A stretch of DNA of 33,587 nt from assembly GCA_003157015.1 (NCBI GenBank), contig PMIJ01000078.1, positions 13,710 through 47,296 on the forward strand, read 5' to 3'. Position numbers and translations under genes: made by a program. Below, one piece after another: positions 1 through 33,587 of this stretch. Numbering within the stretch: position 1 is the stretch's first letter; each line of letters begins with the position of its first letter. The notes under the pieces are model-generated. The model worked only from the letters and a program-made list of their open reading frames with translations, was not told the origin of the DNA and made no database searches. Source of the stretch: Bacteroidales bacterium. GTDB lineage: Bacteria; Bacteroidota; Bacteroidia; Bacteroidales; VadinHA17.

Positions 1-47
1 GTAAATTCTTAATGCTCGCTGACTAGCAGCAAGCAACGAAGAACCGA

Positions 48-80
48 TCCGCCACTTGGCGGAGAGCTTGGCAAAGCCAA
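48..80. repeat. Two adjacent small hairpins downstream of the TPR gene
   Basis: Two short perfect inverted repeats lie back to back: TCCGCCA/TGGCGGA (48-54 and 57-63, 2-base loop) and TTGGC/GCCAA (68-72 and 76-80, 3-base loop). They start 16 bases past the stop of the TPR gene on the minus strand and could help end its transcript. No run of T follows on the minus strand, so an intrinsic terminator is not clearly supported. A small intergenic repeat is the other reading. Confidence 0.4.
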
Positions 81-95
81 TGCACTCGCGGAGAT

Positions 96-1424
96 TCAGT
101 TAGACTTCTGGATTGAGTATGTATGTTTTACCGGCTGGTTCTTTTCTTTCAAAGATTCAATCCTTTTTCTGATCGAATCAGAATAGTCAGAATCGTACTT
201 ATCTTTTGAATTCTTTATTTTGTTGAGATACAACTCATAATAGCGGATGGCTTTGGGGATATCTTTGAGTTTTTCATCATAAAGATTTGCAATTATCATG
301 ATTACATTATTATCTGACCTGAATTCCTGACTTTTAATATAAGCTGAAATTGCAACCGCGTATTGATTGTCGGATTTTAATATTTCAGCGAGAAGGAGAT
401 AGTTTAATCCTAACTGAGCGCTTACCGGAGTTAAAATTTTTATCACATTCCTGTAATAATAAGCGCTGCTCTTCAGATCATTAAGCAGCATGTAATTCTG
501 TGCAAGGTTGCCCGATACTTCGATATCGGCAGTATCTTTATGATAAGCTAATAAGAAGTACTTTACCGCTTCTTTTGGCTGATGATTAATTGCGAACCCC
601 ATTCCGGCTCTCTTAAGATTGAGAAGAGAGGAATCGCCCGAACTTATCAATTTCAGATAATCATCTTTAGCCTTATTATAATTAAATATAGTAAAATTGA
701 TGGCGGCCCGCCGGGCAAAGAGATCCATGTCAGTGGAATCGATTCTTATGCCTTTTGTCAATAACCTCAGTGCTGTGTCAGCACTGGTAGTGCCGGCATA
801 AATGTATGCCAGGTTTTTAATTGCATTCAAGTTTTTCGGGTTAAGTGTTAACGAACGGTTAAACATACTCTTTGCATTCTCCAATTCTTCTTTTTTCAGG
901 TATGCGAAACCGATTTTATCCGCTAATGTATAATTGTCGTAATCCTGCTTATAGAAACGGTAATATATTTTTATGGACTCATCATATTTTCCTTCCTGCA
1001 TATATATGCTTGTAAGATAAAAAGCGTATGGCCAGTTTGTTGAGTCGGAAGCGCAAAGCTTCAGGAGCAGCGGTCTGGCACGGGAAATCTTTCCTTTGTT
1101 ATAAAAACTTTTTGCAAGTGTAAAATTGTAGTTGTTGTTATCTGGTGAAATAGCAGCTGCCTTTAAAAAACACTCCAGTGATTTATCTTCTGATAAAAGA
1201 CTCTGATATGCAAGTCCCTTTTTGTAATATATTTCAGAATTAAGTGAATCTGTAGAAAGAATCTGATCACATGTATCGATGGCTTTTTTAAAATCCGCCC
1301 TGATAAGCATAATATCAATCTTCGAATTATCAGGTTTTTCCTGAGCCAATCCGGGTAATAAAATAATGAAAGTCACAAACAAGGATGCCAAAACATTCCT
1401 TTTCATATTTTTTAATTTATTCAT
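96..1424 (-). CDS. Secreted or periplasmic tetratricopeptide-repeat protein
   Basis: The 442-residue product begins with a signal peptide: a basic start (MNKLKNMKRN), a hydrophobic stretch, and a likely cleavage near GLAQ-E at about residue 28. The rest is a series of TPR units with recognisable helix-turn-helix spacing, for example AIDTCDQILSTDSLNSEIYY, YDESIKIYYRFYKQ, KSMFNRSLTLNPKNLNAIKN and AIRYYELYLNKIKN, up to about residue 410. The charged C-terminal tail shows no further domain. TPR arrays are protein-binding scaffolds, and nothing here identifies the partner. The ATG at 1424 is chosen because it opens directly onto the signal peptide. The gene appears to stand alone, with 149 bases separating it from the GH106-like gene upstream. 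No enzymatic function can be assigned. Confidence 0.85.
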   Translation of the reverse strand: MNKLKNMKRNVLASLFVTFIILLPGLAQEKPDNSKIDIMLIRADFKKAIDTCDQILSTDSLNSEIYYKKGLAYQSLLSEDKSLECFLKAAAISPDNNNYNFTLAKSFYNKGKISRARPLLLKLCASDSTNWPYAFYLTSIYMQEGKYDESIKIYYRFYKQDYDNYTLADKIGFAYLKKEELENAKSMFNRSLTLNPKNLNAIKNLAYIYAGTTSADTALRLLTKGIRIDSTDMDLFARRAAINFTIFNYNKAKDDYLKLISSGDSSLLNLKRAGMGFAINHQPKEAVKYFLLAYHKDTADIEVSGNLAQNYMLLNDLKSSAYYYRNVIKILTPVSAQLGLNYLLLAEILKSDNQYAVAISAYIKSQEFRSDNNVIMIIANLYDEKLKDIPKAIRYYELYLNKIKNSKDKYDSDYSDSIRKRIESLKEKNQPVKHTYSIQKSN

Positions 1425-1487
1425 GGTATTTCTAGTTTTCTGAAAACATATTTAAAAACCTGATTATTGAATTAATAATCTGCTATA

Positions 1488-1516
1488 AAAATATAACGAA
1501 TACTTTAGTTATGCAA
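1488..1516 (-). promoter_or_regulatory. Possible Bacteroidetes-type promoter for the TPR gene
   Basis: Read on the minus strand there is TTG (1516-1514), 18 bases, then TATATTTT (1495-1488). This differs from the Bacteroidetes -7 box TAnnTTTG only at the last base. The spacing is close to the usual TTG-N19-TAnnTTTG. It lies 64 bases before the start codon. In AT-rich DNA such matches arise easily, so this is only a candidate. Confidence 0.3.
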
Positions 1517-1573
1517 CTTTATTTTTGATTAAATCTTTCAACAAGCAGAAAAACAGTCAGATATAAGTGAACA

Positions 1574-3532
1574 TTACTGTTTTACCCTGATTATTATTAA
1601 ATCATGAGGTTTGAATGAAACCATTTCATCAACGTCTAAATCAACAGCCTCAGCGGTGGCTGGATTTATTAATTGACGCTTCCCTTTTGGCGCTATTTTA
1701 ATCTTAGTTAATACGTTATCACTATCTTCATTAAAAATAATATAATAATGATCATTCTCTTTTACAATATGCCTGAAACGGATATCATCTGAAGGCGGGT
1801 CAAGGTCAAAGTCGCGAGATATTTTATTATCAATTTCAGAAATGAGATTTTCAGGTGTATCATATATAAGAGATCCTTTAAAAAGGGAAGAAAAAACAGA
1901 ATGCTTATTAATAATTAGCCTTCCATTCCTGGCAAGAATATTTAAAAACGGAATCGCTTTTTGTGCCATTTCTGACAAACTATCTATTATAATTGCGTCA
2001 TAATCCATTCCTGAAATATGGACTCCGTTTGAATCAATTTTTGCATCTTTCCACAGGTGGCTTAACTCAAGGTAATTAAAATCACACTGGTGCTGAAAAC
2101 AGATTTTTGCAGACTTATCAGGGAGAAAAAAAGATTCACAAAGTATTGCCAGCCGGCACACCTGCTTTGAATCTGTATTAAGCCAGCTAAGCCGGCGGCA
2201 GGCATCGGCATATTCTTTATATTTGCTCCACCAGGATGAGTTCGGTCCTACATCGGGAGGTCGTTCATCAAACCTTGGTCCACGGATTGAATAAAAAAAT
2301 GCATGAGGTATTAATAAATTCTGTCCCCTTACAAAACACCAGTCGGCCAGCCAAACCATTTCGTCATAACTAAGAGAATGTCCATAGGCTCCATAAAGCT
2401 CATTTGAGTTTCGCCTTTGACCGAGGTGAACCATAGCGCTTGAGGCACATTTTGCCACAGTTGAATTTTGCCCTGTAAGGGCCTTAGGTCCAGGTTCAAC
2501 ATAACGCCATACAAGGTCCTGTCCCGGGATCTGAAAATAGCGCTCATCTTCGATATCCATTGAACCGGCCGGATGACCCATAAGGGAAATTCCATGGTCC
2601 TTGCACCAATTGCTTAACCGTTTGTAATAGTTATCTGCCAGACAGATATTAACTGCATAGCTATAATCTGCGCGGTGTCTTTTTGAATCAGAATTATCAT
2701 TATACCACAGATCTGCCAGGAATGGGGTTATGTCATAACCAAGTATCTGTTTTATCTGTGGCAGGAGCGAAATGTTCCCGGGAACAGTTCCGCTGATACT
2801 GCTGCGTCCGAGTGGGGAAGGCTCATCAGTAAATATTCCTGTTATAGTTGTCCCGAAGTACCTGCCAAACTCTTTCGCATAACGGTCGTAAACAAGCTCA
2901 ATGAAACATTTCACAGCATCCGGATTAAGGATGTCGCCTGCGGGTGGAGACTCTTCCTTCAACTGAACGCTTCCTTCACCAAGATAATGAAGACCCCTTA
3001 TTGTGCCTCCTGATGGCTGGTCAACTATTGCAACACTCTCGCCATTTGGCCGGTTTATTAGGGTAATTAAATTTTTGCCTTCAGTAAGATTGAGTATTTC
3101 ACCGGGTTTCAAATCGATTTTAGCCAATCCGCGAGCTGCATAACCGGGGTTTCGGGCAACGACCTGTCCGCTTGAAGAACCCGAAGGATACATTCCTTCA
3201 TCGTACAGTATAACATGCATCTTTCTTATGGAAGCTTCACGAATAGCCACATCCATTGAGTGTATCATTTCAGTTGACAGCCACTTTACATTTTCAGGCA
3301 AGCCTATCCGAGGGTGAATGACAAATCCATATACGCCGTGTGCCTCAAAATCAGCTATCTGCCTTACAATTTCATCATCTTTTAATGTGTCGTTCCAAAA
3401 CCAGAAAGGCATTACAGAGAATTCACTCGGAGGATTTATAAAATTTTCCGGGAGAGCCTGAGCTCTTATTATTTCTGAGAATAATGTACTAATAATGGTT
3501 GCGAGAAGTAAATACCTTTTAACCAATTTCAT
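1574..3532 (-). CDS. Secreted GH106-like glycoside hydrolase (possible alpha-L-rhamnosidase relative), short form
   Basis: The 652-residue protein has a signal peptide (MKLVKRYLLLATIISTLFSE, cleavage near IRAQ). Its opening, PFWFWNDTLKDDEIVRQI, followed by GVYGFVIHPRIG and ILYDEGMYPSG, is the pattern of the N-terminal TIM barrel in GH106-type alpha-L-rhamnosidases and their uncharacterised relatives. GIFTDEPSP near residue 235 has the acidic pair expected of an active site. After about residue 455 there is a Rossmann-like part (VCRLAILCESFF, YDAIIIDS) and a small beta-rich end. Typical GH106 enzymes have about 1000 residues or more with extra beta domains, so this is much shorter, yet it has a clean start and end. 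It probably acts on a plant or algal glycan in the periplasm. The substrate is not readable from the sequence. Confidence 0.7.
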   Translation of the reverse strand: MKLVKRYLLLATIISTLFSEIIRAQALPENFINPPSEFSVMPFWFWNDTLKDDEIVRQIADFEAHGVYGFVIHPRIGLPENVKWLSTEMIHSMDVAIREASIRKMHVILYDEGMYPSGSSSGQVVARNPGYAARGLAKIDLKPGEILNLTEGKNLITLINRPNGESVAIVDQPSGGTIRGLHYLGEGSVQLKEESPPAGDILNPDAVKCFIELVYDRYAKEFGRYFGTTITGIFTDEPSPLGRSSISGTVPGNISLLPQIKQILGYDITPFLADLWYNDNSDSKRHRADYSYAVNICLADNYYKRLSNWCKDHGISLMGHPAGSMDIEDERYFQIPGQDLVWRYVEPGPKALTGQNSTVAKCASSAMVHLGQRRNSNELYGAYGHSLSYDEMVWLADWCFVRGQNLLIPHAFFYSIRGPRFDERPPDVGPNSSWWSKYKEYADACRRLSWLNTDSKQVCRLAILCESFFLPDKSAKICFQHQCDFNYLELSHLWKDAKIDSNGVHISGMDYDAIIIDSLSEMAQKAIPFLNILARNGRLIINKHSVFSSLFKGSLIYDTPENLISEIDNKISRDFDLDPPSDDIRFRHIVKENDHYYIIFNEDSDNVLTKIKIAPKGKRQLINPATAEAVDLDVDEMVSFKPHDLIIIRVKQ

Positions 3533-3693
3533 ACATGTTTTGTTTTAAGGATTTCAGAATAGAAACAGATTTTAAAGAAATACCGTATAAAGATATTCAT
3601 TTAGCTTCAATGGTAATTAAGGTTCAGCACCTTAGATCTAGTAGAATCAATTGCATTTTCTCAGCGATATTCTGTACAAACTCAGTATCTCTC

Positions 3694-3770
3694 TCCCGCT
3701 TCGCGGGATAAGTTGTGCTAGTTCTTAATTTTTCATTACACAGAGCTTCACAGAGGGTTGACAGAGAACT
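3694..3770. repeat. Hairpin plus a copy of the ACACAGAG dispersed repeat
   Basis: The 285-base gap between the DUF1295 gene and the GH106-like gene contains TCCCGC-TTC-GCGGGA, a tight 6-bp hairpin at 3694-3708. Next to it, at 3720-3745 on the minus strand, is a copy of the repeat core (CTCTGTGTAA, then an A-rich stretch, then AAGAACT), followed by further CACAGAG and GACAGAG words to about 3768. The same core occurs at 24476-24501 and 33547-33571. A weaker hairpin, TAAGGT/ACCTTA, sits at 3618-3634. No gene is seen in the gap. Confidence 0.6.
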
Positions 3771-3817
3771 ACTAAGATTTAAGCTCGATTAGGTGAAGGA
3801 AGGTGCAAAAAAGAAGG

Positions 3818-4603
3818 TCATGATTGTTTCGGGAACCAGGGCAGAAAGGCGCTTGTTTTTTCGATGTACTCTTTGTATTGAGGTTTTTGTTCTTTTAAGC
3901 TTTTCTCAAGAAGAGAAACTCCGGAAACTTTAATGATCAAAGCTGTCATAAGAAGCGATCCCAATAAGGGAAAATAACTTCCGGAAGCAAGACATAAAAT
4001 CCCATAACCCCACCATACCGCTGAATCACCAAAATAATTAGGATGGCGGGTATAATGCCACAACCCTTTATCCATTACTTTGCCCTTATTTCCGGCATCA
4101 GCTTTAAACTGGGCTAGCTGATAATCACCTGCAGTTTCAAAAAAGAATCCTGTAATCCAGAGTAAAATACCTATAACATCGATAACTCTTAACGGTTTAT
4201 TTTGTCCGTAATATTGTGCTCCTAAAAGAGGAGCTGAGATAAGCCACATCAGAATTCCCTGAAGCAGAAATGTATGAAAAAAGCTTATCCACCAGTATCT
4301 TTTCTCACCATAATTCTTACGGAATTGTCTATACCGGAAATCCTCTCCTTTACCAATATTGCGCCAGGCAAGATATACTGATAAACGAATCCCCCAAATT
4401 GATACAAGATGAATGAGTATTATTTTTCTGAGATCAGATCCCTCAGTTTTGAAAAAATAGAATCCCGCTGTCAAAACAAATCCTAATCCCCAAAAGAGAT
4501 CGACGATGCTTACATTTTTAACAATAATGCTTACCACCCACAGGAGGGTCATTATTATCATAATAAGCAAAAGACCTTCAAAATAGATATTAGAAAAGCT
4601 CAT
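3818..4603 (-). CDS. DUF1295 (steroid 5-alpha-reductase-like) integral membrane protein
   Basis: The 261-residue protein is very hydrophobic with about six membrane segments. The family signature RHPNYFGD is at about residues 182-189, preceded by KGLWHYT, as in DUF1295 and the wider group of steroid 5-alpha reductases and isoprenylcysteine methyltransferases, where this region binds the nucleotide or methyl-donor cofactor. It is probably an NADPH-dependent reductase-like enzyme acting on a lipid in the inner membrane, but no substrate is established for this group. It begins 9 bases after the stop of the DAK2-DegV fusion gene, so the two are almost certainly co-transcribed. That neighbour is a fatty-acid-kinase-like protein, which is weak support for a lipid substrate. 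Confidence 0.85.
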   Translation of the reverse strand: MSFSNIYFEGLLLIMIIMTLLWVVSIIVKNVSIVDLFWGLGFVLTAGFYFFKTEGSDLRKIILIHLVSIWGIRLSVYLAWRNIGKGEDFRYRQFRKNYGEKRYWWISFFHTFLLQGILMWLISAPLLGAQYYGQNKPLRVIDVIGILLWITGFFFETAGDYQLAQFKADAGNKGKVMDKGLWHYTRHPNYFGDSAVWWGYGILCLASGSYFPLLGSLLMTALIIKVSGVSLLEKSLKEQKPQYKEYIEKTSAFLPWFPKQS

Positions 4604-4612
4604 GGATAAGAG

Positions 4613-6418
4613 TTAATCAAAAAGTAGTGACACAGCTGCCGCTCCTATACCTGCATTTGCGCCTAAGATAGGAGAAATATTCACCACGGATGCCGGCTTT
4701 TTATTAGTCAGACTTTCCATTTTCTCTGAGTACCATTGTGCAGCATCAGGGTTATTTGCATGAAGAACAGTATAATTCCATATTGTGTTTTTCTGATTGA
4801 TTTTTGTGATGTATCCCATCACTTTTTCCATGTTTGCCTTTTGATTAAATGTCTTGTCAAAAACTATTGGTTTCCCTGACTCATCAATAGACACAATAGG
4901 ATTAATATTGAGTATGCGGGCTATCAATCCTCTGACTGCTGAAACACGGCCGCCTCTTACAAGGTATTTTATTGATTTGACACTTATAAAGATACGAACA
5001 TGATCAGACCAATTCTGAGCCATATTTACGATCTGGTCATGGGAATAGCCTGCTTCGATGGCCTGGGCAGTCCGTAAAACGACAAGACCTAAGGCACCTG
5101 AAAGATTTTTTGAATTTATTACTGCTATCGGCTTGTTGAATTCTTTGCTGATTGCAAGGGCAGCCTTCTGGCTGCTATTGAATGTTCCGCTCAACTTTTC
5201 GCTCAGATGGATAGCAATTACTGAATCATAATGTGAAGCGAGATGAGAATAAAGGTTCGTAAAGCTCTTTTCATTGACCTGCGAGGATTTAGGATAGTCT
5301 TTATTCTCCTTCAGCAGAGCATAAAATTGTTCAGGTTGAATGGTGACTTTATCGAGATAATGATTCTCGCCGAAATTTATATTAATCGGCAGCATGTTTA
5401 TCTGGTAGTTATCAATAATATCCTGTGCAAGATCGCAGGTTGAGTCTGTGACTAAAGCTATCTTCCATTTTCTGTTATTGACAACCTGACTTTGCCTTAT
5501 CATATCATCGGCTTTCTGGAATGCAAGAGTCCCCGTGTTTCTGAGTTCATTGAAAAGTCCGGCCGGATTGTTGGTATGAAGATGTAAACGCCTCATCCTG
5601 TCAGAGCCTGCAACGACGATTGAGTTTCCATATCTCTCGAGAATCGTCAAAAGTGATTTATTATCGATTGAACTGTTCTTTATAAGGGCTTCCGTGCAGA
5701 ATCTGAAGTCGACCTTAACCGGAATAGACTCCTCGATTTTTTCAAACACTGCTGTTTCCGCTCTTACCTGGATCAGGTCCTTAAGATTACGATTCGTAAT
5801 AAAATCTATAATTCCTTCGACAAAAAACACAAAACCTCTTGCTCCGGCATCAACGACATTTGCTTTTTTCAGCACGGCCAGTTTTGATTTTGTAGCTATA
5901 AGCGATTTATTCAGGACATCCAGGGAACTTACAAAAAGCTGGTTAAAATCAGTTATCCTGTTTCTGTTTTCGTAAATATAATTTGCCCAGTCTTTGATCA
6001 CTGTAAGCATGGTCCCTTCCACCGGGTTTGCCACAGCCTCATATATATAACGCACCGAATTTTTTATGCTTTCGGCAAATTGTCTAATAGTGATTGTTTT
6101 AAAATTCCCTGTTTCAGTGCTCATTCCATAAATGAACTGGGCAAAAATAATTCCCGAGTTGCCCCTGGCATTAATAAGTGTGGTTTCGGCAATCCTGTCG
6201 GCTGTTATCTTATAGGAGCGGTGAGGATGGATTGAATCAACTACAGCCCTGATAGTAGATGCCAGATTGGTTCCGGTGTCGCCATCGTTCACAGGAAATA
6301 CATTAATTTTATTAAGCTCAACCTGGTGTTCAATAACCTTTCTGGCTCCCGCAATGAAAGTATAATAGAGTCGTCGGCCATCCATTTCATTTATTGGTAC
6401 CAGAGTCTCTATTGTCAT
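4613..6418 (-). CDS. DAK2-DegV fusion protein, fatty acid kinase-like (FakA and FakB parts in one chain)
   Basis: The product has 601 residues. Residues 1-205 are a DhaL/DAK2 kinase domain with the Mg-nucleotide motif NVFPVNDGDTGTN (about 39-51) and DAGARGFVFFVEGI near 190-205. Residues about 230-312 match the FakA middle domain (FCTEALI, then a region with LHLHTNNP). From about residue 317 there is a full DegV domain starting KIALVTDSTCDLAQDIID, with LSGTFNSS, VRGGRVSA and a glycine-rich end (GANAGIGAAA). In Firmicutes, FakA phosphorylates a fatty acid held by a separate DegV-family protein, FakB, and FakA itself ends in a divergent DegV-like domain. Here the DegV part looks complete, so kinase and lipid carrier may be fused. 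The substrate is an inference. The likely promoter is at 6444-6451. Confidence 0.85.
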   Translation of the reverse strand: MTIETLVPINEMDGRRLYYTFIAGARKVIEHQVELNKINVFPVNDGDTGTNLASTIRAVVDSIHPHRSYKITADRIAETTLINARGNSGIIFAQFIYGMSTETGNFKTITIRQFAESIKNSVRYIYEAVANPVEGTMLTVIKDWANYIYENRNRITDFNQLFVSSLDVLNKSLIATKSKLAVLKKANVVDAGARGFVFFVEGIIDFITNRNLKDLIQVRAETAVFEKIEESIPVKVDFRFCTEALIKNSSIDNKSLLTILERYGNSIVVAGSDRMRRLHLHTNNPAGLFNELRNTGTLAFQKADDMIRQSQVVNNRKWKIALVTDSTCDLAQDIIDNYQINMLPININFGENHYLDKVTIQPEQFYALLKENKDYPKSSQVNEKSFTNLYSHLASHYDSVIAIHLSEKLSGTFNSSQKAALAISKEFNKPIAVINSKNLSGALGLVVLRTAQAIEAGYSHDQIVNMAQNWSDHVRIFISVKSIKYLVRGGRVSAVRGLIARILNINPIVSIDESGKPIVFDKTFNQKANMEKVMGYITKINQKNTIWNYTVLHANNPDAAQWYSEKMESLTNKKPASVVNISPILGANAGIGAAAVSLLFD

Positions 6419-6443
6419 ATGCGGCTAGTTTACAATTGGAATG

Positions 6444-6451
6444 CAAAGTTA
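6444..6451 (-). promoter_or_regulatory. Perfect Bacteroidetes -7 box before the DAK2-DegV gene
   Basis: The minus strand reads TAACTTTG, an exact match to TAnnTTTG, 25 bases before the start codon. The -33 region about 18 bases further upstream reads CTTA, a poor match to TTG. The same octamer precedes the DUF3078 gene at 15830-15837. The placement gives a leader of about 20 bases, normal for the phylum. Confidence 0.45.
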
Positions 6452-6602
6452 AGAATTATTATGTTTGTTAAGATCAGAACTGCTTTTTACGATGTAAACA
6501 GGAAGTTGGCAGGAATGTTCTGAAAATTTAGTGATCAATAGCTGTATTTAGCCACGGACATGGCTAAAAAAGGTGGAGGTTACCTTATTTACAATTGAAG
6601 AT

Positions 6603-7487
6603 TTATTTCTTCTGATAGACTCTAACGTAGTCAACTTCATATTTTATTGGGAAACTGGTCTTTGAAGGATCACCTCCGTTTCTTCCAAGTGCGAGATTTA
6701 AAAGAAGAAAATGGGGCTGAAGGAATGGATTGAATCCGTCGGGATTAAGGATCTGATTCAGTAAACAGGAATTCAATAACTGATCGTCTAAAAACAGACT
6801 AATGGTATCTTTGTTCCAATCCATGCGCCAAATGTGGAATTTTTTTGTCCAGTCAGGATCTTTCGCTGTAAAGTCGGAAAGAGGTTTTTTCAGATCATTC
6901 CACTTTGCGATCCACTTCTGTGCTGTTCCCCAGGCAAAATTAGCAAGTAAAGTTGGAACTCCTTTAACCCGATAAAATTCCATTATGTCAATTTCCCCGT
7001 TTGAAGGCCACTCCTTAGAAATCCCGAGCGTCCAGATGGCAGGCCAGGCACCACAGGCAGTATCAATTCTTGCCCTTATTTCAAACCTTCCAAACTGCCA
7101 TTGTCTCTTTCCTAGTGTCTGGATGCTGGCAGATGAATATACTGTATATTCCCTGTTTGTTTTCCAATTTGTACTTCCAGGAACGAAATCGGGATTTTTA
7201 ATCTTTTCTTTTCTTCCCTCAATGGTCAATAATCCATTTGCACATTTTGCATTCTCAGGTTTATACCATTGTAATTCCTCATTCCTTACAAATCCATTTT
7301 CATAGATCCAGCTGGCCGAGTCGGGCTTCCCCTGGTTATTAAATTCATCATTCCAAACCAGCTTCATGCCTTTAATTTCTTTCGGACTCTTAAAATCAGG
7401 AGAATATGGATCTGTCATCTGACCATAGATATTTCCTGAGAAAAAGAAGATTACCGGAAGGGCCGCAATAATTTTATTTGGATTCAT
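6603..7487 (-). CDS. Secreted GH16 beta-glucanase (laminarinase-like)
   Basis: The 294-residue protein has a signal peptide (MNPNKIIAALPVIFFFSGNI, cleavage near YGQ). The active-site strand NGEIDIMEF at about residues 161-169 fits the GH16 motif ExDxxE of the bulged, laminarinase-type subfamilies: the first Glu is the nucleophile, Asp the helper, and the second Glu the acid/base. Supporting landmarks are LVWNDEFN near residue 45, RFEIRARI before the catalytic strand, and the end VDYVRVYQK. Length is normal for a single-domain GH16 with no carbohydrate-binding module. Such enzymes cut beta-1,3 or mixed beta-glucans, and the exact linkage cannot be read here. It is 30 bases downstream of the lipoprotein gene and may share its transcript. 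Confidence 0.93.
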   Translation of the reverse strand: MNPNKIIAALPVIFFFSGNIYGQMTDPYSPDFKSPKEIKGMKLVWNDEFNNQGKPDSASWIYENGFVRNEELQWYKPENAKCANGLLTIEGRKEKIKNPDFVPGSTNWKTNREYTVYSSASIQTLGKRQWQFGRFEIRARIDTACGAWPAIWTLGISKEWPSNGEIDIMEFYRVKGVPTLLANFAWGTAQKWIAKWNDLKKPLSDFTAKDPDWTKKFHIWRMDWNKDTISLFLDDQLLNSCLLNQILNPDGFNPFLQPHFLLLNLALGRNGGDPSKTSFPIKYEVDYVRVYQKK

Positions 7488-7517
7488 GATATTTACTGTT
7501 GAATATATCTGTTTTGG

Positions 7518-8237
7518 TTAAAAACTTGAAACACTGATTATCAGGCCCAGGTAAGGTTTTTGATTATAAATCCATAAAGACCTGCTTTTATCAAAAAGGT
7601 TGTCGAATCCTACTGCCAGGCCTACTGAAATTTTATTTATAGAAATAAAACCGGCAAAACCCTTCTGAAAAATCATTGCATCATACTCCTGGCTGACCAG
7701 ATTGTTAGTTACGGTAGGATTGACAGGAGAAGATCCTATACCGGCGAAGACACCCAGATCAAAACCAATCTGTCTGATAAAAGACTTATCTTCCTGGAAA
7801 GGATGAACAGGAGATACTATATTATAAAAGTCTTTTCGGAAACCTGCATAAACTGCTATATCCAGATCTGCACTAAACTGATTTGGGACATCATCCCTGG
7901 AATGCCTCGATTTAAATATTATTGATGTGAGATCAATGTCAATGCTATTATTCGTAAAGGAGCTCTTGTAGAAATAGTTGTCTTTTTTGATCCTGCTGAT
8001 CCTGGCACTGTTGGAGGTGGATGTATCCGGAAATTTATTCTTCCCATCGGAAGCGACCGGATACACAATAATTGAATCGGCTGTGACCTCTGTATAGACA
8101 CTTGAAGGAGCCGTTCCCTGGACTTTCAGCTTATAAAAACCTGATTCAAAATCGTGCCGCGATAGTTTTCCGAGTGACGCACAACTGGCTGACAATAACG
8201 CAACTAAAACTGATAATATAATTATACTTCTGCTCAT
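7518..8237 (-). CDS. Uncharacterised lipoprotein with a beta-rich C-terminal half
   Basis: The 239-residue protein carries a lipoprotein signal: a hydrophobic N-terminus ending in the lipobox LSASC (Cys at about residue 19). The mature part has Tyr/Phe-rich alternating strands. The second half (FDLGVFAGIG, GFAGFISI, ISVGLAVGFDNLFD, KPYLGLIISVSSF) looks like beta strands of a small outer-membrane-type barrel and ends in Phe, as many barrel proteins do. I do not recognise a named family. It is probably held at the outer membrane. The gene is followed after 30 bases by the GH16 gene. About 190 bases of sequence with no clear feature separate it from crtB. Confidence 0.65.
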   Translation of the reverse strand: MSRSIIILSVLVALLSASCASLGKLSRHDFESGFYKLKVQGTAPSSVYTEVTADSIIVYPVASDGKNKFPDTSTSNSARISRIKKDNYFYKSSFTNNSIDIDLTSIIFKSRHSRDDVPNQFSADLDIAVYAGFRKDFYNIVSPVHPFQEDKSFIRQIGFDLGVFAGIGSSPVNPTVTNNLVSQEYDAMIFQKGFAGFISINKISVGLAVGFDNLFDKSRSLWIYNQKPYLGLIISVSSF

Positions 8238-8427
8238 AACCTGTCAAAGATGAATAATTCTCTTATTAAAGATACGAAATGTGAGAATTTGACACATAAA
8301 ATCATCTAAAATTTAGAACTTCCGTCGGAACTTATATGGTTTAATTATCTTTTCCACGAAAGAATCAAGTCTAATCATAGTGATTGCGCAGGTTTTACTT
8401 TAATCAGCCACATCGCAGCCTCTCCGG

Positions 8428-9360
8428 TCAGCTTTTAAAGTTCAGAATTATGTTATAAACCCTGTCCTTTGTTTCTTCAGATGTCGGGTTTAGTTCTTCA
8501 GTGGTGAACTTCCCATTCTTAATGTCAATCCTTTCAAAAACCATCAGGTATAAGTCAAAAATAATATCAAGACTTAATTGATACCTGGGTTCAAGCAAGG
8601 GCCTTATTTCCTTAATTATATCATATGTCTTCAGGCGATATTCGTCTGCCAGCGAATAATATTGTTTTATAAGGTTCCTGAAGTTTTTATTTACCGGTTT
8701 TCCGTTAGCAAATTCATGAAGAACTTTCCGGCTTAGGTGGTTTCTGATAATCAGGTCATCTGCAAAATAACTGAGGTTATTCAACTGGTCTTTTTGGAAG
8801 TCCCTGATTATATGCACCAGGTAACTGAAGATGGCGCAGGGAGTGGCTGCCCATTTAACATCAAAAGGAGGATTTTCGTACCCGCCGTTGATTTTTTCAA
8901 GTCCGTTTAAATGGACAAAGATAGATGCAGGAGCTACAGATGCTCCACCTGCATAATCGAGGAAAATATCAAGAGTCGGGAACCCATCGTTGTTTATATC
9001 ATAGATCATTGATTTCGCAAAAACTTCCATTGGCCACAAAGGGATCCTGAATTTTTCCACAGTTTCAATAAGCTCCCTCTGAAGGCTATTGCATTCTTTT
9101 GAGATAATTATCATCTTCAGCCACTCTTCTACATTGGTTACAAATTCTTTCCTCTCCTGAGGTTCAATAAGTTTGTTCTTTGCTTTATAATTATCGATGA
9201 GATCATCGATTGCCCTCATGAATTTATAACATATTTTAGCAGCGCAATATCTTTCAGGTTCCCAGAAATTTGCTGCAATAAGAATATTCGGATGATCTAT
9301 GATCTGTTCGAAATCAATTGAATTGAAAATTTCTAAAAAGATATGTTTTTGTGAAGCCAT
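8428..9360 (-). CDS. crtB: Squalene/phytoene synthase family protein (CrtB-like)
   Basis: The 310-residue protein has both aspartate-rich motifs of trans-isoprenyl head-to-head synthases: IDDLID at residues 51-56 (D52-x3-D56) and IRDFQKDQ near residues 183-190 (DxxxD). These bind the Mg-diphosphates that join two prenyl diphosphates. In the carotenoid context the reaction is two GGPP to phytoene. A C30 or squalene-type product is possible because chain length cannot be read from the motifs. The gene follows crtI with only 28 bases between them, so the two form an operon. The sequence around the first motif (CYKFMRAIDDLIDNY) differs from the usual YCYxVA form, marking a divergent subgroup. It ends in a short tail with no extra domain. 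Confidence 0.82.
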   Translation of the reverse strand: MASQKHIFLEIFNSIDFEQIIDHPNILIAANFWEPERYCAAKICYKFMRAIDDLIDNYKAKNKLIEPQERKEFVTNVEEWLKMIIISKECNSLQRELIETVEKFRIPLWPMEVFAKSMIYDINNDGFPTLDIFLDYAGGASVAPASIFVHLNGLEKINGGYENPPFDVKWAATPCAIFSYLVHIIRDFQKDQLNNLSYFADDLIIRNHLSRKVLHEFANGKPVNKNFRNLIKQYYSLADEYRLKTYDIIKEIRPLLEPRYQLSLDIIFDLYLMVFERIDIKNGKFTTEELNPTSEETKDRVYNIILNFKS

Positions 9361-9388
9361 TGATATTATTCAGTTGTTTTCAAAAATC

Positions 9389-10870
9389 TTATTTAGTGAG
9401 GATCCGTTCTGCTGTCAGTTTAGCTGACAAAAGCACGTTTGGTATTCCGTTTCCAGGATGTGTGCTGCCTCCGACAAAGAAAAGGTTTTTATATCGGCGA
9501 TGCTGATTATGAGGACGGAAGTATCCCATCTGCATAAGATTATGAGCAAGACTCCCGAATACAGAGCCTCTTGAAATATTACAGGCATGTTCCCAGTTTT
9601 CCGGTGTATAACAAATTTCAAATTTAATGTGTTCTTCTATGTCTTCGAGTCCCATCTGTTTAAGCCTTTGGATGAGAGCCATCCGTGTTTTCTTTTTCAG
9701 ATGATCCCAATCCTGTTTTTTCTTTCTGTCTACATGCCCTGCACCTACAATAAATGAAAGTGTATCATGCCCAGGAGGAGCGGCAGATGGATCAGTTCTG
9801 ACCGGAGCGTGAATATAGAAGCTGGGATAATCGCCAACTGATTTGTCTACAAAGATCCGGTCGAGGCCCTCACGAAATCTGTCTGAAAGAAAAACACTAT
9901 GATGCTCCAGCTGAGGATACACTTTATCGAGCCCCCAATGGTAACAGATAGCAGAACACGAATACTTCATTCTGTCGAGTCTTACCGATTTTCTGCGATC
10001 AGGCAACAAATTGCGATAGACATATGGCAGATCAGCATTTGCAACAATAATATCAGCATTAATTTCAGTGTCATCCTCAAGAATAATACTTTCAGCCTTT
10101 TTTGCCGTCACTTTGATTTTTTTTACGGGTCTATTGTAGTGGAATCTGACACCGGAGGAATGAGCTTCCGATACCAGGTTCTCAACTATAGTATACATTC
10201 CGCCTTTAGGAAAGAAAGACCCTTCAGTAAGCTCGGCAGCCGGAACCATTGAGAAAAGTGCAGGTGAGTCAAATGGGCTCTGGCCAACATAGATATTCTG
10301 AAAAGTATAGGCCATTCTCAGATGAGTATCACGGAAAAATTTTTTGACATACCTCCAATTTGAAATGTATGTTTTAAGCTTTATCAGCATACCGATATTC
10401 CTGAAATTAGCAAACTGAAAGATATTATCGAAATTGCGCCCGATCAGCTTATTCATTCCGATCTGAAAAATCTTATAACCGTCTTTGACATATTTTTGTG
10501 ATTTTGCATAGCTTCCTGGTTCGATCCTTTCATGCTGGAGCTGCATTTTTTCTTTATCAGTTGTAAATGTTAAAACATCATTATTATCGAAATAAATATT
10601 ATAAAGGTTTTTCAGAGGATTTATTTCATTTTTTTCGAAAAGGGGAATCCCAAGTGATTCAAATATCTCACTGTAGGTAGCGGGCATCATCAGCATTGTG
10701 GCCCCGAGATCGAAACGATGTCCCTCACGGATCAACTGTCCGCATCTTCCTCCTGCAGTTGAATTCTTTTCAAAAACTGAAACGTTATATCCGTTTTTTG
10801 CAAGGTATATTGCAGTTGCAATGCCGCCTATTCCTGCTCCGATAATCAATGCGGATTTTCTTTCAGTCAT
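9389..10870 (-). CDS. crtI: Phytoene desaturase-type FAD oxidoreductase (CrtI-like)
   Basis: The 493-residue protein opens with a dinucleotide-binding fold, IIGAGIGGIATAIYLAKNGY (residues about 9-28), followed by FEKNSTAGGRCG. It ends with LFFVGGSTHPGNGIPNVLLS, the C-terminal FAD-binding signature of bacterial phytoene desaturases. Length is normal for CrtI. The enzyme dehydrogenates a colourless C40 (or C30) carotene at the membrane, giving lycopene-like products. It is the first gene of the crtI-crtB pair and starts with ATG at 10870, preceded by 567 bases of non-coding or decayed sequence. No cyclase, hydroxylase or ketolase gene is in the window, so the final pigment would be decided elsewhere. 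Related CrtI-like enzymes such as CrtN or CrtD cannot be excluded. Confidence 0.88.
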   Translation of the reverse strand: MTERKSALIIGAGIGGIATAIYLAKNGYNVSVFEKNSTAGGRCGQLIREGHRFDLGATMLMMPATYSEIFESLGIPLFEKNEINPLKNLYNIYFDNNDVLTFTTDKEKMQLQHERIEPGSYAKSQKYVKDGYKIFQIGMNKLIGRNFDNIFQFANFRNIGMLIKLKTYISNWRYVKKFFRDTHLRMAYTFQNIYVGQSPFDSPALFSMVPAAELTEGSFFPKGGMYTIVENLVSEAHSSGVRFHYNRPVKKIKVTAKKAESIILEDDTEINADIIVANADLPYVYRNLLPDRRKSVRLDRMKYSCSAICYHWGLDKVYPQLEHHSVFLSDRFREGLDRIFVDKSVGDYPSFYIHAPVRTDPSAAPPGHDTLSFIVGAGHVDRKKKQDWDHLKKKTRMALIQRLKQMGLEDIEEHIKFEICYTPENWEHACNISRGSVFGSLAHNLMQMGYFRPHNQHRRYKNLFFVGGSTHPGNGIPNVLLSAKLTAERILTK

Positions 10871-10985
10871 TTCTCACTATTCTTGTTAATATGTCAGAAT
10901 TTGAACTAAAGACTTGAAAAAATTTGTTTTGTCCCATTTTTGAGGTGCAAATTAATATTTTCCTTTTCATTAATAAAATCCTTTT

Positions 10986-11030
10986 AACCACAAAGTACTA
11001 ATCGTTTGAACGCCCCCTGCCGCTTTGTGT
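10986..11030. repeat. Intergenic CACAAAG/CTTTGTG inverted words
   Basis: AACCACAAAGTAC at 10986-10998 faces CTTTGTGT at 11023-11030, with the C-rich stretch CGCCCCCTGC between them and CTTCCCCCTGAAGG just after. The words resemble the CACAGAG repeats elsewhere in the window and the GTACACAAAG at 17308-17317 (reverse complement at 26501-26510). It probably belongs to the same kind of dispersed intergenic element. Otherwise 10871-11150 shows no gene or clear regulatory site. Confidence 0.4.
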
Positions 11031-11150
11031 CTTCCCCCTGAAGGTGGTATAAATTCGTTCTTTTATGCTGAAATGACTGAAAGATAGGGGCAAATAACCT
11101 CACTTGTCAATTGGATTTCAATTTAAAGAAGGAGAAGGTTATCTTATAAC

Positions 11151-11430
11151 TTAGTACGTTGGTTTAAGAACAATCTTTTTGTCTTCATTGATTTCAAAAA
11201 GCCATTTATCAAAAGGGGAAGGGCCGAATTTTCGTATAACGTTATTTGAAAATCCATAACCTTCAGTTGGTTTTCCAACGAGGTTTGTTTTCATTTCCAT
11301 CAAAGAGCTGCAACATAATGTTTCCTAAGTTATTCCTGAGATCAATTATTTCAATCTCAAGTTTAACCTGCGAAAAGCAAATATTTGAGATAATTAAAAA
11401 TCCAGAACAAATTGAAAAAACTCTTTTCAT
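11151..11430 (-). pseudogene. Decayed DUF2141 gene (internal deletion and frameshift)
   Basis: Translating the minus strand from ATG at 11430 gives a signal peptide and first strands of a DUF2141-type protein: MKRVFSICSGFLIISNICFS, then QVKLEIEIID and LGNIMLQLFDGNENK, followed by a stop a few codons on. In another frame the sequence continues as GKPTEGYGFSNN and GPSPFDKWLFEINEDKK to a TAA at 11151-11153. That is the conserved C-terminal signature of DUF2141 (EGYGFSNN, then the aromatic F..W.F strand). The central part, which in the family carries the HDEN-NGKLD-like segment, is missing: about 93 codons remain of roughly 135-145. The join is near 11300. It lies 7 bases after the GH78 gene, so it was probably the last gene of that operon. 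Family assignment is from recall. Confidence 0.7.
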
Positions 11431-11437
11431 TTTGATT

Positions 11438-14233
11438 TTATTTCTTAAAATGCGCTCTGAAGTTATACTCTCCTGAGGGAATTTCGAGTAATGTGCTATG
11501 GGAAGAAACCTCGAGGATCTTTACTGTTTTAATCTGATTAATAAGTATTTCGTTTTCAAAAATATAATTTGGATTAGTCTGTGGGATCGAAACGATCGCC
11601 GTACAATTCACCGGGATTTTAACTTTCATTATAATGTTGTTTTTCTCAATTTTCCAGTTGCTGATTATATCGCCATAAATAGTTTTATAAGTTGTTTCTG
11701 CCCATTTTAGATCTCCGACAACTCCAGGATAAATTATAATTTTTTTATAGGAAGCCGAGCCTGTAGATTGTTTTATTCCGCCTATTCCGCTGTAAAACCA
11801 TTCCATAAGATGGCCAAGCATCATATGATTGTTGGAAACATATTTCAACGCTGCCCACGATTCGGTAAGTGAGGTAGCTCCCCTGGAAAGCTGGTAGCCA
11901 TAACCCGGAACATCTGTTTTTGAATTCATTTCGAAGATAAGTTGTGACTGGCCCGCTTCCTCAAGAGTTCTCAGAAGATATCTGTATCCAATATCGCCGG
12001 CAGTGAGCGCCTTCCCATTTTCATTTATTGAATTGATAAGGTTTTTCAATACATCTTTTTTGTATTTGTCATCAACGATCCCAAAGTATAGTGGCATTGA
12101 ATATGCCGTCTGGCTGCCGGTCGAATATACTTTGGTTACAGGATTGAAAAACTTATTGTTGAAGGCTTTCCGTATCTCTGAAGCCATATTGGTAAAAAAA
12201 GTTGCATCTTCTTTTTCACCTGTTAGCCGGGCCATCTCACCGAGCAGTTTGGCATCATAAAAGAAAATCGATGTGGCTGTAACTGATTTAGGAGTAAGCT
12301 GGGCTTCGCCGGGCGATTTCGGACCTAAGTCATACCAGTCGCCAAGGCCGTGAGTAAGAATATATTTATCGGACATTCCTTTCAAATATTCAACATATTT
12401 TTTCATCATGGGATATGCTTTTCTGACTGCAGTAGTATCTCCGTACCATTGATACATGTCATAAGGCAGAATTACACAGGCACTTCCCCATTCAGGAGAA
12501 TCACGGAATCCGCTTTCAAAGGCTACATATTCCGGGGCAATATCGGGGATCAGCCCGCTTTGAAGCTGTGCTTCGATCATATCGTCAATAATTTTATTAT
12601 AAAGATTATGAATATCATAAATAAATTTGACCGAATTACCCATCAGGTGGGTCTGCTCGAGCCAGCCAAGTTTTTCGCGGTGAGGGCAGTCAGTTGCCAC
12701 GCTAACCAGGTTGCTTTTTATTGACCATTTAATTAATTCATATATTTTATTGAATAGTTCATTTGAACATTTAAATGTACCAATCTCAGGCGATGAATTT
12801 CTCGTATGAAGGAAATGGATGTTTTCCACAACAGGCAGATTATGAGGATTGAGATATCCTGAAGGGATAGCCCCATTCATCTGAACATACCTGAATCCAT
12901 AGTAAGTAAACTTCGGCATCCATATCTCTTCATTATTTCCATTTAATGTATATGTGAAATAATATGGTGCACCAGTAGCCTGTTGCGTAACGAGAGAATC
13001 TTCGTCAATGAGTTCTCCCGGAGTAAAACGGATTTTCTGACCCTTTTCACCCCGGACTTTTATTTTTATTATCCCCGAAGCATTTTGTCCAAAGTCATAA
13101 ACATATATGCTGTCCCTGTGACGTGAGGTTTTTTTATAATTGATAATTTCAGAAACTTTCACAGGCCAGTCTGTCTCAGGACAGAGAGTCCCGGCAGGGT
13201 CTTTTACAAGCAGAGCCTTTTCCCAGGATTTATCAGCAAATCCGGGTTTATTCCAGCCATCCTGTTCAAGCCTGGCATCGTAATCTTCACCTCCGTAAAT
13301 ACTTGAAAATGTTATCGGGGATGGTGATGTTTTCCAGGTGTCATCGCTTACAATTATCTTTTTGGAGCCGTCGCTGAAAAGAATTTCGAGTCTGAGTATC
13401 ATTTTAGGAGCTCCAAAAGCAATCACAAGTTTCCGGTAACGTTCCCTGTTAATATTATAGAACCCGTTTCCTACAATAGTGGCTATAGTATTTAACCCCC
13501 GCTTCAAATTCTGAGTTATATCAAAAGTATTGTAATAACAAGTTTTTCTGTAATCTGACCAGCCGGGAGCTAAAAAATGATCACCGATTTTGTCTCCATT
13601 TATGTATAATTCATATTGTCCCAACCCACTGACAAATACGAAAGCTCTGGCAATCCTTTTGTCAATTGAAAAATCTTTTCTGAAACAGGGTACCGTGGTC
13701 CTTTTCTTGGCAATATTTCCCAGATTATCACCATTACCGTGAACTCCAGGAACCAACAGCAATGAATCAGGTATTTCTTCATATCCTATCCATCTCGCCT
13801 TATCCCAATCTTGTTTTGATAATAATCCGGTTACAAATTTTCCTGTTTTGCTCCATTGACAAGATTTATCATCTTCGTCCCACACTCTGATGCGCAAGAA
13901 ATATTCTTTATCACTTTGTAACTGAAATCCCTTGTATGGAATCCATGCAGATTCTCCGGAAAGAATCTTTCCCGAATTCCACATTATACCTTTATGGTTA
14001 TTAATCATTTCGCTGTCGGAACTCACAATAATCTGGTAAGCAGTCTGACTTTGTCCGCGGTGGCTACCTTTAAGAATCCAGCTGAAATTGGGAATCAAAT
14101 CTATCCCGGCCGGGTTTTCCAGCCCATTGCATCTTAGCTGTGATATTGAAAGACCAGTGACAGGAGGTTGTTTGCACTTAACAGAGAACAGCGCAATTGC
14201 CAGGAAAACTGCAGATAATATTTTAAATTTCAT
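11438..14233 (-). CDS. GH78 alpha-L-rhamnosidase, lipoprotein
   Basis: The 931-residue protein has a lipoprotein-type signal ending LFSVKC. It shows GH78 domain order: an Ig-like N-terminal domain (LRCNGLENPAGI, NFSWIL), a jelly-roll carbohydrate-binding domain around residues 180-330 (RAFVFVSGLGQYELYINGDK, FAPGWSDYRKTCYYN-like region), then the (alpha/alpha)6 catalytic barrel. ATDCPHREKLGWLEQ at about residues 513-527 corresponds to the GH78 motif that holds the general acid, normally CPQRDERLGW. The C-terminal beta domain ends with GDLKWAETTYKTIYGDI. It removes terminal rhamnose from pectic or other glycans in the periplasm. The start is ATG at 14233, since the codon before it in frame is TTG. 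A decayed DUF2141 gene follows directly. Confidence 0.92.
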   Translation of the reverse strand: MKFKILSAVFLAIALFSVKCKQPPVTGLSISQLRCNGLENPAGIDLIPNFSWILKGSHRGQSQTAYQIIVSSDSEMINNHKGIMWNSGKILSGESAWIPYKGFQLQSDKEYFLRIRVWDEDDKSCQWSKTGKFVTGLLSKQDWDKARWIGYEEIPDSLLLVPGVHGNGDNLGNIAKKRTTVPCFRKDFSIDKRIARAFVFVSGLGQYELYINGDKIGDHFLAPGWSDYRKTCYYNTFDITQNLKRGLNTIATIVGNGFYNINRERYRKLVIAFGAPKMILRLEILFSDGSKKIIVSDDTWKTSPSPITFSSIYGGEDYDARLEQDGWNKPGFADKSWEKALLVKDPAGTLCPETDWPVKVSEIINYKKTSRHRDSIYVYDFGQNASGIIKIKVRGEKGQKIRFTPGELIDEDSLVTQQATGAPYYFTYTLNGNNEEIWMPKFTYYGFRYVQMNGAIPSGYLNPHNLPVVENIHFLHTRNSSPEIGTFKCSNELFNKIYELIKWSIKSNLVSVATDCPHREKLGWLEQTHLMGNSVKFIYDIHNLYNKIIDDMIEAQLQSGLIPDIAPEYVAFESGFRDSPEWGSACVILPYDMYQWYGDTTAVRKAYPMMKKYVEYLKGMSDKYILTHGLGDWYDLGPKSPGEAQLTPKSVTATSIFFYDAKLLGEMARLTGEKEDATFFTNMASEIRKAFNNKFFNPVTKVYSTGSQTAYSMPLYFGIVDDKYKKDVLKNLINSINENGKALTAGDIGYRYLLRTLEEAGQSQLIFEMNSKTDVPGYGYQLSRGATSLTESWAALKYVSNNHMMLGHLMEWFYSGIGGIKQSTGSASYKKIIIYPGVVGDLKWAETTYKTIYGDIISNWKIEKNNIIMKVKIPVNCTAIVSIPQTNPNYIFENEILINQIKTVKILEVSSHSTLLEIPSGEYNFRAHFKK

Positions 14234-14309
14234 CAAGCTGTAATTTAAATTTGACCAGGTAAATTTATCTGATAAAAAGCAAAAAAGCTGACATTAAATA
14301 AAAAAAATA

Positions 14310-14331
14310 GAGACGTTGCATGCAACGTCTC
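14310..14331 (-). terminator. Perfect 22-bp palindrome with T-run: terminator of mscL
   Basis: The 22 bases are fully self-complementary, with the central 20 bases reading AGACGTTGCATGCAACGTCT. On the minus strand they are followed at once by TATTTTTTTTATT. A hairpin stem of eight or nine pairs plus a U-run is what an intrinsic terminator needs. The site is 57 bases after the mscL stop and 77 bases before the GH78 start, so it separates the two transcripts. The unusually perfect palindrome with no spare loop may also mark a mobile or dispersed repeat. Confidence 0.65.
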
Positions 14332-14387
14332 CACGAGTATCATTTTATGAAAAACAGTGGTTGTGAAAACCATCGAACAGATTCAAA

Positions 14388-14786
14388 TTATTTTTTCAGC
14401 AAATCGCGGATCTCTGTAAGTAAAATTTCTTCTTTTGTAGGAGGAGGAGGTACAGCAGGTGCAGCTTCTTCTTTCCTCCTTGCTATAACAATTGCCTTAA
14501 TTACAAGAAATACTGAAAAGCCTACAACCAGAAAATCAAAACAGGCCTGCAGAAAGTTGCCATAATTCCAGGTAACAGCAGGATGTGTTTCAGCAGCAGC
14601 CTTCATAACAACTTTAAGCTCTGTGAAGTTTACTCCTCCAATAAGCAATCCCAGTGGCGGCATGATAATGTCGCTTACCATCGAAGAGACAATTTTACCA
14701 AAAGCGACGCCTATAATGATACCAACTGCCAGGTCAACAACATTGCCTTTCATTGCAAAGGCTTTAAATTCATCTACTAGTTTCAT
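14388..14786 (-). CDS. mscL: Large-conductance mechanosensitive channel MscL
   Basis: The 132-residue protein is typical of Msc[21 protein letters not shown] at residues 6-25 is the family signature (amphipathic S1 helix followed by the glycine-rich pore helix TM1). GVNFTELKV lies in the periplasmic loop, and [15 protein letters not shown] forms TM2. The C-terminus has a proline stretch ([14 protein letters not shown]) and the bundle-forming helix [11 protein letters not shown]. The channel opens under membrane tension to release solutes during hypo-osmotic shock. It is 18 bases downstream of the DUF3078 gene and is followed by a strong palindromic terminator, so the two form a small transcription unit. 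Confidence 0.97.
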
Positions 14787-14804
14787 AATTTCAGGTTTAA
14801 GTTA

Positions 14805-15779
14805 TTATTTATTAAAAGATTTAAAAGTATATGCGAATCCCACTCCAAGTATTTCTTTAAACTGTATTAAAGATCCAATAGATTTAGCTTCTCCGTTTCT
14901 GATTACCGGAACCTTTATCTTATCATCATATACAAGTTGGGTATTGATACTTGCAGAAAGGAATTTATTCACTTTAAATGCTAATAGTGTTTCCCAGTTT
15001 ACTACAACATTTTGGGGGTTCTTAAAATAGTTTGTGAATAAGTCAACCTTGCTGGAAAATGTAACATTTTTAAGAAACTCCTTTTTAAAATCATTTTTAG
15101 TATAGACAGCTCTAAGGTATCCACCGAATTCACTTAATGACTTTTGGCCCGGTTTTACCCCGAAATCTCCTGCATCAGAAAGCTGTTTGTCTTCAACGAA
15201 AGTAATTTTCCCTGTAAGAGGTGCAATAAATGCACTGAAATGGTCTGATGGTTTGTAATCGAATCCAAGAGCTGCTAAAAGATATGCCGGGGCAAAAAGA
15301 CCAGATATCTTGGTTTTTGTTGACGCTGCATCATCATAAGTATATCCGGGAGCCATTTGTGTCTTAAAATTTAACAGGGTTGCATAATAGAAGTTTTTGA
15401 AAGCTTCGTAGCCATATTTTGATAATAAGTCGAATTTATCATCAGTTTTCCGGTAACCGGTACTCCCCTGTTTCAGAAGACCATATCCCATGTCAAGAGA
15501 ATTGACCCATACAGATTTACCCTTTTTATAATTGGCATAGGTGCTGAGAAGTCCGTTTACTGCAAAGGAATTCTGACCTCCTGCTGCCCAGTTGGTAAGC
15601 GAAGTCTGAGCAAGGTTTACAGCAAACACACCTCCTGTTTTCCATCCCTGGATAGAGTCGGCCGGTTGGGCTCGCAGGTTTTTCTCAGCATCAGTTACCT
15701 GACAAACCGACATTTGATAAAAACCAGATAATAAAACAACTGCAGCGATCATTCTGAAACTAACTTTCATTTTTTTCAT
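14805..15779 (-). CDS. DUF3078 outer-membrane beta-barrel-like protein
   Basis: The product of about 324 residues has a signal peptide (MKKMKVSFRMIAAVVLLSGF, cleavage near SVCQ). GWKTGGVFAVNLAQTSLTNW shortly after it is the hallmark opening of DUF3078 proteins, common in Bacteroidetes. The rest alternates polar and aromatic residues in strand-sized blocks and ends GVGFAYTFKSFNK, consistent with an outer-membrane barrel. Its function is unknown. The ATG at 15779 is chosen because the open frame upstream begins with a TTG codon, and another ATG three codons on is also possible. A perfect -7 box lies 51 bases upstream. mscL follows after 18 bases, so both may be expressed together. Confidence 0.88.
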   Translation of the reverse strand: MKKMKVSFRMIAAVVLLSGFYQMSVCQVTDAEKNLRAQPADSIQGWKTGGVFAVNLAQTSLTNWAAGGQNSFAVNGLLSTYANYKKGKSVWVNSLDMGYGLLKQGSTGYRKTDDKFDLLSKYGYEAFKNFYYATLLNFKTQMAPGYTYDDAASTKTKISGLFAPAYLLAALGFDYKPSDHFSAFIAPLTGKITFVEDKQLSDAGDFGVKPGQKSLSEFGGYLRAVYTKNDFKKEFLKNVTFSSKVDLFTNYFKNPQNVVVNWETLLAFKVNKFLSASINTQLVYDDKIKVPVIRNGEAKSIGSLIQFKEILGVGFAYTFKSFNK

Positions 15780-15829
15780 ATTTAGATTCAATCAATAATA
15801 TTAGTAGGTTTAAATAGTTTAGATTTAGC

Positions 15830-15837
15830 CAAAGTTA
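15830..15837 (-). promoter_or_regulatory. Perfect Bacteroidetes -7 box before DUF3078-mscL
   Basis: The minus strand reads TAACTTTG, matching TAnnTTTG exactly and identical to the box at 6444-6451. It lies 51 bases before the ATG at 15779. About 20 bases upstream is a T-rich stretch (GGTTTTTAG) that could serve as the -33 element, though no clear TTG is present. It would drive DUF3078 and mscL. Confidence 0.45.
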
Positions 15838-16026
15838 AACATTTCTGATATTTCTAAAAACCTGTGAGTTCAGATGTGGAGAATTAGATTGGGTAAAGCT
15901 AAACTGCTTAACCGGAATATATTCAAACTGTAAGATATCACTACATGAAGACATTGCCACAGTTCTGAATGGCACTGCAATCATCAGAGGGTTTATTAAA
16001 GATTAATTAATATAACGAAATAGTTA

Positions 16027-16449
16027 TTATCTTCTGACCTTTACACTGTCAACAAGATAAGGCGAATCACCGCGCCAGAATACAGGCGCGTTCTTCTGCC
16101 TGTAATGTACGATTACTGATAGTCCCTGTAGGGTATCAAACTGCCTCATCAGCGTTTTGTTCGTGACAGTAAAAAGAAATTTTTCTGATGCAAGCGTCAC
16201 ATCCCTGTTGCTGGACACACTGCTTAATATTATTTCGCCCTCATAGGTTTTGAAAATGGCACCTTTGTGAGAAAACTTCTGCAATAAACCGGCCCGGTAA
16301 CCTTCACTGTATGTATAGAAGTATTTCCAGTAAATGGAGCTGATGCCGATAACTACAATCAGAATCAATAACCACTTTAAAACTTTTTTAGTTTTTATTA
16401 CAAAAGCTGACCAGAATGAGGGTTTTGACGATGATAATAATGGGTCCAT
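16027..16449 (-). CDS. Small membrane-anchored protein conserved in Bacteroidetes, function unknown
   Basis: The 140-residue protein has a short cytoplasmic N-terminus, one strong membrane helix (VLKWLLILIVVIGISSIYW, about residues 23-41) and an external domain. The segment YSEGYRAGLLQKFSHKG followed by FKTYEGE is one I recognise from a family found across Bacteroidetes, sometimes labelled 6-phosphogluconate dehydrogenase by error. Nothing in it resembles a dehydrogenase: there is no Rossmann motif and it is far too short. The beta-rich remainder (VIVHYRQKNAPVFWRGDSPY) may be a small binding domain. It starts 11 bases after the SDR gene, so the pair is probably co-transcribed. The 235 bases after it up to the DUF3078 start contain only the promoter candidate. 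Confidence 0.65.
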   Translation of the reverse strand: MDPLLSSSKPSFWSAFVIKTKKVLKWLLILIVVIGISSIYWKYFYTYSEGYRAGLLQKFSHKGAIFKTYEGEIILSSVSSNRDVTLASEKFLFTVTNKTLMRQFDTLQGLSVIVHYRQKNAPVFWRGDSPYLVDSVKVRR

Positions 16450-16460
16450 AACGAAATATT

Positions 16461-17129
16461 TTAATTTTTACTTTTTGCCAGTTCAACAATATCGTTTACT
16501 TCAAGTACTTGCTTATCATAACCATAATTTACTGAATTTATCATCGCAATGGCGACCTCCTTTAAAGTTGTGACAAATTTTGGGAAGAGAGCTCTAAGCG
16601 CAGGATAAAGAATTCTGAATATTGCGTAATATCCATGTATATTTTTTGCTTCTTTTTCGGGTAACATTAATCCTGGTCTGAACGCAAACACATTTTTGAA
16701 AGGAAGCTTCATCAGATCATTTTCTGTTTTTCCTTTTACCCGGGCCCAGTTCAATCTCCCTTTTTCAGTGGAGTCAGTTCCTGCCCCGGAAACATAGCAA
16801 AAAGTCATTTCAGGATTCAGCCCTGAAAGAATTTCAGCCATATTCATTGTAAGCTTGTAAGTCAAAGAAAAATATTCATCTTCCTTCATGCCAACTGAGG
16901 AAACACCCAGGCAAAAAAAACAAGCATTGTAACCTTTCATCTTGTCAGAAACCGGAGACAGATCAAAAAAATCATTATGGATTATTTCGGTTAATTTAGG
17001 ATGCATGATTCCGCAGGGCCTTCTGTTAATTACCAGGACACTTTCCACATCTGCATGAAGAAGAGCTTCGTGCAGAACGCCCTCACCAACCATTCCGGTT
17101 GCGCCGGTAATTATTACTTTTATTTTCAT
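16461..17129 (-). CDS. NAD(P)-binding atypical SDR protein (HTATIP2/TIP30-like)
   Basis: The 222-residue protein begins with a dinucleotide-binding motif, VIITGATGMVGEGVLHEAL (GATGxxG), followed by LVINRRPCG. CYVSGAGTDSTEKGRLNWAR near residues 112-131 is the pattern shared by atypical short-chain dehydrogenases close to TIP30/HTATIP2 and to NAD-dependent epimerases. The usual YxxxK pair is not obvious, although a lysine follows in VKGKTEN. It is therefore likely a cofactor-binding oxidoreductase or a regulator, and the substrate is unknown. It is transcribed away from the RluA-like gene, whose coding start is about 300 bases off, and is followed 11 bases later by a small membrane protein. Confidence 0.8.
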   Translation of the reverse strand: MKIKVIITGATGMVGEGVLHEALLHADVESVLVINRRPCGIMHPKLTEIIHNDFFDLSPVSDKMKGYNACFFCLGVSSVGMKEDEYFSLTYKLTMNMAEILSGLNPEMTFCYVSGAGTDSTEKGRLNWARVKGKTENDLMKLPFKNVFAFRPGLMLPEKEAKNIHGYYAIFRILYPALRALFPKFVTTLKEVAIAMINSVNYGYDKQVLEVNDIVELAKSKN

Positions 17130-17280
17130 CTTGCAATTCTATTAAATCTTATAATTTCCTAAACAAATCAAAAGATACAGTTTTTTATTCTTTTTAAGTC
17201 CAGAAACCCAATTTTATTGATTTTTTTTGGTCTGTGTATGGAATCTGGGCAAGCTATTTTTAATATTATTAAGAAGTCTA

Positions 17281-17380
17281 TTGCCGGCAGGCAGAGAAGG
17301 CGTAGAGTACACAAAGTTAAGATCATGTAGTCACCGCATTGCGCTCTTCACAAAAAACCTTTGCATTCTATGTGATTATG
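17281..17380. repeat. Repeat-like intergenic words inside the 5' extension of the RluA-like frame
   Basis: The stretch contains GGCAGAGAAGGCGTAGAGTACACAAAG-type words, including GTACACAAAG at 17308-17317, whose reverse complement CTTTGTGTAC occurs at 26501-26510. It also has TGCGCTCTTCACAAAAAACC and TTTGCATTCTATGTG. Such text resembles the dispersed intergenic elements elsewhere in the window and not a conserved protein N-terminus. The open frame passing through it starts with TTG at 17227 and is probably open by chance. Confidence 0.4.
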
Positions 17381-17430
17381 AATTTGAATTTTTAATAACT
17401 TCAGCCGTTGAAGATGCAACATGTAACTGC

Positions 17431-18300
17431 TTGAAAACAAACATAAAGAAATCACAGAAACTACTTGGCTTTCTATTTGAACAGTATTCCGATTCTCCAA
17501 GGAGCAGGATAAAAAAGATGCTGCAGAACGGGAGCGTCCGGGTAAACAACAAACGGGTAACACTTCATTCTTACCCATTGAAACCGGGAGATAGTGTTGA
17601 TTGCAGTCTGCGAGCCGGAATTATCACAAAAGTGAACCTGCCTTTTCCCGTATTATATGAAGACGAAAATTTAATAGTTATTGATAAACCTGCAGGTATT
17701 GCTACATCGAGTATCGACGGCAGTACAAATATTCAAAGGATCATCTCAGAGTTTTTAAAAGACATGAGTAAAGGGAAAATCCGGACATATGTGGTGCATC
17801 GTCTTGATAAAGAGGTCTCAGGTGTTCTTATTCTGGCAAAATCGGAAGATGCTATGGATTCTTTAAAAGAGAAATGGGACGAGACTGAGAAGCATTATTT
17901 TGCGCTGGTAGAAGGGAGCCCGGAGAATATGGAAGGAACGATTAGCAGCTGGCTGATCGAGGATAATGCTATGAAAATGCGTTCTGTTGGTGAAAAACCA
18001 GGCGCTAAATTTGCCATTACACACTACAAAACTATCAGACAATTGGATAATTACACCCTTTTGGATGTACATACAGAAACCGGCCGGAAAAACCAGATAA
18101 GAGTACATCTGTCGGATATTGGCTGTCCGATTGTTGGTGACCGTAAGTATGGTGCATTAACGGATTTTATAAGGCGTGTCAGGCTCCATGCATGTTCCAT
18201 ATCATTTCCACATCCCGTGACCGGGGAAATGATAACTATTGAATCGGAAATGCCAAAGGGTTTCCTGTCATTAAAGGCAAAGGATGAGGATTATAAATAG
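17431..18300 (+). CDS. RluA-family pseudouridine synthase with N-terminal S4 domain
   Basis: This is the only plus-strand gene. An S4 RNA-binding domain covers the first third (SQKLLGFLFEQYSDSPRSRI, then MLQNGSVRVNNKRV). The catalytic part has VVHRLDKEVSGVLILAKS, the RluA motif HRLD-x-x-[TS]SG with the nucleophilic Asp but Val where Thr is usual, and GRKNQIRVHLSDIGCPIVGD near the end. It isomerises uridine in rRNA or tRNA. The target cannot be told. The start is uncertain: the frame is open back to a TTG at 17227 with no ATG before the S4 domain. The TTG at 17431 sits just ahead of it and is used here, while the ATG at 17378 is out of frame and meets a stop after five codons. A damaged start is possible. 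Confidence 0.85.
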   Translation: MKTNIKKSQKLLGFLFEQYSDSPRSRIKKMLQNGSVRVNNKRVTLHSYPLKPGDSVDCSLRAGIITKVNLPFPVLYEDENLIVIDKPAGIATSSIDGSTNIQRIISEFLKDMSKGKIRTYVVHRLDKEVSGVLILAKSEDAMDSLKEKWDETEKHYFALVEGSPENMEGTISSWLIEDNAMKMRSVGEKPGAKFAITHYKTIRQLDNYTLLDVHTETGRKNQIRVHLSDIGCPIVGDRKYGALTDFIRRVRLHACSISFPHPVTGEMITIESEMPKGFLSLKAKDEDYK

Positions 18301-18302
18301 TT

Positions 18303-18662
18303 TTATTTATTTGCCAGCTTGTTAAGGCCGGTAACAAAACTTTCTTCAAAGAAGACTGTATTCCCCTTATTGCTTTCACGGATAAAATCCTGCAGGTATT
18401 AGCTCTTATACTTTGCTAAGTCTCCAATAATGGCCACTTTGAAATTATAGTTTGAAAACTTCTGAAGGATCTCTCCGGAAAGACCTGTTTAAAGCCTGAA
18501 AAAATCTGAATGAAGATTTTGCTCATTGATTATTATCCGATTGCAGTTATTAGAAAAACAGTCCCCTATCAGATCAACAATATCCTGGGGTTCTGATATA
18601 ATGAAATTTTCATCACTCAGTTCAGCAACAACCACATTTTTATTTTCATGGAATTTTAACAT
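18303..18662 (-). pseudogene. DUF4180 gene interrupted by two in-frame TAA codons
   Basis: From ATG at 18662 the minus strand encodes MLKFHENKNVVVAELSDENF and QDIVDLIGDCFSNNCNRIII, then NEQNLHSDFFRL. A TAA follows at 18491-18489. The same frame goes on as TGLSGEILQKFSNYNFKVAI and IGDLAKYKS, meets a second TAA at 18401-18399, then continues YLQDFIRESNKGNTVFFEES to the final TAA at 18303. The whole 119-codon product matches DUF4180, whose core reads roughly FFDLKTGLAGEILQKFSNY, then AIVGDF, then L-DFI-ESN-G. Both stops sit where Lys is common, one base from AAA. There is no frameshift, so decay is recent, or one or both stops are sequence errors. It is convergent with the RluA-like gene and 19 bases upstream of neither promoter nor repeat. 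Confidence 0.75.
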
Positions 18663-18681
18663 TACGATATTTTATTAAGCA

Positions 18682-21600
18682 TCATAAAACTATAGCAATC
18701 CTGTAAAATTTAGATTCAAGCGGACCAATGTTTTGGGATGAATTTGATAGCGGTTTCCCTGTTGCGTCGACTTCGGTTGCGGACAAAGGTTTCCCGTTGA
18801 GTCCGTTAACAAGACTTAAGGAAGTTTGCTTTCCGTTCGTTTCGCGTAAATGTAGAATACAATATTCCCCTTCTGCTGCCGGTTCAGCACTTATCAGTAG
18901 AATATTTGGAGGCCAGCCGGTTATAAATGATCCTTCCCATTTGTTGTCGCCCGTTCCTGATCCCGGAAGTACTCTGGTTAAATATGGAACTCGGCAGCCC
19001 CATCCGAATTTTGTGGCAAAATCGTTAGAAATGTCTGACGATGTGGTAACGTAATATTTCCAGGAATGTCCGCCACGCTGATCGGCATTGAAATTGGTGA
19101 CCCAGTAATTATTCATTGGCCATGAAAATAGATTTGTACTCTGAGGCATTGCACCCGCAGTATATCTGCCGGTATTTATTGCACCAAACTGCATAAGGGG
19201 CATCTCGGCACAGCCCATGACTAGCTGCATATTTTCATTGCGGACAGAAGTGAAGTCCTGCACGGTATACCAGTCATTGGAAGAGCCTTTGATCTGGTCC
19301 TTGCCGGTTTCAATTACACCCCCCTGAACCTCTGTAAAATGCTTTCCGTTTTTTATATCGAAAGGGAAAGCAATATAAAAGCTTTCGGGAGCAATAATGC
19401 TCTTTTTTATTATTGAACAGGCCAGGTCCAGACGTTTTTCGGTATTGTAAAGCCTTATTTCAAACATAAAGCCTTTTGGTCTTTCGGAAGTTGCTGATTC
19501 ACCATAAAACCTGATGCTGTTCCAGATTTCTCCCATGGTCATAGAATCGAACCAGACAGTATCAAGTGATGATCTTTTAAAATCATCGAGTTTTCTGCTC
19601 TCCATCTGTGAGCGGTTGCCCAATTGTTCGAGGATGAATTCACCCATTTTATATTGGTTTCTCGAATCTATAAGCTCAGTTGAAAGCTCTTTATCGTACC
19701 ATGATTTTATTGTGCCTTTTAACGGGTCAGTCACGATCCTGTACCACTTGTTTTCTAGTGTTTTATCATGTGAATTATCCGCAGGAATCTGAGTATCGTC
19801 AATAGCTTTTATGATGTACTTTTTATAGCCGAAAGCCGGAATGTCCTTAACCCAGATTGCCCATTCCGTAACATCGGAGCGGTGCAAAACCGGCTGGACC
19901 GCCAGCCTGTTGCCATCATGATCAAAAATACCGGCGATCTTGCCTCTTGGCACAATCTGATGATCGATATATACTGATGCCAGTCCTGATCTATTCCAGT
20001 TTAGAGTATTAAAGACAATCAATGAAGGTTGTCCTTCGCGGTTGAATTTACTTTGGAGGAGTCCCATTGCCTCTTCTCCTACAGAAGCTGCTCTTCTGTT
20101 TGCTTCCCATGCGTAAGATTCTTTAAGAGCACGTTGTTCCATCGTAGGCTGACTAAGAGGTTCCCTGACACTCTCAGAATATCCTAAAGTATGTTCAGTA
20201 TAAAACAATAATGCATTGTCGGTGAGATTGATACTTTTATTTATATCATCAGGAAGTTTAACTCCGGCTATTGAAGCCATTGAAAGCCCGGCTTCATTTG
20301 CTGTCAAAGATGAGGAAGCTAAACGGGTGGTTGCTGTTTCCCGTGCTGAGGCACCAAAACCGTCTGTCCACCAGTCGGGCCAGGCCCCTCTAATTACTGG
20401 AAATTCACTACCATGATCTTTCTCCATGTCTTTAAAAAATGTTTCAGCAGTGGCGGTTGAAAGCTGGGGCCAGACAAAAAGATCATCCCATTTCTTTATC
20501 AGATCACTGGCAATTGTGGAGGGAGGTGAATTGTCTGTGAGGTATCCGGAATGCTGGATAGCCATCTCATTGTAAGGATAATGTTTGGCGTCGAGGCTGA
20601 TAAGATAGTTGAGGAGATTGTTTTTGAATCTGTTTATGTCCCCATATTGCATTTCCAGAACTGTATTGCCTGTCATATAATGTTCCGCCCTGAATGTCAA
20701 CAGTCGTTTTCCGGAAGGAGATTCCCACCAGAACATTGTAGGTTTATCAAAACATATCAGCGCCCGGTGTCCGTGAGTACCCATATTCAGGTATTTTACC
20801 CCCATCTGGTTAAAATAATCGTTAAGGCACCATCCGATTCCATTTACATCATCCTGCATTGCAAGGGTAATTGGAATTCCCCTGGCTTTTATCCTGCCTG
20901 CAGCTCCAAGAGAGGCAGCAAGAATCCTCTCATCGGGAATCTCGTCGAAGTTGAAATACATTCCGGTGACTTCTATTCTTCCCTCCCTGATACGCGTTAA
21001 CAAACGTTCAATCTGGCTTGCCGGCCTGCACTTAAGATACTCATCCACAGGCCATGCCGCTTCACATGTCCATCGGAACTTCGCATTTTCGGGATAGTTA
21101 TCTGTTGCATCACAATAATCGAGGGCATAATCAATATACCTCAGGTGCTCCGCCAGGATTTCAGTTTGTGAGCGCGTATAACCGATGTCAGTATGAGTAT
21201 GTTGAATGAACTTAATATTCCATTTTTTAACCGGATCGAGGACAACGATGTTTTTCATTGAATATTCACCTGCTATAACTTTCAGTTCTATCGTGGTGGT
21301 TTTTGTGACAGGGGTCAATCCAAGGTTTACAGCATTATATCCGAATTTAAGATGTGTGGTTTCTATAAGCTTCCCATCTGCATAAATTTTTGCCTCTGAT
21401 TCATTCCCAAAGTAAAAAATTGCTGCTTCCACAAGCTGAAGCTGAGAAGATCCATTCTTTATTATTGCCGGGAAAGCATTTATTGTTACTCCTGTTTTAA
21501 TGGTCTTTTTAAATGTCATGTACCATGATGTAAGATTCGACTGGCTGCCGGTAACTTTTATTCTAATAGGATCGTCTGAAGTCAGGTTACTGACAGGGAT

Positions 21601-22053
21601 TCTTAAAATCATATACCCATGATTGTCACCATTTTGATCGACCATAATTGAATTAAAACTTAATGAAGAACCGTCAGTGTTATTCACTTCCCATACAGGC
21701 ACTCCATCGGTATAAAATGAGAAGCTGTGTATCCCGTTTGCAGTCAGATCCATTCGTGCACGTCCCGGGCTAGAACCCAGCGCTGCAACCCAGATAAATG
21801 TTGCATATTTTTTACCTATTCCTGATGGAACCGGATCAGTTTCCCATTCCATACAATCTTTGCCGCTTGTTGCCCTTAATAGCAGGCTTTCACGCAGACC
21901 GGGTATACAGGATTGATAATCGTAATCGAGGCCTGAAATCTTCTTTGAATAGCCGTTTATGAGGTAATCATCAGCTGTGAGGAATGACTGGGCATCCAGC
22001 TGTCGGCTGTGAAGTAAAAATGTGATGAAGAGAAGAAAGGCTATTCGTTTCAT
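18682..22053 (-). CDS. Large secreted GH38-like alpha-mannosidase
   Basis: The 1123-residue protein has a signal peptide (MKRIAFLLFITFLLHSRQLD, cleavage near AQ). A beta-rich N-terminal region of about 275 residues precedes the GH38-type catalytic domain, whose metal-binding opening is FIQHTHTDIGYT at about residues 282-293. FRWTCEAAWPVDEYL, GMYFNFDE and AMQDDVNGIGWCL (about 398-410) follow; the last probably bears the catalytic Asp, replacing the FDPFGHS-like form of classic GH38. The C-terminal half is beta-rich, as in the family. It is longer than usual and belongs to a divergent bacterial group. It would release mannose from a glycan, probably in the periplasm. The phosphomannose-isomerase-like gene is immediately upstream, which fits mannose use. 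Confidence 0.82.
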   Translation of the reverse strand: MKRIAFLLFITFLLHSRQLDAQSFLTADDYLINGYSKKISGLDYDYQSCIPGLRESLLLRATSGKDCMEWETDPVPSGIGKKYATFIWVAALGSSPGRARMDLTANGIHSFSFYTDGVPVWEVNNTDGSSLSFNSIMVDQNGDNHGYMILRIPVSNLTSDDPIRIKVTGSQSNLTSWYMTFKKTIKTGVTINAFPAIIKNGSSQLQLVEAAIFYFGNESEAKIYADGKLIETTHLKFGYNAVNLGLTPVTKTTTIELKVIAGEYSMKNIVVLDPVKKWNIKFIQHTHTDIGYTRSQTEILAEHLRYIDYALDYCDATDNYPENAKFRWTCEAAWPVDEYLKCRPASQIERLLTRIREGRIEVTGMYFNFDEIPDERILAASLGAAGRIKARGIPITLAMQDDVNGIGWCLNDYFNQMGVKYLNMGTHGHRALICFDKPTMFWWESPSGKRLLTFRAEHYMTGNTVLEMQYGDINRFKNNLLNYLISLDAKHYPYNEMAIQHSGYLTDNSPPSTIASDLIKKWDDLFVWPQLSTATAETFFKDMEKDHGSEFPVIRGAWPDWWTDGFGASARETATTRLASSSLTANEAGLSMASIAGVKLPDDINKSINLTDNALLFYTEHTLGYSESVREPLSQPTMEQRALKESYAWEANRRAASVGEEAMGLLQSKFNREGQPSLIVFNTLNWNRSGLASVYIDHQIVPRGKIAGIFDHDGNRLAVQPVLHRSDVTEWAIWVKDIPAFGYKKYIIKAIDDTQIPADNSHDKTLENKWYRIVTDPLKGTIKSWYDKELSTELIDSRNQYKMGEFILEQLGNRSQMESRKLDDFKRSSLDTVWFDSMTMGEIWNSIRFYGESATSERPKGFMFEIRLYNTEKRLDLACSIIKKSIIAPESFYIAFPFDIKNGKHFTEVQGGVIETGKDQIKGSSNDWYTVQDFTSVRNENMQLVMGCAEMPLMQFGAINTGRYTAGAMPQSTNLFSWPMNNYWVTNFNADQRGGHSWKYYVTTSSDISNDFATKFGWGCRVPYLTRVLPGSGTGDNKWEGSFITGWPPNILLISAEPAAEGEYCILHLRETNGKQTSLSLVNGLNGKPLSATEVDATGKPLSNSSQNIGPLESKFYRIAIVL

Positions 22054-22122
22054 GATATTTAATCTTTTTCCCGGAAATCTGGTTTAAATTTATAAAATCA
22101 AATTGATATTTAATTGATAATT

Positions 22123-22195
22123 ATGGAACCACGGAGCGGTTCATTTGCAAAACTCATTCCCTTGCTATTATTGATGAAACCGCTCCTCGGTTCAT
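22123..22195. repeat. Imperfect inverted repeat between the PMI-like and GH38 genes
   Basis: Two arms of about 22 bases, 22123-22144 and 22174-22195, pair imperfectly around the shared core GGAGCGGTT, separated by 29 bases. The right arm overlaps the TGA stop of the PMI-like gene at 22192-22194. The hairpin has no T-run on the minus strand, so it looks less like a terminator than a processing or attenuation site, or a dispersed repeat. The word CCACGGAG also occurs in the inverted repeat at 25121-25227. Confidence 0.6.
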
Positions 22196-23982
22196 TTAAC
22201 AAATGCTTTAATAACAAAAGCTTCTGAATCTGATTTATTTATTATTCTGTAACTTTTGGCTGCAGCAGGAATCACAAAGGTCTCCGCATAACTGAATCGT
22301 TGCGAAAAACCATTTGCTGTTTCGACAATTATGCTGCTGCCTTCAACAAGGCTCATCACATGGCATTTGTTTTCAGTTCTGACTTCAACTGACTCCGTAA
22401 AATGATACCTGTGAATATCATATAAATGAGTCTCATGTGTCGGAATATGATAAAGTTTCCAGTCTTTTCCTTCATCTATTAGTATGGGTTTAGAAATTAG
22501 TTTTTCCTTCACACGGGCACCTTTCCGGTCGAAATAAAGGTTTTCCATTCCTCTCTGAATATTCAACGGTCTTGGTTTTCCATCAAGATCGAGTCGGAGC
22601 CAGTCGTACATTTTGAATGTAAAAATGTATGGTGTGGAGCTTATTTCGAGGACCAGGTTATTTTTCCCCGATCCATGGATTGTTCCGTACGGGATCAGAA
22701 ACAAATCATGTTTTGATGCAGGATGTTTTTGTACAAACTTTTCTATGTTTACAGGATTAGAATTCTTAATGCTTTCTTTTAGTGCTTCATTAAATTCTGA
22801 AGGAACTATATCATTCTGAAATCCAAGATAAACAACTGCATTATCTTTAGTATCGAGTATATAATAAGTTTCTTCCTGTGTAAAGTTTTCTCCGAAGTTT
22901 TCTTTCATATATTCGGGCCGGGGATGGCATTGAACCGAAAGGTTTCCTCCATCAAAAGTATCAAGGAAATCGAACCGTATCGGAAAGTCAGTGCCAAAAC
23001 GGGAATAACAGTCACCAAGAACTTCTTTTGCATCCTGATACATCAGCCAGTCGAATGATACCTCGAGCAGTTTTCCTGAACTTTCAAATAGCAGGCCGTT
23101 TTCAGGAGTGATCAATTCAAACGACCATGCATAATTCTGCACCTCTTTGTTAAGGCCGTCAATATGTGCCTTTATCCATGTACCTCCCCATGCCCCGGGT
23201 TCAAACCATGGTCTTGGCCTGAAAACATTATTACTCATAACCGACAGGGACTGTCTCAGGAGCTCTCCCGTCAGCCATAAAGGGCTTTCGGGTCTCATAG
23301 TATCAACAATAAGGTCAAGTTCGCTTAAAATGGCTCTTTTGTGGCTGTTAAGGACAACCCAGTCGACAAAATAAAACCTTTTATACATCTCCTTCTGGTC
23401 AGAAGAAGTTTCAGCTCCCAGGTTTGTAATACTGGTGGCACGCGACCTGAATTGAATTTCATTTTTTGGAAGATCAAGGTAAACAAGCAATCCATCCCAG
23501 CCTGCAAGAGATGCACCTGGACCAATTATTAAATTTATGTCTGCTGCGGGATCAGGCTTTAATTCTTTCAAAATGTCAAGATCAAAAAAATCTTCAAGCT
23601 TCAGCGAAGTCCGCATTCCAAAAACAGGATCATCCCCTCCTGTAAATGGAGAGACCATGTCATCAATAATATCAGGGTGTTTCAGAAAGGCTGAAGTGTT
23701 TTTCCAACAGGTTTTTATACCCAGATTTTTAAACCGACTTTCAAGACTGTCACGGAAATGGTCATAAAAAACACCAATATATCCATCAATAACTGCAAGC
23801 TTGTGTTTCATCATAACTTCAGCTAATGACTCAAAGCCCATAGATATCTGATTATCGTCAAGTTTAAAAGATGGATAAATATCATATCTCCCCAACGGGT
23901 CAACAGGTTTCACTTCCGGCAGAAGATACTGATCTGTTTTTCGCCATATTTTTTTCAATGCCCCTGGTTTTTGATTCTTCAT
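22192..23982 (-). CDS. Type I mannose-6-phosphate isomerase-like protein with N-terminal kinase-like region
   Basis: The 596-residue protein has a type I PMI cupin in its second half: [12 protein letters not shown] (Gln and His zinc ligands), [11 protein letters not shown] (Glu ligand) and [20 protein letters not shown] (His ligand) cover roughly residues 350-450. These are the four metal ligands of the family, so activity on mannose-6-phosphate or a similar sugar phosphate is plausible. Residues 1-230 do not belong to [19 protein letters not shown] and [20 protein letters not shown] resemble a degenerate uridine-kinase-like P-loop fold without a normal GxxxxGK[ST] loop. Usual type I PMIs have 300-420 residues. 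The gene lies 14 bases after the Nudix gene and 138 bases before the GH38 gene, suggesting a mannose-use operon. Confidence 0.8.
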
Positions 23983-23996
23983 TCACATGAGACACA

Positions 23997-24416
23997 TTAC
24001 AACATTTTCAGATCACTGTCAGCAATATAATCCATAACAATCGATTTGAGAATATTTGCAAACTTAACATTGGGAATTTCAGCTCTCGAAAAATATTGCG
24101 GACGAACACCCTCCAGGAGGGTTATTTCTTCGATAGGCAAATTTATTTTCCCATAGTAGATAAATTTAATATTTTCGTATGCATCACCTGTAAGACATTC
24201 GTACTTTTTATAAAATGTGTAATCCTGCAGATAAATGTCAAGCTCTTCTTTAACTTCCCTGATCAGCCCTTCTTCAGGGGTTTCTCCTTCTTCAACATGA
24301 CCGCCGATCAGATCCCAGTGATCGGGGAAAGGTATGTCAGGTTTGTTCTCGCGCAGATAAAGCAAAAACTCTCCTTTGTCATTTTCCAGTATAATGGCTG
24401 CAATTTCTTTCATCAT
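23997..24416 (-). CDS. Nudix hydrolase
   Basis: The 139-residue protein has a Nudix box, GHVEEGETPEEGLIREVKEE, followed by LDI. It fits G-x5-E-x7-REUxEExGU except that the late Gly is Asp. The glutamates that bind metal are all present. Such enzymes split nucleoside diphosphates linked to another group. HWDLIGGHVE upstream of the box and the length suit a general housecleaning or sugar-nucleotide type, and the substrate is open. The start is placed at the tandem ATGs (24416/24413, MMKEIAAIIL). The open frame continues 24 codons upstream, but that part (MLHREPRRRHRESQS) is the ACACAGAG repeat read as protein. The gene probably leads the Nudix-PMI-GH38 unit. Confidence 0.9.
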   Translation of the reverse strand: MMKEIAAIILENDKGEFLLYLRENKPDIPFPDHWDLIGGHVEEGETPEEGLIREVKEELDIYLQDYTFYKKYECLTGDAYENIKFIYYGKINLPIEEITLLEGVRPQYFSRAEIPNVKFANILKSIVMDYIADSDLKML

Positions 24417-24440
24417 CAATAATAAATATACTTTGTAATA

Positions 24441-24559
24441 GATGCTCTGTGACTCTCTGTGTCTTCTCCGTGGCTCTCTGTGTAACAAAAAAATAAGAAC
24501 TTACACAGAGTGACACTGAGAACCACAGAGTTACAGAGGAGCATAGAGTTTCACAGAGT
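24441..24559. repeat. Large palindromic ACACAGAG repeat element
   Basis: This nearly fills the gap between the GNAT stop and the Nudix start. The left arm is built of CTCTGTG, CTCTCTGTG and CTCCGTGG words, the right arm of ACACAGAG, ACCACAGAG and TTCACAGAG words. The centre is a perfect CTCTGTGTAA (24476-24485) and TTACACAGAG (24501-24510), with an A-rich 15-base loop. The arms can fold into one long imperfect hairpin. The core (24476-24501) recurs at 33547-33571 and 3720-3745 in the opposite orientation, which marks a dispersed family. Confidence 0.75.
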
Positions 24560-24567
24560 ATTGTATT

Positions 24568-25065
24568 TCAAAAATTTATCTCATCAAAAATCATGGAACT
24601 TCTCCTTTCAAGCAGTATAGTATCCCTCCATTTTCCGTCGAGCTGAGCAATTCTTTCTCTTTTTCCGATTATCCTGAATCCATATTTTGTATGCAGTTTT
24701 AATGTAGCTTCATTCTCAGGAAAAACACTCGAAACGAGAGTCCAGATTCCGTTAAGCTCAGAAGATATTATTATCTGATCCATCAGTTGAGAACCTGTTT
24801 TCTTTCCCCTGAACCGGCTTGCAACATATATGCTTACCTCTGCCACTCCACGGTAAACTTCTCTTGAAGAGAAAGGTGTCAATGCTGCCCAGCCCGTAAC
24901 GATACCATTTTCAACAGAAACAAATCTGGAATGTGGAAGATGCTTCATATCCCAATCATGCCAGGAAGGAACGACTGTTTCAAATGTTGCATTCCTTGTT
25001 TCAAGACCCATCCTGTATATTTCAAGAACACTTTCGCTGTCACCCTGAAGCATTTCTCTTACCAT
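24568..25065 (-). CDS. GNAT-family N-acetyltransferase (phosphinothricin acetyltransferase-like)
   Basis: The 165-residue protein has the layout of the Pat/MnaT branch of GNAT enzymes: VLEIYRMGLETRNATFETVV and PSWHDWD near the start, GWAALTPFSSREVYRGVAE in the middle, VSIYVASRFRGKKTGSQLM as the acetyl-CoA pyrophosphate loop (R-x-x-G-x-G/A form, here RGKKTG), and FPENEATLKLHTKYGFRIIG near the end. It transfers acetyl from acetyl-CoA to an amino group, often of an amino acid analogue such as phosphinothricin or methionine sulfone. The natural substrate is unknown. A repeat element begins 9 bases after its stop. A second inverted repeat lies upstream. Confidence 0.92.
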   Translation of the reverse strand: MVREMLQGDSESVLEIYRMGLETRNATFETVVPSWHDWDMKHLPHSRFVSVENGIVTGWAALTPFSSREVYRGVAEVSIYVASRFRGKKTGSQLMDQIIISSELNGIWTLVSSVFPENEATLKLHTKYGFRIIGKRERIAQLDGKWRDTILLERRSSMIFDEINF

Positions 25066-25120
25066 TTTCTTAAATTTACTCCTAAATCTTTACTGGTGGT
25101 ATTTTTCATAATTTATATTT

Positions 25121-25227
25121 AACCACGGAGTTACACGGCTTAATAATCTATCATATCGGAATTCAATTATTTTGACAAAATAAATACTGTGAAACTCTGT
25201 GATTACTCAGTGTCACTCCGTGGTTAA
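25121..25227. repeat. Inverted repeat with CCACGGAGT(T/G)ACAC arms
   Basis: AACCACGGAGTTACAC (25121-25136) pairs with GTGTCACTCCGTGGTT (25210-25225) with one mismatch. Between the arms are about 73 bases that include AAACTCTGTGATT, another CTCTGTG word. The element occupies the gap between the VOC stop (25235) and the GNAT start (25065). It shares CCACGGAG and CTCTGTG words with the other elements in the window and may be the same family with a longer loop. Confidence 0.65.
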
Positions 25228-25234
25228 TGGATTT

Positions 25235-25639
25235 TTACTCTCTAAAAATAGTGGATACCTCAATTCTGTTGTTATCCGGGTCGAGTGTTTCAAATTCCCA
25301 GTAGCCGTCGCCGGTTTTTCTCGGTTCCCTTAAAATTCTGAATCCGTCATTCTTTAATTCATGGTATTTTTTATTCACCAATTCCATATTTCCCATGTTA
25401 AAGGATAAATGGATTATTCCAAGGTATTGTTTTTCAACAGGGTCACTGAGGTTCTGTGGAATTCCGGGCATCTGCATTAATTCAAGCCTGGTACCTGATT
25501 CAAACGAAACAAAATAACTTTCAAAATGTCTTTCCTTATTAAGGTATTTTTCATTTGCCAAGCCATTGAAGTACTTAATATAATATTCCTTTAATTTTTC
25601 TAGCTGAGCAGTCCATATCGCAACATGATCAATAGCCAT
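25235..25639 (-). CDS. VOC (glyoxalase/bleomycin-resistance fold) protein
   Basis: The 134-residue protein begins MAIDHVAIWTAQLEKLKEYY, the classic first strand and helix of a VOC domain, with the first metal-site His at residue 5. ESYFVSFESGTRLELMQMPG covers the second strand with its Glu, IIHLSFNMGNMELVNKKYHE begins the second half, and GYWEFETLDPDNNRIEVSTI closes it with the last Glu. This HxEHxE-like layout is that of glyoxalase I relatives. Function could be lyase, dioxygenase or binding. The start at 25639 is preceded by a good ribosome site (AGGAGA, 5 bases before ATG). The longer open frame back to 25885 runs over the upstream gene and is rejected. It is 19 bases after the DUF1349-like gene. 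Confidence 0.9.
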   Translation of the reverse strand: MAIDHVAIWTAQLEKLKEYYIKYFNGLANEKYLNKERHFESYFVSFESGTRLELMQMPGIPQNLSDPVEKQYLGIIHLSFNMGNMELVNKKYHELKNDGFRILREPRKTGDGYWEFETLDPDNNRIEVSTIFRE

Positions 25640-25658
25640 AAGATCTCCTACTTGTCTT

Positions 25659-26381
25659 TTAATGTACAAACTCTTCGATATCCCTGAACGTTGCAGATGC
25701 AGTTTTGCCAGGATTATGAGAAGTAACTGCCAGCCCGAGATATATTTTTGATGGAAGTTCAAGAGTATAAGTTGTATATGCTTTCCATGTTTTTCCGTCA
25801 TTACTATAGTAGCCTGTGAATTCATTCTTAATACGCTGCAATCTGATCCATGTATTCGGGAATGCAATCGGAAATTCAGGCGCACCGACAGAACTTTTTG
25901 GATAAATGGCTTTCATTAAACTATCCTTTACCTGCCGATACTGAAACTCGTATCCGCCGTTATTATTATTCCTGGGATTATTATCAGGGAACACCTGGAA
26001 ATAAATGTGTCTGCTGCCCGGGGTCAGATTTTCACGCGCCATTATTCCTGCTTTGGTGTAGAGATTGGCAGCAGTGAGATTTGCAATGCGCGATATAAGG
26101 TCAAAATCACCTGTACGTTCAACATAAACAAAAGTGAATTCATCTTTTACTCCCCATATATCAACACCTCCGGCTGTTATATCAAAACCATTTTCAGACA
26201 GTTTTACAATTCCGTTAATTGAAGGGTTTCCGATATCGCCGTGTTTAAAGCTGGCAACGGGAATTGGTTTGCTTTTCAGCTGGTTGGGAGTTGATATCTG
26301 ATTAGTTTGCGCAATCAAGCCTGGTCCGGTCAGAACCAACAAAAACATAAGGAAAGAATGAAAGACATTTTTTTTTATCAT
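25659..26381 (-). CDS. Secreted concanavalin-A-like (DUF1349-type) protein
   Basis: The 240-residue protein has a signal peptide (MIKKNVFHSFLMFLLVLTGP, cleavage near LIAQ). ITAGGVDIWGVKDEFTFVY, then GDFDLISRIANL and AGIMARENLTPGSRHIYFQV, then NTWIRLQRIKNEFTGYYSND and GKTWK, form the known order of the DUF1349-like concanavalin-A lectin/glucanase fold found as a carbohydrate-associated domain in many secreted Bacteroidetes proteins. It stands alone here, with no catalytic domain attached. A role in binding a glycan or modifying a secreted complex is plausible but not shown. The VOC gene follows after 19 bases. Upstream there are 227 bases with a small hairpin and repeat words. Confidence 0.8.
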   Translation of the reverse strand: MIKKNVFHSFLMFLLVLTGPGLIAQTNQISTPNQLKSKPIPVASFKHGDIGNPSINGIVKLSENGFDITAGGVDIWGVKDEFTFVYVERTGDFDLISRIANLTAANLYTKAGIMARENLTPGSRHIYFQVFPDNNPRNNNNGGYEFQYRQVKDSLMKAIYPKSSVGAPEFPIAFPNTWIRLQRIKNEFTGYYSNDGKTWKAYTTYTLELPSKIYLGLAVTSHNPGKTASATFRDIEEFVH

Positions 26382-26500
26382 AGCATATATTTTTAAATCT
26401 AAAATCGAATTTAAAAGTAAGCTTTATTCTTTAATTCTTGAAAGGCTTTATAAAGAGATCAATTAACTGTAAAGGGACAGACTGCAGCAGGGGTTTTTGA

Positions 26501-26578
26501 CTTTGTGTACTTTGCGCTTTCTTTGAATGCTTTGTAGTTATTTGAACTTATTAATAAATACTTCTGTTTAGAAGTACT
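26501..26578. repeat. CTTTGTGTAC words and a hairpin after the TrpF-like gene
   Basis: CTTTGTGTACTTTGCG begins at 26501 and TGCTTTGTAG follows near 26528. GTACACAAAG at 17308-17317 is the exact reverse complement of the first ten bases. At 26557-26578 a hairpin with 9-base arms and one mismatch (AATACTTCT/AGAAGTACT, loop GTTT) lies 31 bases after the TrpF-like stop. The minus strand after it is only moderately T-rich, so termination is possible but weakly supported. No gene is visible in this 227-base gap. Confidence 0.4.
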
Positions 26579-26608
26579 GTTATATTATAGTTTGCTATTA
26601 GGAAATTA

Positions 26609-27265
26609 TCAATACTTTAAGGATGCGTTTCTAACGAATAACTTAAGTTTTTTTCGGTCGAGGCTGCCATCGGTTCTGACTCCGCTGCAAACATCTACAG
26701 CGAAGGGTCGCACCTCCTCAATTGCCTGTCTGACATTTTCCGGTGAAAGTCCGCCGGCAAGAAACACCGGGCATTTTGACTTTTCTCTGATCTGTTTGCT
26801 TAATTTCCAATCATGAACCCTGCCTGTACCACCGAGCTCTTTAATTTTTAGTTTCGGATTACCGCTGTCGAGGAGTATTGCATCAGTCATTTCAGAAATT
26901 GCCAGCGCTTCATCCACTGATCTTTCATCAATTACATGGATCACCTGAACAATTCGTACTCCTGGCAGGGCGGCTTTAAGTTCAGTGTAAGTTCCTGCCG
27001 ATAAAGAGTCCACAATCTGTATAGTATTCGTTAAGGTCCTTTTATGATGTTTAATTATTTCTTTTACCGATGTTTCGCTTGTCAGAAGAAAAGTGGCTAC
27101 AGGAGGCGGAACTGTTTGCGCAATTTGTCTTATGAATTCATCAGATATCGGTCCGGGGCCACTGGGCATACTGGCTACAAGACCAACTGCGGAAGCACCA
27201 TATTCAACAGCCATTCTTGCTTCATATTCGCTTTTTATACAACAGATTTTAATTCTGGTTATCAT
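26609..27265 (-). CDS. Phosphoribosylanthranilate isomerase-like (TrpF family) protein
   Basis: The 218-residue protein follows TrpF throughout: ITRIKICCIKSEYEARMAVE at the start (Cys of the KICG motif kept, Gly replaced by Cys), ALLDSGNPK-like ILLDSGNPKLK with the catalytic Asp near residue 127, GGTGRVHDWKLS, and FLAGGLSPENVRQAI followed by VDVCSGVRTDG binding phosphate. TrpF converts phosphoribosylanthranilate to CdRP in tryptophan synthesis. No other trp gene is present, and the gene follows a secreted LamG-like protein by 5 bases, so it may be a paralogue with another substrate. The ATG at 27265 is used. The upstream extension overlaps the neighbouring gene and looks unlike TrpF. Confidence 0.85.
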   Translation of the reverse strand: MITRIKICCIKSEYEARMAVEYGASAVGLVASMPSGPGPISDEFIRQIAQTVPPPVATFLLTSETSVKEIIKHHKRTLTNTIQIVDSLSAGTYTELKAALPGVRIVQVIHVIDERSVDEALAISEMTDAILLDSGNPKLKIKELGGTGRVHDWKLSKQIREKSKCPVFLAGGLSPENVRQAIEEVRPFAVDVCSGVRTDGSLDRKKLKLFVRNASLKY

Positions 27266-27270
27266 TATTT

Positions 27271-27957
27271 TTATTTCACCTGATTTTCCGCAGTGATCTG
27301 CAGGTTGGCAAAATCCCCATCCGAATTGTTCCCTACCCATAATCCGATTTTACCCGATGTGCGTTTATTCAGCTGATCCACATTTAAACTGGGTTCTTTG
27401 TTGCCATTTACATAAACTGTAACATGCGGATATTTTATTACTATTTTCGCGTGAAACCAATCGTTTCCCCCCGGCGCAGGAATTACGGCTTTCTCATATT
27501 TACCACTGAATTTTTCTCTGAGAACCTGCCATGGATAATCGGGCTGGGAAATATATTGCACAGCGTGGATTCTACGGACTGAATCAGTTGATTGAAAGTT
27601 AAATGGCCGGAAATATATAGCATCCAGGGTATTACTGTCAAGTCCATGAAAAGCTATCCCGACAAAACTTTGCTGGTAGTTATCTTTTCCTCTAATATCA
27701 AGTTCGATGACTCCGTTTGAAAATTCCTGGTCTTTTAACCAGGCAACTCCGTCATTTTCCTTTTTTGAAAAACTGATACCTCTTTTGTCCTTTTCCAATA
27801 ATGAGCTTACTTTTCTGTTTATAACTTCAAGTTTGCTATTTTCTGATAAATTGTACAAATCATATTTAATCACTCCTTCTTGTCCCATACCTGAGAGAGA
27901 AGTTAATAACACAAGAATGATCGTAAGGAATAAATGTTTCAGGTTCATTGGTTTCAT
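27271..27957 (-). CDS. Secreted LamG/DUF1080-like protein
   Basis: The protein has about 228 residues from ATG at 27957 and a signal peptide (MKPMNLKHLFLTIILVLLTS, cleavage near GMGQ). GVAWLKDQEFSNGVIELDIR, then QSFVGIAFHGLDSNTLDAIY and FRPFNF, then PGGNDWFHAKIVIKYPHVTV and YVNG, then GKIGLWVGNNSDGDFANLQI, follow the order of the DUF1080 and LamG-type jelly-roll (concanavalin-A-like) fold. DUF1080 includes 3-keto-glycoside hydrolases, but many members are only binding domains, and I see no clear catalytic signature. It is probably periplasmic. It is followed by the TrpF-like gene after 5 bases. Start codons 13 residues upstream and 3 downstream are also possible. Confidence 0.75.
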   Translation of the reverse strand: MKPMNLKHLFLTIILVLLTSLSGMGQEGVIKYDLYNLSENSKLEVINRKVSSLLEKDKRGISFSKKENDGVAWLKDQEFSNGVIELDIRGKDNYQQSFVGIAFHGLDSNTLDAIYFRPFNFQSTDSVRRIHAVQYISQPDYPWQVLREKFSGKYEKAVIPAPGGNDWFHAKIVIKYPHVTVYVNGNKEPSLNVDQLNKRTSGKIGLWVGNNSDGDFANLQITAENQVK

Positions 27958-28018
27958 AATATTTCTGTTAGTTTGATTCAGATAATTTGACATCATATAA
28001 TTGACTTTTTATACCTGG

Positions 28019-28498
28019 TTACCCTTTATTGATCAAGTCATTTATTTCTGACAGGTGCAATTTCAGGTGTCTGGGAAAATCAATTATCATTGTTTTAAGG
28101 GCCACTGTCTCCCCGGGTCCGGATATCCACTCATTATTCATCGTCTCGGGTCTGACATTTTCAATTACATGATTTATATGCAAAAGCGAATACTTCCATA
28201 ACTGGACCAATGTTGTCCATTCCTCGTTCTGATAATTCTGGATGGCAATCCATCTGTCATTATTCCCGAAAGTGGCATAATTTGGAAATGTCAGAGGCGA
28301 CGATTGATATTGAAGGTGGACAATTCTGTGTGTATTATTTGATGAAGAGTCTATAATATGACCGACAATCTGTTTAATCGTGCGATTCTGGGAGTTTCTT
28401 CTTTGGGAGACAATATCTTCAGATAGAGAGATCAGGATTGGTTCCCAATCAGTTACCAATGCAATAAGCTCCAGGCGGATTATATCAGTTTCTTTCAT
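28019..28498 (-). CDS. DinB-like four-helix-bundle protein
   Basis: The 159-residue protein has the DinB/YfiT pattern: an opening helix (ELIALVTDWEPILISL), IKQIVGHIIDSSSNNTHRIV near residues 42-61 with the first metal-site His, and a last helix with FPRHLKLHLSEINDLI containing the second and third His positions. Members bind a divalent metal and several are thiol-dependent transferases (bacillithiol or mycothiol). Others are known only as damage-induced proteins. The reaction here is unknown. It starts 33 bases after the DUF1003 gene and is followed after 61 bases by the LamG-like gene, inside the long minus-strand series. Confidence 0.8.
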   Translation of the reverse strand: MKETDIIRLELIALVTDWEPILISLSEDIVSQRRNSQNRTIKQIVGHIIDSSSNNTHRIVHLQYQSSPLTFPNYATFGNNDRWIAIQNYQNEEWTTLVQLWKYSLLHINHVIENVRPETMNNEWISGPGETVALKTMIIDFPRHLKLHLSEINDLINKG

Positions 28499-28531
28499 GA
28501 TTTGAATATTTTGCGGTATGGAATATAATTT

Positions 28532-29227
28532 TCATTTTTCTTTCGCCTTGATTTCATTCATCAGATCCTGCAGGTAATCAGTTTGAATCTCCTGTATTTC
28601 AAGTAGTTTTTTGTTCTGATGGACGATCATATGATCGATTTTTTCACCCAACAGTTTAATTTCAAGTTCAGCCTTTAGATTGATTTTATAATCATTTTCA
28701 CTCCGTAACCTATCCTTTTCTTCTTTTCTGTTCTGGCTCATCATTATTATCGGTGCCTGGATTGCTGCAAGACATGAAAGGATCAGGTTTAAAAGAATAA
28801 ATGGAAACGGGTCAAAGGTTCTTTTAGCCAAAAGCCAAACATTAATCCCCATCCAGATAAGAATAAATACAAAGAAGATAATAATAAAAGTCCAGCTTCC
28901 TCCGAATGATGCAATCTTGTCCGCCAGCTTTTGTCCCGTTGTTTGTTTAACTCCGATTGCTTCTTCTATGTTTTCAGAGAGAACGGAGTTGTTTTTAATT
29001 GCATCCATGACATCCCTGTCGAGTGCATCAATTTCTCCGTTTTCCTGTGTAATAAGAGAGGAAAGGTATTGCCGTCTGTACCTGTTCAATTCGTCCAGTG
29101 AAATATAGCAATCTTCATTAAAACCGGGATGTTCCGATTTTATAAGATTGAAGATGCTCTCACGCAGATAATGGGCTTTAACCTCTTCCCCGTTTTTTAT
29201 TTCAACATTGGAGATAAAACTTTTCAT
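28532..29227 (-). CDS. DUF1003 membrane protein
   Basis: The 231-residue protein has the DUF1003 core: LADKIASFGGSWTFIIIFFV at about residues 107-126, then FILIWMGINVWLL, then FDPFPFILLNLILSCLAAIQ and APIIMMSQNRKEEKDR. That is two membrane helices joined by a short loop and followed by a charged helix. The C-terminal part (EIKLLGEKIDHMIVHQNKKL, LEIQEIQTDY) is predicted coiled coil. The N-terminal 100 residues are soluble and unassigned. The family has no firm function. The start is ATG at 29227 (MKSFISNVEIKNGEE); the longer frame upstream overlaps the VIT gene end in an unlikely way. It lies 34 bases after the VIT gene, hinting at a shared role in metal or envelope homeostasis. Confidence 0.85.
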   Translation of the reverse strand: MKSFISNVEIKNGEEVKAHYLRESIFNLIKSEHPGFNEDCYISLDELNRYRRQYLSSLITQENGEIDALDRDVMDAIKNNSVLSENIEEAIGVKQTTGQKLADKIASFGGSWTFIIIFFVFILIWMGINVWLLAKRTFDPFPFILLNLILSCLAAIQAPIIMMSQNRKEEKDRLRSENDYKINLKAELEIKLLGEKIDHMIVHQNKKLLEIQEIQTDYLQDLMNEIKAKEK

Positions 29228-29261
29228 AGTTAGTAAGAATTTGGTGTTATCAGATTCGCCA

Positions 29262-29972
29262 TTAAAACAACCTGTTAAATGTTCTTGCCACCAAAAATGC
29301 AGCAGCAGCGGCAGTGATACCAATAAGTGTTACCTTAATTGCTCCTCTCAGGAGAGGCTGACCTGTCACCTTGCTTTTAAAATAACCAAAAAGAAACAAA
29401 CAAATTACTGTAAGTACAGAGGAGACCAATAATCCCTGGAATGGTGTAGGTGTGAAAAAGTAACCAGTTAAAGGAATAAGCCCGCCGATAATGTACGATA
29501 TCCCAATGGTAGCAGCGCTATTCCTCGCCCTGTTGACATTTGGCTTTTCCAATCCAAGTTCATACTTCATCATAAAATCGACCCATTTATCTTTATCCTT
29601 CGCCATTTCATCGGCAATGATATTCTGGGTTTTTTCATTCAACCCGTAATGTGCAAATACCACTTTTACCTCCTTCTTTTCTTCTTCAGGTATCTCCTCA
29701 ATTTCCTCATATTCCCTTTGAAGTTCAGCCTGATAATGTTCCTGTTCAGTCTTGCCGGCTAAATAACCTCCAAGTCCCATTGCAATGCTTCCGGCAACAA
29801 TTTCTGCAATACCTGCTGTGATAACAATAGCATTGTGCTGAACAGCTCCGCTTAATCCTGCAGCCAGGGCAAACGGAACTGTCAACCCATCAGACATTCC
29901 TATAACAACATCTGTAATGAATTCCGAACTTCCCAGATGTTCTTCTTTATGTACCGCGGTGGTGATTGCCAT
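29262..29972 (-). CDS. VIT1/CCC1-family metal transporter
   Basis: The 236-residue protein begins with the VIT1 signature: SEFITDVVIGMSDGLTVPFA at residues 16-35, then AAGLSGAV and IVAGSIAMGLGGYLAGKTEQ. An acidic cytosolic segment follows (HYQAELQREYEEIEEIPEEE, with more Glu and Lys after), the metal-binding region of plant VIT1. Three more membrane helices complete the protein (ATIGISYIIGGLIPLTGYFF, SVLTVICLFLFGYF, IGITAAAAAFLVARTF). Members move Fe(II) or Mn(II) out of the cytosol in exchange for protons. It lies 47 bases after the flippase gene and 34 bases before DUF1003. Confidence 0.93.
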   Translation of the reverse strand: MAITTAVHKEEHLGSSEFITDVVIGMSDGLTVPFALAAGLSGAVQHNAIVITAGIAEIVAGSIAMGLGGYLAGKTEQEHYQAELQREYEEIEEIPEEEKKEVKVVFAHYGLNEKTQNIIADEMAKDKDKWVDFMMKYELGLEKPNVNRARNSAATIGISYIIGGLIPLTGYFFTPTPFQGLLVSSVLTVICLFLFGYFKSKVTGQPLLRGAIKVTLIGITAAAAAFLVARTFNRLF

Positions 29973-30019
29973 AATTTTAATTATTTAAAATGAAATTATC
30001 TGTGCCTGACAAATGAAAG

Positions 30020-31504
30020 CTATGGCTTTTCAATCAAATATACAATTCCAAGAAAAACTATAAGGAGAAACGTATGAAATATGATCCGGAGTACAGACAA
30101 TTCAGGTTTAATAACAGTACTGATTAGATACAATAGAACTGAAAGGCCAAGATAACCGGCGAACTTCATGAGGTTATATTTTACCGGGAAATATTTCTGG
30201 CCGATAAGGTAGGAGAGGACCATCATAGATCCATAACAGATGAATGTTGCCCAGGCTGAACCATAATATCCGTATATCAGATGCTCTGAACTCAGAGGTA
30301 TCCACCAGAAGTTCAGTATAAGAGTAATAACAGCGCCGATAAAGGAAAGCCATGCACCCCAGGATGTTTTACCTGTTAGCTTATACCAGATCGAAAGATT
30401 GAAGTAGACACCAAGAAACAGGTTTGCCATCATTAAGACTGGTATTACACCTCTGCCCACCCAATATTCTTTGCTTCTTACCAGCAATGGCAAGATAAAA
30501 TCATCGAGATAGAGCATGGTTACCAGGAATATCAGTGAGACAACAATGATGAAATAATCCATGATCCTGGCATAGACCAATCTGGCATCTTTTTCCCTGG
30601 CTTGCGCAAAAAAGAAAGGTTCTGCAGCATATCTGTAAGCCTGTATGAATATGGTCATAAGGATCGAGATCTTATAACATGCAGCATATACGCCAACCTG
30701 AAAAGTTGATATGTCTTTTGGTAAAAGGTAACGCAGCAAAAGCCGGTCAAAAGTCTCATTTACTATTCCGGCCATTCCGGCAAAAAGCAGTGGAAAAGCA
30801 TAGAAGAGCATTTTCCTCCAGAGGTCAGGGTTTATTTTCCATTTAACTGCTAAAATCTGGGGTAACAGCATCACAAGTGTTATGGCGCTTGCTGCAAGAT
30901 TTGAAATAAAAATATATTCAACACCCCATTGAGGTTTGTAAAATAATGAAATGAATCGCCCGAAAAACCCATCATGGGGGTATCTCAGGATAAATGGACA
31001 TAAAACAAGGAAGAAGAGGTTAAGAATGATATTTATTGTAATATTCGTCATTCTGACCCAGGCAAAACGTGCCGGTCTGTTTTTAGCCCTTAGATAGGCA
31101 AAGGGTATAGCGCAAATCGAATCTAGGGTAAGGATCCAGGCGAACCATCTGATATACTCAGGGTGATCAGCATAGTCGATCCATCGCGCAATATCTCCTG
31201 CAAAACTTAAAACAACTCCCAGAAATAATAATGAAGTGATAATAAGAGAAATTATTGCAGTGCTGAACACTTTCTCTTTATCCTGTTCATTCTCATTGAA
31301 TCTGAAATAAGTTGTCTCCATTCCATAAGTGAGGACAACCATCAGGAAAGATGTGTATGCATAAAATACACTTACGGTTCCATAAGCTCCCGGTTTAAAC
31401 ACCGCAGTATAAAGAGGTACAAGCAGATAGCCAAGAATGCGACCCAAAACACTTGGTATCCCATAGATGGCGGTCTGACCGGCCAGGCGTTTTATAGCTG
31501 TCAT
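30020..31504 (-). CDS. MOP-superfamily flippase (Wzx-like polysaccharide exporter)
   Basis: The 494-residue protein has 12-14 hydrophobic segments and the opening RLAGQTAIYGIPSVLGRILG with YLLVPLYTAVFKPGAYG, typical of Wzx/MurJ-type lipid-linked oligosaccharide flippases of the MOP superfamily. FMVVLTYGMETTYFRF, MANLFLGVYFNLSIWYKLTG and LIGQKYFPVKYNL further match the group found widely in Bacteroidetes. It would carry an undecaprenyl-linked sugar across the inner membrane. No glycosyltransferase, polymerase or ligase gene is nearby, so the substrate glycan cannot be named, and this may be the stand-alone housekeeping paralogue present in many species. It starts 33 bases after the DUF1801 gene. 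Confidence 0.9.
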   Translation of the reverse strand: MTAIKRLAGQTAIYGIPSVLGRILGYLLVPLYTAVFKPGAYGTVSVFYAYTSFLMVVLTYGMETTYFRFNENEQDKEKVFSTAIISLIITSLLFLGVVLSFAGDIARWIDYADHPEYIRWFAWILTLDSICAIPFAYLRAKNRPARFAWVRMTNITINIILNLFFLVLCPFILRYPHDGFFGRFISLFYKPQWGVEYIFISNLAASAITLVMLLPQILAVKWKINPDLWRKMLFYAFPLLFAGMAGIVNETFDRLLLRYLLPKDISTFQVGVYAACYKISILMTIFIQAYRYAAEPFFFAQAREKDARLVYARIMDYFIIVVSLIFLVTMLYLDDFILPLLVRSKEYWVGRGVIPVLMMANLFLGVYFNLSIWYKLTGKTSWGAWLSFIGAVITLILNFWWIPLSSEHLIYGYYGSAWATFICYGSMMVLSYLIGQKYFPVKYNLMKFAGYLGLSVLLYLISTVIKPELSVLRIIFHTFLLIVFLGIVYLIEKP

Positions 31505-31537
31505 GAAGACAAAGGTAAATAAAAGGCAGAATTAATT

Positions 31538-31918
31538 TTAACCTTTGCTTTTTAACTCTTCATTTTTCAGGTTTACTTTTGCTGCCAGCTTTAAAATTCT
31601 AGTAAGTAGATCAACAGGCACAGGTTTATCAAGCGGAATTTTAATCGCAGAATTGGATTTTGATGTTTCAAAGGCTTTTAAATCTTCCTTAAAATTCTTC
31701 AAAATATGAGGGCGTACAAAAATTGAATAGTGATTTTTAAATGGGGCATACCAGACAAGCATTCCGTGAAATCTGAATGCAGGCATCTTATAGCTGATCA
31801 TCTCTTTTGCTTCAGGAACTGCCTTTTTTATTGTCTGACGTAATTCTGCTAAGATTCCTCTTACGTTTTCAGGTTGCTGTATAATGTAATTATCAATCTC
31901 TTTTATAGCCGAATTCAT
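31538..31918 (-). CDS. DUF1801 (YdhG/iron-chaperone-like) protein
   Basis: The 126-residue protein matches DUF1801: IDNYIIQQPENVRGILAELR at the start, AVPEAKEMISYKMPAFRF near residues 34-51, LVWYAPFKNHYSIFV, then AIKIPLDKPVPVDLLTRILK. The fold is frataxin-like and the family includes the Bacillus protein YdhG/Fra, proposed to deliver iron for cluster assembly. An iron role here is an inference. It starts 4 bases after the VOC gene, so the two are translated together. The VIT metal transporter is two genes further on, which is mildly consistent with iron handling. Confidence 0.88.
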   Translation of the reverse strand: MNSAIKEIDNYIIQQPENVRGILAELRQTIKKAVPEAKEMISYKMPAFRFHGMLVWYAPFKNHYSIFVRPHILKNFKEDLKAFETSKSNSAIKIPLDKPVPVDLLTRILKLAAKVNLKNEELKSKG

Positions 31919-31922
31919 ATTT

Positions 31923-32348
31923 CTATTTTTGATTATACGCCTTTTTTAAATCTGCTATAATAATTTTGCTCATCTGAAGCATTGCATCCATCACTCTTTT
32001 TGATTTAGCAGGATCCGGGTCATTCAGCATTTTTATCAGGACAGAAGGGACAACCTGCCATGAGACGCCAAACTTGTCCCTAAGCCAGCCACATTGGCTT
32101 TTTGCCCCACCCTCGGAAAGTTTCTCCCAAAATTCATCAACTTCCTCCTGTGTTTCGCAATTTATGAATAGGGATATCCCTTCAGAGAATTTGAAATAGG
32201 GTCCCCCGTTATAAACCAGAAATTCCTGTCCTTCTATCTCAAATTTCCCAGCATCAATGATCTTTGCCTTTTTAAAGACAGACACATAAAACTTCATCGC
32301 TTCTTCAGCATTGTCACTGAACATTAAGAATGGGGTAACTTTTTTCAT
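31923..32348 (-). CDS. PhnB-like VOC protein (3-demethylubiquinone methyltransferase-type fold)
   Basis: The 141-residue protein begins MKKVTPFLMFSDNAEEAMKF with YVSVFKKAKI, the opening of the PhnB subgroup of VOC proteins. GISLFINCETQEEVDEFWEK is followed by LSEGGAKSQCGWLRDKFGVS and WQVVP, the other family hallmark. Despite the name given to the fold, members show no proven methyltransferase activity. The role is unknown. Start at 32348 is chosen over a codon 10 residues upstream because the shorter form starts exactly at the family's N-terminus. It is the first gene of the eight-gene series and overlaps nothing; DUF1801 follows after 4 bases. The 174 bases upstream hold no clear feature. 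Confidence 0.9.
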   Translation of the reverse strand: MKKVTPFLMFSDNAEEAMKFYVSVFKKAKIIDAGKFEIEGQEFLVYNGGPYFKFSEGISLFINCETQEEVDEFWEKLSEGGAKSQCGWLRDKFGVSWQVVPSVLIKMLNDPDPAKSKRVMDAMLQMSKIIIADLKKAYNQK

Positions 32349-32522
32349 AACCTTAAGTTTTTTTGGCAAACATTTCAAAACCTCTTAATATCTGGAACAA
32401 AAAACAGAGCAAATATGTTCGGTACAAAATCTGTTTTGTAAGCAGTATATACCAGACCCTGTTCGTTTCTGAGATTATTCTGATATTGGTAATATCCGAT
32501 ACAGATCCTTTGATTCTAAAAA

Positions 32523-33395
32523 CTAGCCGGCATTTATCATTTCGAGTATAATCTGCCAATCTGCACCGTTATGTTTTTTCCAGATCCTGACGTAATGTCC
32601 TTTTGTGAGTTCCGGAGTGCCCCGAATTTCAAGTAACCCATATGTGAAGCCCAGATCACCCGATGCAGCTGCGTCTGCACCAACCGGTTTCCAGACCATT
32701 CTTCTGTTAAGACCAGAAATCAGGACTTTAATTGTGTCTGCATTTATTGTTGGAAGGTGCCCGCTCAGCTGCAATCTTACTTCATGGGCCAGAAACGATA
32801 TATAAGTTGCTGCCTCGGGATTTTCCCCCCATTCCGAAACAAATTGATTTTCCCTGTCCATCAGTTCTTTCTGGAGTAATTCGCTTTTTATGACGGATGG
32901 ATTATGAATAGTTTTATCGGCTCCGGAAGGAAATGAAAAGCTGTGAAGGACTTTTTCCAAGGGAGGGGTTGTTGATCCGTCATCGAGTATCACTTTCCAG
33001 ACTCCATCGGATTGCTTTTTCCAGACAGTCAGATAATATCCGGTAAAAAGGGGAGGAGTGTTCGGACGGTATTCCTGTACCTCCCATGGACCTGTACTGA
33101 TGCCGAAATCATGGCTGCCCGAAATATCCATAAACTCGGGTTCCCATTTGAGCACTATTGGGGAAGCTTTTTGATCTTTTGAGAATTGTTTTCCATTTGT
33201 GATCCATTTGTCCGTAAAAATGACCGATTCATCAGCAAAGTATTCTGCAAAAGCTGCATTGCGGCCAATCATGACTGATGACCGGGCAAAATTCCTTTCA
33301 GCTTCTCTCATGCTGAAGAGGGCAGATGCGCTGTCGGGTTCCTGAGCCATTAAAGAGGTTGCCAGAACCAAAGGGAGAAAAAAAATAGCTTTCAT
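32523..33395 (-). CDS. Secreted protein with two NTF2-like (DUF4440/SnoaL) domains
   Basis: The product of about 290 residues has a signal peptide (MKAIFFLPLVLATSLMAQEP). The first NTF2-like domain covers about residues 27-150: FSMREAERNFARSSVMIGRN, FAEYFADESVIFTD, ISTGPWEVQEY, then YYLTVWKKQSDGVWKVILDD. The second, about 175-288, is more divergent but ends the same way: GDLGFTYGLLEIRG, then HYVRIWKKHNGADWQIILEM. The repeated YxxxWKKxxG-xWxIIL strand shows internal duplication. Such cone-shaped domains bind small ligands or act as simple enzymes; no catalytic residue can be named. An in-frame ATG nine codons upstream (33422) is also possible, but a T-rich TATCTTTA box overlaps it. Confidence 0.8.
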   Translation of the reverse strand: MKAIFFLPLVLATSLMAQEPDSASALFSMREAERNFARSSVMIGRNAAFAEYFADESVIFTDKWITNGKQFSKDQKASPIVLKWEPEFMDISGSHDFGISTGPWEVQEYRPNTPPLFTGYYLTVWKKQSDGVWKVILDDGSTTPPLEKVLHSFSFPSGADKTIHNPSVIKSELLQKELMDRENQFVSEWGENPEAATYISFLAHEVRLQLSGHLPTINADTIKVLISGLNRRMVWKPVGADAAASGDLGFTYGLLEIRGTPELTKGHYVRIWKKHNGADWQIILEMINAG

Positions 33396-33517
33396 AAGTT
33401 TTTTTTTAATAGATATTGACATAAAGATAATTGACTTGTGTTAACCAGGTATTCTATTGCCATATCTATGACCTGAAAATGGTATGTGAACCCCATTAAA
33501 TTATTGTAAGAACATAT

Positions 33518-33573
33518 CTCTGTGATTCTCTGTCCTACTCCGTGTTAGTTCTTCTTTTTTGTTACACAGAGTT
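33518..33573. repeat. Copy of the palindromic ACACAGAG repeat at the window end
   Basis: On the minus strand it reads CTCTGTGTAACAAAAAAG, then AAGAACTAACACGGAGT, then GACAGAGAATCACAGAG. It matches the element at 24474-24535 over nearly its whole length with a few substitutions, in the opposite orientation. It forms a hairpin with an A/T-rich loop upstream of the NTF2-like gene. The core is at 33547-33571. Confidence 0.7.
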
Positions 33574-33587
33574 ATTTCGTTTAAAGT

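Follow-up and report, generated by a model that had tools for sequence, protein, structure and literature searches.

Intergenic palindromes with heptamer-array arms in a Bacteroidales genome and their association with GxxExxY genes

Palindromic copies in the window and across the genome

The stretch of DNA studied here (the window) is 33,587 nucleotides long and belongs to a genome of 5,205,832 bases in 238 contigs (G000). It contains three copies of a palindromic repeat, all located between protein-coding open reading frames (ORFs). A first-pass annotation of the window had reported these three sites, and all are present, at 24476-24501 on the plus strand and at 3720-3745 and 33547-33571 on the minus strand. 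The core at each is CTCTGTGTAA-N-AAGAACT. A gene and a palindrome of a second type lie next to the complete copy:

24441..24559, plus strand: complete short palindromic copy with its words read; core at 24476-24501
24445, 24455, 24466, 24476, plus strand: left words of this copy
24504, 24514, 24524, plus strand: right words of this copy, degenerate beyond
3720..3771, minus strand: second copy (L011); core at 3720-3745, words at 3739 and 3749
33518..33575, minus strand: third copy (L013), one arm truncated by the contig end, 16 nt beyond the core
24568..25065, minus strand: GNAT acetyltransferase gene, between the palindromes 24441..24559 and 25120..25227
25120..25227, no strand assigned: second palindrome type, TAACCACGGAG... 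to ...CTCCGTGGTTA, with words in the opposite facing

The complete copy folds strongly as DNA (24441-24559, z -4.6, none of 200 shuffles as good). In the copy at 3720..3771 a G+C-rich mini-hairpin, at about 3691-3717, interrupts one arm. For 3680-3775 the z is -1.4, with 18 of 200 shuffles as good; the shorter stretch 3718-3772 spans one arm only. The contig-end-truncated stretch 33505-33575 gives -1.3. The earlier proposal that the two larger copies each form a long hairpin therefore holds for 24441-24559 and fails for the other copy. G+C-rich hairpins (for example, TCCCGC..GCGGGA) lie inside heptamer arms at window 3691-3717 and at L001, L025, L034, L281, and L285; they are a nested mini-element found in several copies.

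The annotation had also suggested a related subfamily of CTTTGTGTAC-type words at 10986-11030, 17308-17317, and 26501-26510, which is unsupported as worded. At the first of these positions AACCACAAAG is accompanied by CCCCCTG blocks, and the site resembles a different kind of palindrome; position 17308 has one word alone, and 26501-26516 is a two-word remnant at most. A CCCCCTG/CAGGGGG-like palindrome type is seen at window 10986-11030 and at L267, L275, L277, and L280, with some copies ending in CACAAAG words. It sits at a site that relatives fill with the CTCTGTG/CACAGAG repeat.

Across the 5.2 Mb of the genome, the core in the form CTCTGTGTAA-N2-12-AAGAACT has 40 occurrences, against about 0.007 expected in uniform random sequence and none for the reversed control, an excess that the annotation had named as a check. 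The core is found in 19 of 40 genomes of the genus, with reversed controls at zero in all 40. Its counts are 74 in G018, 40 in G000, 22 in G005, 14 in G019, 13 in G027, 12 in G035, and seven or fewer in each of 13 further genomes; the remaining 21 have none.

We read 30 of the 40 G000 copies in detail. A whole copy is about 100 bp long and runs from up to four CTCTGTG words through TAAC or TAAT, an AT-rich loop, AAGAACT, and two nucleotides to up to four CACAGAG words. In the left arm the words stand about 3, 4, and 3 nt apart, and the innermost runs into TAAC or TAAT. The words in the arms repeat roughly every 10 bp, about one helical turn. The loop varies in length, and part of an arm is gone in some copies. 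All 30 copies fall outside ORFs of 80 amino acids (aa) or more. Neighbor pairs are convergent at 12 of 29 copies, tandem at 16, and divergent at one; the tandem neighbors (6 ++ versus 10 --) show no clear strand preference.

The six copies of G024 (L281-L286) mostly have common extra flanks such as GAAAAAGTC / GGCTGTTGAAAAAGT, which we take to be similar to insertion sequence (IS) or MITE ends, and these copies have likely spread recently by another vehicle. At L287 (G004:C14) two near-identical copies stand 1.5 kb apart, likely a recent duplication.

The GxxExxY gene between the same words

We found a single GxxExxY gene (PF13366/TIGR04256) in G000, at L031 1492-1863 on contig C235. Its protein scores 154 bits against the TIGR04256 profile, for which the curated cut-off is 35, placing it in the family. 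AAGAACT-GA-CACAGAG x4 precedes the gene, which starts 18 nt beyond its final word; directly after the stop comes CTCTGTG, shortly before the contig end. A complete short copy is also present, 1 kb upstream of the gene. The same words bracket GxxExxY in G003, G018, and G023, and in G010 with AAAAACT; the arms of other relatives' genes use ATCCGTG, CTTTGTG, CTTTGCG, TTTCCCGCTGATC, and more. The order of the halves differs between the two forms: short copies read left words, loop, right words, and the gene-bearing form reads right words, ORF, left words. Short copies are therefore not simple internal deletions; it is as if two ends had been joined.

Within the genus, a close GxxExxY (at least 74% to L031) occurs in six of 36 genomes searched. 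The core is present in all six and in 11 of the 30 genomes in which no close GxxExxY was found (p 0.006), so that 11 of the 17 core-bearing genomes searched, which are drafts, gave no close GxxExxY; this comparison draws on most but not all GxxExxY matches (fragments in G019 and G022 are left aside), and G355-G358 fall outside the genome-wide GxxExxY search. Seven more distant GxxExxY genes in relatives (L038, L042, L047, L053, L054, L059, and L060) lack heptamer arrays, yet when scored for inverted words of other kinds, five of the seven beat 95% of shuffles.

The GxxExxY protein is about 123 aa long. E27, D67, E77, K79, Q91, and Y95 are invariant in 16 aligned relatives, and this set includes the motif residues D67, E77xK79, and Q91xxxY95, which presumably correspond to the D, ExK, and QxxxY motifs of RecB/Cas4-type PD-(D/E)XK nucleases. 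A predicted structure (pLDDT 94.7) finds its best structural match in 4ic1, which we take to be a Cas4 nuclease (Z 10.0 over 100 residues, rmsd 4.2). Further chains with a nuclease fold, which include Hjc and Cas4, follow at Z about 7, and 4r5q matches at Z 6.9. Cas4 profiles match weakly, and searching the Protein Data Bank by sequence gave no significant hit (E 0.68 for 4ic1). By its modeled fold and its motif residues, GxxExxY is predicted to be a RecB/Cas4-type PD-(D/E)XK nuclease. Cas4 carries an iron-sulfur cluster; no cysteine is among the invariant alignment columns of the roughly 123-aa GxxExxY. The portion of the literature covered by our search mentions the GxxExxY name only in passing and describes no function.

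Words flank GxxExxY genes well beyond the genus. The named loci are the best 80 of 580 confirmed GxxExxY loci, identified with LGPGLLESA-type patterns that favor that subfamily, and were scored for words of the type CRCNRAG/CTYNGYG. At least two words lie within 150 nt on one side or more at 73 of these best 80 of 580 loci; among 209 control ORFs taken from these loci, 35 have them (p 6e-33). Among the same best 80 of 580, the nearest words are arranged as right word, ORF, left word at 46 loci, in reverse at six, and otherwise at 28 (including four without words), with commonest periods of 10 and 9 nt. Counting words within 150 nt at the best 80 of 580, the median gap is 14.5 nt before the start, at 66 loci, and 9.5 nt after the stop, at 62 loci. 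The inverted-flank score, computed for 70 of these best 80 of 580 after ten with a short flank or short ORF were dropped, exceeds the controls' 95th percentile at 40 loci and falls below it at 30.

A tree of 123 proteins includes 75 of the named loci (five of the best 80 of 580 were left out), and these 75 span 11 phyla, Methanobacteriota included; at least three words flank 71 of them. Arm type, scored on the 100 tree rows with enough words (23 of 123 were left out), changes 23 times on the tree against at least 37 times in 300 shuffles. Arm type follows the GxxExxY protein tree. In a survey of 296 genomes of the host's phylum, GxxExxY is present in 152 (E 0.001 or better). It occurs in 24 of the 25 genomes with a strict three-word array against 128 of the 271 others (p 6e-7), the one array genome without it being G282. 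The 128 GxxExxY genomes without a strict array perhaps use other word types and spacings.

Carriage of GxxExxY by viruses or plasmids was considered and rejected: a set of 50,697 phage records has no copy of the gene, and eight of 72,556 plasmid records have it. Narrow peptide patterns gave one confirmed locus on viral contigs. Outside prokaryotes, one report notes a GxxExxY protein annotated in a virus of a haptophyte alga (PMC12085832).

Orthologous sites and conservation of the words

Empty sites in relatives had been proposed as a further check on mobility, and filled and empty orthologous sites are both present. At site 24441, NUDIX and glyoxalase genes abut in G017, G020, and G008. A palindrome and a GNAT gene stand between them in G000, G006, and G019, with a second palindrome also in G000 and G019; G005 has a different palindrome there, without GNAT. 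In G006 at this site (L172) and in G023 (L271), the AAGAACT-bearing loop has the opposite orientation to its counterparts at the same site in other species; the palindrome seems to flip.

A second locus lies between an outer-membrane-protein (OMP) gene and the next gene. It was readable in 32 genomes, with 33 of 37 other matching genomes fetched (G004, G006, G028, and G356 left out) and two further regions interrupted by contig ends. GxxExxY with arms occupies the locus in 11 of the 32 and a broken GxxExxY in two (G021 and G024). ORF-less palindromes occur in two (G001 and G355), partial arms in four (G008, G026, G030, and G034), and a gene for the 23S rRNA intervening-sequence protein (IVP, PF05635) in two (G019 by profile, G029 by likeness); 11 have no array. 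G355 and G011 are 91% identical beside an ORF-less palindrome of about 122 bp, of a related type, that G011 lacks. A target-site duplication had been suggested as a mark of insertion, and none that is convincing appears in this one close pair, in which the alignments overlap by 5 nt only. We withdrew the idea of one single element carrying either GxxExxY or IVP at this locus, since in G019 and G029 IVP comes with inverted words of its own (GAACAAAC/GTTTGTTC type) next to leftover heptamers.

On the other side of the OMP-locus gene, compared in 16 genomes, the CTCTGTG/CACAGAG repeat is present in G000, G003, G010, G018, and G019, and in degenerate form with an inverted loop in G023. Different hairpins or arrays occur in G001, G008, G013, G026, and G032. 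G009, G017, G021, G029, and G015 have no repeat (in G015 the upstream gene differs).

The words are conserved and the spacers are not. Across G000 copies, words are 88% identical and spacers 39%, with 29-32% expected from base composition; the word figure is somewhat inflated, as the parser chooses the best gap with at most two mismatches (three at orthologous sites). On the left it accepted 77 of 90 outer words and on the right 98 of 120. For the five same-way copies beyond the OMP-locus gene, words are 91%, spacers 38%, and outer flanks 35% identical, a comparison that leaves out the loop-inverted copies (G006 and G023) and tolerates three mismatches. At site 24441 one pair gives 84% for words, 62% for spacers, and 30% for flanks. 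Two explanations suit this: selection acts on the words site by site, or the site is a hot spot that other copies refill. Each requires something that reads the words. Gene conversion is unlikely to lie behind the word identity because the spacers are not homogenized.

Pairing between the arms is not maintained. Of 65 changed arm positions, one is Watson-Crick compensated, 24 are wobble, and 40 are broken; an earlier parse gave one compensated, 54 one-sided, and two otherwise. The compensatory changes for which the annotation had called are therefore all but absent, leaving its structured-RNA option unsupported, and an RNA hairpin under pairing constraint is ruled out. Its alternative of a protein-binding site is favored by the retention of words and not spacers.

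Interpretation and related elements

We propose that a chromosomal palindromic element has a gene-bearing form, with GxxExxY between the arms, and that the three window sites, which have the same arms and no ORF, are its non-autonomous copies. We give this reading a probability of about 0.55. The GxxExxY nuclease, which would bind or move the repeats, is the most likely reader of the phased words on DNA, although a partner protein could serve instead. The protein may cut or nick at the palindrome, perhaps extruded as a cruciform, and repair would then spread and keep the copies. Such dependence on GxxExxY would resemble the supposed dependence of REP elements on the RAYT protein. Several observations stand against the proposal. 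The halves of short copies run opposite to those of the gene-bearing form; 11 of 17 core-bearing genus genomes searched gave no close GxxExxY; most GxxExxY genomes of the phylum lack the strict array, and G282 has the array without the gene; a part of the named loci has neither clean word order or stays under the inverted-flank threshold; and the one close pair showed no clear target duplication. In addition, old copies are under constraint, which is unexpected for purely selfish dead copies, and the IS/MITE-like flanks in G024 indicate that another vehicle can move copies. The annotation's small non-autonomous mobile element survives in so far as the repeats are dispersed, probably non-autonomous, and present at filled and empty sites; the REP-type partner it foresaw does not.

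REP/REPIN elements are dispersed intergenic palindromes, with a single chromosomal gene for the RAYT nuclease, a Y1/HUH enzyme, flanked by the same palindromes. The repeats studied here are alike in being dispersed and intergenic, with one chromosomal nuclease-type gene, rare on phages and plasmids, between the same palindromes. The linked GxxExxY gene differs from RAYT in its predicted PD-(D/E)XK fold. The only Y1_Tnp (PF01797) match in G000 is partial, and its 1.7-kb locus is without words; identity with REP/RAYT is therefore ruled out, with no Y1 (HUH) transposase linked to the repeats. In one description, a REP is a palindrome of 20-40 bp with a GTAG or CGTC tag (PMC3733652). Arms of heptamer arrays, a total of about 100 bp, and a core with TAAC and AAGAACT place the present repeats outside that definition. 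They resemble the MITEs of DDE insertion sequences as short ORF-less palindromes with presence and absence at orthologous sites, and differ in that no defined outer ends or target duplication were found for the family.

An alternative that we consider unlikely, yet the strongest of those weighed, is that the copies are host protein-binding arrays (BIME-like), at which a host DNA-binding protein acts at gene ends and whose words GxxExxY elements use or hitch-hike on. In its favor are word-only conservation at an orthologous site, the absence of the 30 copies read from ORFs of 80 aa or more and their mostly convergent or tandem neighbors, and the presence of copies where no close GxxExxY was found. 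It offers no account of words at medians of 9.5 and 14.5 nt, where present, from the GxxExxY stop and start over 11 phyla, nor of arm type following the GxxExxY tree.

A transcribed RNA hairpin at mRNA 3' ends, acting in processing, stability, or termination, is highly improbable. The strong folding of one complete copy and the location between gene ends would suit it, but it conflicts with the broken and uncompensated pairing, with the lack of a clear strand preference among tandem neighbors, and with the inversion of the asymmetric loop at orthologous sites in G006 and G023; in addition, Rfam has no match in the window at the gathering threshold, and no rRNA. We regard as equally improbable a passive MITE-like repeat moved by an unrelated transposase, with GxxExxY merely resident. 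The common, IS-like flanks in G024 and the related palindrome present in G355 and absent in G011 speak for it; yet the 30 G000 copies read show no such common flanks and have near-random spacers (0.39 identity), and the link to GxxExxY is seen repeatedly, in many genomes and phyla.

The preferred reading, a palindromic element with a GxxExxY-bearing form, suggests a widespread and seemingly undescribed repeat-and-nuclease element; the literature searched, which under-covers subscription journals and bioRxiv, yielded no description of the association. If true, repeat and nuclease would stand beside REP/RAYT as a second, unrelated partnership of this kind. Tying GxxExxY to a recognizable DNA target makes its function directly testable.

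IVP genes may show a parallel design. The G000 genome has 14 matches to PF05635; of the 12 genes that remain without two fragmentary matches, nine outscore 95% of 40 shuffles for inverted flanks, and the repeated words differ. At IVP loci of other genomes, 12 of 30 pass a threshold of 17, the 95th percentile of GxxExxY-locus controls (this test has seven control ORFs of its own). These results suggest a common design for the elements that carry GxxExxY and those that carry IVP. In a 2016 paper, the inverted ends of the Coxiella 23S element form a 28-bp stem, tandem GACAGAT heptamers precede the S23p gene, and the function and origin of 23S rRNA intervening sequences are called unclear (PMC4990558). 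Such intervening sequences, with their S23p/IVP four-helix-bundle ORF, share with the present elements a small ORF between inverted repeats and direct heptamers just upstream. The protein and the words differ, and the present repeats are intergenic, not ribosomal, whereas the intervening sequences are defined by a place in a 23S rRNA helix and by RNase III removal. Tentatively, there may be a cross-phylum class of elements with helix-phased inverted word arrays and at least two unrelated resident genes (GxxExxY and IVP), in which the resident protein would read the words on DNA, the window palindromes would be non-autonomous members, and the 23S intervening sequences would be the ribosomal-gene branch. 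The parallel, if true, would offer a possible origin for the latter. The words of the G000 IVP loci (L223-L234) are inverted and gene-specific, for example AAGTCGGAAGTCCGAAG, CGTCGTGCGTCGTGAG, and CTTTTGTCTTTT.
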